The notes beneath the pieces were generated by a model. The model saw nothing but the letters and a program-made list of their open reading frames with translations. It was not told where the DNA came from and made no database searches. From Thermodesulfobacterium sp. (GTDB lineage: Bacteria; Desulfobacterota; Thermodesulfobacteria; Thermodesulfobacteriales; Thermodesulfobacteriaceae): a stretch of DNA of 64,000 bases. The stretch is from positions 124,001-188,000 of the forward strand of contig JACDNX010000004.1 in the NCBI GenBank assembly GCA_017656385.1, written 5' to 3'. A program made the position numbers and the translations under genes. Positions 1-64,000 of the stretch are shown here, piece by piece (position 1 is the stretch's first letter; each line of letters opens with the position of its first letter).

Positions 1-212
1 TCTTCATAGCTGTTTTTTTATCAAATTATGTATCAGTGGGATCTCTTTTAGCAACTGCCCTGCTCCCTTTAACCATTTTTCTTACAGGTTATTCTTCCGA
101 ATATATATTATGTAGTTTCCTTTTAGCTATACTAATATGGATAAAACACAAAGATAACATTAAAAGACTTCTAAGAGGTGAAGAAAAAACCTGGAAAAAG
201 GTTAAAAGATGA
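1..212 (+). CDS. plsY: PlsY, acyl-phosphate:glycerol-3-phosphate acyltransferase (C-terminal end only)
   Basis: The reading frame is open from base 3 to a TGA at 210-212, and the gene starts before the window. The visible 69 residues contain two hydrophobic stretches followed by a basic tail with KHKDNIKRLLRGEE. That tail (H-x-x-N-I-x-R-L-x-x-G-x-E) is typical of the last cytoplasmic segment of PlsY. PlsY is a polytopic inner-membrane enzyme that transfers an acyl group from acyl-phosphate to glycerol-3-phosphate in the first step of phospholipid synthesis. The stop codon overlaps the next start codon (ATGA at 209-212), implying translational coupling to the FapA-like gene. The identification rests on this short tail only. 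Confidence 0.8.
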   Translation, partial: FIAVFLSNYVSVGSLLATALLPLTIFLTGYSSEYILCSFLLAILIWIKHKDNIKRLLRGEEKTWKKVKR

Positions 213-1642
213 TAGATAGAATTAAGGCTAAACAAGAAGGTATAGTTATTGATGAGTTGATAATAAAAGTTTCTCCTGATGACATGTATCTATATCTGGA
301 AATGGATCCTAACGATCCTGTATTAATAAGTATTCTACAAGAAAAGTGGGAAAAAGTAAAAACTGTACTAAAAGAAAACAAAATTAAAGGAGTATTAGAA
401 GAACCGAAATTTGTTAATAACATGCTGATTGTTGCTAAAGGTATACCTCCCAAAGATCCCATTCCAGAAAAAATAGAATTTTTTGATAAGTTTTTACCTG
501 TCTTACAAAGAGATAAAAATTTAGAACAAAAATGTAAAGAGGCTTCTGAAAAGGAAGCAGAAGATTTAAGGGATCTCTGTCAAAGTATAATTTGTGCTAA
601 AAAAGAAGAAGCAATAGGAAGATGGTATCCTTCAATACCAGGAACTCCTGGAGTAAATATATGGGGAGACCCTATTGAACCTCCTCCTCTTCCCGAAAGG
701 CCTCCCTTCACACTTGGAAGCAATCTATATATTGATGAAAAAGACAACTTAATCAAAGCCAAAGAAAGCGGAGTTTTAATAATTGAAAAAGACACAATCG
801 AAATATATCCGGAATATACCCTTAAGAGCGATGTAGATTTTTCAACTGGAAATGTATATTTTATAGGTAAAAAGCTTACTATAGAAGGAGATATTAAATT
901 TGGATTTAAAGTAATATGTGAGGGAGAACTTGAACTGCATGGTGCAACAGAAAACAAGGTGTATATAGAAGTTAAAGGCCCTTTTATTTGTCAAGGAATT
1001 GTAAGAGGTGAGGAAACAAAATTAAAAGTAAAAGGAGATGCTGAAATTAAAACTGTGGAATATGGTATACTTGAGATAGAGGGTGATCTTAATGTTACAA
1101 ATTATCTAATATTCTCAAATTGTACTGTCTATGGAAATCTTATTGCTACTTCAGGAAAAGGGATTATCTATGGAGGAGAGGTTAAGTGTGGAGGGAATGT
1201 TTCCGCAAAAATTTTGGGTAACGAAAATCACATACCTACAAAAGTTTTTGCAGGATATAATCCTTCACTTATGAAACCTTATAAAAAAGCTTTGGAAGAT
1301 GAGATAAAGATAAAAAAAGTCTTAGAAAGACTTGAACAGGGTATAAAGTTGGGTAAAAAACTCAAAAAATATGGAAAATTAAGTGAACAGAAAGAAAAAA
1401 TTTTATTGAAACTGGAAGAAGAAGCTGAAAAATGTTATAAAAGCTTAGAAAAAATAAAAGAAACATTAAATAATTTGAAAAAATTAATCGCTGAATACAA
1501 ATCAAAAACTATTAAAATTCTGGATAAAGTTTATGCAGGTGTTACTCTTGGTATTACAGATATTACCTATACTCTAAGTGAGGATAAAATGGGTACAGTC
1601 ACCTTTTACCTGGAAGCCGATAAACCCATGTTTAAAGATTAA
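209..1642 (+). CDS. FapA / DUF342 family protein
   Basis: This 477-residue protein belongs to the DUF342 family, whose characterised members are called FapA (flagellar assembly protein A) and are linked to polar flagellum placement or surface polymers. The family recognition comes from the central region: short repeated Gly/Val-rich beta strands at about residues 200-340, which suggest a beta-helix, followed by the family-typical GYNP (FAGYNPS near residue 350). A Lys/Glu-rich coiled coil follows at about 365-440, then a short beta tail. The ATG overlaps the plsY stop, and the next gene begins 5 bases after its own stop. No flagellar gene is nearby, so a motility role is not supported here. 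Confidence 0.75.
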   Translation: MIDRIKAKQEGIVIDELIIKVSPDDMYLYLEMDPNDPVLISILQEKWEKVKTVLKENKIKGVLEEPKFVNNMLIVAKGIPPKDPIPEKIEFFDKFLPVLQRDKNLEQKCKEASEKEAEDLRDLCQSIICAKKEEAIGRWYPSIPGTPGVNIWGDPIEPPPLPERPPFTLGSNLYIDEKDNLIKAKESGVLIIEKDTIEIYPEYTLKSDVDFSTGNVYFIGKKLTIEGDIKFGFKVICEGELELHGATENKVYIEVKGPFICQGIVRGEETKLKVKGDAEIKTVEYGILEIEGDLNVTNYLIFSNCTVYGNLIATSGKGIIYGGEVKCGGNVSAKILGNENHIPTKVFAGYNPSLMKPYKKALEDEIKIKKVLERLEQGIKLGKKLKKYGKLSEQKEKILLKLEEEAEKCYKSLEKIKETLNNLKKLIAEYKSKTIKILDKVYAGVTLGITDITYTLSEDKMGTVTFYLEADKPMFKD

Positions 1643-1647
1643 GTTTT

Positions 1648-2406
1648 ATGGAAAAAAATTGGGAAGAATTTTTAGAAAATTTAGCTTTAGAGATAAAAAA
1701 AGAGATCATAGAAAACTATCTTTCAGAAAAACTGTTTTTAGAGGAGGAGTGGGAAAACTATCAGAACTTCTTAGAAAATCTAAAAAAATTTCAAAAAAAG
1801 GTCTTTAACAATTCCTGGAGAATATATTTTTTACTTAATAAAGATACTAACTTAATTGAAGAGTTTGAGGAAATCACCTCTTTCCCCCTTAAAGATACAT
1901 GTAAAAAAAGCATAGAAATATATAAAAATACTTACGGAATTTCTGAAAAAGAATTAAAAAAGAGGCTTTTTAGTAATATATTTTCTCCCTTTGGATTCAC
2001 TTCTAAAGGAAAGTTTGTAAAACTTTTTTATAACATATATAAACGCTTTTATAATGTTTTGCTTAACTATTTAAAAGAATATAAAAAAGCTGAAAAAAGA
2101 TATAACACTTTAAAAGAAGAAACTGAAAAGTTTCACAGGGCTTTTAATCTTTCCTATATCTTGGATTTTTTTAAAAAACTTGAAGTTTCAGAAGAAATGG
2201 GAGAAATTGAAAACAGAGAAAAAGTTATAGAAGATCTTGTAGAAAAACTCAAAATACCCATTCCTAAAGCATTGGAATCTAATTTTACAAAATATTCTCT
2301 GATCCCTTCTCCTACCAAAATTGCTTCAAAACTTTCACAACTTGCCAAACGCTCATTTAAAAAAAATCCAGAAAATGCAAAGGAAATTTTAAGTTTTCTT
2401 ATCTAA
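1648..2406 (+). CDS. Hypothetical Lys/Glu-rich helical protein
   Basis: I do not recognise this 252-residue protein. It is predicted mostly alpha-helical, very rich in Lys, Glu, Phe and Asn, with no signal peptide, membrane segment, cysteine pair or nucleotide-binding motif that I can see. A coiled-coil-like stretch lies at about residues 130-165. It sits 5 bases after the FapA-like gene and 3 bases before tilS, so it is almost certainly co-transcribed with both. Reading-frame integrity over 759 bases and operon packing are the arguments that it is a real gene. Confidence 0.65.
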   Translation: MEKNWEEFLENLALEIKKEIIENYLSEKLFLEEEWENYQNFLENLKKFQKKVFNNSWRIYFLLNKDTNLIEEFEEITSFPLKDTCKKSIEIYKNTYGISEKELKKRLFSNIFSPFGFTSKGKFVKLFYNIYKRFYNVLLNYLKEYKKAEKRYNTLKEETEKFHRAFNLSYILDFFKKLEVSEEMGEIENREKVIEDLVEKLKIPIPKALESNFTKYSLIPSPTKIASKLSQLAKRSFKKNPENAKEILSFLI

Positions 2407-2409
2407 AAA

Positions 2410-3771
2410 ATGCTTATCAATAAAATTAAAAAATATATAGAAACATTTCAGTTATTTCAAAAAGGAGATAGAATTTTACTGGGGATTTCAGGAGGTATTG
2501 ACTCAGTTACCCTTTTAGAAATTTTTTATCTTTTAAAAAAAGACTACAAGCTTGATCTTTTTGTTTCTCATTATGACCACAAGATCCGTAAGGACTCTTA
2601 CAAAGATGCTCTTTTCGTATATCAGCTCTGCAAGGAAAAAAATATTCCCTTTTTTTATACTGCTTCATCAGTTCCTGCTTATGCAAAAAGAGAAGGTTTA
2701 AGTTTAGAAATGGCAGGAAGAGAATTGAGATACAGGCTCTGGTATAATTTGGCTAAAAAATATGATTTTCAAAGAATTGCACTTGCCCATCATTTGGACG
2801 ACCTTGTAGAAGAAATATTTATGAAACTTATAAGAGGAACTGGTAAGAGAGGGCTTGCTGGAATTCCAATAAAGAGGGAAGATTTAATTATAAGACCTCT
2901 TTTACTGATTACAAAAGAAGAAATCAGAAAATTTGCTTTGGAAAGAGGCTTGACCTGGAGGGAAGATGAAACTAATAGAGATTTAAGATTTTTAAGAAAT
3001 AAAATAAGACATATTCTCATTCCCTTTCTGGAATCTAATTTTAATAAAAAAATTAAGGAAAATGTAAAAAAAACGGCTCTTTTAATAGCTGAAGAAGAAG
3101 AACTTATTGAAGAACTTGCTAAAAATAAATTTAAAGAGATAAAATTCTATTTAGAAGGCAATTTAGCTTTAAAACTTCACGAACTCAAACAAATTCATCC
3201 TGTATTAAGAAAAAGAATATATTTTATTGCTTTTAAAGAGGCAAACATTCCTTTATTTAGAATAGGCTATTCTCATCTTGAAAGTCTGGAAAATTTGATA
3301 ACTAAAAAAACAAAAGGGCCCGTATATCTTCCAGGAAATTTTTTAGCTTATAGAGGACCTGGTTATGTAATTTTTACAAAAAAGCTTTTTTCTTTTCCTT
3401 ATTTTGAAATTGCGATTTCCAGAGATGGAGAATACCCATTACCCAACAATCAAATACTTAAGGTGTTTAAATCACCTTTTACCAAAGACTTCATAAAACC
3501 ACCCAATAGCATGGTTTTCTCTGCTGAAAAGTTAAACTTTCCCTTTACAGTAAGAAGAAGAAAACCAGGAGATAAAGTGTATATATCATCTATAGGACAT
3601 AAAAAACTAAAAAAATTTTTCTGGGAAAAAAATATCCCTTTTTATTTAAGAGAAAATATTCTATTAATAGAACATGAAAAAAAAATTGTGGGAATCTGGA
3701 ATCTCTACATTCATCCGGAATATGAAGTAACTGAAAAAACAAAAGATGTGATAATTTTACAGCTCAATTAA
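2410..3771 (+). CDS. tilS: tRNA(Ile)-lysidine synthase TilS
   Basis: TilS ligates lysine to C34 of the CAU-anticodon isoleucine tRNA, converting its decoding from AUG to AUA, and is essential in most bacteria. The N-terminal PP-loop ATPase signature GISGGIDSV is at about residues 26-34, followed by the family motif with AHHLDD near residue 125 and RGTGKRGLAGIP near 140. The 453-residue length fits the form with the C-terminal TilS domains; RRRKPGD near residue 375 marks the tRNA-binding C-terminal domain. An AUA-reading enzyme suits this AT-rich genome, where ATA codons are frequent. It closes the plsY-fapA-orf-tilS run; a 72-base gap separates it from ftsH. Confidence 0.93.
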   Translation: MLINKIKKYIETFQLFQKGDRILLGISGGIDSVTLLEIFYLLKKDYKLDLFVSHYDHKIRKDSYKDALFVYQLCKEKNIPFFYTASSVPAYAKREGLSLEMAGRELRYRLWYNLAKKYDFQRIALAHHLDDLVEEIFMKLIRGTGKRGLAGIPIKREDLIIRPLLLITKEEIRKFALERGLTWREDETNRDLRFLRNKIRHILIPFLESNFNKKIKENVKKTALLIAEEEELIEELAKNKFKEIKFYLEGNLALKLHELKQIHPVLRKRIYFIAFKEANIPLFRIGYSHLESLENLITKKTKGPVYLPGNFLAYRGPGYVIFTKKLFSFPYFEIAISRDGEYPLPNNQILKVFKSPFTKDFIKPPNSMVFSAEKLNFPFTVRRRKPGDKVYISSIGHKKLKKFFWEKNIPFYLRENILLIEHEKKIVGIWNLYIHPEYEVTEKTKDVIILQLN

Positions 3772-3776
3772 ACTTT

Positions 3777-3804
3777 TTGTTGATTTTATTAAAACTTGTA
3801 ATAA
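3777..3804 (+). promoter_or_regulatory. Possible sigma70-type promoter for ftsH
   Basis: In the 72-base gap after tilS there is TTGTTG (3777-3782), a 16-base spacer and TAATAA (3799-3804). An AGGAGG-type ribosome binding site lies at 3825-3830, ahead of the ftsH ATG. The boxes match the consensus only partly and the region is AT-rich, so this is tentative. Confidence 0.35.
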
Positions 3805-3843
3805 ATTTATTAAAAAGGGGGCACAGGAGGTTAAATAGTTTCT

Positions 3844-5640
3844 ATGAAAAACTTAGGAAAAACTCTTCTCATATGGATAACAATAAGTATTTTGGTTTTA
3901 CTTTTTTATAATTTCTTTTTTTCTGAAAAGGGCTTTTATTCTAATTTTAATACAAATATAAGTTATTCTGAGTTTCTGGCAAAGGTTAACAACGGAGATA
4001 TTAAAGAAGTAACTATAGAAGGTAAAAAAATTACAGCAAAATTGAATTCAGGAGAAAGTATAATTACCTATGCCCCAGAGGATGCTGAGTTAATAACTCT
4101 TCTAAAGAAGAAAAATGTAAAAATTACTGCAAAACCAGAAAATCAAAATAGTTGGATTACATCTTTTTTGATTTCTTGGCTCCCCTTTCTCATATTAATT
4201 GTGCTTTGGATTGTTTTTTTAAAGCAGTTACAACCTGGCAATAAGCCCTTTTCTTTTGTAAAAAGCAGAGCCAAATTAATAAAAGAAGGAAACACTAAGG
4301 TTACTTTCAATGATGTAGCAGGAATAGAGGAGGTTAAAGAGGAACTTCAAGATGTGGTTGAGTTTCTAAAAAATCCTCAAAAATTTACTAAACTGGGAGC
4401 TCGTATACCAAAAGGGATTTTATTGGTAGGACCTCCTGGAACAGGAAAAACTCTTCTTGCTAAAGCTGTAGCTGGAGAAGCAGGGGTTCCTTTTTTTAGT
4501 ATAAGTGGTTCTGATTTTGTTGAAATGTTTGTTGGTGTGGGAGCAGCTCGTGTAAGAGATCTTTTTACTCAGGCAAAAGCACATGCTCCCTGTATTATCT
4601 TTATTGATGAAATTGATGCAGTAGGAAGACAAAGAGGAGCAGGTCTTGGAGGGGGACATGATGAAAGAGAACAAACTCTAAATCAATTACTTGTTGAAAT
4701 GGATGGATTTGAAACTGAAGAAGGTATTGTGGTTTTAGCTGCTACAAACAGACCAGATATTCTGGACCCTGCTCTTTTGAGACCTGGAAGATTTGATAGA
4801 CAAGTGTTTGTCCCACCCCCTGATCTTAATGGTAGAGAGGCCATTTTAAAACTCTATACCAAAAAGTTTAAGATAGATGAAAATGTTGATTTCAAATCCT
4901 TAGCAAAAGGCACTCCAGGATTTACAGGAGCTGATCTGGAAAATATGTTAAATGAAGCAGCACTTATTGCTGCCAAGAAGGGAAAAGAAAAGATAGAAAT
5001 TGAAGATCTGGAGGAAGCAAAAGATAAAATTATAATGGGTAAGGAAAGAAAAGGAGTAATTTTAAATGAAGAGGAAAGAAAAATTATAGCTTATCACGAG
5101 GCTGGGCATGCTCTTGTTGCTTATTACCTTCCTGATCCTGATCCTGTTCACAAAATAAGTATTATACCAAGAGGTCAGGCTTTGGGAGTTACCCAGCAGT
5201 TACCTTTAGATGACAGACACATATATACCGAAGACTATTTGCTTAAAAAGATCACTGTTCTTCTAGGTGGAAGAGTAAGTGAAGAGATAGTATTTAATAA
5301 AGTAAGCAGTGGTGCTCAAGATGATCTTAAAAAGGCTACTCAGATTGCAAAGAAAATGGTATGCAATTGGGGAATGAGCAAAAAATTAGGACCTGTAGCT
5401 TTTGGAAAAAGCGAAGAACACATCTTCTTAGGTAAAGAAATGTTTCAAATTAAAGACTTTTCAGAAGAAACTGCACGAATAATAGATGAAGAAATAAAAA
5501 ATATAATTTCAAGCTGCTATGAGAAAGCTAAAACTATATTAACCGCTTCTTTGAATAAACTTCACAAAGTTGCTCATACACTATTAGAGGAAGAAACCTT
5601 AGATGCAGATAGATTTAAGTTCTTGCTTAATGAAAGCTAA
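3844..5640 (+). CDS. ftsH: ATP-dependent zinc metalloprotease FtsH
   Basis: FtsH is the membrane-anchored AAA+ protease that degrades unassembled membrane proteins and short-lived regulators. Two N-terminal membrane segments (about residues 7-25 and 100-125) flank a periplasmic loop. The AAA domain carries Walker A GPPGTGKT near residue 197 and Walker [12 protein letters not shown] near 255. The zinc-protease motif HEAGH begins at His418. At 598 residues it is a normal-length FtsH. An AGGAGG sits 13 bases upstream of the start. The order tilS-ftsH-folP continues into cdaA-cdaR-glmM. Confidence 0.97.
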
Positions 5641-5645
5641 TTTTT

Positions 5646-6488
5646 ATGCTTCCGCCTTTGATTTTGGGCTCTAAATTTTTAGACTGGAAAAATTGTCCCT
5701 ATTTTGTTGGAGTATTAAATGTTACTCCTGATTCTTTTTCAGATGGGGGTAAATATTTAAACTTGGAAACAGCATTAAAGCGGGTTAAAGAACTTTTAGA
5801 AGAAGGAGCAGACATTATTGATGTAGGAGGTGAATCTACCCGCCCCTTTTCAGACCCTGTTTCAGAAGAAGAAGAGTTAAAAAGAGTTATTCCTGTGGTT
5901 AAAGCTATCAAAAGTGAATTTCCAGAAACTATCATCTCGGTAGATACATACAAAAGTAGAGTAGCTGAAGAAGCTCTGAAAGCCGGAGCAGATTTAATTA
6001 ACGATATAAGTGCTCTGCGTTTTGACCCAAAAATGATTGAAGTGGTGAAAGACTTTGAATGTCCTGTTATAATTATGCATATGCAAGGAAATCCCAAAAC
6101 CATGCAAATAAATCCTACCTATAAGAATGTAGTTAAAGAAATTAAAGATTTTTTGAGAGAAAGAATTGAGTTTTTAGTAAAAAAAGGAATTTCTTTCGAA
6201 AAAATTATAATAGATCCTGGCATAGGATTTGGTAAAACTTTCAATCACAATTTACAAATTCTTAGAAACCTTGATTCTTTTAAAGAACTTAACCGCCCAA
6301 TTCTTATAGGACATTCAAGAAAAAGTTTTATAGGTGAAATCATTAACAAACCACCTTTAAAAAGAGACGGAGGAACTATAGGTGTTTCTCTCTTTGCCTA
6401 TTTAAAAGGTGCTCATTTTCTGAGAGTTCACAAAGTTGACATTAATAAAGATGCAATCACCACTTTTAAAGTTCTAATGAAAAATTGA
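5646..6488 (+). CDS. folP: Dihydropteroate synthase FolP
   Basis: FolP condenses 6-hydroxymethyl-dihydropterin pyrophosphate with p-aminobenzoate to give dihydropteroate, a step of folate synthesis and the sulfonamide target. The TIM-barrel signatures are clear: GVLNVTPDSFSDGG near residues 22-35, DVGGESTRPF near 60, and DPGIGFGKT near 190. The length (280 residues) is normal. It begins 5 bases after ftsH, consistent with the widespread ftsH-folP pairing. No other folate gene is visible nearby. Confidence 0.95.
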   Translation: MLPPLILGSKFLDWKNCPYFVGVLNVTPDSFSDGGKYLNLETALKRVKELLEEGADIIDVGGESTRPFSDPVSEEEELKRVIPVVKAIKSEFPETIISVDTYKSRVAEEALKAGADLINDISALRFDPKMIEVVKDFECPVIIMHMQGNPKTMQINPTYKNVVKEIKDFLRERIEFLVKKGISFEKIIIDPGIGFGKTFNHNLQILRNLDSFKELNRPILIGHSRKSFIGEIINKPPLKRDGGTIGVSLFAYLKGAHFLRVHKVDINKDAITTFKVLMKN

Positions 6489-6503
6489 AGAAGGAGCTTG
6501 TTT

Positions 6504-7325
6504 TTGGATTTTTATTTAAAAAAATTACTGGAAGTTCTAAGAGCTCTAACTTTAAAAGATTTTATAGATATAGCTATTGTAACTTTTCTAATATATAGAA
6601 TTCTTCTTTTAATTCAAGGAAGCAGAGCTTTTCAGATGGCTGCAGGATTAACTATAATAGTTTTAATGTATCTTATATCAGATATGTTCCAGCTTTTAAC
6701 TTTAAACTGGATTTTAAATACGTTTATGTCTTCTATATTCATTTTAATTATTATTGTGTTTCAGGACGATATAAGAAAAGCTTTAGCTCAAATTGGGAAG
6801 CCTACTTTTTTAAAAATTCAAACTGAATTTTCTCATGGTATAGAAGAAGTTGTAAAAGCTGTAATAACCTTAGCAGAAAAAAGAATTGGTGCTCTTATTG
6901 TTTTTGAAAGAGAAATAAGTCTAAAGGATTTTTTAGAGGGTGCCACTGTATTAGATTCAAGAGTAACAAAGGAGCTTCTTGTAAGTATCTTTAATCCCAA
7001 AAGTCCTTTACATGATGGAGCGGTTATAATTAGTAAAGGAAAAATTCTTGCTGCAGGAGTTATCTTGCCTCTCTCTACAAATCCAGATATAGCTAAGGAT
7101 CTTGGCACAAGACACAGAGCAGCTATAGGAGTTACAGAAATTACAGATGCAGTTGCCATAGTTGTTTCTGAAGAAACAGGTTATATTTCCTTAGCAGTGA
7201 GTGGTAAAATAACAAGAGACGTCACTCCTGCTACTTTAAGAAAAATGCTTTCACAACTTTTAGGATTTGAATCAAAAGCTCCTTGGTGGGTAAGAATAGG
7301 TTATGAAATTCAAAAGGGAACATAA
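6504..7325 (+). CDS. cdaA: Diadenylate cyclase CdaA (c-di-AMP synthase)
   Basis: CdaA joins two ATP molecules into cyclic di-AMP, a second messenger that controls potassium and turgor homeostasis and cell-wall synthesis in the bacteria where it is studied. The N-terminus has three hydrophobic segments (to about residue 90), followed by the DAC domain with the two diagnostic motifs, SPLHDGAV near residue 170 and GTRHRAAIG near 200. Two in-frame TTG codons could start it. TTG at 6498 is only one base from the AAGGAG at 6491-6496, whereas TTG at 6504 has a normal 7-base spacing and is preferred. It overlaps cdaR by 23 bases, in the conserved order cdaA-cdaR-glmM. Confidence 0.93.
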   Translation: MDFYLKKLLEVLRALTLKDFIDIAIVTFLIYRILLLIQGSRAFQMAAGLTIIVLMYLISDMFQLLTLNWILNTFMSSIFILIIIVFQDDIRKALAQIGKPTFLKIQTEFSHGIEEVVKAVITLAEKRIGALIVFEREISLKDFLEGATVLDSRVTKELLVSIFNPKSPLHDGAVIISKGKILAAGVILPLSTNPDIAKDLGTRHRAAIGVTEITDAVAIVVSEETGYISLAVSGKITRDVTPATLRKMLSQLLGFESKAPWWVRIGYEIQKGT

Positions 7326-7923
7326 ACTAAAAATTGTTTCCTTTCTTTTAGCTATCACTCTGTGGTACTTTGTGGTTTTAGGGAAACCTGTAGAAAAAAA
7401 TCTGGAAGTTCCTATCCTATGGAAAAATTCCAGATCTAATTATTTAGTAGAATTAAGCCCTTCTGAAATTATTCTAAAAATAGAAGCTACAAGGAAAATA
7501 TTGAGAACTTTTCCTAACAGAAATCTAAAATTAGAAATTGATATTTCACGATATTCTCCGGGTATTTATCAAATAAGAGTCCCCATAGAAAAACTAAAGC
7601 TCCCTTCAGAATTGAAAATAAAAGAAGTAAAACCAGACTTAATTACTTTAATAATCAAAAAACTGGGCACCAAGAAGGTGCCCATAAAACCTTCTTATGA
7701 AATAGAAGAAAACTTTCCTAAAAATTTTAAACTTATAATAAAACCTTCTTATGTTACGATAAAAGGTCCTGTAGAAAATCTTACCAATATTCGTTATATA
7801 ACAACTCAACCCATAAATATTTTAAAATTAAAGATAAAAAAAGAAATAGAAGCAGATTTAGTTCTTCCTTCTGGAGTTTTATCAGTACATCCTAAAAAAG
7901 TAAGAATAATCTATAAGGAATAG
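7303..7923 (+). CDS. cdaR: CdaR, YbbR-domain regulator of diadenylate cyclase
   Basis: CdaR is a membrane-anchored extracytoplasmic protein that binds and modulates CdaA. This 206-residue copy has one N-terminal membrane anchor (LKIVSFLLAITLWYFVVLG) followed by two beta-rich YbbR repeats, the second recognisable by the run near YVTIKGPVENL. Other CdaR proteins have up to four YbbR domains, so this is a short form. The start codon lies inside the cdaA end (23-base overlap), suggesting coupled translation. The identification rests mainly on position between cdaA and glmM plus anchor and repeat layout. Confidence 0.85.
   Translation: MKFKREHKLKIVSFLLAITLWYFVVLGKPVEKNLEVPILWKNSRSNYLVELSPSEIILKIEATRKILRTFPNRNLKLEIDISRYSPGIYQIRVPIEKLKLPSELKIKEVKPDLITLIIKKLGTKKVPIKPSYEIEENFPKNFKLIIKPSYVTIKGPVENLTNIRYITTQPINILKLKIKKEIEADLVLPSGVLSVHPKKVRIIYKE
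7664..7684 (+). other. Stable intragenic hairpin in cdaR
   Basis: TGGGCACC (7664-7671), five bases AAGAA, then GGTGCCCA (7677-7684) is a perfect 8-bp inverted repeat with a tight loop, six of its eight pairs G-C, inside an otherwise AT-rich gene. It is not followed by a T-run, so it is not a typical intrinsic terminator. It could act in mRNA processing or stability, or simply be coding coincidence. Confidence 0.45.
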
Positions 7924-7942
7924 AAGGAGGTTAAGAAACATT

Positions 7943-9298
7943 ATGAAAAAGAAACTATTCGGAACTGACGGGATAAGAGGAGAGGCAAATGTTTTCCCAA
8001 TGCTTCCTGAAATAGCACTTCAGGTAGGAAGAGCAATAGGTTATCTATTTAAAAATCATAACACCCATTTAAGCAAAGTACTCATCGGAAAAGATACCCG
8101 TCTTTCTGGATATGTATTTGAGTCTGCACTTGTTGCAGGGCTATGCTCTATGGGAGTTTCAGCTTTATTGGTAGGTCCTTTACCTACTCCAGCTATAGCT
8201 TTTTTAACCAAAGATATGAGAGCAGATGCAGGGGTAATGATTTCTGCTTCACACAATCCCTATTATGATAACGGAATAAAGATTTTTGATAGAAGTGGAT
8301 ACAAATTACCTGATGAATTAGAAGAAAAAATAGAAAATCTTATCTTTGATGAAAATTTCACTACCCAGAGATGTTTTAAAGATGAACTTGGTAAAGCTTA
8401 TAGAATTAAAGATGCTCCTGGAAGATATGCAGTACACTTAAAATCAGCAGTTCCTTCCTATATAAACTTCGAGGGACTAAAAATTGTTATAGATTGTGCA
8501 AACGGAGCTGCCTATCAAATAGGACCTCAAGTTCTGGAAGAACTTGGAGCAGATGTTATTGCTATAGGGTGTAATCCTAATGGAATTAATATAAATGAAA
8601 ACTGTGGTGCTTTGTATCCCGAAAAAGTAAAAAAATTAGTTATTGAAAAAAAAGCCCATATCGGGATAGCACTTGATGGGGATGGAGATAGAATTGCGGT
8701 GGTTGATGAAAAAGGAAATTTGATAGATGGTGATGACATACTGGCTCTTTTTGCTCTTGTTTTTAAAGAAAAAGGTATTCTTTCTAATAACGCAGTAGTT
8801 GGGACTGTCATGAGCAATCTTGGCTTAGAAAAATTTTTTAAAAAACATGGAATATCTTTTATTAGAACTCAAGTTGGAGACAGATATGTACTTATGAAAA
8901 TGAAAGAAATTGGAAGTATTCTGGGAGGTGAAACCTCAGGACATATTATTTTCCTTGACAAAGCAACCACTGGAGATGGTCTTCTTACAGGAATAAGACT
9001 TATTTCTCTAATAAAAGAAAAAGAAAAATCTCTTTCAGAACTGGTGCATCTTTTTGAAAAATTTCCTCAGGTAATGATAAATGTGAAGGTTAAAGAAAAA
9101 AAGCCAGTAGAAGAAATAGAAGGACTTGAAAAAAGAATAAAATTAGCAAAGTCTAAATTGGGAAAAGATGGAAGAATTGTAATAAGACCTTCTGGAACAG
9201 AACCTAAGTATAGAATTATGGTTGAAGGGAACAAGAAAGAGCTCATAGAAGAAATAGCCCAAGAACTTGCTAAATACATAGAACAAAAACTTAATTAA
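7943..9298 (+). CDS. glmM: Phosphoglucosamine mutase GlmM
   Basis: GlmM interconverts glucosamine-6-phosphate and glucosamine-1-phosphate on the way to UDP-GlcNAc for peptidoglycan and LPS. Seen here: the N-terminal GTDGIRGEAN, the phosphoserine loop ISASHNPYYDNGIK with the active serine near residue 100, the metal loop DGDGDR near 243, and the C-terminal phosphate-binding RPSGTEPKYR. The 451-residue length is standard. An AAGGAGG ribosome site precedes the ATG. Co-location with cdaA and cdaR is conserved in many bacteria and fits reports that CdaA and GlmM form a complex; GlmS is encoded separately at 18364-20208. Confidence 0.97.
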   Translation: MKKKLFGTDGIRGEANVFPMLPEIALQVGRAIGYLFKNHNTHLSKVLIGKDTRLSGYVFESALVAGLCSMGVSALLVGPLPTPAIAFLTKDMRADAGVMISASHNPYYDNGIKIFDRSGYKLPDELEEKIENLIFDENFTTQRCFKDELGKAYRIKDAPGRYAVHLKSAVPSYINFEGLKIVIDCANGAAYQIGPQVLEELGADVIAIGCNPNGININENCGALYPEKVKKLVIEKKAHIGIALDGDGDRIAVVDEKGNLIDGDDILALFALVFKEKGILSNNAVVGTVMSNLGLEKFFKKHGISFIRTQVGDRYVLMKMKEIGSILGGETSGHIIFLDKATTGDGLLTGIRLISLIKEKEKSLSELVHLFEKFPQVMINVKVKEKKPVEEIEGLEKRIKLAKSKLGKDGRIVIRPSGTEPKYRIMVEGNKKELIEEIAQELAKYIEQKLN

Positions 9299-9433
9299 AT
9301 GAAAAAATTTATTATTTTTCTATGGATTCTTATGTTTATTGGCTTTTTCTTAGGAATAATGTTAGGTGGAAATGACTTTTTAAAAGAAAGAGCTTCAATC
9401 ATTTGCCTTTCCTGTATGGGATTAGAGGAATGA
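9299..9433 (+). CDS. Small membrane peptide with CxxC motif (CD1871A-like)
   Basis: This 44-residue ORF starts on an ATG directly after the glmM stop and ends in a TGA that overlaps the ATG of the next gene. One hydrophobic membrane helix (residues 4-24) is followed by a short charged stretch and the tail ASIICLSCMGLEE. The C-terminal I-C-L-x-C-x-G motif resembles the CD1871A-type CXXC small proteins found beside NapH/CcoG-like ferredoxin membrane proteins. That is exactly its position here. The family link is from memory of the motif; function is unknown, and an electron-transfer or assembly role with its neighbour is only inference. Confidence 0.7.
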   Translation: MKKFIIFLWILMFIGFFLGIMLGGNDFLKERASIICLSCMGLEE

Positions 9434-10302
9434 AAAGAAGATGGTTTCAACTGGTTTCTACCTTTATCCACAACGGCTATCCTGGTTTCTTAATAACTAA
9501 TAATATTTATACAGGCTTTTTAAAAAATTTTTGTGGTCCTGGACTAAACTGCCATTCCTGTCCTGCAAGTCTTTTTACCTGTCCCCTGGGAATTTTACAA
9601 AATTTTTTCATATCTATAAGACTCCTTCCCTGGCAGGTTCTAATTGGTTCTTTTTTTTATATTCTTAGTTTTCTTCTGCTTTTTGGTCTCCTTCTTGGAA
9701 GATTTATATGTGGATGGTTATGTCCTTTTGGATTTTTTCAGGATCTTATATACAAAATACCTTTTTTTAAAAAACAAATACATATTCCCTCACAAATCCG
9801 ATTTTATCTAAAATCTCTTTTTCTTATATTTTTCGTAATTGTTCTGCCTCTTTCTATAGTAAATGAATTTGGCTACGGAATTCTGTGGTTCTGCAAGTAT
9901 ATATGTCCAGCAGGAACCCTTGAGGCTGGATACTTTAATCTCTTAATTAAACCATCCCTTCTTTATCTCATAGGCCTGGTATTTTATTTAAAAACTCTTA
10001 TCCTTTTATTTCTTATAATTTTATGCCTTATAGACCTGAGATTTTTTTGCAAAAATATCTGCCCTCTCGGGCTTATATATGGAACATTTAACAAAATAGG
10101 ACTTTTAAGGCTTTCTTTTAGTCAAAACAATTGCAATTCGTGTAAAATTTGCGAAAAGGTATGTCCATCTAATCTTTCTATTCCTGAAGAAATAAATTCT
10201 ATAGAATGTATAAGGTGTTTAAATTGCCTTAAAATTTGTCCTACCAAAGCTATAAAATTAGAAATGCGTAAGCCATATGAAGTATCCGATTGTAAAGCTT
10301 AA
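9430..10302 (+). CDS. NapH/CcoG-like 4Fe-4S membrane protein
   Basis: This is a polytopic membrane protein with repeated cysteine motifs and a C-terminal double ferredoxin. After about four or five membrane helices with CKYICPAGT and CKNICPLG at their ends, the tail has CNSCKICEKVCPSN and CIRCLNCLKICP, each able to hold a [4Fe-4S] cluster. The layout matches NapH-type quinol-to-redox-partner modules or CcoG-like proteins. The ATG at 9430 (MKRRWFQL) overlaps the preceding stop as ATGA and suits the family N-terminus. A TTG at 9403 would add nine residues. Its electron partner is not evident; no nitrate or nitrous oxide reductase genes are nearby. Confidence 0.8.
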   Translation: MKRRWFQLVSTFIHNGYPGFLITNNIYTGFLKNFCGPGLNCHSCPASLFTCPLGILQNFFISIRLLPWQVLIGSFFYILSFLLLFGLLLGRFICGWLCPFGFFQDLIYKIPFFKKQIHIPSQIRFYLKSLFLIFFVIVLPLSIVNEFGYGILWFCKYICPAGTLEAGYFNLLIKPSLLYLIGLVFYLKTLILLFLIILCLIDLRFFCKNICPLGLIYGTFNKIGLLRLSFSQNNCNSCKICEKVCPSNLSIPEEINSIECIRCLNCLKICPTKAIKLEMRKPYEVSDCKA

Positions 10303-11449
10303 TAAAAAAGGAGTAAAAAACTATCTGGAAAATCGTTTATGGTTTTCTTTTCAGGAAATTTCTCAGTTTGAAAAAATAAAAAATCAGATTAAACCAGGTT
10401 CTATAGTTAATATACTTTCTGAAGACAATTTTTTCTTGGGATGTGGATACTTTAATCCCAAGAGCTATTATTCATTAAAGCTCCTCACTAAAAAAAATGT
10501 AATTATTGACAAAAACTTCTTTTTAAAAAGATTTTCTGAAGCTTTAAAACTAAGAAGGTCTATCTATCCTCACGAATCCTGTTTCAGACTCATTTTTTCT
10601 GAAGGAGATTTTCTATCAGGACTTATTATAGATATTTACGAAAAAATAGCTGTAGTTCAGATACATACTTCGGGAATGGAAAATTTAAAAAACTTTATAA
10701 TTGATGCCCTGAAAAATCTTTTGAATCCTCAAGCCATTGTTTTGAAAAATGATTTTTCTAAAAGAAAGGAAGAAGAACTTGAGCTTTACACAGAAATTGC
10801 TTATGGAAAAACAGAAGAAGTAATTTTGGTTGAAATGGATGAAATAAAGTTTCTTGTGCCTCTCTTAAAAGGGCAAAAAACCGGGTTCTTTTTAGATCAG
10901 AGAGAGAATAGAAGATTTTTAAAAAATTTAGTTAAGGACTGTATAATCTTAGATGGATTTTCCTATACAGGAGCTTTTTCATTCTATGCTTTGAAAGGAG
11001 GAGCTAAAAAGGCTTTCCTTGTTGATAGATCTGATTTTGCCTTAAATTTAGCTGAAGAAATAGCTAAAATTAATGGCTGGAAAGATAAAATAATAACTAT
11101 ACAGGGTGATGTTTCAAAAATTCTTAAAAATCCTCCTGAGACAGACATTATTATTCTTGATCCTCCAGCTTTTATAAAAAGTAGTAAAGATATAAAAGCT
11201 GGAGAAAAGAAATACGAAAATCTTTATTTTTCGGGAGTTAAAGCTTTGAAAAGAGGTTTTTATTTTGCTTTTTCCTGCTCTTATTTTTTAAAAATTGAAA
11301 AAATGAAAAATATACTTAAAAATAGTTTAAAAAAGCTAAACAAAGAAGGGACCATAATTTTTAATGGATTTCAAGCTCCTGATCATCCGGTAAACCCTTT
11401 TGTTGAAGAAACTTTTTATTTAAAAGGTTTAGGTATTTATATAAGATGA
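10277..11449 (+). CDS. Class I rRNA large-subunit methyltransferase, RlmI-like
   Basis: This 390-residue protein has an N-terminal PUA-like RNA-binding region (GSIVNILSEDNFFLGCGYFN) and a C-terminal Rossmann SAM domain. The methyltransferase motifs include LDGFSYTGAFSFYA, LVDRSDFALNLAEEIAKING and the catalytic DPPAFIKS, with the Cys of FSCSY near the end. This is the RlmI/RlmK-type m5C methyltransferase layout acting on 23S rRNA. The substrate base is inferred from family. It overlaps the preceding gene by 26 bases and the following one by 4 bases. Confidence 0.88.
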   Translation: MKYPIVKLNKKGVKNYLENRLWFSFQEISQFEKIKNQIKPGSIVNILSEDNFFLGCGYFNPKSYYSLKLLTKKNVIIDKNFFLKRFSEALKLRRSIYPHESCFRLIFSEGDFLSGLIIDIYEKIAVVQIHTSGMENLKNFIIDALKNLLNPQAIVLKNDFSKRKEEELELYTEIAYGKTEEVILVEMDEIKFLVPLLKGQKTGFFLDQRENRRFLKNLVKDCIILDGFSYTGAFSFYALKGGAKKAFLVDRSDFALNLAEEIAKINGWKDKIITIQGDVSKILKNPPETDIIILDPPAFIKSSKDIKAGEKKYENLYFSGVKALKRGFYFAFSCSYFLKIEKMKNILKNSLKKLNKEGTIIFNGFQAPDHPVNPFVEETFYLKGLGIYIR

Positions 11450-12540
11450 TTTGTAAAGTATGCCAAAAGGAGAAACCTGTTATTTCTAAAATTTTAGAGG
11501 TTTGTTCTGAATGTATAAGAAATTCTCCAGAAAAAACAAAACCTTTTATAGAAAAAGCACATCAAGAAAGTAGAAAGCCCTTTAATCTTCCTCCTTTTCC
11601 TCCTTCTGCAAAAGAGGGTATAAAATGTAAAATTTGCGCTAATGAGTGTAAAATCTCTGAAAATGAGCTCGGTTTTTGTGGTTTAAGAAAAAACATAAAA
11701 GGGAGTCTCTTAGGCCCAACTTATAAAGAAGCTAAGGTTTCCTGGTATCTTGATCCTTTACCAACAAACTGCGTAGCAGACTGGGTATGTCCTGCTGGAA
11801 CAGGATGTGGCTATCCTGAATATGCTTATAAACCCGGGGCTGAACATGGATATTACAATCTGGCAGTATTTTTTCATGCCTGCAGTCTAAATTGCCTTTT
11901 CTGTCAAAACTGGCATTTTAGAGAACTGACTTTAAAACCTGAAACAAGATCTATAGAGGAATTTTTAGGTGCTTTAACATCAAAGGTTTCCTGCATTTGC
12001 TATTTTGGAGGAGATCCTTCTCCACAACTTCCCTTTGCTATCAAAGCTTCAGAAAAAGCTTTAAAAAATAAAAAAAACAAAATCCTTAGAATTTGTTGGG
12101 AAACTAATGGCTTAATGAATAAAAATATGCTTAAAAAAGTTATTGAACTTTCACTTAGTTCAGGTGGTTGTATAAAATTTGACCTAAAAGCATGGAACGA
12201 AAACTTACACATAGCCTTAACAGGAGTTTCTAACAGAAAAATTTTAGAAAATTTTTCTTTTGTTTCCCAGTATATAAAGGAAAGACCAAAGGTACCTTTA
12301 TTAATTGCAAGTACTTTAATTGTTCCTGGTTATATAGACGAAAAAGAAGTAAAAGATATTGCTGAATTTATAGCTGATTTAAACCCAGAAATTCCCTATA
12401 GACTGCTTGCTTTTTATCCTCACTTTTTTATGAAAGACCTGCCCTTAACCTCTAAAGAACTGGCTTACCGATGTTATGAAGTGGCTAAAAAAGCTGGCTT
12501 AAAAAGGGTATCTATAGGAAATATTCATCTGTTAAGTTAA
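11446..12540 (+). CDS. Radical SAM protein, PflA-like
   Basis: The radical SAM cluster motif CX3CX2C is present as Cys146, Cys150 and Cys153 (ACSLNCLFCQNW). Before it lie cysteine pairs at 3/6, 20/23, 61/64 and 68/78 that could bind zinc or a second cluster, and another group at 115/121. The Q-N-W after the cluster motif and the GGDPSPQ glycine motif resemble the pyruvate-formate-lyase-activating-like family found in many anaerobes. No glycyl radical enzyme is nearby, so the substrate is unknown. Its stop TAA shares TTAA (12537-12540) with the stop of the convergent J-domain gene. Confidence 0.82.
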   Translation: MICKVCQKEKPVISKILEVCSECIRNSPEKTKPFIEKAHQESRKPFNLPPFPPSAKEGIKCKICANECKISENELGFCGLRKNIKGSLLGPTYKEAKVSWYLDPLPTNCVADWVCPAGTGCGYPEYAYKPGAEHGYYNLAVFFHACSLNCLFCQNWHFRELTLKPETRSIEEFLGALTSKVSCICYFGGDPSPQLPFAIKASEKALKNKKNKILRICWETNGLMNKNMLKKVIELSLSSGGCIKFDLKAWNENLHIALTGVSNRKILENFSFVSQYIKERPKVPLLIASTLIVPGYIDEKEVKDIAEFIADLNPEIPYRLLAFYPHFFMKDLPLTSKELAYRCYEVAKKAGLKRVSIGNIHLLS

Positions 12541-13424
12541 AATTCAACAATTCCGCCACCTAAACTTTTTAACTTCCTTGCCTTTTCCTCAAAATTAATA
12601 ACTTTGTTTTTAAAAATATTTAGAACTTCATCTTCTCCTATTTCCTTGCACTCTATTACTACTCCTTCAAGAATTATTTTTTGAAAATTTTCAGGAGAAT
12701 AAAAAAACACATAAGAATTGATTTTAATTTCAGGTTCTAAATAAATAAGACATTCCTTAATAAATACTTCCTTAGAAATAAAGTTCTTAAATTTCTGATT
12801 TTCCTCCTTAGATTCTCTTTCCAATAAAAACCAAGGCTCCAGATATTCTCTTTTGATACAACCAATATATTTGTAGTTCAGAAATTTTCTATAATATTTT
12901 TCATAACCTGTTCTTTTTAAGACATATTTTTTTGTTATTATGAGATCTTTAAAGAACATTTGTTTTTTTGCATTTCTTAATCCTGAAAAATTCATATAGG
13001 TAACCATATCAAAAAGTCTCAGTTTTAATCCTTTATGTCTTTCAAAAGAATTGTTTAAATAAACGAATCCATTTTCCAGATATTGCCAAAGTTTTTCTTT
13101 TAGAAGTTCATTATAAAAACTCAGCTTTCTATTTTGGACTCTTAACTCTTCCAGCTCTGTTCTCAGGGTTCTTCTTGAAAGTCTTTTTATATACTTATTC
13201 CGATAAGACCTAAAACTTTCTGGATTTTTTTCCAAATTGATTTTTTCAAAAGCAAGATTTATTTCTAAAGCTTTTTTTGAGTCTCCCCCTCTGTCTGGGT
13301 GATAGGTAAATTGAAAAATCTTATATATGGCTTTTATCAGTTTAAACAAAATCTCTTCGTCAAGCTCTTTAACAATTTGAGGAGACAGTCCAAAAATTTC
13401 AAAAGGGTTCTTTTTTTCTCTCAT
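12537..13424 (-). CDS. J-domain (DnaJ-like) protein
   Basis: The N-terminal 70 residues form a J domain: FEIFGLSPQIVKELDEE, a long helix II, then the HPD motif at His42 in YHPDRGGDSKKALEIN. J domains stimulate DnaK ATPase and deliver substrates. The remaining 225 residues are unlike DnaJ or CbpA: no Gly/Phe region, no zinc fingers, no recognisable C-terminal peptide-binding domains, and mostly basic helical sequence. It is the last gene of a three-gene minus-strand unit with the nucleoside phosphorylase (2-base gap) and the SfsA fusion. The client is unknown. Confidence 0.75.
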   Translation of the reverse strand: MREKKNPFEIFGLSPQIVKELDEEILFKLIKAIYKIFQFTYHPDRGGDSKKALEINLAFEKINLEKNPESFRSYRNKYIKRLSRRTLRTELEELRVQNRKLSFYNELLKEKLWQYLENGFVYLNNSFERHKGLKLRLFDMVTYMNFSGLRNAKKQMFFKDLIITKKYVLKRTGYEKYYRKFLNYKYIGCIKREYLEPWFLLERESKEENQKFKNFISKEVFIKECLIYLEPEIKINSYVFFYSPENFQKIILEGVVIECKEIGEDEVLNIFKNKVINFEEKARKLKSLGGGIVEF

Positions 13425-13426
13425 GA

Positions 13427-14110
13427 TTATATTTTATAATCCAAAAAATCTTTTAATACTTCAAAAACTTTTTCTCTCTTAATTTTAATTTCTTCCTCAG
13501 GTTTCTTCCTGGAAAAAATACCCACCTCATCAATTATAAAATGTAAAGCCATTACCTTCATTTGTAAAGAGTGAGCAACTGAAAACAAAGCCGATGTCTC
13601 CATATCAATTGCTTCTACCTTGTTTCTCCATCTATGTAAATGCATTTTTTCTTTTTCAAAAATAAGTGGAGCATCAACAGAAAGAATTTTTCCTCTTTTA
13701 AAAGAAATTCTTTTTGCAATTTCCTTTTCTACTTTTTTAAAAATACTTCTATCAGGATAAAAAACCCTTTTCTTGGGAAAATAAAATCTACTTACACCTT
13801 CTAAAGAGTAAGCTTTTGTTGGCAAAAACAGATCTCCTTTAATTAGTCTGGGATTTACCTTTCCAGCCCACCCTACTCCAATAATTTCTTTTATTCCTAA
13901 GGAGTTCAACACCTCTATAACTATCCCTACAAGAGGAGCTCCTATCAAAGGACCTAAAATAAGAGCTTTTTCGTTATATCTAATTTTTAAATTCAAAAAA
14001 CCTGCCTTTTTATTCATAAAAAACCTGTTCTTGGCATAATTCCATTCAGGCAGGGTAAAAAAAATAACTGCCCTTGAACCTGTTTCAATTTTTAAATCAG
14101 GCAAGAACAT
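13427..14110 (-). CDS. Nucleoside phosphorylase family protein
   Basis: This 227-residue protein belongs to the PNP/UDP/MTAN superfamily. Visible signs are GPLIGAPLVGIVIEVL, the glycine-rich IIGVGWAGKV that builds the phosphate/nucleoside site, and the late motif VEAIDMETSALF, whose Met-Glu binds the ribose. The closing acid in IDEVG is also family-like. The substrate (uridine, purine or an adenosyl derivative) cannot be decided from sequence. It sits 19 bases after the SfsA-fusion gene and 2 bases before the J-domain gene. Confidence 0.8.
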   Translation of the reverse strand: MFLPDLKIETGSRAVIFFTLPEWNYAKNRFFMNKKAGFLNLKIRYNEKALILGPLIGAPLVGIVIEVLNSLGIKEIIGVGWAGKVNPRLIKGDLFLPTKAYSLEGVSRFYFPKKRVFYPDRSIFKKVEKEIAKRISFKRGKILSVDAPLIFEKEKMHLHRWRNKVEAIDMETSALFSVAHSLQMKVMALHFIIDEVGIFSRKKPEEEIKIKREKVFEVLKDFLDYKI

Positions 14111-14129
14111 TATGCCTTTTTATCCCCTT

Positions 14130-15284
14130 TTAATCTATATTAATTTTATTTATTCTGTATTCTATAATCAGCTTTTGAAAATCTCTTTTATTAAGTGGAT
14201 TTTCAGAAAAATAAAAAAGATGAGACCCACATCTACAATCAGAAGCTCCAAAACCAGAAATTATCTCGTCAGAAATTAAAGAGAGTGCTTTTGCAATTTC
14301 ACACTCCAATTTATTAGAAATTCTTATAGGAATAGCCTTAAGACTATGTCCTTTTGGAACTAAATAATCTATATGCCATCTTGTTTTTTTATTCTTTCTA
14401 AAATGTCTATTAATCCTTTTGGTTAAATTTTTCATAGCCGAACCCACATATACATAAAATCCGTTCTCAAAAACTTTTTCTCCCAGACTTCCAATTTTTA
14501 TCTTTTCTCTACTTTTAAGCTCAAAAACTAAAAGATATATTCCTTTATCTTCTATTTTTTCAAGAATTCTAAAAGGTATTTGAAGTTTTTTTATTTCTTC
14601 CACAAAAGTAAAAGTCTTGTCCCACTTAATGGCAACTGCTTTTACTTCTATACTATCTCTTTTTTCAAGTAGGGCTTTAGAAAATTGATAATCAATGTGA
14701 TAAGCAGGAAGAAAATAATTTATTTCTGGATTCATCACTACAAAGAGAACCCCTCCCCTTAGACCCTCTTTTTGAAGTTCTGCAAGTTCCAAAATATGTC
14801 TGGTTCCTCTTTTAGTTTCTGCATCAGGAAACATTGCTATTTCCTTACCAAAAAGTGTGCAGGTTTTAACCTCAAGCACCATTTTTTCTGAGGTATACTT
14901 ATTTCCCAACAAGAAATCAAATCTTGAAGAATTTAATTTAACCTTCTCTTTTAAAATCTTATAATCTTTCCAGAATTCAAACTTACCTTCTGCCACAAGT
15001 TTTTTTATTATCTTATTAGTTAAGTGAGTGTGAAGCAAAACATGGTGAGATCCATTTTTACAGGCTAAAACAGTATAGGGGAATTTAGAGGCTTTCTTGT
15101 TTTTAAAAAGTAAAAGTTCTTTCCCAGGTAGTAAAAGTTCCCAAAGTCTTCCTGGATTAGGTAAATAAGCAAATATTTCCTCATTTTCTATTCTTGCTTT
15201 AACTACAAATCGGTTAATTCTTTCTAAAAAAGTAGCTTTTATCTTTTTAAATTTAAAAGGATATTCAAGGACCATATTATCCAT
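14130..15284 (-). CDS. sfsA: SfsA nuclease fused to a GIY-YIG (DUF123) domain
   Basis: Residues 1-235 match SfsA: FLERINRFVVKARIE, LPNPGRLWELLLPG and the nuclease core RFDFLL (Asp123), LEVKTCTL (about 137-144) and FPDAETKRGTRH. Residues 248-357 form a second domain starting GIYLLVFEL, with GFYVYVGSAMKNLTKRINRH and a Cys/His end (ASDCRCGSHLFYF), the DUF123 type of GIY-YIG domain. SfsA was first named for sugar fermentation stimulation and is now regarded as a DNA/RNA nuclease. Ordinary SfsA is about 230 residues; this copy is 384 because of the fusion. GAGG four bases upstream supports the first ATG. It heads the three-gene unit running to 12537. Confidence 0.87.
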   Translation of the reverse strand: MDNMVLEYPFKFKKIKATFLERINRFVVKARIENEEIFAYLPNPGRLWELLLPGKELLLFKNKKASKFPYTVLACKNGSHHVLLHTHLTNKIIKKLVAEGKFEFWKDYKILKEKVKLNSSRFDFLLGNKYTSEKMVLEVKTCTLFGKEIAMFPDAETKRGTRHILELAELQKEGLRGGVLFVVMNPEINYFLPAYHIDYQFSKALLEKRDSIEVKAVAIKWDKTFTFVEEIKKLQIPFRILEKIEDKGIYLLVFELKSREKIKIGSLGEKVFENGFYVYVGSAMKNLTKRINRHFRKNKKTRWHIDYLVPKGHSLKAIPIRISNKLECEIAKALSLISDEIISGFGASDCRCGSHLFYFSENPLNKRDFQKLIIEYRINKINID

Positions 15285-15324
15285 TTTACCTCAAAATTGT
15301 AATAAAATTTATAGTTTAATCTGC

Positions 15325-15353
15325 TTTTAATTAGATAAAATATATTTTACAAT
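15325..15353 (+). promoter_or_regulatory. Possible -10 region for the SpoU methyltransferase gene
   Basis: TACAAT (15348-15353) lies 8 bases before the ATG at 15362; the -35 region (TTTTAA, 15325-15330) is weak, and an alternative TAAAAT lies at 15336-15341. There is no Shine-Dalgarno before the ATG. If TACAAT is the -10 box, the mRNA would be leaderless. Confidence 0.3.
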
Positions 15354-15361
15354 TAAGTGCT

Positions 15362-15892
15362 ATGGGTTGTAAAAAGCTGGAAGGAGAGGAAATTTTAAAG
15401 AAATGGAGAAAAATCCGTCCTAAGGAAAGATTTCCCATAGCCGCAATTCTTGATAATATAAGAAGTGCCTATAATGTAGGATCAATTTTCCGAACAGCTG
15501 AATGTGCCTATATTTCTAAGCTTATTCTGTGTGGAATAACACCCTACCCTCCTCATCCCAAAGTAGAAAAAACAGCTCTTGGAACAACAAATCTGATTCC
15601 GTGGAATTATTTTGAAAAAACAGTTGAGGCTATCAAGGTTCTTAAAAAAGAGGGATTTAAAGTTGCGGTTCTTGAAATTACAGAACAAAGTATTCCTATT
15701 CAAAAAATTAAGAACGAAGATTTTCCCTTGGCTTTAGTGATAGGAAATGAGGTTACAGGAGTTAATGAGGAAGTGTTTGCTGAAGCAGACTTAATTATAG
15801 AAATCCCCCTTTATGGGGAAAAAGAATCCCTAAATGTAGCAGTAGCCTTTGGAGTAGCAATATTTAGCTTGCTTGAGAAACTTATTTATTAA
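15362..15892 (+). CDS. SpoU/TrmH-family RNA 2'-O-methyltransferase
   Basis: This 176-residue SPOUT (trefoil-knot) methyltransferase shows the three SpoU motifs: LDNIRSAYNVGSIFRTAE near residues 28-46, LALVIGNEVTGVN near 122-135, and IPLYGEKESLNVAVAFGVA near 145-165. Members methylate a ribose 2'-OH in tRNA or rRNA; which position is modified cannot be told. It lacks the N-terminal substrate-binding domain of the larger rRNA members. It is transcribed divergently from the SfsA fusion and stands alone, with about 200 bases before hflX. Confidence 0.88.
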   Translation: MGCKKLEGEEILKKWRKIRPKERFPIAAILDNIRSAYNVGSIFRTAECAYISKLILCGITPYPPHPKVEKTALGTTNLIPWNYFEKTVEAIKVLKKEGFKVAVLEITEQSIPIQKIKNEDFPLALVIGNEVTGVNEEVFAEADLIIEIPLYGEKESLNVAVAFGVAIFSLLEKLIY

Positions 15893-16091
15893 TTCCAGAA
15901 TTATCAATAAAAAATTTTTCTTAGAAATGTTGATAGTAAGATGCTTCCTCTTATTTTTTGGTCTTAACATTTCTTGTTAATCAATTTTACCATGTGGCCT
16001 TAATTTTAGGGGACACCTCACATAATACCCCTTGCAATAAATAAATATTTCTTTATATTATTTTTAAAAGAACAAAAAATTTAGGAGGTAA
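15893..16091. other. 199-base intergenic region with a palindrome and a G/C-rich patch
   Basis: No gene is visible. The region holds a 17-base inverted repeat TTAACA-N5-TGTTAA at 15964-15980, of a size that a dimeric regulator could bind. It also holds a patch with two runs of four G or C at about 16009-16032 that stands out from the AT-rich flanks, and the hflX promoter. The patch contains AGGGG and CCCCT separated by 15 bases, a weak possible stem. A small RNA or the scar of a small mobile element is possible but unproven. Confidence 0.4.
16032..16059 (+). promoter_or_regulatory. Promoter of hflX
   Basis: TTGCAA (16032-16037), a 16-base spacer and TATATT (16054-16059) form a good sigma70-type promoter. 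It is followed by a short leader with AGGAGG at 16083-16088, four bases before the hflX ATG-containing context. The rpmB promoter has the same two hexamers and spacing. Confidence 0.6.
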
Positions 16092-17867
16092 ATGAGTTAT
16101 ACTGTTTTTGGAAATACAGCAGGGTTAAAACCAAGTGAAATCAGAAAATTAGAACGTCTTTATAGACGAAAAATTCCACCTGTATCCATTATCACTCATG
16201 AATTAGCTAAAGAAATTGCTCAAATTTCAGCTGAACTTAATCGTCAGGTGGGAATTTTAATAAATAGAAAGGGTGAAATTGACTATGTTATAGTGGGTAC
16301 TTTTAACAGAATAGAAATTCCTGAGCTTAGAGGTTATCGTGATCATATAGCAAGATTAAAAGGGCTAAGACTTATTCATACCCATCTTGTCAACAATCAC
16401 AACAAGGCTAAAAATTCAGGACTTGATCAGGATGATCTTCTTGATTTAGCTCTTTTAAGACTGGATCTGGTCGGTGCTCTGGAAGTTAAGAAAGATGGAG
16501 AACCTGGTAAAATACATATTGCCCACATATTACCTGATCCAGAATTTTTCAGTGGTGCTATTTCTGAGGAAGAAGAAAAATTTTTTTACTTTTTAAAACC
16601 CTGTTATGTATGGGAACTGAAAGAAAACTTCTTAGAACTTGTTGAAAATTTAGAAGATGAATTGGAAAGAATTAAACCTCTCAAAGAAATTGATGAAAAC
16701 AAGGATCGTGCACTTCTTATTTTTGTTAAAGAACCTAAGAGCTTATTTTTAGAGGAAAAAATAGAAGAACTTGAAGAACTTGCAAGAACTGCAGGAGTTA
16801 ATGTAGTAGGGAAAATTATTCAAAAAAGGAGCTCTCCTGATCCAAGATATGTCATAGGAAAAGGTAAGCTTGTAGAGGTTATGATCACCGCCATGAGAAA
16901 CAGAGCTAATTTACTTATATTTGATAGAGAACTTACTCCTTCTCAAGTAAGAGCTCTAACCGAAGTTACAGATTTAAGAGTTATAGATAGAACTCAGTTA
17001 ATCCTTGATATATTTGCTCAAAGAGCTTCCTCAAGGGAAGGAAAAATTCAGGTAGAAATTGCACAGCTCAGATATAGTTTGCCTCGTCTAAGAGCAAAAG
17101 ATGATGCCTTTTCCCGTTTAACAGGAGGAATAGGAGGAAGAGGTCCAGGAGAAACCAAATTAGAAATAGACAGAAGAAGAATAAAGGATAAAATTGCAAA
17201 GTTAGAAAAAGAATTAAAAAAAATTTCACAGGAAAGAGAATTAAGAAGAAAAAGAAGAAAAAAACTCAACTTTAAAGTAGTTTCTCTCATTGGCTATACC
17301 AATGTGGGAAAGACCACTTTACTTAACATGTTAGCAAAAACCAGATATCTGGCTGAAGATAAACTGTTTGCAACCTTAGATCCCGTCACAAAATTGATAA
17401 GGACGAAAAATGGCAAAGTATTTCTTCTTACGGATACAGTAGGATTTATAAGAGACCTTCCTGAAGATCTTAAAAGGGCTTTTAAAGCTACCTTAGAAGA
17501 ACTTTATTCTGCAGATATTCTCCTACATGTAGTAGATATTTCTCATTCTGATTTTGAAAATCAGATAGAAACTGTAGAGAAAATTCTTGAAGAAATGGAA
17601 CTTTTTCATTTGCCAAAAATTCTGGTATTTAATAAAATAGACCTCCTTGAAAAGAGAGAAAATTTTTCGCCTCAATGGTTAAAAAACTTAATTTCAAAAT
17701 ATGATGCTATCCCTATTTCTGCTAAAAAGGGATCTAATTTAGATATGCTTATAGAAGCTATAGAGGAAAAACTGTCTATTCTTGAGAAACCGGAGCTTGG
17801 GAGTTCTTCTGCTTCCTTGGGAGAGGAAAGTCTCCCCAAAGTTCTTCAAGAGCATAAACTTTTCTAA
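16092..17867 (+). CDS. hflX: HflX ribosome-splitting GTPase with long N-terminal extension
   Basis: HflX is a heat-responsive GTPase that binds the 50S subunit and splits stalled ribosomes. The core begins near residue 230 (VGKIIQKRSSPDPRYVIGKG), with GGIGGRGPGETKLEIDRRR near 350, a basic coiled coil, and the G domain from about 395: P-loop GYTNVGKTTLL, DTVGFIRDLP and NKIDLL. Ordinary HflX is about 420-450 residues; this one has 591. The extra 200 residues include His96-Thr97-His98, ten residues, Ser109 and Asp112, the spacing of a JAMM/MPN metal site. The last 30 codons overlap rsfS on the other strand by 92 bases. Confidence 0.93.
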   Translation: MSYTVFGNTAGLKPSEIRKLERLYRRKIPPVSIITHELAKEIAQISAELNRQVGILINRKGEIDYVIVGTFNRIEIPELRGYRDHIARLKGLRLIHTHLVNNHNKAKNSGLDQDDLLDLALLRLDLVGALEVKKDGEPGKIHIAHILPDPEFFSGAISEEEEKFFYFLKPCYVWELKENFLELVENLEDELERIKPLKEIDENKDRALLIFVKEPKSLFLEEKIEELEELARTAGVNVVGKIIQKRSSPDPRYVIGKGKLVEVMITAMRNRANLLIFDRELTPSQVRALTEVTDLRVIDRTQLILDIFAQRASSREGKIQVEIAQLRYSLPRLRAKDDAFSRLTGGIGGRGPGETKLEIDRRRIKDKIAKLEKELKKISQERELRRKRRKKLNFKVVSLIGYTNVGKTTLLNMLAKTRYLAEDKLFATLDPVTKLIRTKNGKVFLLTDTVGFIRDLPEDLKRAFKATLEELYSADILLHVVDISHSDFENQIETVEKILEEMELFHLPKILVFNKIDLLEKRENFSPQWLKNLISKYDAIPISAKKGSNLDMLIEAIEEKLSILEKPELGSSSASLGEESLPKVLQEHKLF

Positions 17868-18147
17868 TGGGTTCATAAAATATATGAACTATTACTGTTT
17901 CATAATCCATTATAATCCACTGCCCCAACTCCAAACCTTCTATACTAAGAGGTTTAATACCCAGTTTTTCTAATTCAAAACTGATAAATTCACAAAGTCC
18001 CTGAGTATGTTTTGTAGAACGGGCGCTACAGATTATAAAAAAATCTGCATAATCTACCTTTTTCCTTACATCTATTAAAACTATCTCTTCAGCTTTCTTA
18101 TTTTCTAAAAGATTTACAATTTCTTTGGCTAAAACCTCGCTTATCAT
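17776..18147 (-). CDS. rsfS: Ribosome silencing factor RsfS
   Basis: RsfS binds ribosomal protein uL14 and blocks subunit joining during starvation. The 123-residue protein has the family core: VLIDVRKKVDYADFFIICSARSTKHTQ (about residues 22-48), the EGLELGQWIIMDYETVIVHIF block near 84-104, and the end motif LEELWGD. Family proteins usually stop soon after that motif. Here about 16 further residues are read antisense to the end of hflX. It is the last gene of the fifteen-gene minus-strand block and starts one base after the DUF6485 gene. Confidence 0.93.
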   Translation of the reverse strand: MISEVLAKEIVNLLENKKAEEIVLIDVRKKVDYADFFIICSARSTKHTQGLCEFISFELEKLGIKPLSIEGLELGQWIIMDYETVIVHIFYEPIRKVYALEELWGDFPLPRKQKNSQAPVSQE

Positions 18148-18351
18148 CTATATCTTGCCTTGTTGAACCAATTTGGCAAAGAATTCAAAACTTCTATCGT
18201 ATGTTTTTTCGTATTCAGGAGGGAAACAACACCCTGGTAGCTGCCTCATTTTCAAATGGTACTGCAAACACTCACAACAGATACCTTTTTTTGGACAGGG
18301 TTCATAAGTGCAGTTACATCTTTTTAAATTTTCTTCTCTTTTGCATTCCAT
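18148..18351 (-). CDS. DUF6485 family small cysteine-rich protein
   Basis: This 67-residue protein has eight cysteines, in CKREENLKRCNCTYEPCPKKG, CCECLQYH and GCCFPPEYE, followed by KTYDRSFEFF. The pattern matches DUF6485 proteins common in anaerobic bacteria. Zinc or iron-sulfur binding is likely from the cysteine spacing, but no function is established that I know of. It lies 12 bases after glmS and is directly followed by rsfS. Confidence 0.8.
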   Translation of the reverse strand: MECKREENLKRCNCTYEPCPKKGICCECLQYHLKMRQLPGCCFPPEYEKTYDRSFEFFAKLVQQGKI

Positions 18352-18363
18352 AATAACACCCTC

Positions 18364-20208
18364 CTATTCTACAGTTACACTTTTTGCAAGATTGCGTGGC
18401 TTATCTACATCACAACCCCTCAAAACTGCCATCTCATAAGCAAAAAGTTGTAAAGGGATTACATAAAATATAGGTAAAAGCTCATAAAAGGTCAAGGGAA
18501 TTTCTACAAAGTCTTCAGTAATTTTTTTAAACTCTTCAGAGTTTTCCGAAACAAAAGCTATAATAGGACCTCTTCTTGATTTTACTTCTTCAGCATTAGA
18601 AAGTGTTTTCTCATAAATTACTCCTGTTTCTTTAGCAGAAAGAATTACTGTAGGAAAATTTTCTTCTATCAAAGCTATAGGGCCGTGCTTCATTTCTCCA
18701 GCTGCATAACCTTCTGCGTGAATGTAAGATATTTCCTTCAGTTTCAATGCTCCCTCAAGTGCTATGGGATACAGTATGTCTCTTCCCAGATAAAGACAGT
18801 TACCTATGTGACGCCACTTTTCTGCTAATTTTTTTACCCTTGAATGCACTTCCTCTGTAAACTTTTCAAGAATATGAGGAAGCTTTATTAAAGCTTCAAT
18901 TTTTTCTTTGCTCTCATTTTCATTATAAAACAGCCTTTTTAAATAGAAGGAAAGAAGTATGAAAATCAATACCTGAGTTACAAAAGCTTTTGTAGAGGCA
19001 ACACTGATTTCTGGACCAGCTTGAGTATAAAGAACAACATCACTTTCTCTAGCAATGGTGCTTCCCAACACATTACAAATGGATAAAATCTTTGCACCAA
19101 ATTGTTTAGCCAGCCTCAAACCTGCCAGAGTGTCAGCTGTTTCTCCTGATTGAGAAACAGCTATAAAAAGAGTCTTTGAATTTATTATAGGAGCTCTATA
19201 ACGAAATTCAGAGGCAAGATCTACCTCAACAGGAATTTTTAAATTCCTTTCTATTATATATTTAGCAACCAATCCTGCATGATAAGATGTTCCGCAGGCA
19301 ACTATAAAAATCTTTTCTATATTTTTAAAAAACTCCTTATTAAGTCCTTCCTTGGAAAAATCTATTTCTTGCCTGTCAAGATCTATTTTCCCTAAGAGCG
19401 TGTGTTTCACAGCTTCTGGCTGATCATAAATTTCTTTTAACATAAAATGGGCAAAACCACCTTTTTCTGCTGAAGCAAGATCCCAAGAAATAACCACAGG
19501 ATTTTTTTTTATTTCTTTTCCTTCTAAATCGAAAATCTCAACCCTGTCTTTATATAATATACCTACCTCACCATCATTTAGGAATAAAACATCCTTAGTA
19601 AAAGGTAGCAAAGCCGGTATATCTGAAGCCATAAAATTTTCCTTTTCTCCTATACCTATAACTATAGGGCTCTGATTTCTTGCAACTATTATAAATTCAG
19701 GATTTTCATTTGAAATAAGAGCTATTGCATAAGCTCCTTTTAATCTTTTTAAAGCAGAAAAAAAAGCCGATTTTAGTTCTAAGCCCGCATTTACATAATC
19801 CTCTATTAAATGGACTATAACTTCTGTATCAGTTGCTGACTTAAATTTGTGTCCCTTTTTTAGAAGTTCTTTTTTTAATTCATAGTAATTTTCAATAATA
19901 CCATTGTGGACAATAGCAAGATTGCCTTTACAATCCAGATGAGGATGAGCATTTTCATCTGAAGGTTCTCCGTGAGTAGCCCATCTGGTATGACCAAGTC
20001 CTGGAGCTTCAGGTTTTTGAGGAACATTACTGAAAATCTTTTCCTCTAAATCAAATACCCTACCCTTTACCTTTATTACATTTATTTTTCCATCTTCCAA
20101 AAAAACCACACCAGCAGAATCGTATCCTCTATATTCAAGCCTTCTCAAACCTTCTAAAAGAATAGGCAAAACTTGTCTTTCACCTATGTATCCTATTATT
20201 CCACACAT
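18364..20208 (-). CDS. glmS: Glutamine-fructose-6-phosphate aminotransferase GlmS
   Basis: GlmS makes glucosamine-6-phosphate from fructose-6-phosphate and glutamine, committing carbon to UDP-GlcNAc. The start at 20208 gives MCGIIGYIGE, which places the catalytic Cys directly after the initiator Met as the N-terminal glutaminase requires; a TTG four codons upstream would bury it and is rejected. The glutaminase domain (RRLEYRGYDSAG, GHTRWATHGEPSDENAHPH) spans about residues 1-230. Two SIS isomerase domains follow (ACGTSYHAG, AVSQSGETADTLA, STKAFVTQV), ending in DKPRNLAKSVTVE. No glmS ribozyme region is possible here because the upstream HNH gene ends only 4 bases away. Confidence 0.97.
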   Translation of the reverse strand: MCGIIGYIGERQVLPILLEGLRRLEYRGYDSAGVVFLEDGKINVIKVKGRVFDLEEKIFSNVPQKPEAPGLGHTRWATHGEPSDENAHPHLDCKGNLAIVHNGIIENYYELKKELLKKGHKFKSATDTEVIVHLIEDYVNAGLELKSAFFSALKRLKGAYAIALISNENPEFIIVARNQSPIVIGIGEKENFMASDIPALLPFTKDVLFLNDGEVGILYKDRVEIFDLEGKEIKKNPVVISWDLASAEKGGFAHFMLKEIYDQPEAVKHTLLGKIDLDRQEIDFSKEGLNKEFFKNIEKIFIVACGTSYHAGLVAKYIIERNLKIPVEVDLASEFRYRAPIINSKTLFIAVSQSGETADTLAGLRLAKQFGAKILSICNVLGSTIARESDVVLYTQAGPEISVASTKAFVTQVLIFILLSFYLKRLFYNENESKEKIEALIKLPHILEKFTEEVHSRVKKLAEKWRHIGNCLYLGRDILYPIALEGALKLKEISYIHAEGYAAGEMKHGPIALIEENFPTVILSAKETGVIYEKTLSNAEEVKSRRGPIIAFVSENSEEFKKITEDFVEIPLTFYELLPIFYVIPLQLFAYEMAVLRGCDVDKPRNLAKSVTVE

Positions 20209-20212
20209 AACT

Positions 20213-20518
20213 TTAACCAACCTTTTCTCTTTTTAAGTTTTTTAGAAATTCTTCCCATTCCCAGGGAAGCAAATATTTCTTTCTGTTATTACATTCTTTA
20301 CAGGCTGGAACTATGTTAATTCTATCTGATGTCCCCCCACGAGAAAGAGGAATTTTGTGATCCATAGTAAGTTCTTCAGGTTTTACTTTCTTACCACAAT
20401 AGTAACATATACCTCTTTCCAGCTGACGTCTCCACCATCTGGTTTTTCTAAGCTTTCTTGCTTTTGCTTTTTCTCTTTTTATAAATTCTTCCAGAGTTAA
20501 AAACTCTCTTTTTTTCAT
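20213..20518 (-). CDS. HNH endonuclease domain protein
   Basis: This 101-residue protein has an N-terminal basic helix and then a compact HNH nuclease: CYYCGKKVKPEELTMDHKIP, RGGTSDRINIVPACKECN. Two CxxC pairs (zinc) bracket the DH and the later N. Stand-alone HNH proteins of this type are common in bacteria and are not necessarily mobile. Placement inside a housekeeping operon, overlapping cmk by 4 bases and 4 bases before glmS, argues for a resident gene. Substrate unknown. Confidence 0.85.
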   Translation of the reverse strand: MKKREFLTLEEFIKREKAKARKLRKTRWWRRQLERGICYYCGKKVKPEELTMDHKIPLSRGGTSDRINIVPACKECNNRKKYLLPWEWEEFLKNLKREKVG

Positions 20519-21216
20519 CTTTCTCTATTTTTTATTATTTTTAAAATCTCGTTCATAACCTCTTCAGGAGTCAAGTATGAAGTATCTATAATATAAGCTC
20601 CTTCAGGAATAGTTAAAGGGGCAATTTTTCTTTGACTGTCCAGCCTATCTCTAAATTTTATGTTGTCCCAAACCTCTTTATATAAAAATTCCTTATCAAT
20701 TTTCTCTTTTTCTGCTTTTTCTTTAAATCTTCTTTCTGCTCTTATTTTCTCATTAGCAGTCAAAAAAATTTTTACATCCGAATAAGGAAAAACTACACTT
20801 CCCATGTCTCTTCCTTCTGCAATTAATTTACTCTTTTCTGCAAGACCTCTCATAAATTCAGTTAAAAATTCCCTAACCTCTTTGATTGCAGAAATTTGAG
20901 AAACTGTATTTTCTACTTCTTTGTTTCTAAGCTCTTCTTTTATGAGTTTTCCATTCCAATAGATAAATGTTCCTAAAGGTGTAATTTCTATTTTTGTTTC
21001 TTTAAAAATTTTTCTCAAAAATTGAAGCAGAGCTTGTTTATCTTCTAAGTAAGTATTAAAGGGCTTTTCTGCATTTACTAAAAAATATGTTACCAATCTA
21101 TACAAAGTTCCTGATTCTAACAAAGGGATATTCAATTTTTGAGCAAGCATTCTGGCAACAGTTGTTTTCCCGGAAGAAGCAGGACCATCTATAGTAATAA
21201 TACGAATTTCTTCCAT
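20515..21216 (-). CDS. cmk: Cytidylate kinase Cmk
   Basis: Cmk phosphorylates CMP and dCMP to the diphosphates. Walker A IDGPASSGKTTVA is at residues 8-20, the CMP-binding region follows (LLESGTLYRLV), and the lid/late motifs AEGRDMGSVVFP and FLTANEKIRAERR are present. The 233-residue length is typical. It sits 4 bases after nusB and overlaps the HNH gene. Confidence 0.94.
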   Translation of the reverse strand: MEEIRIITIDGPASSGKTTVARMLAQKLNIPLLESGTLYRLVTYFLVNAEKPFNTYLEDKQALLQFLRKIFKETKIEITPLGTFIYWNGKLIKEELRNKEVENTVSQISAIKEVREFLTEFMRGLAEKSKLIAEGRDMGSVVFPYSDVKIFLTANEKIRAERRFKEKAEKEKIDKEFLYKEVWDNIKFRDRLDSQRKIAPLTIPEGAYIIDTSYLTPEEVMNEILKIIKNRER

Positions 21217-21220
21217 CCTT

Positions 21221-21646
21221 TTAAGATTGAGTAATTTTACCTTTTATTTCTTTTTTGTAAATACTATCCAAAACTCCATTTATAAAAGCTGGGGAGTCAT
21301 CAGTTCCATAAAGTTTAGCCAGCTCTATAGCTTCATTTATAGAAACAACTTCTGGTATATCTGGTCTGAAAAACATTTCATAAATTGCAAGTCTAAGAAT
21401 ATTTTTATCTGTGAGATTTTGTCTTTCTAAGGGCCAAGAGGGGGTATATTTTTTTATTATATTATCTATAAAATCTATTTTTTCCGCTACACCAATAGCT
21501 AATTCTTCTCCAAATTTAAATATTTCAGGATTCTTTACATTGAAATATTTTTTATAATTATCAATAGCTTCATTGATAGAAATTTGAGCTGCTTCTTTCT
21601 GATAAAGAAGCTGTAGAGCTATTTCTCTTCCTTTTCTTCTCTTCAT
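21221..21646 (-). CDS. nusB: Transcription antitermination factor NusB
   Basis: NusB with NusE (S10) binds boxA RNA and supports rRNA antitermination. The 141-residue all-helical protein starts KRRKGREIALQLLYQKEAA and has the conserved late block PEVVSINEAIELAKLYGTDDSPAFINGVL. In many bacteria nusB follows ribH; here it follows a GAPDH gene by 3 bases. Confidence 0.94.
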   Translation of the reverse strand: MKRRKGREIALQLLYQKEAAQISINEAIDNYKKYFNVKNPEIFKFGEELAIGVAEKIDFIDNIIKKYTPSWPLERQNLTDKNILRLAIYEMFFRPDIPEVVSINEAIELAKLYGTDDSPAFINGVLDSIYKKEIKGKITQS

Positions 21647-21649
21647 AGA

Positions 21650-22873
21650 TTATATCATCTTTTCAGCAACAAATACAGTTAAATCACCCATTAAATTGGT
21701 GTAAGAACCCAGCTCATTATCATACCATCCGTATACTACAACCTGAGTAATAGGAATTTCCACATGAGTGCAAACGGTTCTACCTACCTCAGGAAGAGCT
21801 TTACAAATATCTACTTTAGCTAAAGCTGTTCTGGTGTGAGTTTCTGTTCCTTCGATAATGGTTGCAGCTCTTGGATACCCTATAATATCTGATGATACAT
21901 TCTGTTCCATTGAAAAAATAAGGAAATCTTTGTATTTTGTATTTGCCGCCTCTTCGTATATTTTGTTAATCATATCTCTATTTATATGATTTTCTATACT
22001 TTCGTCTTGGATATTTACCGTAAGAATAATGAGACTTCCCGTGTTTAAAGGCACCCTTACACTTTCAGCCATAAATCCAATTTTCTGCATCTCTGGTATA
22101 ACAAGCCCTAAAGCCTCAGCTGCACCTGTAGTGGTCAAAATAATATTGTTAAAAATACTTCTCATTCTTCTCAAATCTTTCTTACCCTCCTTAGGAAGTC
22201 TATCCAGAACCACCTGAGAACTTGTAGCAGCATGTACTGTAACCATAGAAGCAGAAAGTATTCTATCTGGACCAAAATAGTCCAGTAAAGGCTTAACCAT
22301 AAAAGCTAAGCAAGTGGTTGTACAGGAAGCAGAAGAAATTATGTTGTGTTTGTTAGGTTGATACATCTCTTCGTTAATACCATAAACTACAGTTATTGCA
22401 TCCTCTGGAATTCCTTTTTCCTTATTCTTTATTTTAAAAGGTGCAGAAACTATCACCTTTTCAGCTCCTGCCAAAAGATGCCCTCTTACAGAGCCCTTGG
22501 GATTTTCTGGATCAACATTAGGATCCCTAAATTTACCAGAACACTCTACCACTAATCTCACCCCTTCTTCTTTCCAGTTAATATCTTTGGGATTTCTTGT
22601 TTTTCTTAAAATCTTTACTTTAACACCATCCACATACATAGTTCCTTCTTTTTCGTTGAGATTTTCTATAACCCTTTTTCCTTTATGTCCATAAAGATAA
22701 ACCGGTAACCATCCGTAGGTGCTATCTTTTTCTATATAACTGGCTATGTCAGAAAAAGAAGTTCCTACTTCTCTTCCCACATTAACTACTATTTCGTCAA
22801 AATATTTCCTTGCCACATGATGCCAAAGTGTAAGCTTACCTATTCTTCCAAAACCATTTATACCTAACTTCAT
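21650..22873 (-). CDS. Glyceraldehyde-3-phosphate dehydrogenase family, long form (paralogue 1)
   Basis: This is a type I GAPDH-fold protein that oxidises glyceraldehyde-3-phosphate to 1,3-bisphosphoglycerate or runs in reverse. It has the Rossmann start GINGFGRIGK, catalytic Cys184 in SASCTTTC, His214 in VTVHAATSSQ, TTTGAAEALG, and WYDNELGSYTN near the end. At 407 residues it is about 70 longer than usual, with inserts around residues 55-80 and 115-155. The NAD-specifying Asp is replaced (IVVNVGRE, Gly33-Arg34), suggesting NADP use; that is inference. A GGGAGG-type ribosome site fixes the ATG at 22873 rather than a start five codons earlier. Confidence 0.85.
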   Translation of the reverse strand: MKLGINGFGRIGKLTLWHHVARKYFDEIVVNVGREVGTSFSDIASYIEKDSTYGWLPVYLYGHKGKRVIENLNEKEGTMYVDGVKVKILRKTRNPKDINWKEEGVRLVVECSGKFRDPNVDPENPKGSVRGHLLAGAEKVIVSAPFKIKNKEKGIPEDAITVVYGINEEMYQPNKHNIISSASCTTTCLAFMVKPLLDYFGPDRILSASMVTVHAATSSQVVLDRLPKEGKKDLRRMRSIFNNIILTTTGAAEALGLVIPEMQKIGFMAESVRVPLNTGSLIILTVNIQDESIENHINRDMINKIYEEAANTKYKDFLIFSMEQNVSSDIIGYPRAATIIEGTETHTRTALAKVDICKALPEVGRTVCTHVEIPITQVVVYGWYDNELGSYTNLMGDLTVFVAEKMI

Positions 22874-22904
22874 AATCTCACCTCCCAATTTTTTTATCTT
22901 TAAA

Positions 22905-22932
22905 GTTTCTCTCCTTTATACAGGAGAGAAAC
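22905..22932 (-). terminator. Hairpin between the PPDK-like gene and GAPDH paralogue 1
   Basis: On the minus strand GTTTCTCTCC, an 8-base loop and GGAGAGAAAC form a perfect 10-bp stem that contains the PPDK-like stop codon in its loop. Only three T residues follow, so it is more likely a leaky attenuator, an RNA-processing site or a 3'-end protector within the operon than a full terminator. Confidence 0.5.
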
Positions 22933-25900
22933 CCTTAATCAGCTCTTCTACTTTACCTTTGAAAATCTGTCCACTCATACCGTTTAAGGTAATCCAATCT
23001 CCTAATTTTAAAATATGTGTGTTTATTTTTGCTTCTTTTTTAAACTCATTTATACTCAATTTTTCACAACCCACTACACAAACCTTACCAAGTCTTGAAG
23101 CTACAATTGCTGCATGTGAAGTCTGACCACCTCTTGCAGTAAGTATTCCATCTACTAAGGATATCTCTTTAATGTTATCAGGAACTGTATCATATCTCAA
23201 AAGTATTAAAGGATCTTTAGTAGACTTAAATTCTAAAATATCTTCTAAGGAAAATACAATTCTTCCAGATACAAGCCCTCCTGAAACACCTATCCCCTTA
23301 CCGATCATTTTTAACTCATCTAATAATTTTTTATCAAAAAAATCTACATTTCTTTCCTCTCTTAAGATAATATCTCTTACTTGAAGAATATAGAGGTCTT
23401 CTGGGGTTTCACTTTCAAAAGTAAATTCTATCTCCTGATGCCCCCAGCCTTTTTCATATACAAGATAATAAGCAAATTTTAAAAGGCTTTTATAAATTTC
23501 TGGAAATGCTTCTTCTAAGGATGGTCCTTCTCTATTTTCAATTTTTCTTTGTTCCAAGGAGATAGGATAAACATTAACCAATCCGGATACAATGTCCTCT
23601 CCCTGATTATATGGTGTATAATCTCCCCATAAAATAATCCTTGGGAATTTCCCTACAGGTGAAGTGGTAAGTGTAACTCCTGTCCCAGAGGAAAGTGTTT
23701 TATTTCCAAATACCATCTGTTGCACTATAACCGCTGTGCCCCATTCTTCTGAGAGTTGCATAATTTCTCTATAAGCATTAGCTTTATAATTGTGCCAGGA
23801 ATTTAAAATAAGCTCTATACCCTTAAAAAGCTGTTCCCATGGATCATCTCCTATAAACACACCTAATTTTCTAACAGAATTTTTATATAACAATGCCAAC
23901 TCTCTCATCTGCTCCCCAGTAAACTCTTTTTTCTTCTTCACTTTGTACTTTCTTTTGTGTTCTCTCATAAGGTTATTAAAAAAATCTCGGGGAATCCCGT
24001 GAGACATTGCCCAACTTTGAATAAATCTTCTATAAGTATCCCAAGCAAACCAGGTATTTTTACTAATTTCTGCTAATCCTTCTATTATTTCCTCATTTGC
24101 TCCTACATTCAAAATGGTATTCATCATTCCCGGCATAGAAAGAGCTGAACCACTTCTTATACTTAGAAGTAAAGGATTTTTCTTATCGCCAAATTTTTTA
24201 CCAGTTAAAGTTTCTAAGGTTTTTATATAATCTCTTATCTTTGCCTCATAATCCTTCCAAAGTTCCTCATATTTTTTTATCAATCCATAACATCTAAAGA
24301 TCTCAGTAGTTAAAATGAATCCATAAGGAACTTTTACATTTATATTTTCTTCTTTAGCAATAACTGTAAGATTATATCCTTTTCCTCCAAGATAAATGAT
24401 ATCATTAACCAAAGGATTGGGTTTATGAACAAGAGAAATAGTTCTTCTCGTATCATAGCTAAGAAGCAGATTAAGATCTTCTGCTTCAACTTTATCTGAA
24501 TAAGAGGAAAGAAGATCGTATATCTTTTTAAGAAATCTGTCTAAGTATTTTAAAACAAAAGCATTATCTATAATCTCTCTGATAAGCATCTCACTTATAC
24601 AAAAATATGTTTCTTCTTTATTAGAAAGATTTTTGAAGTATCTTTTATACTTTTCTAAAATGTCCTCTGTATTAAGTGCGGAAAAAACTAAAGGAAATAC
24701 TTTTAAAAAGGGACTTGTATAATATGCCTTTACAATATGCTGAACTCCGTCTATTAAACCTCTAAAGATGTCCAGATATTGCTTGTAAGAGAGTGGATAA
24801 CTCTTAATAGAGCTTTCCAGAAGATTTAAATAGGTATCAAATTTTTGAGAAAGTATTCCATCAATATATAAGGCTTTTCTGAATACTTTTAAAACTTTCA
24901 AAATCTTGAAAAAAGATGCTTTTGTAACAAAACACAAGTTAAAGTTATCCAAAATTTTTTCAAATAAAGTATTAATCAAATATTCAATTCTAAATGTTAA
25001 CCCAATGGCATCAAATTTTTTCTCTTTATACCTGCCATACATAGAAGGGATATCAACTGCTATATGTCTTTTGATCAAAATTTGCTCAACCGGAGTAAAT
25101 CTTTCAGAAGACAAAATTATGCTTTCTTTTAGTTCTTTTAGCCAAGTCAACATTTTATCAATTTTATTTAAAGGATCCAGTTTTTTGTTGTTTAAGAGAT
25201 TTTTTAAATCAGAAAGGAAAGGAAAATCCTCTGTTGAATACTGAGCTAAAAATGTATCTATATCCTCTAATACTCCATAGTATTTCTGATATTCCAGTTT
25301 ATAGAGAAATATAACTAAATAGAGCTTGTCTTTAAAAACCTTATCAAATTCTATGCCGTCTATGTAGATTTTTATCTGATTTATATCCTCATTCAGGATT
25401 GATTTTAAATCATCTTTTTGAAGAACTTTCATTAAAGACTTTAATAGCTTTTGCATTTTTAAATGATATTCCTTTTCATGAGTAATTACCCTTTTATATA
25501 CTTCATCAGGCAAATATTTTTTAATAAAACTTCCGTCAAGAGTTAACCAATAATTTAGTATATCCCTAATAAAATCCACTGCCAAACTTGAATTTTCTAT
25601 ATGCACAAATTTCCTTAAGAAATGAATCAGGTTGTCATTTCTTTGAAATATTTCATCTACCTCTGTAGAAAAATCTCTTATTAAACCCTCTGCACCTATC
25701 TCGTTATAGTAGATAGGCAAAATTTTGCAAAACTGTTTTACCAAGTTATAAACGGGCTTTATAGGAGAATTTAAAAGAGCGGTTATTTCCCTCTGAAACA
25801 GATCAGTATCTTTAATAGAAACTCCGTATAATTTTAAATTTAATATTAATGCAGAAAGAAGACTGCTACACCATTCTGGATTAACTTTAAAAATATCTAA

Positions 25901-27079
25901 CCAGATTTTAATATTTAAGAGATGGTTGGGATTCTGTTTTATTTTCCAGTTGGTATCTATTCCTTTGATCTGTGGAGGCTGAAAACCAAATTTTATAATC
26001 TCATTTATAAGAACTTCAGCCAGATAAACATCCCTCTTATTTAAAATGCAAATTCCTATATTTTTTATACATTCTAAAGCAGTCCAAGGATAGAGATGAA
26101 GTTTTTCTTTTAAAATTTTAAAAAATTTAACCAAAAACTCGTCTAAGTTATGGAAAGATTTAGAATTGACCAAGTAAATAAGATTATTATTAACCTCTCT
26201 TATCAGCTCTTCGTGAATAAGTCTCAATATAGATATTTCTATAAGTTTAAACAAGAACAAAAGTTTTTTTTCTTCAGGAAAAATTGAATTGTCCAAAGAA
26301 TTGATAAATTGGATAAGCTCTTTCAACTGTCTCAGGAGATCCAAATGATCTGGGAAATCTAACAAAGTTTCCAACTCAAAGCGTTGAGACATCAACTCTT
26401 TAATCATCTTCTCAAAATAAAAACTTTCCAAAACAAATTTTCCTCCTGTATAAGAAAGATCTAATTTATCTATATGTTTCTCTGCAAGTTTTTTCCAGAG
26501 ACTATATGTAAGAACATAAGATCTTATAAGCAAGGATTTACAAATTTCTTCAATTTCTGGAGAAAAACCGAACTTTGTAAACTTAGATATCAATTTTTTA
26601 AAAGAATAATAATTCTCCAGGAAATTTAAAAAGTATTTTTCTGGAAGATTAGATATAGCTTTTAAAACTTCTTTAAGGATAGGGGCAATTTCCTGAAATG
26701 TTTTTTTATCTATAATATCAGCTGTTTTATCTAAAATGGAAAAAATTGCCTCGGCTGTTTTAATATTTAAATCTTTTTCTTCATTGAAAAATTTAAACAA
26801 AATATCAAAAATTAGCCAGTATCCTTTAATTTTTAGTTTATGATTGATAAGAAGAGAAAGATTTTTCAGAAAAAAGCTCCTAAACTCTTCTAAAACTATA
26901 TAGCTATTCTTATAAGGATGAAAAACTTCCCTTAATAAGGTTTTTATCTGATCTCTTAAGGCTGGAAAACTGGAAAATATTTCTAAAAAAACATTATACT
27001 CGGGTTCATAATGGACTTCTTCTACAAAAGTATAAGTCAAATTAGCTAATAAGGCTTTAGAAGTAAAGGTATCTATCAT
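22916..27079 (-). CDS. Giant PPDK-related protein: unknown helical N-terminus, ATP-grasp and phosphohistidine domains, no PEP barrel
   Basis: This 1387-residue protein ends in the first half of pyruvate phosphate dikinase. From about residue 885 come YLGGKGYNL, LSIRSGSALSMPGMMNTIL, AWDTYRRFIQSW, QQMVFGN with SGTGV, and GEDIVSG, the PPDK-type ATP-binding domain. The swivelling domain has His1322 in GGQTSHAAIV. The protein stops 65 residues later, so the PEP/pyruvate TIM barrel of a real PPDK is absent. The first 870 residues are helical, Leu/Lys/Phe-rich and unrecognised. It lies between two GAPDH genes, 4 bases from the upstream one. It could phosphorylate its own His from ATP and pass phosphate to an unknown acceptor. 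Confidence 0.85.
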   Translation of the reverse strand: MIDTFTSKALLANLTYTFVEEVHYEPEYNVFLEIFSSFPALRDQIKTLLREVFHPYKNSYIVLEEFRSFFLKNLSLLINHKLKIKGYWLIFDILFKFFNEEKDLNIKTAEAIFSILDKTADIIDKKTFQEIAPILKEVLKAISNLPEKYFLNFLENYYSFKKLISKFTKFGFSPEIEEICKSLLIRSYVLTYSLWKKLAEKHIDKLDLSYTGGKFVLESFYFEKMIKELMSQRFELETLLDFPDHLDLLRQLKELIQFINSLDNSIFPEEKKLLFLFKLIEISILRLIHEELIREVNNNLIYLVNSKSFHNLDEFLVKFFKILKEKLHLYPWTALECIKNIGICILNKRDVYLAEVLINEIIKFGFQPPQIKGIDTNWKIKQNPNHLLNIKIWLDIFKVNPEWCSSLLSALILNLKLYGVSIKDTDLFQREITALLNSPIKPVYNLVKQFCKILPIYYNEIGAEGLIRDFSTEVDEIFQRNDNLIHFLRKFVHIENSSLAVDFIRDILNYWLTLDGSFIKKYLPDEVYKRVITHEKEYHLKMQKLLKSLMKVLQKDDLKSILNEDINQIKIYIDGIEFDKVFKDKLYLVIFLYKLEYQKYYGVLEDIDTFLAQYSTEDFPFLSDLKNLLNNKKLDPLNKIDKMLTWLKELKESIILSSERFTPVEQILIKRHIAVDIPSMYGRYKEKKFDAIGLTFRIEYLINTLFEKILDNFNLCFVTKASFFKILKVLKVFRKALYIDGILSQKFDTYLNLLESSIKSYPLSYKQYLDIFRGLIDGVQHIVKAYYTSPFLKVFPLVFSALNTEDILEKYKRYFKNLSNKEETYFCISEMLIREIIDNAFVLKYLDRFLKKIYDLLSSYSDKVEAEDLNLLLSYDTRRTISLVHKPNPLVNDIIYLGGKGYNLTVIAKEENINVKVPYGFILTTEIFRCYGLIKKYEELWKDYEAKIRDYIKTLETLTGKKFGDKKNPLLLSIRSGSALSMPGMMNTILNVGANEEIIEGLAEISKNTWFAWDTYRRFIQSWAMSHGIPRDFFNNLMREHKRKYKVKKKKEFTGEQMRELALLYKNSVRKLGVFIGDDPWEQLFKGIELILNSWHNYKANAYREIMQLSEEWGTAVIVQQMVFGNKTLSSGTGVTLTTSPVGKFPRIILWGDYTPYNQGEDIVSGLVNVYPISLEQRKIENREGPSLEEAFPEIYKSLLKFAYYLVYEKGWGHQEIEFTFESETPEDLYILQVRDIILREERNVDFFDKKLLDELKMIGKGIGVSGGLVSGRIVFSLEDILEFKSTKDPLILLRYDTVPDNIKEISLVDGILTARGGQTSHAAIVASRLGKVCVVGCEKLSINEFKKEAKINTHILKLGDWITLNGMSGQIFKGKVEELIKGFSPV

Positions 27080-27083
27080 CTTT

Positions 27084-28085
27084 CTAAATTTCTTTTTCTG
27101 CTATATATCTTATCAAATCAAGAATTTTTACCGAATAACTCCATTCATTATCATACCAAGCTAATACTTTTACCAAATTCTTTTTTACTACTTTAGTGCT
27201 CAAACCATCAATAATGGCACTATAAGGCTCTCCGATAACATCAGAAGAAACTAAAGGCTCTTCAGTATATTTTAAATATTTATTCTGACCACTTTTAAAG
27301 ATTTTGTTTATTTCTGCAGGGGTAGTCTCTCCTTTTATCAAAATTGTAAAATCATTTAAAGAAACATCTGCAACAGGAACCCTTACACAGACACCCTCAA
27401 TTTTCCCTCTAAGAGCGGGAATAACTTTTATAATGGTTTCAAAATCTATATTAACAGGAACTATATTTAATGCTGCTGCTCTTGCCCTTCTAAAATCTTT
27501 AAAATGAACTGTATCAAGGAGTTTCTGTGTATTTGTATAAGCATGAATGCTATTGAGATAACAGCTTTCTATCTCATAGTACCTCATCAATAAATTTAGA
27601 ACAGGGACCGCAGAGTTGGAAATACAGGATGAGGCAGAAATAATATAATGCTGAGAAGGAGAATATTTTTCCTCATTTGCTCCCATAACTATGGTAATGT
27701 CTTCATTTATAGCAGGTGCAGAAATAATTACTCTTTTAACACCCCTGACAAGGTGCTTCCTTGCTAAAACTCCGTCTGTAAATCTTCCCGTGGCTTCTAT
27801 CACATAATTTACCCTTTCTTCATGCCAAGGAATTTTTTCAGGATCAGGTTCTTGATATATCCTTATTTTTTTATTATTTATTCTTATGTGGTCTCCTTTT
27901 ACCTCTATTTCATATGACAATTTCCCAAAAACTGAATCATATTTGAATAAATAGGCTAACATCTCTGGTGAAGAAAGATCATTAATACCTACTATATCAA
28001 AATTTTCAAACTCAGAATACTTTAGCTTTGCTCTTAAAATAGCTCTTCCAATTCTCCCAAACCCGTTAATTCCTACTTTTATCAT
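27084..28085 (-). CDS. Glyceraldehyde-3-phosphate dehydrogenase family (paralogue 2)
   Basis: This 333-residue protein has normal GAPDH length and the full fold: GINGFGRIGRAI, Asp36 in IVGINDLSS (NAD type), KYDSVFG, catalytic Cys154 in SASSCISNS, His181 in SIHAYTNTQ, VCVRVPVAD and WYDNEWSYS. The Cys context differs from the usual SxxCTTN: Ile and Ser replace the two threonines. It could be a true GAPDH or an erythrose-4-phosphate-type dehydrogenase; the sequence alone does not decide. It follows rimI by one base and precedes the PPDK-like gene by 4 bases. Confidence 0.82.
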   Translation of the reverse strand: MIKVGINGFGRIGRAILRAKLKYSEFENFDIVGINDLSSPEMLAYLFKYDSVFGKLSYEIEVKGDHIRINNKKIRIYQEPDPEKIPWHEERVNYVIEATGRFTDGVLARKHLVRGVKRVIISAPAINEDITIVMGANEEKYSPSQHYIISASSCISNSAVPVLNLLMRYYEIESCYLNSIHAYTNTQKLLDTVHFKDFRRARAAALNIVPVNIDFETIIKVIPALRGKIEGVCVRVPVADVSLNDFTILIKGETTPAEINKIFKSGQNKYLKYTEEPLVSSDVIGEPYSAIIDGLSTKVVKKNLVKVLAWYDNEWSYSVKILDLIRYIAEKEI

Positions 28086-28086
28086 C

Positions 28087-28521
28087 CTAAATCTCTTTTA
28101 ACATTACTAATGCTTCTTCCTTACCGTAATAATTTTTTCTTTTATAAAATACCTTAAATCCCATTTTCTTGTAAAAATTGTATGCCTGTAAATTAGAAGC
28201 TTTTACTTCTAAAAATATTTTACTTATCTTTTTTTCTTTACCAACTTCTATCAACTTTTGCAAAAGCTTTGTTCCTAAACCTTTTCTCTGATGCTTCCTT
28301 TTTATTCCTATTTTAAAAATTTCTATTTCAGGTGGAAACTCTCTAAAAATAAGATATCCAGTTACTTCACCTTCTTTTTTTAAAACCCAAATTTTAGAAA
28401 ATCTGTTTTTAAATTCTTCTAAAAGTTGAAAGTAAGACCATTTTTCTTCTAAAAAAAGTTCTTTTTCCAGTTCGAAAATAGTTTGCAGATCTTTCTCTTC
28501 AGCTTCATTGATGATAAACAT
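28087..28521 (-). CDS. GNAT N-acetyltransferase, RimI-like
   Basis: A 144-residue GNAT-fold acetyltransferase. The acetyl-CoA loop R-x-x-G-x-G/A appears as KRKHQRKGLGTKLLQKL near residue 80, followed by LEVKASNLQAYNFYKKMGF, the block characteristic of RimI, which acetylates the N-terminus of ribosomal protein S18. The end of rapZ overlaps its start by 17 bases. The substrate is inferred; other GNAT targets are possible. Confidence 0.8.
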   Translation of the reverse strand: MFIINEAEEKDLQTIFELEKELFLEEKWSYFQLLEEFKNRFSKIWVLKKEGEVTGYLIFREFPPEIEIFKIGIKRKHQRKGLGTKLLQKLIEVGKEKKISKIFLEVKASNLQAYNFYKKMGFKVFYKRKNYYGKEEALVMLKEI

Positions 28522-29383
28522 CCTTTTCTATATCTCTATAAGTTTTAACTATCTCTATTTCAGGATATTTTTCTTTTAACCTTTGAGACAAAATTTCTAT
28601 AATAGCTGGTGATCTATGCCTTCCTCCTGTGCATCCAATACCTATGGTAAGATATTGTTTGTTATCTTTATAATAAAACGGTATTAACCACTCTAAAAAA
28701 GATTCCAAGTATTCTACAAGTTTCAAAGTCTCAGGAAAATTTAACAAATATTTCTTAATTGTATCCTCTTTTCCACTTAAAGGTTTTAAAGAATCAACAA
28801 AATAAGGATTAGGCAAAAATCTTACATCAAATAAAAAACTTGCCTCAGAGGGAATTCCATACTTATATCCGAAACCTATTAGGTGAATAATCAAAGCTCT
28901 GTCAGAACTTCTATCCCTATAGAGCCTAAAAATTTCATTTCTTAATTGATGAACGTTAAAATCTGAAGTATCTACAATTAAATCTGCTATTTCTTTTAAA
29001 TCTCTCAAAAGTTCTCTTTCCTTCTCAATAACCTCTTTCAGACTTTTACTTCCTTCTTTCATTAAAGGATGAATTCTTCTTGTTTGATTAAATCTGGTAA
29101 TAATTACATCACTTCTTGCATCTAAAAAAAGGATTTCAAAATTGTATTTTTTTTTCTTAAGAATTTCAAAAACTGATGGATATTCTTTTAAAAAGTACTT
29201 ATCTCTTATATCCATTACCAAAGCGACTTTTTTATTTTCCAAACTTTCTTCAACCTCTTCTAAAAACTGCAAAAGGAGTCTTATCGGGAAATTATCAATA
29301 GAAAGATAACCCAGATCCTCCAAAGCTTTTAAAGCTGTGCTCTTACCAGACCCAGAAAGACCGGTAATTATAACTATATTCAT
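28505..29383 (-). CDS. rapZ: RapZ/YvcJ nucleotide-binding protein
   Basis: RapZ in enterobacteria senses glucosamine-6-phosphate and guides RNase E to the GlmZ small RNA, controlling glmS. This copy has Walker A GLSGSGKS at residues 7-14, LDARSDVIITRFNQTRR, and the C-terminal GIGCTGGRHRSPAIIE, the part that forms the sugar-phosphate site. I chose the ATG (MNIVIITG) rather than the TTG three codons upstream. It follows hpf and rpoN as in proteobacteria, but the usual ptsN and npr genes are missing, and glmS is encoded downstream in the same block. Whether GlmY/GlmZ-like RNAs exist here is unknown. Confidence 0.93.
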   Translation of the reverse strand: MNIVIITGLSGSGKSTALKALEDLGYLSIDNFPIRLLLQFLEEVEESLENKKVALVMDIRDKYFLKEYPSVFEILKKKKYNFEILFLDARSDVIITRFNQTRRIHPLMKEGSKSLKEVIEKERELLRDLKEIADLIVDTSDFNVHQLRNEIFRLYRDRSSDRALIIHLIGFGYKYGIPSEASFLFDVRFLPNPYFVDSLKPLSGKEDTIKKYLLNFPETLKLVEYLESFLEWLIPFYYKDNKQYLTIGIGCTGGRHRSPAIIEILSQRLKEKYPEIEIVKTYRDIEKDVYHQ

Positions 29384-29395
29384 ATATCTCAATCT

Positions 29396-29902
29396 TTAAG
29401 AAAGTTCTGGAATAACAATCACTGGTTTACCTTTCTCTAAATAAATTAAGCAAACTTTTTCATAATCGGTATTATAAAAAAGCATAAAATTATCTTCGTT
29501 CTTGTCAAACCATTCTAAAGCTTCTTGAGTGGACATAGGGTCAATTTTTATTGATTTTACTATGTATTTTTCTTCTGGTACTGAAGAAACAACACCTATG
29601 CTCTTACCCTTTCTAAACTCTTTTCTCTTTTCCTTAAATTTTTTAACCTGTTTTTCTACTGTTTCATAAGCCAAATCTATAGCCTCATAAATATCTGAAG
29701 TTTCTTCCTTAGCAATTATATTCTCTCCATCCCCATTTATAATAACTTCCACTATTTCTCTAAATTTTTCTCTTTTAAACACTACCTGAACACTCACCGG
29801 TCCCGAAAAATATTTCTCAAACTTTTTAAATTTTCTTTCAGCATAGTTTTTAATCGCTTCTGATGAGTCCATTCCCTTGAAAGTAAAATTAAATTCTACC
29901 AT
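29396..29902 (-). CDS. hpf: Ribosome hibernation promoting factor, long form
   Basis: Hpf binds the decoding region of the 30S subunit and dimerises ribosomes in stationary phase. The N-terminal S30AE domain covers about residues 1-100 (VEFNFTFKGMDSSEAIKNYA, KKFEKYF, DIYEAIDLAYETVEKQVKK). The C-terminal domain IDPMSTQEALEWFDKNEDNFMLF at about 122-144 marks the long form that makes 100S dimers without RMF. It is 20 bases downstream of rpoN. Confidence 0.94.
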   Translation of the reverse strand: MVEFNFTFKGMDSSEAIKNYAERKFKKFEKYFSGPVSVQVVFKREKFREIVEVIINGDGENIIAKEETSDIYEAIDLAYETVEKQVKKFKEKRKEFRKGKSIGVVSSVPEEKYIVKSIKIDPMSTQEALEWFDKNEDNFMLFYNTDYEKVCLIYLEKGKPVIVIPELS

Positions 29903-29922
29903 AAATCTCTCCCTCCTTCTTT

Positions 29923-31326
29923 TTATTGTTTTTTCAGAACCTTCCTCTCTCTTATAGAAGGAATTTGTAATTCTTCTCTATACTTAGTAACTGTTCTTCT
30001 TGCAATATTAATTCCGTACTTTTCTTTCAATATTTTGGATATTGCACTATCACTCAAAGGTTTGAAAGGATTCTCTTTTTCTATAATTTCTTTTATATAG
30101 TCTTTTACTGCTTTAGCTGACAGTCTCTCACCTTCTTTGTTCCTATATCCCGTAGAAAAGAAAAATTTAAGAGGAAATATTCCTCTTGGAGTTTGAACAT
30201 ACTTATGAGTAATTATCCTACTCACAGTAGATTCATGTAACTGAACATCCTCTGCAATATCCTTAAGAGTTAAAGGTTTTAAAAATTTTATACCCTTTTC
30301 CAAAAAATCTTTTTGATATTTTAAAATAGCTAAGCCTACTTTATAAAGATTTGAATATCTGCTATCTAAAGCCTTTAAAAGGTCCTCTGCATCTTTAAAT
30401 TTTTGTTTTAAAAATTTTTTAACCTCAAGAGAACCACTAAGCTTTTTCCCCTTTTTTAAAAATTGTTGATAGTACTTATTTAATTTTACTACAAATGTTT
30501 CCTCTTTTACCACCTCTACTTTCCATTCCTCTTCTTCTTTATAAAACACCAAATCCGGTTCTACATAAACTGTATTCTCATTAAAATAGTTTCTGGCAGG
30601 ATATGGCTCTAATTGTTTTATAACCTCTAAAGCATTTTCTATACTTTCTTTACTATATCCATAAGTTTCTTTTAAATAATCTATTCCTTGAGGTAACTCT
30701 TCAAAATGTTTTTCTATCAAAATATAAGGTAAGGAATTTTCAGCATATCCTGTAAATTCAAGTTGGGTAAGCAAACATTCTTTTATATCAAAAGAAGCTA
30801 TTCCTACCGGATCAAGAAATTTTAAAATATTTCTCACTTTTTCTACTTTCTCCAGAGAAACTCCAAATTCTCTTGCAATCTCCTCTAAAGATATATTCAA
30901 ATAACCTCTATCATCCAGATTCCCTATAATGTAATAGGCTATATTTTTTTCCAAAGAAGTTAAGTTTTTTAAATTAATCTGCCATAAAAGATAATCTACA
31001 AGTTTTTCTTCGGCTTTAAGTGTTTTTTCCCAGCTCCATTCTTCTTCTGGTATCTCTTCACCAAAATGAAACTTATTTTCTACCAGTTCTTCCTCAAAAT
31101 TGGTCTCTTCGTTCAGCTTGATTTCTTCTAAACTATTTTCTTTAAAATAACTAACTTCTGGAAGATCTTTATATTCAAGCTCTAAAAAGGGATTGCTATG
31201 AACTTCTTGAAGTAAAAAGTTATGTAATTCAAGTTTATTCAATTGTAATACCTTTAAGACGAGTTTAAGCTGAGGGGTAATTATTAGCTGTGGTTTAAGT
31301 TTTAATTCATTCCTTAGTTCTATCAT
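29923..31326 (-). CDS. rpoN: RNA polymerase sigma-54 factor RpoN
   Basis: RpoN directs polymerase to -24/-12 promoters and needs an enhancer-binding ATPase to open DNA. The activator-interacting N-terminus is ITPQLKLVLKVLQLNKLEL (residues 16-34), followed by an acidic linker, the core-binding domain, the helix-turn-helix region (LHESTVSRIITHKYV) and the C-terminal RpoN box ARRTVTKYREE. The 467-residue length is normal. I found no convincing -24/-12 promoter within this window. It lies between lptB and hpf, the conserved proteobacterial order. Confidence 0.96.
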   Translation of the reverse strand: MIELRNELKLKPQLIITPQLKLVLKVLQLNKLELHNFLLQEVHSNPFLELEYKDLPEVSYFKENSLEEIKLNEETNFEEELVENKFHFGEEIPEEEWSWEKTLKAEEKLVDYLLWQINLKNLTSLEKNIAYYIIGNLDDRGYLNISLEEIAREFGVSLEKVEKVRNILKFLDPVGIASFDIKECLLTQLEFTGYAENSLPYILIEKHFEELPQGIDYLKETYGYSKESIENALEVIKQLEPYPARNYFNENTVYVEPDLVFYKEEEEWKVEVVKEETFVVKLNKYYQQFLKKGKKLSGSLEVKKFLKQKFKDAEDLLKALDSRYSNLYKVGLAILKYQKDFLEKGIKFLKPLTLKDIAEDVQLHESTVSRIITHKYVQTPRGIFPLKFFFSTGYRNKEGERLSAKAVKDYIKEIIEKENPFKPLSDSAISKILKEKYGINIARRTVTKYREELQIPSIRERKVLKKQ

Positions 31327-31337
31327 TTTTTCAGTTT

Positions 31338-32054
31338 CTAAATAGCAAATTTTTCACCCAAAAACTTTTCTCTTACCAAATGATTTTCCAAAATTTCCTG
31401 AGGAGAACCTTTTCCTATTATTTTACCTTCTGCTATCACATAACCCTTATCACAAATTTTAAGAGTGTCCCTTACATTATGATCTGAAATTAATATCCCT
31501 ATACCCTCTTTTTTCAAACTTTTAAAAATCTCTTTTAGCTGGGCTATACCAATGGGATCTATTCCTGCAAATGGTTCATCTAAAAGGATAAACTGCGGTC
31601 CAATTAACAAAGCCCTTACTATCTCAACTTTTCTTTTCTGACCCCCAGAAAGGGTATAGGTTTTTTGATTTAATATCTCCTTAAGATTAAATAGCTCTAT
31701 ATAATATTCCAGTTTTTCTTTTACCCTCTTTAAATTATTCTTTAATCTCTCAAGCACGATTTTAAAATTTTCAGCTACTGTAAGTTTTCTAAACACTGAA
31801 GATTCCTGCGGTAAATAAACTATTCCTTTTTTGGCCCTTTCAGCTACATCCAAATGTGTAATAGCTTCGTTTCTCAATATTATCTCTCCCTTATCTGGCT
31901 TTAAAAATCCTGCAATCATATGAAAACAAGTGCTCTTTCCTGCTCCATTAGGACCTAAAAGCCCTACAACTTCTCCTTGCTGAATCTTTAAACATATATC
32001 CTTAACCACCAATTTTTTCTTAAAAGATTTTTTTAAATTTTTAGCTTCTAACAT
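31338..32054 (-). CDS. lptB: LPS export ABC transporter ATP-binding protein LptB
   Basis: LptB is the cytoplasmic ATPase dimer that powers lipopolysaccharide extraction by LptFG. The 238 residues show Walker A GLLGPNGAGKSTCFHMIAG near 33-51, the signature LSGGQKRKVEIVRALL near 138, and Walker B FILLDEPFAGIDPI near 160, followed by the LptB-specific GILISDHNVRDTL. It begins 16 bases after lptA and precedes rpoN by 11 bases. LptF/G are not in the window; LptA and LptE are. Confidence 0.96.
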   Translation of the reverse strand: MLEAKNLKKSFKKKLVVKDICLKIQQGEVVGLLGPNGAGKSTCFHMIAGFLKPDKGEIILRNEAITHLDVAERAKKGIVYLPQESSVFRKLTVAENFKIVLERLKNNLKRVKEKLEYYIELFNLKEILNQKTYTLSGGQKRKVEIVRALLIGPQFILLDEPFAGIDPIGIAQLKEIFKSLKKEGIGILISDHNVRDTLKICDKGYVIAEGKIIGKGSPQEILENHLVREKFLGEKFAI

Positions 32055-32070
32055 AAAAACTTACATATCC

Positions 32071-32532
32071 CTACTCAAAATACACATGAGCTCTAACTCT
32101 ACCCTCTCCCTTAGATAAAACTTCACTTTTATCTTCATTAAAGTATATAATTACAATCTCTCCTTCTACCAAATTTTTATCATGCCAAACTTTGGGAGTT
32201 TCTTCCAATACAAGTTTTTCTTGAGTTTTAAAATAAACTGCTTTACCAGCATAAGCTTTCCATTTTCCTTTCTCTATAATTACTCTTCCCAAAGCAATTA
32301 TTTTTTTTATTTCCCTTTTTTCTCCCTGAGTAGTAGTATAATACACATACATTTTATCACACCATACTTTTAAATCACCTTTAACTCCAAAAACATTTCC
32401 AGTAAATAAAACCAAGCCTTCACTTTCAAAAACTTGCATTTTGTCTGAAGTTATATTTATTTCAGAAGCATTAATAATTGTAGCAAATATCAAAAATATA
32501 AAAATTATTGAAAATATTCCTGTCAGTTTCAT
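32071..32532 (-). CDS. lptA: LPS transport periplasmic protein LptA
   Basis: A signal peptide (residues 1-22, MKLTGIFSIIFIFLIFATII then NASE) leads into an OstA-type beta-jellyroll: EINITSDKMQVFESEGLVLF, GNVFGVKGDLKVWCDKMYVY, IIALGRVIIEKG, and the repeat A-x-x-A-V-Y. LptA forms the periplasmic bridge for LPS. The protein is 153 residues. It is the first gene of the fifteen-gene minus-strand block. Only a weak ribosome site precedes its ATG. lptC, its usual neighbour, is not visible upstream. Confidence 0.87.
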   Translation of the reverse strand: MKLTGIFSIIFIFLIFATIINASEINITSDKMQVFESEGLVLFTGNVFGVKGDLKVWCDKMYVYYTTTQGEKREIKKIIALGRVIIEKGKWKAYAGKAVYFKTQEKLVLEETPKVWHDKNLVEGEIVIIYFNEDKSEVLSKGEGRVRAHVYFE

Positions 32533-32560
32533 AACAAAATTTTTTTGTTTAACTAATTAA

Positions 32561-32589
32561 AATATAAACCATCTTTTTTGTTTAAACAA
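32561..32589 (-). promoter_or_regulatory. Promoter of the lptA-to-rsfS block
   Basis: On the minus strand TTGTTT (32589-32584), a 17-base spacer and TATATT (32566-32561) precede lptA, giving a leader of roughly 20-25 bases without an obvious Shine-Dalgarno. The -35 hexamer is part of the 12-base palindrome TTGTTTAAACAA. This is the only good promoter I see for the following fifteen genes. Confidence 0.5.
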
Positions 32590-32671
32590 GCCAAAGTTTT
32601 TAGAAGAAGCTGAAACAGGACTTTAGAAGAGATTATTTAATTTTGAAAATTTGAAAGAAGACTTTCCTAAA

Positions 32672-32712
32672 AATATTAAAAGGGGGCTTTTTAAAAGCCC
32701 CCTTTTAATATT
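32672..32712 (-). terminator. Intrinsic terminator of groESL
   Basis: A perfect 20-bp inverted repeat around a single T, with a core of five G and five C flanked by A and T runs, lies 14 bases after the groEL stop. On the minus strand the stem ends in a T-rich arm (TTTTAATATTTTT). Because of its symmetry it could also stop transcription arriving from the other side. Confidence 0.9.
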
Positions 32713-32725
32713 CTACTTTATGATT

Positions 32726-34372
<1,647 letters not shown>

Positions 34373-34379
34373 TTAATTA

Positions 34380-34670
34380 TTATTCTTCAATAATAGCTAA
34401 GACATCATCTTCTCTCATAATTAGGTATTCTTCACCTTTTATTTTAATCTCGGTTCCAGCATATTTGCTAAAAAGAATCTTATCTCCTTCTTTTACTGTT
34501 AAAGGCTGCTTCTGACCACTATCTAATAGTCTACCATCTCCCACAGCTATTACTTTACCCATAATGGGTTTTTCCTTGGCTGTGTCTGGAATAATAATTC
34601 CTGAATCTGTTTTCTGCTCTTCTTCAATACGTTGAACTAAAATCCGATCATACAATGGTCTGATCTTCAT
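34380..34670 (-). CDS. groES: Co-chaperonin GroES (Hsp10)
   Basis: GroES is the heptameric lid of GroEL. The 96 residues begin [17 protein letters not shown] and contain the mobile loop [15 protein letters not shown] and the roof/base strands [13 protein letters not shown] and [27 protein letters not shown] strong AGGAGGTGGAA ribosome site precedes the ATG. Confidence 0.98.
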
Positions 34671-34689
34671 ACTTCCACCTCCTTTTAGT

Positions 34690-34750
34690 ATTGAATTTCA
34701 ATCAATTTATTGTTTAGCTGAAAAAATAATCATTCATTTTTAAAAGACAA
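34690..34750 (-). promoter_or_regulatory. groESL promoter and leader with inverted repeat
   Basis: On the minus strand TTGTCT (34750-34745), a 16-base spacer and TATTTT (34728-34723) form a plausible promoter. Downstream in the leader is ATTGAA-N1-TTCAAT (34702-34690 read on minus), a 13-base inverted repeat just before the ribosome site. No CIRCE element (TTAGCACTC-N9-GAGTGCTAA) is present, so control is not by the classic HrcA operator. Confidence 0.42.
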
Positions 34751-34765
34751 GAGGGGAAAGAAAAA

Positions 34766-36316
34766 CTAATTTTTAAAAAATTTAAAAACTTGGTCTAAAA
34801 GATTTTCCAGAGACTCTGAAGTATCAAGCACCAGTAAAGGTGCACAATCTTCAGGTGGTTCAAATTTTTGTTTCTGAGAAAGATAAATATCCCATAAAGC
34901 ATCAGAATAGGTGTTTTCTGCTTTTCTTTTTAAAATTCTCTCTTTAACCACATCATCTTCAGCCTTACACCATATCCAGTAAATTTTCGCTCTCACATCT
35001 TTTAACTTTTCCCTCAATAAATCTCTATATTTTTTATCTCTAAATGTAGCATCCAAAATAACATCTCTTCCGTAAGAGACTTCTTCTACAGCTTTCTCTA
35101 CCATATTTTGATAAGTTTTTAATGTAATCTCAGGAGAATAAATTCCTTTCTCAAAGTTAGCATAGTAGTGTTTACTTGGATCAAGATTTAACAATTTTTT
35201 TCTCACTATATCTGAAGCTAAATAAACAGCTGGCATCCTCTTTAACACATTTTTAGATAAAAAGGTCTTTCCTGTTCCTGAAAGTCCAAAAAAAACCACA
35301 ATTTTAGGAATTCCTCCTGCATAATAATAAGCAAGATCAAAATACTTCTTAGCAGACTCCAAAGCTTTGTTTCTTTCTTCTTCTGAAATTTCAGAAGAAT
35401 TATAAGTAAAGCACCCTATTTTACCTCTTACATAAGCTCTATAACACTTATAAAAATTTAGTAATTCATAAAGATCTCTATCTTTACTTTTTTTTATATA
35501 ACTTTCTATAAAATAATCTGAAAATTTTCTATACCTATGATAGTCCAAATCCATTGCCAAAAATGAAATATCACAACATACATCTCCACACCTAAACCTC
35601 TCATTAAACTCAATACAATCAAAAATGTAAACTTTTTTTAGATTGTTAAAACAAATATTAGCTGAATAAAGATCACCGTGCCCATCTCGTATAAACCCTT
35701 CTTTTACTCTCCTTTCAAAAAGCTCTCTTTTCTCCTTAATAAAGCTATTACTATAATTGACAATGTAATTGTATTTTTCCTCTGTCAAAGCTATTCCTAT
35801 AAAGTTTTTTGTTTGCTCAAAATTTTCATTAGTATTGTAAGAAATGGTCTCTATGCTTCCGTATTTGTTAACAGTTTCTCCTGTTAGTGCAGATTTATAA
35901 AAAGGCACTAAGGTATTAACAATAAGATCTATGTGCCTTTCTGTGATTTTTCCTTCCTGAAGAAGATCCTTCATCATACCATCTTCAGGAAGTTTTTTCA
36001 TCTTTACTGCATATTCTACCACTTTACCTCTTCCTTCAAATTTATATATACCTTTCTCCTCAGTTATTGGAACAACACCAAGATAAATTTCTGGAGAAAG
36101 CCTTCTGTTGAGCTCTACCTCTCTTTCACAAAAATACTTTCTCTTTTCCAAAGTTGTAAAATCAAGAAATCCAAAATTAACAGGTTTTTTTATTTTATAA
36201 ACTAAGTTGTCTGCAATAAAAACATAAGAAATATGGGTTTGAATAATTTTAAGTTGAGAAACTTCAAATGGAAATGAATTAGAAGTGATAATTTTGTCCC
36301 AAAAAATTTCTTTCAT
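34766..36316 (-). CDS. APH-like kinase fused to a P-loop kinase
   Basis: This 516-residue protein has two kinase domains. The N-terminal half (about 1-320) is aminoglycoside-phosphotransferase-like: VYKIKKPVNFGFLDF, then the Brenner-type catalytic GHGDLYSANICF and metal-binding FDCIEFNERFR. The C-terminal half (about 335-516) is a P-loop kinase of the gluconate-kinase/zeta-like type: FFGLSGTGKTFLSKN, YLASDIVRKKL and DATFRDKKYRDL. Such bifunctional proteins are widespread but their substrates are unknown; antibiotic resistance should not be inferred. It is a single-gene unit with its own promoter 8 bases from the ATG and no Shine-Dalgarno. Confidence 0.85.
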   Translation of the reverse strand: MKEIFWDKIITSNSFPFEVSQLKIIQTHISYVFIADNLVYKIKKPVNFGFLDFTTLEKRKYFCEREVELNRRLSPEIYLGVVPITEEKGIYKFEGRGKVVEYAVKMKKLPEDGMMKDLLQEGKITERHIDLIVNTLVPFYKSALTGETVNKYGSIETISYNTNENFEQTKNFIGIALTEEKYNYIVNYSNSFIKEKRELFERRVKEGFIRDGHGDLYSANICFNNLKKVYIFDCIEFNERFRCGDVCCDISFLAMDLDYHRYRKFSDYFIESYIKKSKDRDLYELLNFYKCYRAYVRGKIGCFTYNSSEISEEERNKALESAKKYFDLAYYYAGGIPKIVVFFGLSGTGKTFLSKNVLKRMPAVYLASDIVRKKLLNLDPSKHYYANFEKGIYSPEITLKTYQNMVEKAVEEVSYGRDVILDATFRDKKYRDLLREKLKDVRAKIYWIWCKAEDDVVKERILKRKAENTYSDALWDIYLSQKQKFEPPEDCAPLLVLDTSESLENLLDQVFKFFKN

Positions 36317-36324
36317 TTTTTGTA

Positions 36325-36353
36325 ATTTTAATTTCTTTTACTATTTTTCGCAA
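36325..36353 (-). promoter_or_regulatory. Leaderless-type promoter of the APH/P-loop kinase gene
   Basis: On the minus strand TTGCGA (36353-36348), a 17-base spacer and TAAAAT (36330-36325) end 8 bases before the ATG. Transcription would start at or within a base or two of the start codon; there is no ribosome-binding sequence. Confidence 0.52.
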
Positions 36354-36396
36354 CTAAAAATATATTAAATACAAAGAAATTTAAAAATAATTTACC

Positions 36397-36425
36397 TTGA
36401 CCAATGTTTTCTCTGTATATAAAAT
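36397..36425 (+). promoter_or_regulatory. Promoter of the slipin gene
   Basis: TTGACC (36397-36402), a 17-base spacer and TAAAAT (36420-36425) match the sigma70 consensus closely. The leader contains CAGGAGGG just before the ATG at 36469. It is divergent from the kinase promoter with about 40 bases between the -35 boxes. Confidence 0.7.
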
Positions 36426-36468
36426 TTAAGTAAAATTTAAGTTTAAATATAAAACAGGAGGGAAAAAA

Positions 36469-37215
36469 ATGAGTTTAACTATTCTTTTTTTAGTAGTTTT
36501 GTTTTTGTTATTTTTACAGGCTTCTATAAAAGTAATAAATGAATATGAAAGAGCTGTAGTTTTAAGATTAGGTAAATTTTTATCAGTAAAAGGACCAGGA
36601 TTAATTATATTGATTCCAGTCATTGATAAAATGAGGAAGCTTGATCTAAGAACAGTAACCTTAGATGTTCCTCCTCAAGAAGTTATTACCAGAGACAATG
36701 TTTCTATAAGAGTAAGTGCGGTAGTATATTTCAGGGTTTTAGATCCAGAAAAAGCCTTTTTACAAGTAGAAGATTATTATTATGCTACCAGTCAGTTAGC
36801 ACAAACTACTTTAAGAAGTATATGTGGACAAGCTGAATTAGATGAAATTCTCTCTGAAAGAGAAAAATTGAACATAAAATTACAAGAAATTTTAGATGCT
36901 GACACTGAACCATGGGGGGTAAAGGTTTCCAAGGTTGAAATAAAAGAGATTGATCTACCTGAAGAAATGAAAAGGGCTATGGCAAAACAAGCTGAGGCTG
37001 AAAGAGAAAGAAGAGCAAAAATTATCAGTGCTGAAGGAGAATTTCAGGCAGCACAAACACTTCTTGAAGCTGCACAAATTATGGCACAAAGTCCTATAAC
37101 TCTGCAACTAAGATATCTTCAAACTTTAACTGAAATTGCTACAGAAAAAAATTCTACTATTCTCTTTCCTTTACCTTTGGAAATACTTAAAGCACTTAAT
37201 AAATCTTCCAAATGA
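36469..37215 (+). CDS. Slipin / SPFH-domain membrane protein
   Basis: This stomatin-family protein has one N-terminal membrane segment (residues 2-20) and an SPFH domain: [22 protein letters not shown], the slipin block [20 protein letters not shown], and [32 protein letters not shown] split across the helical tail. Slipins form oligomeric membrane scaffolds, and bacterial ones are often paired with an NfeD-type partner; no nfeD is adjacent here. The length is 248 residues. The downstream inverted repeat begins at its stop codon. Confidence 0.93.
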
Positions 37216-37263
37216 TTTGTGAAAAGATTATAAAATTTTTATTTAAAGAATTTTTTCACAAAT
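37215..37263 (+). repeat. 11-bp inverted repeat at the slipin 3' end
   Basis: ATTTGTGAAAA (37215-37225) and TTTTCACAAAT (37253-37263) are perfect complements separated by 27 AT-rich bases. It starts at the slipin stop codon. No T-run follows, so it may be a weak terminator, a 3'-stabilising stem, or a regulator site for the next promoter. Confidence 0.45.
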
Positions 37264-37293
37264 TGTATAATAACTTTACTCGTTATATATAAT
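37263..37293 (+). promoter_or_regulatory. Possible promoter of the DUF465 gene
   Basis: A perfect -10 TATAAT (37288-37293) has TTGTAT (37263-37268) 19 bases upstream, a long spacer. The start codon at 37313 is preceded by AAGGGGGG, a strong Shine-Dalgarno. Confidence 0.42.
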
Positions 37294-37312
37294 ACTTTAC
37301 AAGGGGGGTTAG

Positions 37313-37537
37313 ATGAATAGAGAAGTAGTTAAAAAGTTTAGTGAGAAATATCCAGATGTTAAAGAATTGTTTGAAAAACACCAATTTTTAGAAAATGAAG
37401 TAACTCAAATATCTCAAAAAAATTACTTAACTCCGGAGGAAGAAATAAAAGTTAAACAGTTAAAAAAGGAAAAACTTTATATAAAAGAACAAATTTACAA
37501 ATTAATTAAAAAATACGAAGGGATAGAAATAGATTAA
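37313..37537 (+). CDS. DUF465 (YdcH-like) small coiled-coil protein
   Basis: A 74-residue, highly charged helical protein: two helices joined near residue 41, with KYPDVKELFEKHQFLENEV and TPEEEIKVKQLKKEKLYIKEQI. The pattern H-x-x-L-x-x-x-I/V near 25 and L-K-x-x-K-L-x-x-K-D/E-x-I near 60 is that of DUF465. No function is firmly known. It precedes ilvB by 58 bases, with no obvious functional link. Confidence 0.82.
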   Translation: MNREVVKKFSEKYPDVKELFEKHQFLENEVTQISQKNYLTPEEEIKVKQLKKEKLYIKEQIYKLIKKYEGIEID

Positions 37538-37595
37538 TTAATTTTTTTCTAATTTTCCTGAAGTTCAAAAATCTAAAATAAAGGAGGGAATTAAG

Positions 37596-39299
37596 TTGGG
37601 GAAAATAATGAGTGGAGCTCAAATGGTTATAGAAGCTCTTAAAAAAGAAAAAGTGGAAGTAATTTTTGGTTATCCAGGTGGAGCTGTTATTGATATTTAC
37701 GATGAGCTTTATAAAAATCCTGAAATAAAGCATGTTCTTGTAAGACACGAACAGGGGGCTGCTCATGCTGCTGATGGTTATGCCAGATCCACTGGTAAAG
37801 TTGGTGTTGTGTTGGTAACTTCTGGTCCTGGTTCTACAAATACTATAACTGGAATTGCTACAGCTTACATGGATTCCATTCCTATAGTGGTTTTAACAGG
37901 TCAGGTGCCTACACAACTCATAGGAAATGATGCTTTTCAGGAGGTTGACACTACAGGAATAACAAGGCCTATTACTAAACATAATTTCCTTATTAAAAGA
38001 ATTGAAGATTTACCGAAAATTTTAAAAGCAGCTTTTTATATTGCAAGAACTGGAAGACCAGGACCTGTGGTAGTTGATATTCCTAAAGATATTCAACAAA
38101 CAAAAGGAGAATTTAACTATCCTGATGAAATAGAGTTAAGAAGTTACAATCCTGTTTATGAACCTCATGTTAGACAGATAGAAAAGGCATATTCTCTACT
38201 TGAACAGGCAGAGAGACCTGTTTTGCTTTTGGGTGGTGGTGTTATATCTTCTGGAGCTTCAGCAGAAGCAACTAAACTGGCAGAAAAACTTAATCTTCCG
38301 GTAACCATGACACTTATGGGATTAGGATCTTTTCCTGGAGATCATGAACAATCTCTTGGAATGCTCGGTATGCATGGGACTTATTATGCTAATATGGCTA
38401 TAGCTAACTGTGATGTTTTGTTAGCAGTTGGAGCAAGATTTGACGATCGTGTTACAGGTAAAGTAGATGCCTTTGCTCCTGGAGCTAAAATTATTCATAT
38501 TGATATAGACCCTACTTCAATTCAAAAAAATGTTAAAGTTCATGTTCCTATTGTAGCTGATTGTAAAAGAGCATTAACAAGAATTTTAGACATTGTTAGA
38601 AGAGTAAAAAAACCTAAAAAATACTGGAAAGAAAGATTTAAAGAGTGGTGGGAACAGATTGATATCTGGAAAAAAAGATATCCCCTTTCTTATAGAGAGG
38701 ATCCTAACTATATAAAGCCTCAATTTGTAATAGAAAAACTATATGAGCTTACAAAAGGAGAAGCAATTATTGCTACCGAGGTGGGACAAAATCAAATGTG
38801 GACTGCTCAATACTATAAATTTAAATACCCAAGAACTCTTATTACTTCTGGTGGTTTAGGAACCATGGGATTTGGATTTCCTGCTTCTATAGGAGCTCAG
38901 ATGGGAAATCCTGATAAACTGGTTATAGACATTGCAGGTGATGGCTCTATACAAATGAATATTCAGGAATTAGCAACCGCTGTGGAACAAAGGTTACCCA
39001 TTAAAATAATCATTCTTAATAATGGTTATTTGGGAATGGTGAGACAATGGCAGGGCTTATTCTACGGGAAAAGATATTCTCAGGTAAGATTTCAAGTATT
39101 GCCTGATTTTGTAAAGCTTGCAGAAGCTTATGGTGCAGTTGGAATGAAAATTACCAGACCCGAAGAAGTAGAACCCACACTTAAAAAGGTGTTAAACATA
39201 AATTCTCTGGTTATATTAGATGTTCATATCGCTCCAGAAGAAAATGTATTTCCTATGGTACCTGCAGGTAAAGCAACTACTGAAATGATTTTAGTTTAG
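37596..39299 (+). CDS. ilvB: Acetolactate synthase large subunit IlvB
   Basis: IlvB is the ThDP- and FAD-dependent catalytic subunit that makes acetolactate or acetohydroxybutyrate for valine, leucine and isoleucine. The N-terminal pyrimidine domain has the catalytic Glu in [19 protein letters not shown], the middle FAD domain has [11 protein letters not shown], and the ThDP motif is [15 protein letters not shown] with [12 protein letters not shown]. It is 567 residues. The GGAGGG lies 8 bases from TTG 37596, whereas the next ATG (37608) is 20 bases away, so the TTG start is preferred. No T-box or leader-peptide attenuator fits in the 58-base upstream gap. Confidence 0.97.
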
Positions 39300-39319
39300 A
39301 ACCATTAGGAGGTTAAAGA

Positions 39320-39817
39320 ATGGAAGAAAAAAGACATACTCTTTCGGTTTTAGTAGAAAACACTCCAGGGGCCTTAGCAAGAATTGCAAGCCTCTTCAGT
39401 GGAAGAGGATTTAACATTGATAGTTTGTGTGTTGCTGAAACCCTTGATCCTACACTCTCACATTTAACCTTGGTAACTCACGGAGACGAGTTTATTGTTG
39501 AACAAATTATAAAACAGTTAAGAAGACTGGTTGATGTATATAAAGTAGTAAATGTTACCGAGGAAAAAGAATATGTAGAAAGAGAAATGGCTCTAATAAA
39601 AGTAAGAGCAGAAAAAGAATACAGAGAAGAAATTTTCAGAATTTGCGAAATTTTTAGATGTAAAATTGTAGACGTAAGTCCAAGAAGCTATATAATTGAA
39701 GTTACAGGAGATAGAGAAAAACTACAGGCTGTAATAGAACTTTTAAAACCTATAGGAATTAAAGAGATTGCAAGAACAGGAATTATTGCTATGAAAAGAG
39801 AAAAGAAAAGTCCATAA
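39320..39817 (+). CDS. ilvN: Acetolactate synthase small subunit IlvN
   Basis: IlvN is the regulatory subunit giving valine feedback inhibition. Its N-terminal ACT domain reads HTLSVLVENTPGALARIASLFSGRGFNIDSL (positions 6-36, given in two overlapping parts by its L-V-E-N and GRGFNIDS cores), and the C-terminal domain has RSYIIEVTGDREKL and EIARTGIIAMKR. The length is 165 residues. It follows ilvB by 20 bases with its own AGGAGG. Confidence 0.96.
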   Translation: MEEKRHTLSVLVENTPGALARIASLFSGRGFNIDSLCVAETLDPTLSHLTLVTHGDEFIVEQIIKQLRRLVDVYKVVNVTEEKEYVEREMALIKVRAEKEYREEIFRICEIFRCKIVDVSPRSYIIEVTGDREKLQAVIELLKPIGIKEIARTGIIAMKREKKSP

Positions 39818-39838
39818 AAATTTTTCTCTTTTTTTCTC

Positions 39839-39866
39839 TTGATTTTTCTTTTTATCAAGTTATAAA
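39839..39866 (+). promoter_or_regulatory. Possible promoter of the tkt-tatCA unit
   Basis: TTGATT (39839-39844), a 16-base spacer and TATAAA (39861-39866) precede the transketolase gene. CTTGAT (39838-39843) and ATCAAG (39854-39859) form a 6-bp inverted repeat inside the promoter, which may be an operator or chance. Confidence 0.42.
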
Positions 39867-39908
39867 TGTCTTTTACAATCTTTTAATTCAAAAAGGGAGG
39901 AATATTTC

Positions 39909-41855
39909 ATGATGAGATTTGATATTAACAAAGAAGACTTATCAAAAGAAGAACTTCAAAGTTTAGAACTTGCTTTTAAGAGGTGCGCGAGAAGGATTAT
40001 ATTGGCTACCACTTTAGCAAGAAGTGGGCATCCAGGAGGTTCTCTTTCCTCTTTAAGTATGCTGTTGGTATTATACGGTGTTGCTAAAGTGAATCCTAAA
40101 AATCCCAGATCTGAAGACAGAGACAGAATTGTAATAAGTCAAGGACACATCAGTCCCGGTGTGTATAGTGTTCTTTGTGAATATGGCTTTTTCCCAGAAG
40201 AACCTTTTCTGATGGAGTTCAGGCGAGCTGGTTCTGCCTTTGCTGGACATGTAGAACAATCTGTTCCAGGGGTAGAGTGGAATACTGGAAATTTGGGACA
40301 AGGTCTTTCAGCAGCCTGTGGAATGGCAAAAGCTCTTAAATTAAAAGGACTTAATAATAAAGTTTTTTGTCTTATGGGAGATGGTGAGCAACAAAAAGGT
40401 CAGGTAATTGAAGCAAGACGCTGGGCTGTAAAATTTGGATTGGATAACCTGATAGTTTTAGTTGATTATAACAAACTGCAAATTGGTGGAGATACATCAA
40501 AAGTAATGCCTCAAAAAATTAAAGAAGAAATATTAGCTACTTCTTGGAATGTTATTGAAGTAGATGGGCATAACTTTTCTGAAATTTTTAGAGCTTTAAA
40601 AAAAGCTATAAAAAAAGAGGTTCACAATCCAAAAAATCCCACTGCTATATTAGCTCACACCACAATGGGTAAAGGTATTTCTTTTATGGAAAACGATCCC
40701 AAGTGGCATGGAATGGCTCTTCCAGAAGATATGGCAAAAAAAGCATTAGAAGAATTAGGATTTGATCCTCAAGAACTTGACATACTTAAAGAAAGAAGAA
40801 AAAGCTGGAATATCTCTTTTCCTCATCAGCCTCATGATCCTCTTCCTATAAAAATAGAAATTCCTGAGCCAACAATTTACTCTTCAGATACAAAAACCGA
40901 TTGCAGAAGTGCTTATGGAAACGCCCTTTTAAAACTGGCAGAAAAAAATAATTTGCCAGATAAACCTCCTAAGATTTTAGGATTAACCTGTGATTTGGAA
41001 GGTTCTGTAAAAATGGGAGGATTTAAAAAATTCTCTCCTGTTGCATTTTTTGAATCAGGTATTCAAGAACACCATACTGCCACAGTTGCCGGAGCTCTTT
41101 CAAGAGAAGGTTTTCTTGTATTTTTCTCAACTTTTGGGGTTTTTGCTGTAGACGAAGTTTATAACCAATTAAGACTCAATTCTCTTAATAAAACCGCTTT
41201 AAAAGTAGTTTCAACTCATTTAGGAGCTGATGTGGGAGAAGATGGTCCTACACATCAATGTATAGATTATTTAGGAATTTTGTTCAATCTTCCAGATTTT
41301 GAAATATACATGCCTGCAGATCCTAATCAAACCGATCATATAATAAGATGCATTGCTAAAAGAACTGGAAACATTTTTGTGGGTATGGGAAGATCTAAAG
41401 TAGATATTATAACTAAAGAGGATGGAACTCTTTACTTTGATGAAAATTATCAATTTATCCCTGGAAAAGCAGACTGGATAAGAAAGGGAGAAAAAGGTGC
41501 AATTATTACTTACGGAACTATGTGTCAATATGCTCTTTCTGCTTGGGAAATTCTTAAAAACAAGGGCACTGAAGTCTCATTGCTAAATATAGCCTCAATT
41601 AAACCCCTACCAGAAGAAGATTTATTAAAAGCTTCTGAATTAAAAAATATATTAGTGGTAGAAGATCACTATGTAGAAACTGGATTGGGGAGTAGAATTG
41701 CTTCGTTTTTTGCTTTAAAAGGCATATCTGTAAACCTTAAGCTTTTAGGTTTAAAAGGCCCTATGTCTTCTGGTAGTCCTAAGGAATTATTTAAACTGGG
41801 AGGCTTAGATCCTGAAAATATAGCCAAAAATATGGAAAACTTGATAAATGCATGA
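39909..41855 (+). CDS. tkt: Transketolase
   Basis: Transketolase moves two-carbon units between sugar phosphates in the pentose phosphate pathway. The 648-residue single chain has the ThDP half with SGHPGGSLSS, ISQGHISPGVYSVL, and GDGEQQKGQVIEARRW, then the pyrimidine half with SGIQEHHTATVAGALSREG and LGADVGEDGPTHQ. The C-terminal domain includes VVEDHYVETGLG. GGGAGG precedes the start. Its last 8 bases overlap tatC. Because the window also has ilvB, GAPDHs and dxs, ThDP enzymes are well represented. Confidence 0.95.
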   Translation: MMRFDINKEDLSKEELQSLELAFKRCARRIILATTLARSGHPGGSLSSLSMLLVLYGVAKVNPKNPRSEDRDRIVISQGHISPGVYSVLCEYGFFPEEPFLMEFRRAGSAFAGHVEQSVPGVEWNTGNLGQGLSAACGMAKALKLKGLNNKVFCLMGDGEQQKGQVIEARRWAVKFGLDNLIVLVDYNKLQIGGDTSKVMPQKIKEEILATSWNVIEVDGHNFSEIFRALKKAIKKEVHNPKNPTAILAHTTMGKGISFMENDPKWHGMALPEDMAKKALEELGFDPQELDILKERRKSWNISFPHQPHDPLPIKIEIPEPTIYSSDTKTDCRSAYGNALLKLAEKNNLPDKPPKILGLTCDLEGSVKMGGFKKFSPVAFFESGIQEHHTATVAGALSREGFLVFFSTFGVFAVDEVYNQLRLNSLNKTALKVVSTHLGADVGEDGPTHQCIDYLGILFNLPDFEIYMPADPNQTDHIIRCIAKRTGNIFVGMGRSKVDIITKEDGTLYFDENYQFIPGKADWIRKGEKGAIITYGTMCQYALSAWEILKNKGTEVSLLNIASIKPLPEEDLLKASELKNILVVEDHYVETGLGSRIASFFALKGISVNLKLLGLKGPMSSGSPKELFKLGGLDPENIAKNMENLINA

Positions 41856-42591
41856 ATTAACCGAAGAATATAAAAAGCAGACACTTGTAGATCATCTTAT
41901 TGAATTAAGAAGTTGTTTAATCAAGTCTTTTATTGGCTGGGTAGTAGGTGCTGTTATTTCTTATCTCTTAGCTGAACATATAATTAATCTTTTATTACTC
42001 CCATTGTATAAAGTAGTTCCTCTTCAGTCTAAGGTCTTTTTTAGAATTTTTCCCGAAGTATTTTTGGCTTATATAAAACTCTCTATTATTGTGGGATTTA
42101 TAATTTCAAGTCCTTATATTTTTTATCAAATATGGCTATTCATAGCCCCTGGACTTTATCCCCATGAAAAAAAATGGGTTAAAAGTGTTGTTTTTTTAAC
42201 ATGCTTTTCCTTTCTAATTGGAGACTTATTAGCCTATTATATTTTTTTACCAGCTATTTTAAAATTTCTGTATTCCTTTGGAGAAAAGTTTCTTGTTTTC
42301 AAGCCTTTTTTAAAAGAATACATTTCTTTTGTTTTAAAAATTTTCATAATCTTTGGTGTCCTTTTTCAAATACCTTCTTTTTTGTTTCTTCTCTCAAAAC
42401 TTGATCTGGTTACTTCTTCTCAGTTAAAAAGTTTTAGACCTTATGCCGTAATCTTGGCTTTTCTTATAGCTGCTATTTTAACCTCAGGAGTTGATCCTTT
42501 AAATCAACTTCTTCTTGCTATACCCTTGACACTTCTTTATGAAGTAGGTATAATTTTGGTTAAGTTAAGTGAATTCAAAAAGGGAGGTTAA
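41848..42591 (+). CDS. tatC: Sec-independent translocase subunit TatC
   Basis: TatC is the receptor for twin-arginine signal peptides in the inner membrane. The 247-residue protein has six hydrophobic segments, the N-terminal HLIELRSCLIKSFIG with the conserved L-x-E-L-R, and the F-x-P/E loop equivalent IFPEVFLAYIKLS. The late segment has LTSGVDPLNQLLLAIPL, a TatC hallmark. The start overlaps the transketolase end by 8 bases, and tatA follows at once. The genome may export periplasmic metalloenzymes through Tat; none is in this window. Confidence 0.95.
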   Translation: MHELTEEYKKQTLVDHLIELRSCLIKSFIGWVVGAVISYLLAEHIINLLLLPLYKVVPLQSKVFFRIFPEVFLAYIKLSIIVGFIISSPYIFYQIWLFIAPGLYPHEKKWVKSVVFLTCFSFLIGDLLAYYIFLPAILKFLYSFGEKFLVFKPFLKEYISFVLKIFIIFGVLFQIPSFLFLLSKLDLVTSSQLKSFRPYAVILAFLIAAILTSGVDPLNQLLLAIPLTLLYEVGIILVKLSEFKKGG

Positions 42592-42592
42592 T

Positions 42593-42829
42593 ATGTTTCC
42601 TAATTTGGGAGGTCAGGAGTTATTTATTATTCTTTTTTTAGCTCTCTTGATCTTTGGAGCTAAGAGGTTGCCTGAAGTAGGAGCAGGATTAGGAAAAGGA
42701 ATTCGTTCCTTTAAAGAAGCTATTAAAGGTGCTGATGTAAAAGAAGACCTTGAAAAATTAGAAAATAAAAAAGAAGAACTCACTATGTCTTCCCAAACAA
42801 CTGAAAAAAGTTCTACTAAAGAAGCTTAA
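42593..42829 (+). CDS. tatA: Sec-independent translocase subunit TatA
   Basis: TatA oligomerises to form the Tat pore. The start at 42593 (MFPNLGGQE) follows GGGAGG by a few bases; an upstream in-frame start within tatC would add eight polar residues and is rejected. One membrane helix (residues 8-24), the hinge with FGAKRLPEVG, an amphipathic helix LGKGIRSFKEAIKG and an acidic tail are all typical. It is 78 residues. Confidence 0.95.
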   Translation: MFPNLGGQELFIILFLALLIFGAKRLPEVGAGLGKGIRSFKEAIKGADVKEDLEKLENKKEELTMSSQTTEKSSTKEA

Positions 42830-42836
42830 ATTTTAA

Positions 42837-43718
42837 GTGCAAGCTTTTATTCTTTCAGCAGGTAAAGGGACTCGTCTTCTACCTTACACCAAGTTCTTAC
42901 CAAAACCCCTCTTTCCTATCTTGGGAAAACCTATTATTGAAATCATTTTAGATCAGTTAAAAAATTTGGGGATAACTTCCGTTGGTATAAATGTTTTTCA
43001 TTTAAAAGACAAGCTTATAAATTTTATAAAATCATATCAGAAAAAAAATCCCCAAATAGAAATACAAATTTTTGAAGAAAGAGAGCTTATGGGAACAGGA
43101 GGTGCAATATTAAATGCAAAAAATTTTTTTAAAGAAAAAACTTTAATCATAAATTCGGATATATTGACCAATTTTGATTTTAAAAAGCTTTTTTCTTTAT
43201 TTAATAACTCATCTAACCCTATTACTATGTTGCTATACAAAGGAGATAACAATAATGTTGAGATAAATGTAAATTCAAATATAATTGTTTCCTTTAGGAA
43301 ACAAAAGAGTGATTCTTTTACCTTTGCAGGAATTCAGATAATAGATCCTACAATAATTAAATATTTTCCTTTTAAAAAAGACCTTATAGAGATATATCAG
43401 AATTTAATAAAAATGGGAGTAAAAATTTCGGCTTACATAGAAAATAAATCTTATTTTAGAGATATAGGAACCGTTGAAAATTATCTTAAAGCTCATGAAG
43501 ATCTTCTTATAAAAAAATTTAATATTCCAGAAACTCCCTTTTACTCTCATCCTGTGGTTGTTAAGACAAGAAATGTAGGTAACAATACTATATTTAAAAA
43601 TTGGGTTTATATTGAAAAAGATACCGTTGTAGAGGACAATACCCAACTATCAAAAGTTATCTCCTGGAGAGGAGCTTATATAAAATCAGGAACTTATGAA
43701 AATCAGCTTCTGATATGA
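42837..43718 (+). CDS. Sugar-phosphate nucleotidyltransferase, MurU-like
   Basis: The N-terminal signature AFILSAGKGTRLLPYTKFLPKPLFPI is split here as SAGKGTRL and PKPLFPILGKP (residues 7-32) and identifies an NTP-transferase that makes NDP-sugars. A later NSDILTNFDF holds the metal Asp, and RDIGTVENYLKAHEDLL is also family-typical. The last 60 residues resemble a short left-handed beta-helix as in mannose-1-phosphate guanylyltransferases. It starts on GTG 7 bases after tatA without a clear ribosome site. The adjacent AmgK-like kinase (4-base overlap) suggests a MurU role (MurNAc-1-P uridylyl transfer), but the sugar is not proven. Confidence 0.8.
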   Translation: MQAFILSAGKGTRLLPYTKFLPKPLFPILGKPIIEIILDQLKNLGITSVGINVFHLKDKLINFIKSYQKKNPQIEIQIFEERELMGTGGAILNAKNFFKEKTLIINSDILTNFDFKKLFSLFNNSSNPITMLLYKGDNNNVEINVNSNIIVSFRKQKSDSFTFAGIQIIDPTIIKYFPFKKDLIEIYQNLIKMGVKISAYIENKSYFRDIGTVENYLKAHEDLLIKKFNIPETPFYSHPVVVKTRNVGNNTIFKNWVYIEKDTVVEDNTQLSKVISWRGAYIKSGTYENQLLI

Positions 43719-44665
43719 AAAATTTAACAGATTTAACAAACCTGTTAAAAAATTTTAAAATTTATCCTCAAAAAATTGAACCTTTAAAGGGAGATGGTTC
43801 TAATAGAATTTTCTTTCGTCTTTTTTTTAAACATTCTTCTTTAATTCTTATTCTTCCACAAAAAAATGACTTCGGCTTAAAAGAAGCAAAAGTTTATTAT
43901 GAGTTAGGGAATTTTTTTTATAAAAATAATATACCTGTTCCCAAAATAAAATTTTGGGAACCAAATAGTGGTATTTTAATAGTAGAAGATTTAGGTAATA
44001 CCAATCTCTGCAATATCAGTAATCCTCTTCCTTATTACTATAAAGTGATAGAAATCCTGAATAAGATACAGAAACTCGCTTCTTCTTTCCCTACAGAGAA
44101 AACTCTGGATACACCCTTTTATAACTTTAATTTTCTCTGGGAAAAGGAAGTAAATTATTTCTTTAATTGGTATCTAAAAAATTATAAAAATTTAGAGTTA
44201 AGTTCTTCTTTTATTGACGAATTTTTCAATTGGGCTAAAGAAAAAAGCAATTTTTGCTCTCAGGTGGTCATGCACAGAGATTTTCAGAGCAAAAACTTAA
44301 TGATAAAAGATGGAAAAATATTTGTTATAGATTTTCAAGGAGCAAGACTGGGACCCCCTTCTTATGATCTTGCTTCTCTTCTACTCGATCCCTATGTGGA
44401 TCATTTTGAAGACTTAGACACTTTATACACTTTTCTGGACTACTATTTATATTTTACTAAATATCCTACAGATTTGTTTCTCGAAGAATTTAAATTTTTA
44501 GGAATTGTTCGTTTGATGCAGGCTTTAGCTGCTTATTGCAAGTTATCTAAAGCAGGAAAAAAATGGTTCACAAAATATATTCCTATAGCTGAAAAAAGAT
44601 TGTTTAAATTAGTAAAGATTTTTTATCCAGAAATTTACAAACTCTTTCGTATTTTAAAAAAATAA
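43715..44665 (+). CDS. APH-family sugar kinase, AmgK-like
   Basis: This 316-residue kinase has the APH fold: GDGSNRIFFRLFF near the start, IPVPKIKFW, the catalytic VMHRDFQSKNLMI near residue 190 and the metal-binding VIDFQGARLGPPSYDLASLL. The HRD-x-Q-S-x-N and D-F-Q motifs are those of AmgK, the anomeric kinase that makes MurNAc-1-P or GlcNAc-1-P, and it is paired with a MurU-like gene. Choline-kinase-like activity is an alternative. The stop codon begins a terminator shared with dsrD. Confidence 0.78.
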   Translation: MKNLTDLTNLLKNFKIYPQKIEPLKGDGSNRIFFRLFFKHSSLILILPQKNDFGLKEAKVYYELGNFFYKNNIPVPKIKFWEPNSGILIVEDLGNTNLCNISNPLPYYYKVIEILNKIQKLASSFPTEKTLDTPFYNFNFLWEKEVNYFFNWYLKNYKNLELSSSFIDEFFNWAKEKSNFCSQVVMHRDFQSKNLMIKDGKIFVIDFQGARLGPPSYDLASLLLDPYVDHFEDLDTLYTFLDYYLYFTKYPTDLFLEEFKFLGIVRLMQALAAYCKLSKAGKKWFTKYIPIAEKRLFKLVKIFYPEIYKLFRILKK

Positions 44666-44691
44666 AAAGGGAGGGATTTCCCCCCCTTTTT
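44664..44691. terminator. Bidirectional terminator between the AmgK-like gene and dsrD
   Basis: AAAAAGGGAGGG, a 4-base loop ATTT, and CCCCCCCTTTTT form a 12-bp stem with one A-C mismatch and A/T runs on both sides. It serves the plus-strand unit and, from the other side, the dsrABD operon, which ends 24 bases beyond it. Confidence 0.82.
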
Positions 44692-44714
44692 TGAGTTAAA
44701 ACTTTACACAAAAC

Positions 44715-44969
44715 TTATTCTTCTTTCTTAAAAGCTTCTTCTACTCCAATTCCAACACCTGGAATTCCAAACATTACTGTACTTCCAGAAGAAAAATATT
44801 CAAGTTTACCTTCTCTTACCAACTCATTAGCAGCATTCTTAATTTCGCGAGGACTTGCTCCTGGAATATCTCTTTGAATATCTTTTAGATAAACCTTAGT
44901 CTTCCCTCCTTTTTTTACCTTTGCTTCTATAACTTCAAGAATTTTTGCTTTAAGTTCCTCTTTTGTCAT
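44715..44969 (-). CDS. dsrD: Dissimilatory sulfite reductase-associated protein DsrD
   Basis: DsrD is a small winged-helix-like protein of sulfate reducers, reported to act as an allosteric activator of DsrAB. The sequence starts MTKEELKAKILEVIEAK with TKVYLKDIQRDIPGASPREIKNAANELVREGKLEYFSSG, given here by its cores KDIQRDIPGASPREIK and VREGKLEYFSSGSTVMF. I chose the ATG at 44969, 8 bases from AGGAG, over a GTG three codons upstream. It is the third gene of dsrABD, 20 bases after dsrB. Confidence 0.95.
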   Translation of the reverse strand: MTKEELKAKILEVIEAKVKKGGKTKVYLKDIQRDIPGASPREIKNAANELVREGKLEYFSSGSTVMFGIPGVGIGVEEAFKKEE

Positions 44970-44989
44970 CTTTCTCACTCCTTTCTAAT

Positions 44990-46288
44990 TTATTTTTTAA
45001 TAAAATAATCTTCTAATTTAGTTTTTACATGTTTGGTGAACTTAAAGTGAGTAGAAGTTCTGTAGGTAGTGTAAGCTAATCTGTAATCGTCTATACACTT
45101 CTCAGTAAATGGAATGTCAGTTAATTCAAAAAATTTCTCCCATCCAATTCTCTGAATCCAGTCACCAATTCTTTCATATTTTCTGGCATGTTTAGAATAA
45201 ACTTCAAGAATATGTTTAACCCATTTTACAGTAGTAGGCCAACGTGGAGGCTCATTAGGAATTCCTGTAAGAACAACTCTTGAAAATCTTGGAGGTGAAA
45301 TTCTATTAGAAACCTTTCCACCTACCACTATGGTGATACAGTCTCCTTCTCCATCTGCAAGAGGCATAGCAGGACACATAGTATAGCAGTTTCCACAGAA
45401 CATACAACGCTCAACATTAACCCTTACAGTTTTTTTCTTCTGTCCATCAATCTCTACTGTTGCTGGTCTAATAGCCCCCAAAGGACAAGCTGCGACAGCT
45501 AAGGGGATCTCACAAACAGCACTTATTCTATCATCTTCAACAAAAGGAGGTTTTCTGTGAATTCCTACAATAGCAATGTCAGAGCAATGAACAGCTCCAC
45601 ACATGTTTAAACAACAGGCAAGAGCAAGTTTGGTTTTTGCAGGAAGTTTATGAGAGCCAAAGTATTCAAAAATTTCATCCATTATTGATTTTACTACTCC
45701 TGAAGCATCGATAGCAGGGGTGTGACAATGTATCCAACCCTGAGTATGAACAATATTACTTACCCCTGCCCCGGTTCCACCAATAGGAAATTTATAAGAC
45801 CCATTGGGATGCTTTCTATTCTTAAGATCTTCAAGAAGTGCTCTTAATTTTTCTTCTGAGTCTACAATAAATTCTACATTATTTCTTGTAGTCCAACGCA
45901 CATACCCACCACAATATTTATCAGCTATATCACAAATCTCTCTTATATAATCAATGGTTTCTAATCTCGGAGTTCCACACCTTACAACATAAACAACATC
46001 TCCTGTTTCAGAAATTCTTTTTATAACACCAGGCTGAATAATTTGATGTGATTTCCATTTACCAAAGTTTTTTTGAATAATAGGTGGCATAAACTGCCAG
46101 AAATAAGGTGGTCCTATGTCTGTAATTCTATTTTCCATTGGTCTTTGAGGATTATAAAGTTTTTCTGCCACATCAGGATAATATGGTTCCTGAAATATAG
46201 GATCCATTTCATCTTTAAATTTCCCATCTACCTCTTCATATTTATTCCATAGTTCTTTTAACCTTTCAATTGCTTTTTCATCAGCCAT
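44990..46288 (-). CDS. dsrB: Dissimilatory sulfite reductase beta subunit DsrB
   Basis: DsrB with DsrA reduces sulfite in the cytoplasm using siroheme and [4Fe-4S] clusters, passing sulfur to DsrC. Seen here: [45 protein letters not shown], the cluster-binding [16 protein letters not shown], and the ferredoxin domain [13 protein letters not shown]. At 432 residues it is longer than the roughly 380 usual for mesophiles: about 37 extra N-terminal residues (charged helix) and about 15 extra C-terminal residues ([15 protein letters not shown]). It lies 46 bases after dsrA. Confidence 0.97.
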
Positions 46289-46334
46289 TTTAACCTCCTT
46301 TATTATATTTTTTTAAATTCTTATAAATTTCATT

Positions 46335-47633
46335 TTAAGCAGGATGACGTTTTCTAAATTCAGCAAGGTCTCTTGCCCATCCACCAGGAACTTCTTCTTC
46401 TCTCCAGAAGATATAGGGTTCAGCACGTGGCACCAAAATATGTTGAGGAATAGGCTCAATTTCAAGAACATCAACTAAGAATTTATTTAATCCAATTCTC
46501 TGAATTATTTCTCCCACTCTTTCACGGTTTTTACCATTCTCCATCCAGTAATCCCAAATTTTATAAATAAAGTCTTTTAATTCATCATAAGGAGGCTCCA
46601 CTCTCATAAATGGAATAAGAACAGTTGAAAGTTGTGCTCCTTCTAAGATAACAGACTTAGCTCCAATTAAAACACAAACTCCTCTATCATCTCCTGGTTT
46701 TAAGGCTTCAGGCATAACAGCTATACAGTGCATACATCTATTACATTCTTTATTGTTAATATAAAGTTTTTGTTCTTTTTCGTCCCAGTACATACACTGA
46801 GTTGGACAAAGATCAATTACTTCTTTTTTAATGTCAAAGGGACCCCAGTCTCTATCAGAAAAAGCACCAGCATTTGGTGGAATCTCACCATTTACATAAG
46901 CTCTAACAGCTTCTTGATCAATTTTTATATCATCAATCCAAGTTCCAATAAAAGATAAATCAGCTCTTGCAACTGCTGCTACACAATCAAGAGGACATCC
47001 TGAAAATTTAAATTTGAATTTATATGGAAAAGCTGGACGATGAAGCTCATCTTGAAAATGCATAGTTAATTCATAATCCATATCTTGAACATCAAATAAA
47101 GCCCATTGACAAAGGGATTTACCCATACAACAAGCAGGGCTTCTCAAGTTAGAACCAGATCCTCCTAAATCCCAATGTAATTGATGTGTTAAATCATAAA
47201 AAGTATATTCTAATTGCTCAGTTACAGTTCCAAGAAGAATAATATCACCAGTAGAACCATGAAAATTTACAAGCCCACTACCACGATGTTCCCACATTTC
47301 ACAAAGCTTTCTTAAAGCCGTTGTATTATACCACTTTCCTGCTGGATGATGAACACGAAGAGTATGAAATGCCCATATCGCAGGAAACCTTTCTTGCTGG
47401 TCAGAATAACGCCCAATAACTCCTCCTCCGTAACCAAAAACTCCAACAATTCCACCATGTTTCCAATGAGTTTCTTTATGCTTATAAGATAGCTCCAACT
47501 GACCCATGATATCAAAACAAGCCTGCTTTTTGTGTTTCTCACCATAAGTATAAATGTCATCTACAAAACTTGGCCAAGGACCCTTTTTAAGATCATCAAC
47601 CATCGGTGTGTCGTGTTTTTTTACTTCACCCAT
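46335..47633 (-). CDS. dsrA: Dissimilatory sulfite reductase alpha subunit DsrA
   Basis: DsrA is the large partner of the sulfite reductase heterotetramer and marks dissimilatory sulfur metabolism. It begins HDTPMVDDLKKGPWPSFVDD, with GVFGYGGGVIGRYSD, LVNFHGSTGDIILLGT, SGSNLRSPACCMGKSLCQ, FSGCPLDCVAAVARADL and the ferredoxin part KECNRCMHCIAVMPEALKPG. It has 432 residues, a normal length. A consensus-like promoter and GGGAGGG ribosome site stand upstream. No dsrC, dsrMKJOP, sat or apr genes are in the window. Confidence 0.98.
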   Translation of the reverse strand: MGEVKKHDTPMVDDLKKGPWPSFVDDIYTYGEKHKKQACFDIMGQLELSYKHKETHWKHGGIVGVFGYGGGVIGRYSDQQERFPAIWAFHTLRVHHPAGKWYNTTALRKLCEMWEHRGSGLVNFHGSTGDIILLGTVTEQLEYTFYDLTHQLHWDLGGSGSNLRSPACCMGKSLCQWALFDVQDMDYELTMHFQDELHRPAFPYKFKFKFSGCPLDCVAAVARADLSFIGTWIDDIKIDQEAVRAYVNGEIPPNAGAFSDRDWGPFDIKKEVIDLCPTQCMYWDEKEQKLYINNKECNRCMHCIAVMPEALKPGDDRGVCVLIGAKSVILEGAQLSTVLIPFMRVEPPYDELKDFIYKIWDYWMENGKNRERVGEIIQRIGLNKFLVDVLEIEPIPQHILVPRAEPYIFWREEEVPGGWARDLAEFRKRHPA

Positions 47634-47666
47634 AATACCCTCCCTGTAGTTTTTTGGATAGAAAAT

Positions 47667-47694
47667 ATTTTACAATTATTTACTTCTAAGTCAA
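47667..47694 (-). promoter_or_regulatory. Promoter of dsrABD
   Basis: On the minus strand TTGACT (47694-47689), a 16-base spacer and TAAAAT (47672-47667) form a strong sigma70-type promoter 34 bases before the dsrA ATG. Immediately upstream lies an AT-rich stretch with AAAAGCTTTT (47718-47727) flanked by AAAAAAACC and GGTTTTTTT arms, which may act as an UP element or operator. Confidence 0.7.
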
Positions 47695-47846
47695 GAATAA
47701 AAAAACCCAATTATCAGAAAAGCTTTTTAAAATTCTCGGTTTTTTTTAATTTTTTTTATCTTTTTTTGTTTTTAATAAAATTATAAAGATATATTTAAAT
47801 CTTTTATATTTAACCCTTTTTTGATATCTTTCAAAAAGTATTTGTA

Positions 47847-47874
47847 TTGCTTTTTATATATTAGAGTTTAAAAT
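47847..47874 (+). promoter_or_regulatory. Leaderless-type promoter of the PilB/GspE-like gene
   Basis: TTGCTT (47847-47852), a 16-base spacer and TAAAAT (47869-47874) end 7 bases before the ATG at 47882. No Shine-Dalgarno is present. The 248-base divergent region to dsrA otherwise contains only AT-rich sequence and the dsr promoter. Confidence 0.48.
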
Positions 47875-47881
47875 TAAATCT

Positions 47882-49900
47882 ATGGATTCTCAAGTAAGAA
47901 CTCTTAAAAACTTTATCAATTCTAATCTTTCCAATTTAGAAGTTATTAAAAATTATGTAGAAGATTTAGAAGCAAAAACTCCTCAGCCCTATTTAATATT
48001 AGAAGTCATTCTCGATATTCTTCAAAACAGGCAATTACCTAAGGATGTAAAAATTTTTCTTTTGGAAAAAGCTGCTAATATCTGTGAAAAACTCTATGAA
48101 TTTAGCAAAGCTTTAGAATTATATAAAAAATTATTTCTTATATCTTCCAATCACAAATATTTAGATCAAATTGAAAAGATAAAAACTTTAAAAATTTTTG
48201 AAAGATTAAAAGATATTCTTAAAAATTTTCGTCTTTCTTTTGATGATCTTTTAAAAATATATTATCAATCTTTGGAAACAAACAAAAGCATAGAAACAAT
48301 ATTGATGGAAAAATTAAAAATTCCTAAAAAAGAGGTTTTGAACACAATCAAAAATTTTTATAAAATTCCTGTTTTTGAAATTACAGATTTAAAAAAATTT
48401 AAAAAGGTTCCACAAGTTTTAACCATTAAAAAAGAGTTTTTCTTAACAAATCTCTGTGTTCCTTTCCAGTCTAAGAAAACTATATATCTTGTCTGCTACA
48501 ATCCTGAAGATGCAGAAACTATTGAACGAGTTAAAAAAATACTTCAAATCCCCTCGATAGATGTTCAGATAGCTTTTGCAATTAAAGAGGATCTTACAGA
48601 AGCTATAGAACTGTATTATTCTTCTTCCTCTCCTTACTTATCTGAATTTGACTTTGAAATAGAACCCGTAGAGGAGGAAGAGGAAGAAGAACCTCTTATT
48701 GATAGCACCATTGTTCAGCTGGTAAATAAAATTATTGAAGAAGCTTATAGAATGAGGGCTTCAGATATACACTGGGAGAGTCTGGCAGGTAAAAAGGGAT
48801 TGCAAGTAAGATTTAGGGTTGATGGAGAATGTTTCGTTCATACCACCATCCCAGAAAATCAAAAAAGACCTGTTATATCCCGTATTAAAATTATGGCAAA
48901 CCTTGATATTGCAGAAAGAAGGCTTCCTCAGGATGGAAAAATTAAATTTAAAACCAAAGATGGGAAAACTTTTGAAATAAGAGTTGCCACAGTTCCAACT
49001 ATAGAGAATAATGAAGATGTAGTTATGAGAATTCTTGGGGGAATAGAATTCAGAGAGTTAAATGAACTCGATTTTTCAGAAGAAAATTACAAAAATTTCA
49101 AAAAAATTTTGAATTATCCCTATGGGTTAATTCTAGTAGTTGGTCCTACAGGATCTGGAAAAACCACTACTTTACATGCAGCTTTAAAATACCTAAACAG
49201 TCCCAATAAGAAAATATGGACTGCTGAAGATCCTGTAGAAATTGTTCAGGAAGGATTAAGACAGGTTCAGGTCAATCCGAAAATAGGATTAACTTTTGCG
49301 AGGGTTTTTAGGTCTTTCTTAAGAGCTGATCCAGATATTATTATGATAGGAGAAACAAGAGATCATGAAACCGCGCATACTTTAATAGAGGCTTCTTTAA
49401 CCGGACATTTAGTATTAACAACACTTCATACAAACAGCGCCCCTGAAACAATTACACGACTTCTTAACATGGGGATAGATCCTTACAATTTTGCAGATGC
49501 CTTGCTCGGGATTTTGGCTCAAAGATTAGCTAAAAAATTGTGCACAAAGTGCAAAAAACCATACAAACCTACTGCAGAAGAAATAGAAAGAATTAAAAGA
49601 GAGTATGGATACCACCCTGTAAAACCTTTAACAGATAAATTAATTGAAAAAGCCACATTTTTTGAACCAGTTGGTTGTCCAGAATGTAATTACACAGGAT
49701 TTAAAGGGAGATTTGCTATCCATGAGTTGTTAATACCTGACGATGAGCTAAAAACACTCATCATAAAAAATGCTCCTGCTAATGAAATAAGAGATGCAGC
49801 TATGCATAAAGGTTTCCTTACATTAAAACAAGATGGTATATTAAAAATTTTAAAAGGTGAAACTACCCTTAAACAGGTATTGGCTGTTACTGTTAGATAA
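47882..49900 (+). CDS. PilB/GspE-family secretion ATPase
   Basis: This 672-residue hexameric ATPase drives type IV pilus extension or type II secretion. The N-terminal 270 residues hold a helical region and an MshEN-like domain (LKIPKKEVLNTIKNFYKIPV). The core follows: RASDIHWE, the arginine fingers in RVDGE, Walker A VGPTGSGKTTTLHAAL near 420, Asp box EDPVE, Walker B RADPDIIMIGETRD and the His box LTGHLVLTTLHTN. A zinc module has CTKCKKPY and CPECNYTGFKGR. No pilC, pilT or pilin gene is adjacent, so it cannot be placed between pilus and secretion roles. Confidence 0.9.
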   Translation: MDSQVRTLKNFINSNLSNLEVIKNYVEDLEAKTPQPYLILEVILDILQNRQLPKDVKIFLLEKAANICEKLYEFSKALELYKKLFLISSNHKYLDQIEKIKTLKIFERLKDILKNFRLSFDDLLKIYYQSLETNKSIETILMEKLKIPKKEVLNTIKNFYKIPVFEITDLKKFKKVPQVLTIKKEFFLTNLCVPFQSKKTIYLVCYNPEDAETIERVKKILQIPSIDVQIAFAIKEDLTEAIELYYSSSSPYLSEFDFEIEPVEEEEEEEPLIDSTIVQLVNKIIEEAYRMRASDIHWESLAGKKGLQVRFRVDGECFVHTTIPENQKRPVISRIKIMANLDIAERRLPQDGKIKFKTKDGKTFEIRVATVPTIENNEDVVMRILGGIEFRELNELDFSEENYKNFKKILNYPYGLILVVGPTGSGKTTTLHAALKYLNSPNKKIWTAEDPVEIVQEGLRQVQVNPKIGLTFARVFRSFLRADPDIIMIGETRDHETAHTLIEASLTGHLVLTTLHTNSAPETITRLLNMGIDPYNFADALLGILAQRLAKKLCTKCKKPYKPTAEEIERIKREYGYHPVKPLTDKLIEKATFFEPVGCPECNYTGFKGRFAIHELLIPDDELKTLIIKNAPANEIRDAAMHKGFLTLKQDGILKILKGETTLKQVLAVTVR

Positions 49901-49928
49901 TTTTTACATCTTTTGCATAAAAAAATAA

Positions 49929-50690
49929 ATGAAACCTGTTATTCATCAAAAAGTTTTGAAAGTCAAAAATGGTGAGGTCTTATCCTTAGAAGACATCTTA
50001 GCAACAGAAGCAAAAATAAAAATTATTATAAATGATAAAGAAATCATTATTCTTTCCGCAACTCCTTTACACATAAAGGAGTTGGTCACAGGGTTTATTT
50101 TTACTGAAGAAATAGTAAAAACTAACTGGTGTCCCGAAGAAATAAAAATTATTGAAGAAGATAAAGAAATCAGAGTAAAAATTTACTCAGAAGATTTTTT
50201 AGAGCTAAGTAAAAAAAACTTAACTTCTGGTTGTGTGTCTTCTTTTACTTTTATAAATGAATTGCCAAAAAAGTATGAAGATAGTTTTAAAATTGATATT
50301 GAAAAACTTTTTTCTCTTTTTAAAGATTTCCAAAAAAAATCGGAATTATATAAAAGTACCGGATGTATTCACTGTGCAGCTCTTGCTGATTCAGAAAATA
50401 TCATTTTCTTAGCAGAAGATATAGGAAGACATAATGCAGTGGACAAAGTAATAGGATATGCTCTTTTGAATGAAATTACGCTGAGGAATAAAGTGCTTCT
50501 TATAAGTGGTAGAATATCCTCTGAAATGGTATTAAAAGCTGGTAAGTGGAAAATACCTGTTATTGTTAGTAGAAGTGCTCCAACATCTCTTGCTATTACT
50601 TTAGCTGAAAAAATAGGTTTAACAGTAATAGGATTTTTAAGAGGAAAAAGATGCAACATATATACACATTCTCAAAGAGTAAATTTTTAA
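49929..50690 (+). CDS. fdhD: Formate dehydrogenase accessory sulfurtransferase FdhD
   Basis: FdhD transfers sulfur from a cysteine desulfurase to the molybdenum cofactor of formate dehydrogenase. The 253 residues show LSATPLHIKELVTGFIFTEE, the catalytic-loop Cys in TSGCVSSFTF, the ligand region STGCIHCAAL, AEDIGRHNAVDKVIGYALL and SGRISSEMVLKA. Only one Cys occupies the loop where many family members have two. No formate dehydrogenase gene is in the window. It is 28 bases after the secretion ATPase. Confidence 0.93.
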   Translation: MKPVIHQKVLKVKNGEVLSLEDILATEAKIKIIINDKEIIILSATPLHIKELVTGFIFTEEIVKTNWCPEEIKIIEEDKEIRVKIYSEDFLELSKKNLTSGCVSSFTFINELPKKYEDSFKIDIEKLFSLFKDFQKKSELYKSTGCIHCAALADSENIIFLAEDIGRHNAVDKVIGYALLNEITLRNKVLLISGRISSEMVLKAGKWKIPVIVSRSAPTSLAITLAEKIGLTVIGFLRGKRCNIYTHSQRVNF

Positions 50691-50702
50691 AAGGAGTTTG
50701 AT

Positions 50703-52100
50703 ATGGCTATCTCTATAGGATTTTATGGAGGAGCTCAGGGAGTTACAGGAAGTTGCTTTTTGCTAAAAATCAGAGAAACCCAAATCCTTGTAGATTGTGG
50801 TTTATTTCAGGGATTAGAAAGCGAAAGAAATTACTTAAAATTTCCCTTTAATCCTAAAGAAATTCATTACTTAATTCTAACTCATGCTCATATAGATCAC
50901 TGCGGAAGACTTCCTCTTTTGGTAAAGGAAGGATTCCAGGGGGAAATTATCTGCACCAAACCAACTTCTCAAATTGCTAAAATTATGCTACTTGACGCTG
51001 CTAAGGTAATGAGAGAACATTATAAAACACTTTACAGAAAATCTATAAGGAAAGGATTGGATCTCCCTCCACCACCTCTCTATGAAGAACTTGATGTTAT
51101 AGAAAGTTTTAACTATTTCAAAATACTTGTTGCCTATAATACTCCTTTACTTTTAAAAGATGACATCAAAATCACTTTTAAAGATGCTGGGCATATTCTT
51201 GGATCTGCTTTTGTAGAAATTGAGGATTTAAAAACACATAAAAAAATAACTTTTTCTGGAGATTTAGGAAACAAAAACAAACCTATAGTAAGAGACTTTA
51301 CTTATCCATCTCAAACTGATTTTTTATGTATCGAAACTACCTATGCAGACAGAAATCATAAATCTTTTGAAGAATCTAAGCAAGAGCTTTTACAAGTTAT
51401 TTTAGAAACCTTTGAAAAGGGAGGTAATGTTCTCATACCAACTTTTGCTTTGGAAAGGGCACAGGAAATTACTTATGTATTAAGAGAATTTTATGAAGAA
51501 GGTAAACTTCCAAGATGTCAAGTTTTTCTCGATAGTCCCTTAGCGATAAAAGCTACCCGAATCTTCAGGGATAACCCTGAATTTTATGATGAAGAAGCTT
51601 TTAAAATTTTTACTAAAAAAGATCCCTTTGATTTCCCTTATCTGATATTTACTGAAGATGTAGAAGAATCAAAGGCTATTAATAATGTTAAATCTGGGGC
51701 TATTATAATTGCAGGAAACGGAACTCTTAGTGGAGGCAGAATTCTTCATCATCTTAAAAATAACTTGTGGAGAAAGGAATGTAGTCTTGTTTTCGTAGGA
51801 TTTCAACCTAAGGGAACCCTGGGAAGAAAAATCGTAGATAAAGCTGAAAAAATTCACCTTTTTGGTGAGGAAATTCCTGTAAATGTAAGTATTTATACTA
51901 TAAATGGTTTTTCTTCTCACGCAGGACAAAATGAATTAATAGATTGGATATCTAAACTGGAAGAAGTCAAAAAACTGTTTTTAATTCATGGAGAACCAAA
52001 AAAAATGGAAATCTTTAAAAATTTTGTGGAAGAACAATTTAAAGAAAAATTTGAAGAAATATATATTCCTTCCTATGAGGAAGTTGTACAACTTTCTTAA
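50703..52100 (+). CDS. Metallo-beta-lactamase / beta-CASP RNA-processing exonuclease
   Basis: The 465-residue protein has an MBL domain with the zinc motif THAHIDHCGR near residue 60, a beta-CASP insert (LIPTFALERAQEITYVL, LDSPLAIKATRIF) and the RMMBL tail with GFSSHAGQNELIDW and IHGEPKKME. This is the CPSF73/YsmA-type ribonuclease family acting on RNA ends. The substrate is unknown. It follows fdhD by 12 bases. Its stop shares TTAA (52097-52100) with the DUF3108 gene on the other strand. Confidence 0.88.
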   Translation: MAISIGFYGGAQGVTGSCFLLKIRETQILVDCGLFQGLESERNYLKFPFNPKEIHYLILTHAHIDHCGRLPLLVKEGFQGEIICTKPTSQIAKIMLLDAAKVMREHYKTLYRKSIRKGLDLPPPPLYEELDVIESFNYFKILVAYNTPLLLKDDIKITFKDAGHILGSAFVEIEDLKTHKKITFSGDLGNKNKPIVRDFTYPSQTDFLCIETTYADRNHKSFEESKQELLQVILETFEKGGNVLIPTFALERAQEITYVLREFYEEGKLPRCQVFLDSPLAIKATRIFRDNPEFYDEEAFKIFTKKDPFDFPYLIFTEDVEESKAINNVKSGAIIIAGNGTLSGGRILHHLKNNLWRKECSLVFVGFQPKGTLGRKIVDKAEKIHLFGEEIPVNVSIYTINGFSSHAGQNELIDWISKLEEVKKLFLIHGEPKKMEIFKNFVEEQFKEKFEEIYIPSYEEVVQLS

Positions 52101-52825
52101 AAAGTTTCTATCTTCTCCAATTTCCCGACTAAACTGCCAAAAATAGGTAATTTACCCTTTAGCTTAATTGGTATTTTTTTATCTTCTAATAAAAAAATTT
52201 CTACTTTAGAGGCCCTTTTAAGTAATTCACTTTTTTTGGGTAAATAGGTTTCGATATACAAACATTCTTTTTTCTCTTTTTCAAATTCGCAAGATGTCTT
52301 CTCTTTAAACAAAATTTTTACAAAATTTCTGTTTTTTTTTATAAAAAGAGGCATTTTTACCTCAGAATGTATACTATAATTTATATAAAAAGAAGCAATA
52401 AAAGAAGATAACTCATCGTATATAGGAAACTCTAAAGAAACACTCTCAGGTTCTTCACGCTTAGGTAAAAGTTTTTGATAAATTATCTTATTTTCTTTTT
52501 CTTGAAAATAAATCAATCTTTTTCTCTCTTTATTTCTCTCCCGAGAATAAATAACTGCTTTTTTAGGATAACCGTTCTCATCAACCCAAGTTTCCCATTT
52601 TGCATAGAAAGGGAAAATCCATCTGGCTAAACCTACACTATACACAATGGCAGTATATTTTTGAGATGTGATGTTAATTTCAGACTCTCCAACCTTGAAA
52701 GGTCCGTAATAAATCTCGTAAAATAATTTGATCTTATCTTCTTTACAGTTACCATAAGATAACAAAAAAAAAGAAAAATATATACTTATAAAAAAAATAC
52801 TGAAGATTTTGCTAATATATTTCAT
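52097..52825 (-). CDS. DUF3108 family exported protein
   Basis: An N-terminal signal peptide (MKYISKIFSIFFISIYFSFF, then LLSYGNC) leads into a beta-rich domain: LFYEIYYGPFKVGESEINI, WETWVDENGYPKKAVIYSRE, and the late DKKIPIKLKGKLPIFGSLVG. That pattern, an extracytoplasmic lipocalin-like sheet, is DUF3108. The cysteine of YGNC could be a lipid anchor. Function is unknown. The ATG at 52825 is chosen; a TTG four codons earlier lies about 6 bases from the -10 box. Its stop overlaps the beta-CASP gene stop. Confidence 0.78.
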   Translation of the reverse strand: MKYISKIFSIFFISIYFSFFLLSYGNCKEDKIKLFYEIYYGPFKVGESEINITSQKYTAIVYSVGLARWIFPFYAKWETWVDENGYPKKAVIYSRERNKERKRLIYFQEKENKIIYQKLLPKREEPESVSLEFPIYDELSSFIASFYINYSIHSEVKMPLFIKKNRNFVKILFKEKTSCEFEKEKKECLYIETYLPKKSELLKRASKVEIFLLEDKKIPIKLKGKLPIFGSLVGKLEKIETF

Positions 52826-52843
52826 ATTGTTATTCAACTTTTT

Positions 52844-52871
52844 TTTATAATTTAAAACCGATTTTTGTAAA
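52844..52871 (-). promoter_or_regulatory. Promoter of the DUF3108 gene
   Basis: On the minus strand TTTACA (52871-52866), a 16-base spacer and TATAAA (52849-52844) precede the ATG at 52825 by 18 bases. The short leader has no Shine-Dalgarno. Confidence 0.45.
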
Positions 52872-52880
52872 AAGTAAAGG

Positions 52881-52908
52881 TTGCAAATTAGAAACTTTGG
52901 AATATATT
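52881..52908 (+). promoter_or_regulatory. Promoter of rpmB
   Basis: TTGCAA (52881-52886), a 16-base spacer and TATATT (52903-52908), the same hexamers and spacing as the hflX promoter. A GAGGGGG ribosome site follows near the ATG at 52951. It is divergent from the DUF3108 promoter. Confidence 0.62.
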
Positions 52909-52950
52909 ATTTAAGTCTCTTTTAAAGATTCTTAAGAGGGGGCTAAAAAA

Positions 52951-53148
52951 ATGTCCAAAATTTGTGAGATTTGTGGGAAAAGACCTCGTTCAGGTCACCA
53001 AGTCAGTCACTCTGCCAAAAAGTCCACCAGATGGTGGTATCCTAATATTCAAAAAGTAAGAGTTAAGTTGCCAGACGGAAGAGTAAAAAGGATGAAAATT
53101 TGTACTCGTTGTTTAAAGGCAGGAAAAGTTCAAAAAGCAGTTAGTTAA
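52951..53148 (+). CDS. rpmB: 50S ribosomal protein L28 (bL28), zinc form
   Basis: bL28 is a small structural protein of the large ribosomal subunit. The 65 residues start SKICEICGKRPRSGHQVSHS and end with RVKRMKICTRCLKAGKV. Two CxxC pairs (Cys at positions 5/8 and near 51/54) make this the zinc-binding (C+) version. It is transcribed alone from its own promoter. Its TAA stop overlaps the rel stop on the other strand through TTAA (53145-53148). Confidence 0.97.
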   Translation: MSKICEICGKRPRSGHQVSHSAKKSTRWWYPNIQKVRVKLPDGRVKRMKICTRCLKAGKVQKAVS

Positions 53149-55325
53149 CCCAGTTTTCTTTCTACTTTTAAAACACCTTCTACTTTAAATATATTGGAAA
53201 TAATTTTATCTAAATGCGTTTTATTATTAACTTCTATATAAAATTCAAAAAAGGCTTTTTTATCAGAAGTGGTTTTTACATGTGCTTTTAAGATATTACT
53301 TTCTGAGGCAGCTATAGCTGAAGATATATTAGCTAAGAGTCCTTTTCTATCTAAGCAAATTATATACAAATGAACTGGATATGTCTTGCTATCATAACTT
53401 CCCCAGCTAACTTCTACAAATCTTTCAGAGTCCAGATCTTTCAAATTAGGACAATCTGTACGATGAACAGAGATACCCTTCCCCCTGGTAATATATCCAA
53501 CTATCTCATCTCCTGGTATAGGTTTACAACATTGTGCAAGATGAAAAAGGATATCTTTTGCTCCTTCTACCACAATTATATCCTTAGAAGGTTCCAGAAA
53601 AACTTTTTCTGCTGATACTTCTTTGGGTATTTTTTCTACAATCTCTTCTTTATCCGAAATTTCCCTACCTGTCTTTTCTGCAAAAACCTTTGCTATATGT
53701 TTAGCAGAAACCTTAGCACTACCTATCTGATAAAACAATTCATCCAAGCTTTTTATTTTAAAGTTATCAAGTATAGCTAAATCTTTTTCACTTTCCTCAA
53801 TAAATGTATTTAAAGATAATTTGTATTTTCTAAGTTCTTTGTTTAAAAGCTCTTTTCCTAAATTAACAAGTTTTTCTTTTTCTTCTTTTTTGAACCACTG
53901 TTTTATCCTGCTTCTTGCCCTTCCAGTAACGACAACTTTGAGCCAGTCTCTGCTTGGTTTCTGATAAGGAGAAGTTTCTATTTTTACTACATCCCCTGTC
54001 TGAAGTTTATAATCCAGAGGAACCAATTTATCATTAACAAAAGCCCTTACACATTTATTACCAATTTCAGTATGGATAGTATAAGCAAAATCAATAGGGG
54101 TTGCTCCTACTGGCAAGACAATTACATCTCCCTTAGGAGTAAATACATATATCTCATCAGGAAATAAATCCAGCTTTAAAGATTCTAAAAATTCTCTTGG
54201 ATGTTTAAGCTCCTTTTGTAATTCAATTAATTTGTTGAGCCATTCTAAATATTTGTAATGTTCACGCTTAGAAGTAAAAAAACCTTCTTTATAAAGAAAA
54301 TGTGCAGCTATTCCTTCATTGGCAATTTTATCCATATACTCAGTTCTAATTTGAATTTCTATTTTTTTACTATTGGGACCAAGAACAGTAGTATGAAGGC
54401 TCTGATACATATTGGGTTTGGGAAGACTTATATAATCTTTAAACCTTCCTGGAATAGGAGTCCAAAGTGCATGAACAAAACCCAAAGTTCTATAACACTC
54501 TTCTACTGTATTAACAATGATCCTAAATCCAATTAAATCATAAACCTGATCAAGTTCATCAATAGTAAGATTGTATTTTTGAAGCTTTCTATATACGCTA
54601 TAAAGATGTTTTACCCTTCCAAGAACTTTTCCTTTAATATTGTTTTTCTGCAATAACTCTCTTAAAATACTTTTAACTTTTTCTACATACTCCTCAGCTT
54701 CTTTTATTCTCTTTTCTACTTCTACTTTTAACCTTTTATACTCTTCGGGATATAAATATTTAAAAGACAAATCTTCTAACTCACATTTTATCCAATCAAT
54801 ACCTAATCTACCTGCAAGGGGAGCGTAAATTTCTAAGGTTTCTTTTGCAATTTTTTGTCTTTTATGTTCAGCTTGATATTGTAAAGTTCTCATATTATGC
54901 AATCTATCTGCCAGTTTAACCAAAATAACCCTCAAATCTTTTGACATACCAAGAATTATTTTTCTCAGACTTTCAGCTTGCTTAGTAATCTTATTCATCG
55001 ATCCGGGAATTTTTTTCAACTTAGTTACACCATCTACAATAAAAGCTATCTCTTCTCCAAATTCTTTACTAATTTCTTCAATACTTATCTGAGAATCTTC
55101 AACTGCATCATGGAGAAGCCCTGCTGCTATAGTGGGAAGGTCAAGCCTCATCTGAGTTAATATGTAAGCTACTTCCATAGGATGGGAAAGATAAGGTTCT
55201 CCGGACTTTCTTATTTGTCCTTCATGAAGTTTTGCTGCCCATTCATAGGCTTTCTCTACAATACGAGTATTACAACCAGGAAGATAACTTTGTATCTCGT
55301 CTAAAATCTTACTTAAAGTAGTCAT
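53145..55325 (-). CDS. Bifunctional (p)ppGpp synthetase/hydrolase Rel (RelA/SpoT)
   Basis: This 726-residue stringent-response enzyme makes and degrades (p)ppGpp. Order of domains: HD hydrolase with AAGLLHDAVEDS near residue 65 and KLADRLHNMRTL; synthetase with RVKHLYSVYRKLQ, DLIGFRIIVNTVEECY and KPNMYQSLHTTV; TGS domain (VFTPKGDVIVLPVGATPIDF); zinc-finger-like CCKPIPGDEIVGYITRGKG; and C-terminal ACT domain. The intact HD and synthetase motifs argue for both activities. It stands as a single minus-strand gene. Confidence 0.95.
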   Translation of the reverse strand: MTTLSKILDEIQSYLPGCNTRIVEKAYEWAAKLHEGQIRKSGEPYLSHPMEVAYILTQMRLDLPTIAAGLLHDAVEDSQISIEEISKEFGEEIAFIVDGVTKLKKIPGSMNKITKQAESLRKIILGMSKDLRVILVKLADRLHNMRTLQYQAEHKRQKIAKETLEIYAPLAGRLGIDWIKCELEDLSFKYLYPEEYKRLKVEVEKRIKEAEEYVEKVKSILRELLQKNNIKGKVLGRVKHLYSVYRKLQKYNLTIDELDQVYDLIGFRIIVNTVEECYRTLGFVHALWTPIPGRFKDYISLPKPNMYQSLHTTVLGPNSKKIEIQIRTEYMDKIANEGIAAHFLYKEGFFTSKREHYKYLEWLNKLIELQKELKHPREFLESLKLDLFPDEIYVFTPKGDVIVLPVGATPIDFAYTIHTEIGNKCVRAFVNDKLVPLDYKLQTGDVVKIETSPYQKPSRDWLKVVVTGRARSRIKQWFKKEEKEKLVNLGKELLNKELRKYKLSLNTFIEESEKDLAILDNFKIKSLDELFYQIGSAKVSAKHIAKVFAEKTGREISDKEEIVEKIPKEVSAEKVFLEPSKDIIVVEGAKDILFHLAQCCKPIPGDEIVGYITRGKGISVHRTDCPNLKDLDSERFVEVSWGSYDSKTYPVHLYIICLDRKGLLANISSAIAASESNILKAHVKTTSDKKAFFEFYIEVNNKTHLDKIISNIFKVEGVLKVERKLG

Positions 55326-55334
55326 CTTAATAAT

Positions 55335-55362
55335 AATTTAAATTCGTTTATATTTTTTACAA
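55335..55362 (-). promoter_or_regulatory. Possible leaderless-type promoter of rel
   Basis: On the minus strand TTGTAA (55362-55357), a 16-base spacer and TAAATT (55340-55335) end 9 bases before the ATG at 55325, with no Shine-Dalgarno. The region is AT-rich, so the boxes are only moderately convincing. Confidence 0.38.
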
Positions 55363-55374
55363 GAAAAAAAATAA

Positions 55375-57243
55375 TTAATTACTAATTAACTCTAACACTA
55401 CTTGTTTGATGTATTCCGAAGTAAGACCGTAGTTTTTTTTGAGAGTTTTGAGGTCTCCGTGTTCTATAAATTTGTCAGGAAGCCCTATTCTTTTTATTTT
55501 AACTGAAACATTTTTATCTGCCAAAAATTCACAAACAGCTGAACCAAATCCTCCTATAAGAGTGTTTTCCTCTACAGTTATAATTTTTCCTGTCTTTTTT
55601 GCAAAATCCAAAATTAAATTTTCATCAAGAGGTTTAACAAATCTTGCATTTATTACAGCAAGAGAAATATCCTCTTTTTCAAGTTCCTCAGCTACTTTTA
55701 AAGCCTGATAGACCGTATTACCAATAGCTATTACAGTAACGTCTTTTCCATCTTTTAATAATTCTGCTTTACCAAAGGGTATCTCTTTAAAATCCCAGTC
55801 TAAGTTTACTCCCTCTCCTGAACTTCTTGGATATCTTATAGCAACAGGGCCAGAATACCTTAAAGCACTGTAAAGCATGTGTTGCAACTCATTTTCGTCT
55901 TTGGGTGCCATTATAGTGAAATTGGGAATAAGTCTTAAATAAGAAAGGTCAAAGCTTCCGTGATGAGTTGGACCATCTTCCCCTACTAACCCCCCTCTAT
56001 CTATAGCAAAAATAACTTTAACATTATTTAAAGCTACATCATGAATAATCTGATCATAAGCTCTTTGTAAAAACGTAGAATAGATTGCACATATGGGAAT
56101 AAATCCCTCCAAAGCTAAACCAGTTGCAAAAGTCACAGCATGTTGTTCACATATACCTACATCAAAAAATCTCTCAGGATATTTTTCAGAGAAATCTTTT
56201 AACCCCGTTCCAAGTCTCATAGCAGCTGTAATAGCTATAATTCTTGGTTCTATCTCGGCTAATCTAAGAATGGTTTTTCCAAAAACTTCAGTATAAGTTG
56301 GAGGGGTATCAGGAGATTTCAAAGCTTTGCCAGTTTTAATGTCAAATGGTCCCACCCCATGAAAAGTTTCTGGATCGTTCTCAGCATAGGGATAGCCTTT
56401 ACCTTTTTTGGTAATTACATGAAATAGTATAGGCCCTTTCATTTTTTTTATGTTATTTAAAATCTCAATTAAACTTTCCAAGTTATGCCCATCTACAGGC
56501 CCTATATATTCAAAATTTAGAACTGTAAATAAAGCTCCTGGAGTAATAGCTATCTTAAAAACATCTTCTCCCCTTTTTAAAAGATGAACTAAGTTGTCTC
56601 CTCCAGGAAATTTATGAGCTAACTTTTCAATTTCTTTTTTTATAAATCTTGCCAGATTGCCTGTTAATCTTTTAGAAACAAAAGAGGATAAAGCTCCAAC
56701 ACTTGGAGAAATACACATCTCATTATCATTAAGAACAACTATCAGATCTTCTTTGCGAAAACCAGTATTGTTTAAAGCTTCAAAAGCAAGTCCTGCTGTA
56801 ATTGACCCATCTCCAATTACAGCTATGACTTTACCTTCTTCTTCCTTCATTCTCAGAGCTGTAACTATACCCAGTCCAGCAGATATAGAGGTGCTACTGT
56901 GTCCGGTATCCAAAATATCATGAGGACTTTCACTTCTTTTGGGAAATCCTGCTATGCCTTTATATTTTCTAAGAGTAGGAAATATATCTCTTCTGCCTGT
57001 AATAATTTTGTGAGTATAGCACTGATGACCAACATCCCAGATTATTTTATCCTTAGGTGAATCAAAAACATAATGAAGTGCCAAAGTTAATTCCACTACA
57101 CCAAGATTTGGTGCTAAATGTCCTCCATTTTTTGAAACTACTTCTATAATATATTTTCTTATCTCCTCAGCTAAGGCTTTAAGGTGAGAAATTTTAAGCT
57201 TTTTAAGATCTTCTGGAGAATTGACCATTTTCAAAAATTTCAT
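55375..57243 (-). CDS. dxs: 1-deoxy-D-xylulose-5-phosphate synthase Dxs
   Basis: Dxs condenses pyruvate and glyceraldehyde-3-phosphate, the first step of the MEP isoprenoid pathway. The 622 residues hold HLAPNLGVVELTLALHYVF, IIWDVGHQCYTHKIITGR, the ThDP motif GDGSITAGLAFEALNNTG, and the pyrimidine half with DVGICEQHAVTFATGLA and DRGGLVGEDGPTHHG. The unit runs xseA-xseB-ispA-dxs with gaps of 3 bases or overlaps, linking exonuclease VII and isoprenoid precursors as in many bacteria. Confidence 0.97.
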   Translation of the reverse strand: MKFLKMVNSPEDLKKLKISHLKALAEEIRKYIIEVVSKNGGHLAPNLGVVELTLALHYVFDSPKDKIIWDVGHQCYTHKIITGRRDIFPTLRKYKGIAGFPKRSESPHDILDTGHSSTSISAGLGIVTALRMKEEEGKVIAVIGDGSITAGLAFEALNNTGFRKEDLIVVLNDNEMCISPSVGALSSFVSKRLTGNLARFIKKEIEKLAHKFPGGDNLVHLLKRGEDVFKIAITPGALFTVLNFEYIGPVDGHNLESLIEILNNIKKMKGPILFHVITKKGKGYPYAENDPETFHGVGPFDIKTGKALKSPDTPPTYTEVFGKTILRLAEIEPRIIAITAAMRLGTGLKDFSEKYPERFFDVGICEQHAVTFATGLALEGFIPICAIYSTFLQRAYDQIIHDVALNNVKVIFAIDRGGLVGEDGPTHHGSFDLSYLRLIPNFTIMAPKDENELQHMLYSALRYSGPVAIRYPRSSGEGVNLDWDFKEIPFGKAELLKDGKDVTVIAIGNTVYQALKVAEELEKEDISLAVINARFVKPLDENLILDFAKKTGKIITVEENTLIGGFGSAVCEFLADKNVSVKIKRIGLPDKFIEHGDLKTLKKNYGLTSEYIKQVVLELISN

Positions 57244-57245
57244 TT

Positions 57246-58151
57246 TTAATTCACCCTGTAAAGTACAAATTCTGCTATAGATTTAAGAGGTTGAGCATTT
57301 TCTCCAAAAATTTTTAAAGCTGAAATAGCTTTTTGGGTATGCTTTTCAGCAAGTTCTCTGGTTTTTTCTATTCCAAAAAGTGCTGGATAGGTTAATTTTT
57401 GTTTTTTTATATCTGAATAAATTTTTTTTCCAAGTTTTTTTTCATCTCCAACAAGATCCAAAAGGTCATCTACTATTTGAAAAGCAAAACCAAGGTTTTT
57501 TCCAAAAACTGAAAGGGCTTTAATTTCCTTGGATTTAGCTCCCCCTAATATAGCTCCACTTATGATAGAAGCCTCAATTAAACGAACTGTTTTATTAAGA
57601 TGTATCCATTTCAATATTCGTGCATTTCCTTTCTTGCCTTCCATAAGAAGGTCTGCCATTTGTCCGCCTACCATACCTTCCAAACCTATAGCTTTAGAAA
57701 TAATATAAATTGCTTTTAAAAGTTTTGTTTTATTAACTTTCTTTACCAAATCAGGATGGGTAAAAAATTGAAATGCCAAAGCCTGCAACCCATCTCCAGC
57801 AAGCACTGCTGTTGCTTCATCAAAGGCTTTATGACAAGAAGGTTTACCTCTTCTGAAATCGTCATCATCCATACAAGGAAGATCATCATGAATTAAAGAG
57901 TATGTATGAATACACTCTATTCCTGCTGCAAAAAAAAGAATTTTTTCCCAATCTCCACCCACAACCTCACAACCTGCTAAACATAATATTGGTCTTATTC
58001 TTTTACCCCCTGCAAAGACACTATATTTAGCCGCAGAAATAACCCTTTCCCCGTAATCTTTTTCCTTAGGAAAGTATATTTCCAAAACCTCTTCAACCTT
58101 TTTACCTCTTTCTTTTAAATACAGGTTAATATCAAATTTATCTTGAACCAT
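57246..58151 (-). CDS. ispA: Polyprenyl (farnesyl/geranylgeranyl) diphosphate synthase IspA
   Basis: The enzyme elongates isoprenyl diphosphates. The first aspartate-rich motif is in SLIHDDLPCMDDDDFRRGKPS, whose core DDLPCMDD is at about residues 92-99, and the second is FQIVDDLLDLVGD near 225. GGKRIRP is the isopentenyl-diphosphate-binding site. The length is 301 residues. Product chain length cannot be fixed from sequence alone. It overlaps xseB by 14 bases. Confidence 0.94.
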   Translation of the reverse strand: MVQDKFDINLYLKERGKKVEEVLEIYFPKEKDYGERVISAAKYSVFAGGKRIRPILCLAGCEVVGGDWEKILFFAAGIECIHTYSLIHDDLPCMDDDDFRRGKPSCHKAFDEATAVLAGDGLQALAFQFFTHPDLVKKVNKTKLLKAIYIISKAIGLEGMVGGQMADLLMEGKKGNARILKWIHLNKTVRLIEASIISGAILGGAKSKEIKALSVFGKNLGFAFQIVDDLLDLVGDEKKLGKKIYSDIKKQKLTYPALFGIEKTRELAEKHTQKAISALKIFGENAQPLKSIAEFVLYRVN

Positions 58152-58395
58152 TTTTGAAAAGTTCGTAAGCCTTATCCAGATTTTCTAACTTAAACCCCTC
58201 TTTATCTTTTAAAATTACTTCTATCCTTGTCCTGGCATTTTTAAGTTTTTCTTCACAAAAATGAATTAACTTTAGTCCTTCTTCATAAAGATTAATCGCT
58301 TCTTCCAAATCAAGTTCTTTATTTTCCAGTTGCTTCAAAATTTCTTCAATTCTCTTTAAAGCCTCTTCAAAACTAAAAAAATTGTTCTTGACCAT
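58138..58395 (-). CDS. xseB: Exodeoxyribonuclease VII small subunit XseB
   Basis: XseB partners XseA in exonuclease VII. The 85 residues have the compact helical pattern FSFEEALKRIEEILKQLENK, then LDLEEAINLYEEGLKLIHFC, and CEEKLKNARTRIEVI, which define the family. It sits between xseA (3-base gap) and ispA (14-base overlap). Confidence 0.95.
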   Translation of the reverse strand: MVKNNFFSFEEALKRIEEILKQLENKELDLEEAINLYEEGLKLIHFCEEKLKNARTRIEVILKDKEGFKLENLDKAYELFKNGSR

Positions 58396-58398
58396 CTT

Positions 58399-59769
58399 CT
58401 ATTCCTCCACCTTTTTTACCTCTACCAAAAGTTTACCTTTTGAAAGATAAATTTCCAACAATTTTCCTTCTTTAACTTCCTTAGCTTTTCTAATAATTTT
58501 ACCTTCTGGATAAGATTTTACTATACTATATCCTCTTCTTAAAACATTTAAAGGTGAAAAAGAGCTTAGCAATTTCTCCAAGCTTTCTAATCTTTTTTCC
58601 TTTTCTAAATAACAGGATTTGATGGAATAAAAAAGTCTATTTTTAAAAAATTTTAATTTTTCTTCTAAAATTCTTATATTTTCCTGAGGATGCCTTTTTC
58701 TGAAAAGGTTTTTTATTTCCCATAATTTTTTTTCTTTAAAACCCAAATACTTTTCCATCTCTAAGTTTAATCTATAGGAAAGATCTTTAATTCTTTTTTC
58801 CAAACTCTGAACAACTTTAAAGGGATTTTTGTTCTCAAGTTCTATTTTAGCTTCATAAAGCTTTTTTTCTCTTCTGGAAACGATAATTTCCAGAAGCTGA
58901 TTGATTTTTTTCTGATAAAGACTTAATCTATAGAGGACTTCTTCCTTTGCTGGTATAACCTCTTCAGCTGCAGCTGTAGGAGTAGCACATCTTTTATCTG
59001 CGATCAAGTCACATATAGTATAATCTACTTCATGCCCCACAGCTGAAACTACAGGAATTTTAGATTCCTTTACGCCAAGGATAATATCCTCAGTATAAAA
59101 TGGTGCCAGATCCTCAAAAGACCCTCCCCCTCTTGTAATTACAATAACCTCCACATCACTGAAATGGGTATTTATATCTTTTATTGCCTGAACTATTTCT
59201 TTTTCAGCTCCTTCTCCCTGAACCCTTACTGGATAAATAAGTATTTCTACCTCCCACCTGTTTTTGCTTATTTTTAAAAAATCTTGCAAAGCTGCACCAA
59301 AAAGAGAAGTTATAAGAGCAATTTTTTTTGGATAAACAGGGATAGACTTCTTTCTATTTGGATCAAATAGTGGCTTATACTTTTTTATAAGTTCTTCTTT
59401 TTTTAGAGTTAAAATCCCCTTTCCTAAAGGTTCTACTCTTCTTACTATAAAATAGCATTCTCCAGAACGAGTATAAAAATTTAGTCTTCCCCAACATAAA
59501 ACTTTTAATCCATCCTTTAAGTAAGGAGCAATAGTAACTTCTTTCTGAGAATTAAAAATTATAGACTTAAGAGAAGCTTCTTCCTCGATCAGATTAAAAT
59601 AGATGTTGCCATTTTGACTATATCTTAAATTAGCAATTTCTCCTTCTATCCACAATACAGAGAAATTTCTTTCTATAAGATCTTTTAAATTTTGAGTAAC
59701 TTCTTTTACAGTGAAATATAATTTTTCTTTTTCTTTTACACCAATTTTTGTCTCTTCTAAATATTTCAT
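58399..59769 (-). CDS. xseA: Exodeoxyribonuclease VII large subunit XseA
   Basis: XseA is the catalytic subunit of the exonuclease that degrades single-stranded DNA. The N-terminal OB fold reads FSVLWIEGEIANLRYSQNGN with IYFNLIEEEASLKSIIF. The nuclease domain has PKKIALITSLFGAALQDFL, VIVITRGGGSFEDLAPF and SAVGHEVDYTICDLIADKR, followed by a long coiled coil and the C-terminal LRRGYSIVKS. It has 456 residues, a normal length. It opens the xseA-xseB-ispA-dxs operon. Confidence 0.95.
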   Translation of the reverse strand: MKYLEETKIGVKEKEKLYFTVKEVTQNLKDLIERNFSVLWIEGEIANLRYSQNGNIYFNLIEEEASLKSIIFNSQKEVTIAPYLKDGLKVLCWGRLNFYTRSGECYFIVRRVEPLGKGILTLKKEELIKKYKPLFDPNRKKSIPVYPKKIALITSLFGAALQDFLKISKNRWEVEILIYPVRVQGEGAEKEIVQAIKDINTHFSDVEVIVITRGGGSFEDLAPFYTEDIILGVKESKIPVVSAVGHEVDYTICDLIADKRCATPTAAAEEVIPAKEEVLYRLSLYQKKINQLLEIIVSRREKKLYEAKIELENKNPFKVVQSLEKRIKDLSYRLNLEMEKYLGFKEKKLWEIKNLFRKRHPQENIRILEEKLKFFKNRLFYSIKSCYLEKEKRLESLEKLLSSFSPLNVLRRGYSIVKSYPEGKIIRKAKEVKEGKLLEIYLSKGKLLVEVKKVEE

Positions 59770-59822
59770 AATTAAGAATAGTTTACCATATTTATAATCA
59801 TTTACTACTTAAAAAAGCTTTC

Positions 59823-59851
59823 TTGACTTAATATTTTACTTTTTTTAAAAT
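59823..59851 (+). promoter_or_regulatory. Strong leaderless-type promoter of the HARP gene
   Basis: TTGACT (59823-59828), a 17-base spacer and TAAAAT (59846-59851) are the best promoter hexamers in the window. The ATG at 59860 comes 8 bases later, where transcription should start, and there is no Shine-Dalgarno. The mRNA is therefore predicted to be leaderless. Confidence 0.75.
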
Positions 59852-59859
59852 TACAATCT

Positions 59860-60441
59860 ATGGAAAAAGAAAGACTTGTCCCAGATACAAGTATTTTTAC
59901 CAATCCTGATGTTTACGCACAATTTGGGAAAAATCCCTCGGAAGCTTTTACCAATTTCCTCTTAATGGTTGCTGAATTAGAAGGTGAGGTTGCAGTCTAT
60001 ATTCCTACCTCTGTTTTTGAAGAATTAAAAAGAATGCTAACAAACCTTAAACTTCCTCCAAAGGCTCGTTCGGTTTTAAAAATAAAATCTCCCAAAAAGT
60101 ATGAACTTTACATTCCTGCTTTTTTGATGTATGAGTTTATTGAAGAGTTACGAAATAGAATTAACAAAGGTTTAAGAGTGGCTGAGGAAGCTGTTAAATC
60201 ATCAACCTATAAAAAACCAGAAGAAGTTTTAAAGTTTTTAAGAAAACGCTATAGAGAGGTTTTGAGAGAAGGGATTGTAGATAGTAAAGAAGATTTAGAG
60301 TTAATCCTTCTTTCTTTAGAGCTTGATGCAATAGTTCTTTCTGCTGATAGAGGAGTTTTAAATATGGCAGATAAATTAGGACTAAGGTATCTGGAACCAA
60401 AAGATATAAAAGACACTCTTGAAGGTTTTAAATTCTGGTAG
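59860..60441 (+). CDS. HARP: protein-only RNase P homologue (PIN domain; RNA ligase partner/UPF0278 family)
   Basis: This 193-residue PIN-domain protein matches the HARP family whose Aquifex aeolicus member is a minimal RNA-free RNase P that trims tRNA 5' leaders; older annotation calls the family RNA ligase partner or UPF0278. Diagnostic segments are VPDTSIFTNPDVY, YEFIEELRNRINKGLRVAEE, and REGIVDSKEDLELILLSLELD followed by SADRG. The putative metal-binding Asp residues are 9, 141, 145 and 163, with the Aquifex spacing. The helical insert at about 85-135 mediates oligomerisation in known HARPs. It stands alone, is probably leaderless, and its stop abuts the lptE stop. Confidence 0.9.
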   Translation: MEKERLVPDTSIFTNPDVYAQFGKNPSEAFTNFLLMVAELEGEVAVYIPTSVFEELKRMLTNLKLPPKARSVLKIKSPKKYELYIPAFLMYEFIEELRNRINKGLRVAEEAVKSSTYKKPEEVLKFLRKRYREVLREGIVDSKEDLELILLSLELDAIVLSADRGVLNMADKLGLRYLEPKDIKDTLEGFKFW

Positions 60442-60981
60442 TTATTTGATTTCTACATCTTTAAACATAATATCCTGTAAAATAATGTCTGCTATATCTT
60501 TGGCAAGAAGCTTTAAAGCCTCTTCTCTACCAGGGTCAAGAACATTGGTAGCTTCTACAGGGACACGATATATCTCATATCGACTTAAACTTCCCTCTAA
60601 AATCACCTTTTTTTCTCTTTTCTCTATAAGCTGATACTTCCCTTTAAAACTAATCTTTCTTTCCTTGGTCTGAATAAAAGTTTCATAAGACACAGGTACT
60701 AAATAAACTTTTGTGATTTCTCCTTTCAATATTAAATCCGCTTTAGATTCATCATATACAGGCATTAAAAATTTACCCTGAGCTAATTTATGTCTTAATT
60801 CATAGGCAAGCATTTCTCCTAAAGCAGTTTCTGAAGTAAAATTTTTCCAAGGTGCAATGTAAACAGTTTGCCATTCTGGTCTGAAATAAGAAGGTCTTTC
60901 AAAAAATTGATAACCACAAGAAGAAATAAAAAGACTAAGAAACCACAAAATTAATAAGTTTCTTAGGTACAAAAACCACAT
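60442..60981 (-). CDS. lptE: LPS-assembly lipoprotein LptE
   Basis: LptE plugs the outer-membrane LPS translocon LptD. A signal peptide with lipobox ([10 protein letters not shown], lipid Cys near residue 22) is followed by the LptE core [24 protein letters not shown], then [20 protein letters not shown] and the late block [19 protein letters not shown]. It is 179 residues. The start codon lies 47 bases inside the leuS 3' end, an unusually long same-strand overlap that covers most of the signal peptide. leuS-lptE is a common gene order (with holA next in many genomes). Here it ends against the HARP gene. Confidence 0.88.
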
Positions 60982-63523
60982 TTTTTAAAGTTTTACCCTC
61001 CAGATATTTCATAATCTTTGGACGTTCCTTAGCTATTTTTACAATTTCATCCTTAGAAAGTTCTACCGAAACCTCTACCTGATCTCTTACTTTACCGTTA
61101 ACCTGAATTACAAGAATAAAGGTATCTTCTTTTATAAGCTCAGGATCGTATTTAGGAAAAGCTTCCAATGAAATAAAGGGTTTATGTCCTATTTCTTCCC
61201 ACAATTCCTCTGCAATGTGAGGACAAATTGGAGAAATAAGAAGTAAAACTTTCTCAAAACATTCTTTCAAAACCTTTCTAACCTTCTCATCATCTACGGA
61301 AACTTCTTTCAAAGTATCTTCTAAAAAGTTAAGAAATTCCATAATAGCTGCGATTGCGGTATTAAAACGAAGTCTTTTTTCCAGATCTTCAGAAACTTTT
61401 TTTATAGTTTGATGAAGTTTCCTTCTAAGTTTTAACAAATTCTTGGGTAAGTTTTTAAACTCTTCCTCTACATAGGAAATTTCTCTTAATCTCTCTGCAT
61501 GGTTTGTAATTAGATTAAACAACCTTTTTAAAAACCTAAAGGCACCCTCTATTCCGTGGTCACTCCACTCAAGATCTCTTTCTGGAGGAGCTGCAAAGGC
61601 TATAAAAAGCCTTACTGTGTCAGCTCCATATTTATCTATCATCTTATCTGGATCAACCACATTACATTTGCTTTTAGACATTTTTTCAAACTTTCCAACC
61701 ACAACTTCTTTACCACAACCCTCTTTTAAACATTTTCCTTCAGAAGAAACCTCTTCTGGATAAAGCCAACCATGCACAGGACATTTATAAGTCTCCTTAA
61801 TAACCATTCCCTGAGTTAATAGGTTTGAAAAAGGCTCATCTAAATCAAAATATCCAAGATCCCTCAATACCTTAGTAAAGAACCTGGCATAAAGAAGATG
61901 TAAAATAGCATGCTCTATTCCTCCAATGTATTGATCTACAGGAAGCCAATATTTTATGTCCTCTTTATTAAAAGGTTCAGAAAAATTCGGACAGGCAAAT
62001 CTCGCGAAATACCAGGAAGACTCCATAAAGGTATCAAAAGTATCAGTTTCTCTTTTTGCTGGGGCTCCACATTTTGGACAGGTAGTATTTACAAATTCAG
62101 GAAAATTGGGAAGAGGCGATCTTCCTGAAGAATCTATTTGAACATTAAGAGGTAAAACTACCGGAAGATTTTCCAGTTTTTCTGGAACTATTCCACACTT
62201 TTCACAATAAATCATAGGAATAGGACAACCCCAGTATCTTTGACGAGAAATTCCCCAGTCTCTTAATCTATAAGTAACTTTTCTCTTTCCAAGTCCTTTT
62301 TCTTCTAAATAAGAGGTAACTTTTCTTTTTCCTTCTACACTATTAAGACCTGTAAAAATATCAGAATTTATCATTATACCAGGCTCTTCATAAGCAGAAT
62401 CCATTTCTTCAGGGTTTAAATCCTTGTCTTTAGGTGTAATAACAACTTTTATAGGAAGGTTATATTTCTTAGCAAATTCAAAGTCTCTTTGGTCATGAGC
62501 AGGAACGCACATTATAGCTCCTGTTCCATACTCCATTAAAACAAAATTAGCGGCAAAAAGTGGCAATTTTTCACCGGTAAGAGGATGAATAGCATAAGTT
62601 TGTAAGAACAATCCTTCTTTTTCGACAAGTCCAGCTTCTATATCTCTTTTTCCTTTTCTTACTCTTTCTACGAATACTTTTAGTTCTTTTGTCAATCCTT
62701 TTTTCTCTGCAATTTTTTCAGCTAATGGATGTTCTGGAGACATACAAACAAAGGTTGCTCCAAAAAGAGTATCCGGGCGGGTAGTATAAACAATTAGATC
62801 TTCTCCTATTTCTGGTATAGGAAATTTTATCTCCGCCCCTTCGCTTTTTCCTATCCAGTTTTTTTGCATAGTTATAACTTTTTCAGGCCAGTGCCCTTTA
62901 AGTTTTTCCAGATCTTCTAAAAGTTCTTCAGCATAAGCAGTAATTTTCAAAAACCATCCCTCCATTTCTTTAAAAGTAACTTCTGTTCCACACCTCCAGC
63001 AGGCTCCATCTTCTACTTGTTCGTTAGCAAGAACGGTGTGACAAGAAGGACACCAATTAACCAGAGTTTTTTTCCTATAAGCAAGACCTCTTTCATACAT
63101 TTCTATAAAGAATCTCTGTTCGTGTTTATAGTAGTCTGGATCACAGGTAGCAAATTCTCTACCCCAGTCATAGCTAAATCCGAGCTTTTTAAGCTGTGTT
63201 CTCATATAATCTATGTTTGAATAAGTCCATTTAGTTGGATGTATTCCGTGTTTAAGAGCTGCATTTTCAGCTGGAAGCCCAAAAGCATCCCATCCCATGG
63301 GATGAAGCACATTATAACCTTTCATTCTCTTCACTCTGGCTAAAATATCACCAAGAGTATAATTTCTCACATGTCCCATGTGAATTCTTCCTGAAGGATA
63401 AGGAAACATTTCTAAAACATAATATTTGGGTTTTGAAGGATCAGTCTTTACTTCAAAAATTTTGTTCTCCTCCCAGAGTTTTTGCCATTTAGCTTCTATA
63501 GAAGAAAAATCATATCTTTTCAT
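60935..63523 (-). CDS. leuS: Leucyl-tRNA synthetase LeuS
   Basis: LeuRS charges tRNA-Leu. The start [19 protein letters not shown] at 63523 is 7 bases from GGGAGG; an upstream start would add seven residues and is rejected. Seen: the class I HIGH box as [15 protein letters not shown], zinc-site cysteines (WCPSC, CWRCG), the editing domain with [13 protein letters not shown] and [12 protein letters not shown], the KMSKSK box, and the C-terminal tRNA-binding region. It is 862 residues. It precedes lptE with a 47-base overlap and follows icd by 26 bases. Confidence 0.97.
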
Positions 63524-63549
63524 AGATACGCCTCCCATAAACAATAGGT

Positions 63550-64000
63550 CTAAAAATAAATATTTCTAACTATAGCTTCGGCAAATTCAGAGCATTTTAC
63601 TTCTTTTGCACCCTCAAGCTGTCTTGCAAGATCATAGGTAACAATTTTTTGCTGAATTGTTCTGGAAAGGGCTTCCCAGATTAAATCAGCAGCTTCTTTC
63701 CAGCCAATATATTCCAACATCATTTTCCCAGAAAGAATAAGAGATGAGGGATTTACCTTATCAAGTCCTGCATATTTGGGAGCTGATCCATGAGTGGCTT
63801 CAAAAATAGCATATCCATCTCCAATATTAGCACCTGGAGCCATACCCAAACCACCAACCTGAGCTGCAAGTGCATCAGAAAGATAATCTCCGTTTAAATT
63901 TGTAGTTGCAAGAATACTGTACTCCTCAGGCCTTAAAAGCGCCCATTGAAACATAGCATCTGCAATCCTATCTTTAACAATCACAATTCCCTCTGGGACA
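63550..64000 (-). CDS. icd: Isocitrate dehydrogenase, NADP type (C-terminal part; runs off the window)
   Basis: Isocitrate dehydrogenase converts isocitrate to 2-oxoglutarate. The visible 149 residues, open to the window edge, read [18 protein letters not shown], then [17 protein letters not shown], the coenzyme-binding [20 protein letters not shown] (residues 20 at most, core GANIGD and [12 protein letters not shown]), and [13 protein letters not shown] at the end. The last block matches the E. coli-type NADP enzyme. The stop is at 63550. Its 5' part lies beyond base 64000. Sulfate reducers often use this enzyme in an oxidative or partial citric acid cycle. Confidence 0.93.

Follow-up and report, generated by a model that had tools for sequence, protein, structure and literature searches.

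A protein-only RNase P (HARP) gene in Thermodesulfobacterium sp., its promoter, and its relation to RNA-based RNase P and the ligase Rnl3

The HARP gene and its predicted product

The window, a stretch of 64,000 nucleotides of the thermophile Thermodesulfobacterium sp., belongs to contig C4; the genome, 1.67 Mb in size, has a completeness rating of 100%. The window harbours an open reading frame (ORF) for a HARP, the small protein-only type of RNase P originally discovered in Aquifex, which lies between two neighbours that are not part of the system (Table 1). The junction of HARP with the lptE-like gene is conserved across Thermodesulfobacterium and Caldimicrobium.

Table 1. Coordinates of the HARP gene, its neighbours, its promoter hexamers and the motifs of its product within the window
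Feature	Position	Strand	Remarks
xseA	58399..59769	-	divergent upstream neighbour, outside the system
-35 hexamer TTGACT	59823..59828	+	TTGACY conserved in Thermodesulfobacterium and Caldimicrobium orthologues
-10 hexamer TAAAAT	59846..59851	+	17-nt spacer from -35; ends 8 nt before ATG 59860
HARP gene (protein-only RNase P, PIN_5/TIGR03875)	59860..60441	+	193 aa, ATG start, TAG stop
D9-T10-S11, first catalytic motif	59884..59892	+	Aq880 D7-T8-S9; alignment
Spike (protruding) helix insert, residues 87-136	60118..60267	+	alignment and AlphaFold model; elbow site per PMC8405995
D141-S142-x-E144-D145, central catalytic motif	60280..60294	+	Aq880 D138-S139-x-E141-D142; alignment
D163, fourth catalytic Asp	60346..60348	+	Aq880 D160; alignment
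lptE-like gene	60442..60981	-	convergent, outside the system; stop abuts HARP stop

The ORF matches the Pfam family PIN_5 over its full length (194 bits) and TIGR03875 with 188 bits (cut-off 95). All seven distinct PDB sequences that it matches are HARPs (best E 1.3e-54). The nearest HARP is that of Thermodesulfobacterium sp. AUK151, with 98% identity. Together with the fold and the conserved residues described below, these matches bear out the identification proposed by the sequence-only reading. The ORF is a real HARP and a further member of an already known kind of enzyme; what is new here is the uniform retention of HARP in the order Thermodesulfobacteriales, the start mode of the gene and the location of its ligase partner Rnl3.

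Similar to Aquifex aeolicus Aq880 (PDB 7f3e/8kd9), the predicted protein has the length, the spike helix and the fold of the family (Z 21-22), although the two are only 42% identical. The eight active-site residues of Aq880 are all conserved (D9, T10, S11, D141, S142, E144, D145, and D163), and the four catalytic aspartates proposed earlier at positions 9, 141, 145, and 163 do align with Asp7, Asp138, Asp142, and Asp160 of Aq880. The seven basic residues that contact the tRNA elbow are conserved as well, namely R98, R100, K103, R106, R128, R132, and R136, which correspond in this order to R94, R96, K99, R102, R125, R129, and R133 of Aq880. Mutation of R125 or R129 in Aq880 abolishes or nearly abolishes activity (residue functions: PMC8405995, PMC8266387). 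K119 and R123 of Aq880 are replaced with E122 and F126 in the Thermodesulfobacterium HARP; the R123 position is variable among HARPs, and glutamate at the K119 site also occurs in the HARP of P. bacterium, which is active, though weakly.

An AlphaFold model, built from 15 sequences with a pLDDT of 85, predicts a PIN fold with a two-helix insert (helices 87-114 and 120-136). The C-terminal helix required for oligomerisation is present in the model (residues 180-192). The closest solved structure is the HARP of a Planctomycetes bacterium (PDB 7e8k/7e8o; 46-48% identity), and the model superposes on the tRNA-bound form along its full length (TM 0.88, rmsd 2.2 A). With the model as query, every structure match at E <= 0.001 was a HARP, and the VIA Z score was 22.9 for HARP versus 10.9 for the top-scoring PIN protein other than a HARP. 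The spiked-helix fold, whose absence would have spoken against the assignment, is therefore predicted for this protein.

Promoter and translation start

Scanning the region for consensus promoters yielded three sites, against 2.9 expected, and a single match is thus no better than chance. A promoter by consensus alone was therefore rejected, and the region was compared among orthologues instead. The comparison comprised 17 HARP orthologues, some of which are closely related and hence not all independent. Twelve of the 17 possess a TTGACY-type -35 hexamer, a spacer of 16-17 nt, and a -10 hexamer TA(A/T)AAT ending 6-8 nt before the start, with TTGCTC as the -35 in one and TAAACT as the -10 in another. 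Shine-Dalgarno sequences are absent in these twelve. The promoter score of each of the twelve was reached by 0-7 of 300 shuffles, and among the window's 48 long ORFs two scored as high, HARP itself being one of them. Since xseA is the upstream neighbour in this genome and in G270 only, the promoter stayed with HARP while the neighbour changed.

As far as sequence can tell, the layout is that of a leaderless gene, with the -10 hexamer 6-8 nt before the start, no Shine-Dalgarno sequence, and conservation across species. The HARP mRNA is accordingly predicted to be leaderless or to carry a leader of 0-2 nt, and the earlier proposal of a leaderless start is probably right, as this layout is conserved across most orthologues of Thermodesulfobacterium and Caldimicrobium. 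The HARP gene of T. hydrogeniphilum shows this arrangement too. In G227 and G028, further species of the genus, HARP has a Shine-Dalgarno-led start instead.

A different start region was found in Thermosulfurimonas (g172) and the neighbouring genus g173 (L042-L047, including Thermosulfurimonas dismutans), where a Shine-Dalgarno sequence, six bases, and AUU or AUC occur in all six genomes. In four of these six, no ATG, GTG or TTG precedes the catalytic motif of HARP, which suggests that AUU/AUC is a conserved rare start codon in both genera. Rare starts can bring genes under the control of IF3, as described for sigR with its GTC start (PMC5472188), and such control of the g172/g173 HARP is put forward here only as a suggestion.

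RNA-based RNase P and the ligase Rnl3 in the same genome

The same genome also encodes the RNA-based RNase P. The class A rnpB (298 bits) spans model positions 1-367 and is thus full length, with its conserved blocks intact, e.g. GAGGAAAGUCC and ACAGAAC..GGCUUA, and rnpA was found with 102 bits. The sequence-only reading had left two alternatives, HARP as the sole RNase P or two RNase P types in one organism. Because rnpB and rnpA are both present, the first was rejected and the second holds. This is a difference from Aquifex, which lacks rnpA and rnpB. Thermodesulfatator indicus (PMC10941002), of the same order, likewise combines the two RNase P types in a single cell; the HARPs, however, are about 64% identical, and the start region in Thermodesulfatator lacks the leaderless promoter layout. 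The coexistence of both types in this lineage is already known and not new, as the literature lists Thermodesulfobacteria among the lineages with both (PMC10941002).

The system bears on why two unrelated kinds of RNase P are kept in one cell. According to the same review, both enzyme types can contribute, or are potentially active, in T. indicus, and archaeal HARP knockouts grow normally (PMC10941002). Since the RNA-based RNase P is complete and probably the main enzyme of tRNA 5'-processing, HARP would be an auxiliary or specialised nuclease. We are confident of this reading, in which a complete and very probably active HARP works beside the RNA-based RNase P and in which its mRNA, leaderless or almost so, arises from a conserved promoter dedicated to the gene. 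By analogy with the solved HARPs, this small PIN-domain metallonuclease with a spike-helix insert would dimerise and then oligomerise; one dimer would grip the tRNA elbow while a neighbouring dimer cuts the 5' leader, and cleavage would leave 5'-phosphate and 3'-OH ends. Some bacterial HARPs oligomerise, yet failed to cut pre-tRNA (PMC12153264), so that pre-tRNA cleavage may be secondary. The 3'-CCA content of tRNA genes was considered as a gauge of how well HARP fits its substrates, but the loci examined contain only four such genes, an insufficient number.

The gene had been described as standing alone, which is correct for its immediate surroundings but not for the genome as a whole, since an unlinked partner is present. 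This partner is the RNA ligase Rnl3 (TIGR01209, 323 bits; PAB1020-like), encoded on contig C2. Genomes with HARP usually carry Rnl3, and in bacteria the ligase gene lies beside HARP in 80% of cases (PMC12153264). Similar to that partnership (Seshadri and Gopalan 2025), both genes are present here; however, they are not co-localised, and Rnl3 follows rtcA. Taking a linked pair as Rnl3 abutting HARP or lying within 5 kb of it, the two genes are unlinked in this genome, unlike in many planctomycete loci, where HARP adjoins Rnl3. Among 80 named HARP loci, the ligase adjoins HARP in 44, tail to tail, and all 44 belong to the 55 loci outside the order. No Rnl3 was found near HARP in the 25 named loci of the order (flanks of at most 6 kb, in some loci shortened where the contig ends), and where genomes of the order are closed, 74 kb to 1.0 Mb separate the two genes, except in G247. 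Within the order, the latter genome alone still has the tail-to-tail placement of HARP and Rnl3 that is seen in other phyla (G247:C1:332328-333956; L049/L088).

The rtcA gene of this genome was identified with RTC (226 bits) and TIGR03399 (315 bits), and Rnl3 overlaps its end by 14 bases. This pair is located at L004:363-2562 (G000:C2, about 119332-121531), and similar arrangements occur in L084-L087, L089-L091, L094-L102, L104, and L107-L112. In the order, rtcA is found on 25 of the 30 ligase loci, directly upstream of the ligase in nearly all. The classical bacterial RNA-repair operon pairs RtcA with RtcB (PMC7790460); the neighbour of rtcA in this genome is an ATP-dependent ligase of another chemistry than RtcB. 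RtcA does not appear in the paper on HARP and Rnl3 (PMC12153264), and in the one paper found to name both RtcA and Rnl3, the passages concerned mention no link between the two genes.

A possible, though less probable, reading is that the main job of HARP is to supply RNA ends for Rnl3 in circularisation or repair, with RtcA providing further end-processing and pre-tRNA cleavage being a side activity. PIN nucleases yield 5'-phosphate and 3'-OH ends, which are the ends joined by Rnl3. Within the order HARP never occurs without Rnl3, since 36 of the 41 genomes carry both, two incomplete drafts carry the ligase only, and three carry neither. The published co-occurrence (PMC12153264), the tail-to-tail loci outside the order, the presence of Rnl3 in this genome and its overlap with rtcA also point in this direction. 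However, HARP and Rnl3 lie far apart in the order, G247 excepted, and RtcA forms 2',3'-cyclic ends, which block the joining of such ends to a 5'-phosphate by Rnl3-type ligases (PMC5599603). The link with rtcA may therefore reflect control of the ligase rather than HARP. The published version based on C/D-box processing does not fit the order, because it needs fibrillarin, which reached the family cut-off in none of the 41 genomes; sub-threshold matches of about 20 bits cover stretches of 40-85 residues and look like generic methyltransferase similarity. C/D-box processing for circularisation was therefore rejected.

A more speculative extension, which we regard as rather unlikely, is that HARP, the ATP-dependent Rnl3 and RtcA of Thermodesulfobacteriales might form a dispersed system of RNA cutting, end-processing, and sealing for non-tRNA substrates without C/D-box machinery, in which the ligase would have left the side of HARP and taken the classical place of RtcB beside rtcA. 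That HARP and Rnl3 have separated yet are retained together, and that rtcA adjoins Rnl3, offers a concrete test of the role of the ligase in bacteria without fibrillarin.

Distribution and inheritance in the order Thermodesulfobacteriales

The order was surveyed in 41 genomes, 30 of them of good quality. HARP was present in 36 genomes (28 of the good ones), rnpA in all 41 (30 of 30), and rnpB in 33 (27 of 30). In Thermodesulfobacterium and Caldimicrobium, rnpB is located just upstream of engB. The contig of one draft ends inside rnpB (G263:C62, end of L230), that of another begins inside the neighbouring engB (G269:C47, start of L232), and in G268 and G278 engB is missing as well as rnpB. Contig breaks in or beside rnpB mimic its absence in drafts and can lead to mistaken claims of HARP-only genomes; the candidates G263, G269, and G278 were rejected on these grounds. 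With the gaps in rnpB traced to broken contigs or to the additional lack of engB, no HARP-only genome is demonstrated among the 41 genomes. For HARP to be this organism's sole or dominant RNase P, with rnpA and rnpB as relics, is very improbable. In Aquificaceae HARP is indeed the only RNase P (PMC10941002), and rnpB was not found in eight of the 41 genomes; however, rnpB is full length here with all conserved blocks present, rnpA occurs in every genome of the order, and the good-quality rnpB absences (G263, G269, G268, G278) do not demonstrate a loss.

A full HARP was detected in 12 of 247 sampled genomes of the phylum, nine of which belong to Thermodesulfobacteriales. Because HARPs from the order group in a single clade (support 100/99) and HARP is rare in the rest of the phylum sample, the sequences indicate vertical retention and not patchy gain. 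PIN_5 falls within the VapC structural group (PMC12153264), but a VapC-like toxin with Rnl3 as its antidote is likewise very improbable, as the two genes are unlinked, HARP has its own conserved promoter, and it has been kept vertically across the order, unlike a mobile toxin-antitoxin pair. The auxiliary or specialised role of HARP beside the RNA-based RNase P is preferred. Since HARP is near-universal in the order and forms a single clade, and most genomes also hold both subunits of the RNA-based enzyme, the order is a natural setting for separating the jobs of the two enzymes.

Two genomes deserve separate mention. In G268, a draft of this genus with 99% completeness, HARP, Rnl3, rnpB, and engB are all missing; HARP and the ligase may truly have been lost together, or the binning may have left a gap. 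G134 encodes a very divergent HARP-like protein (L015:1453-2049; 35% identity, branch length >3), which keeps the catalytic residues but has H and T in place of two residues that are conserved elsewhere.
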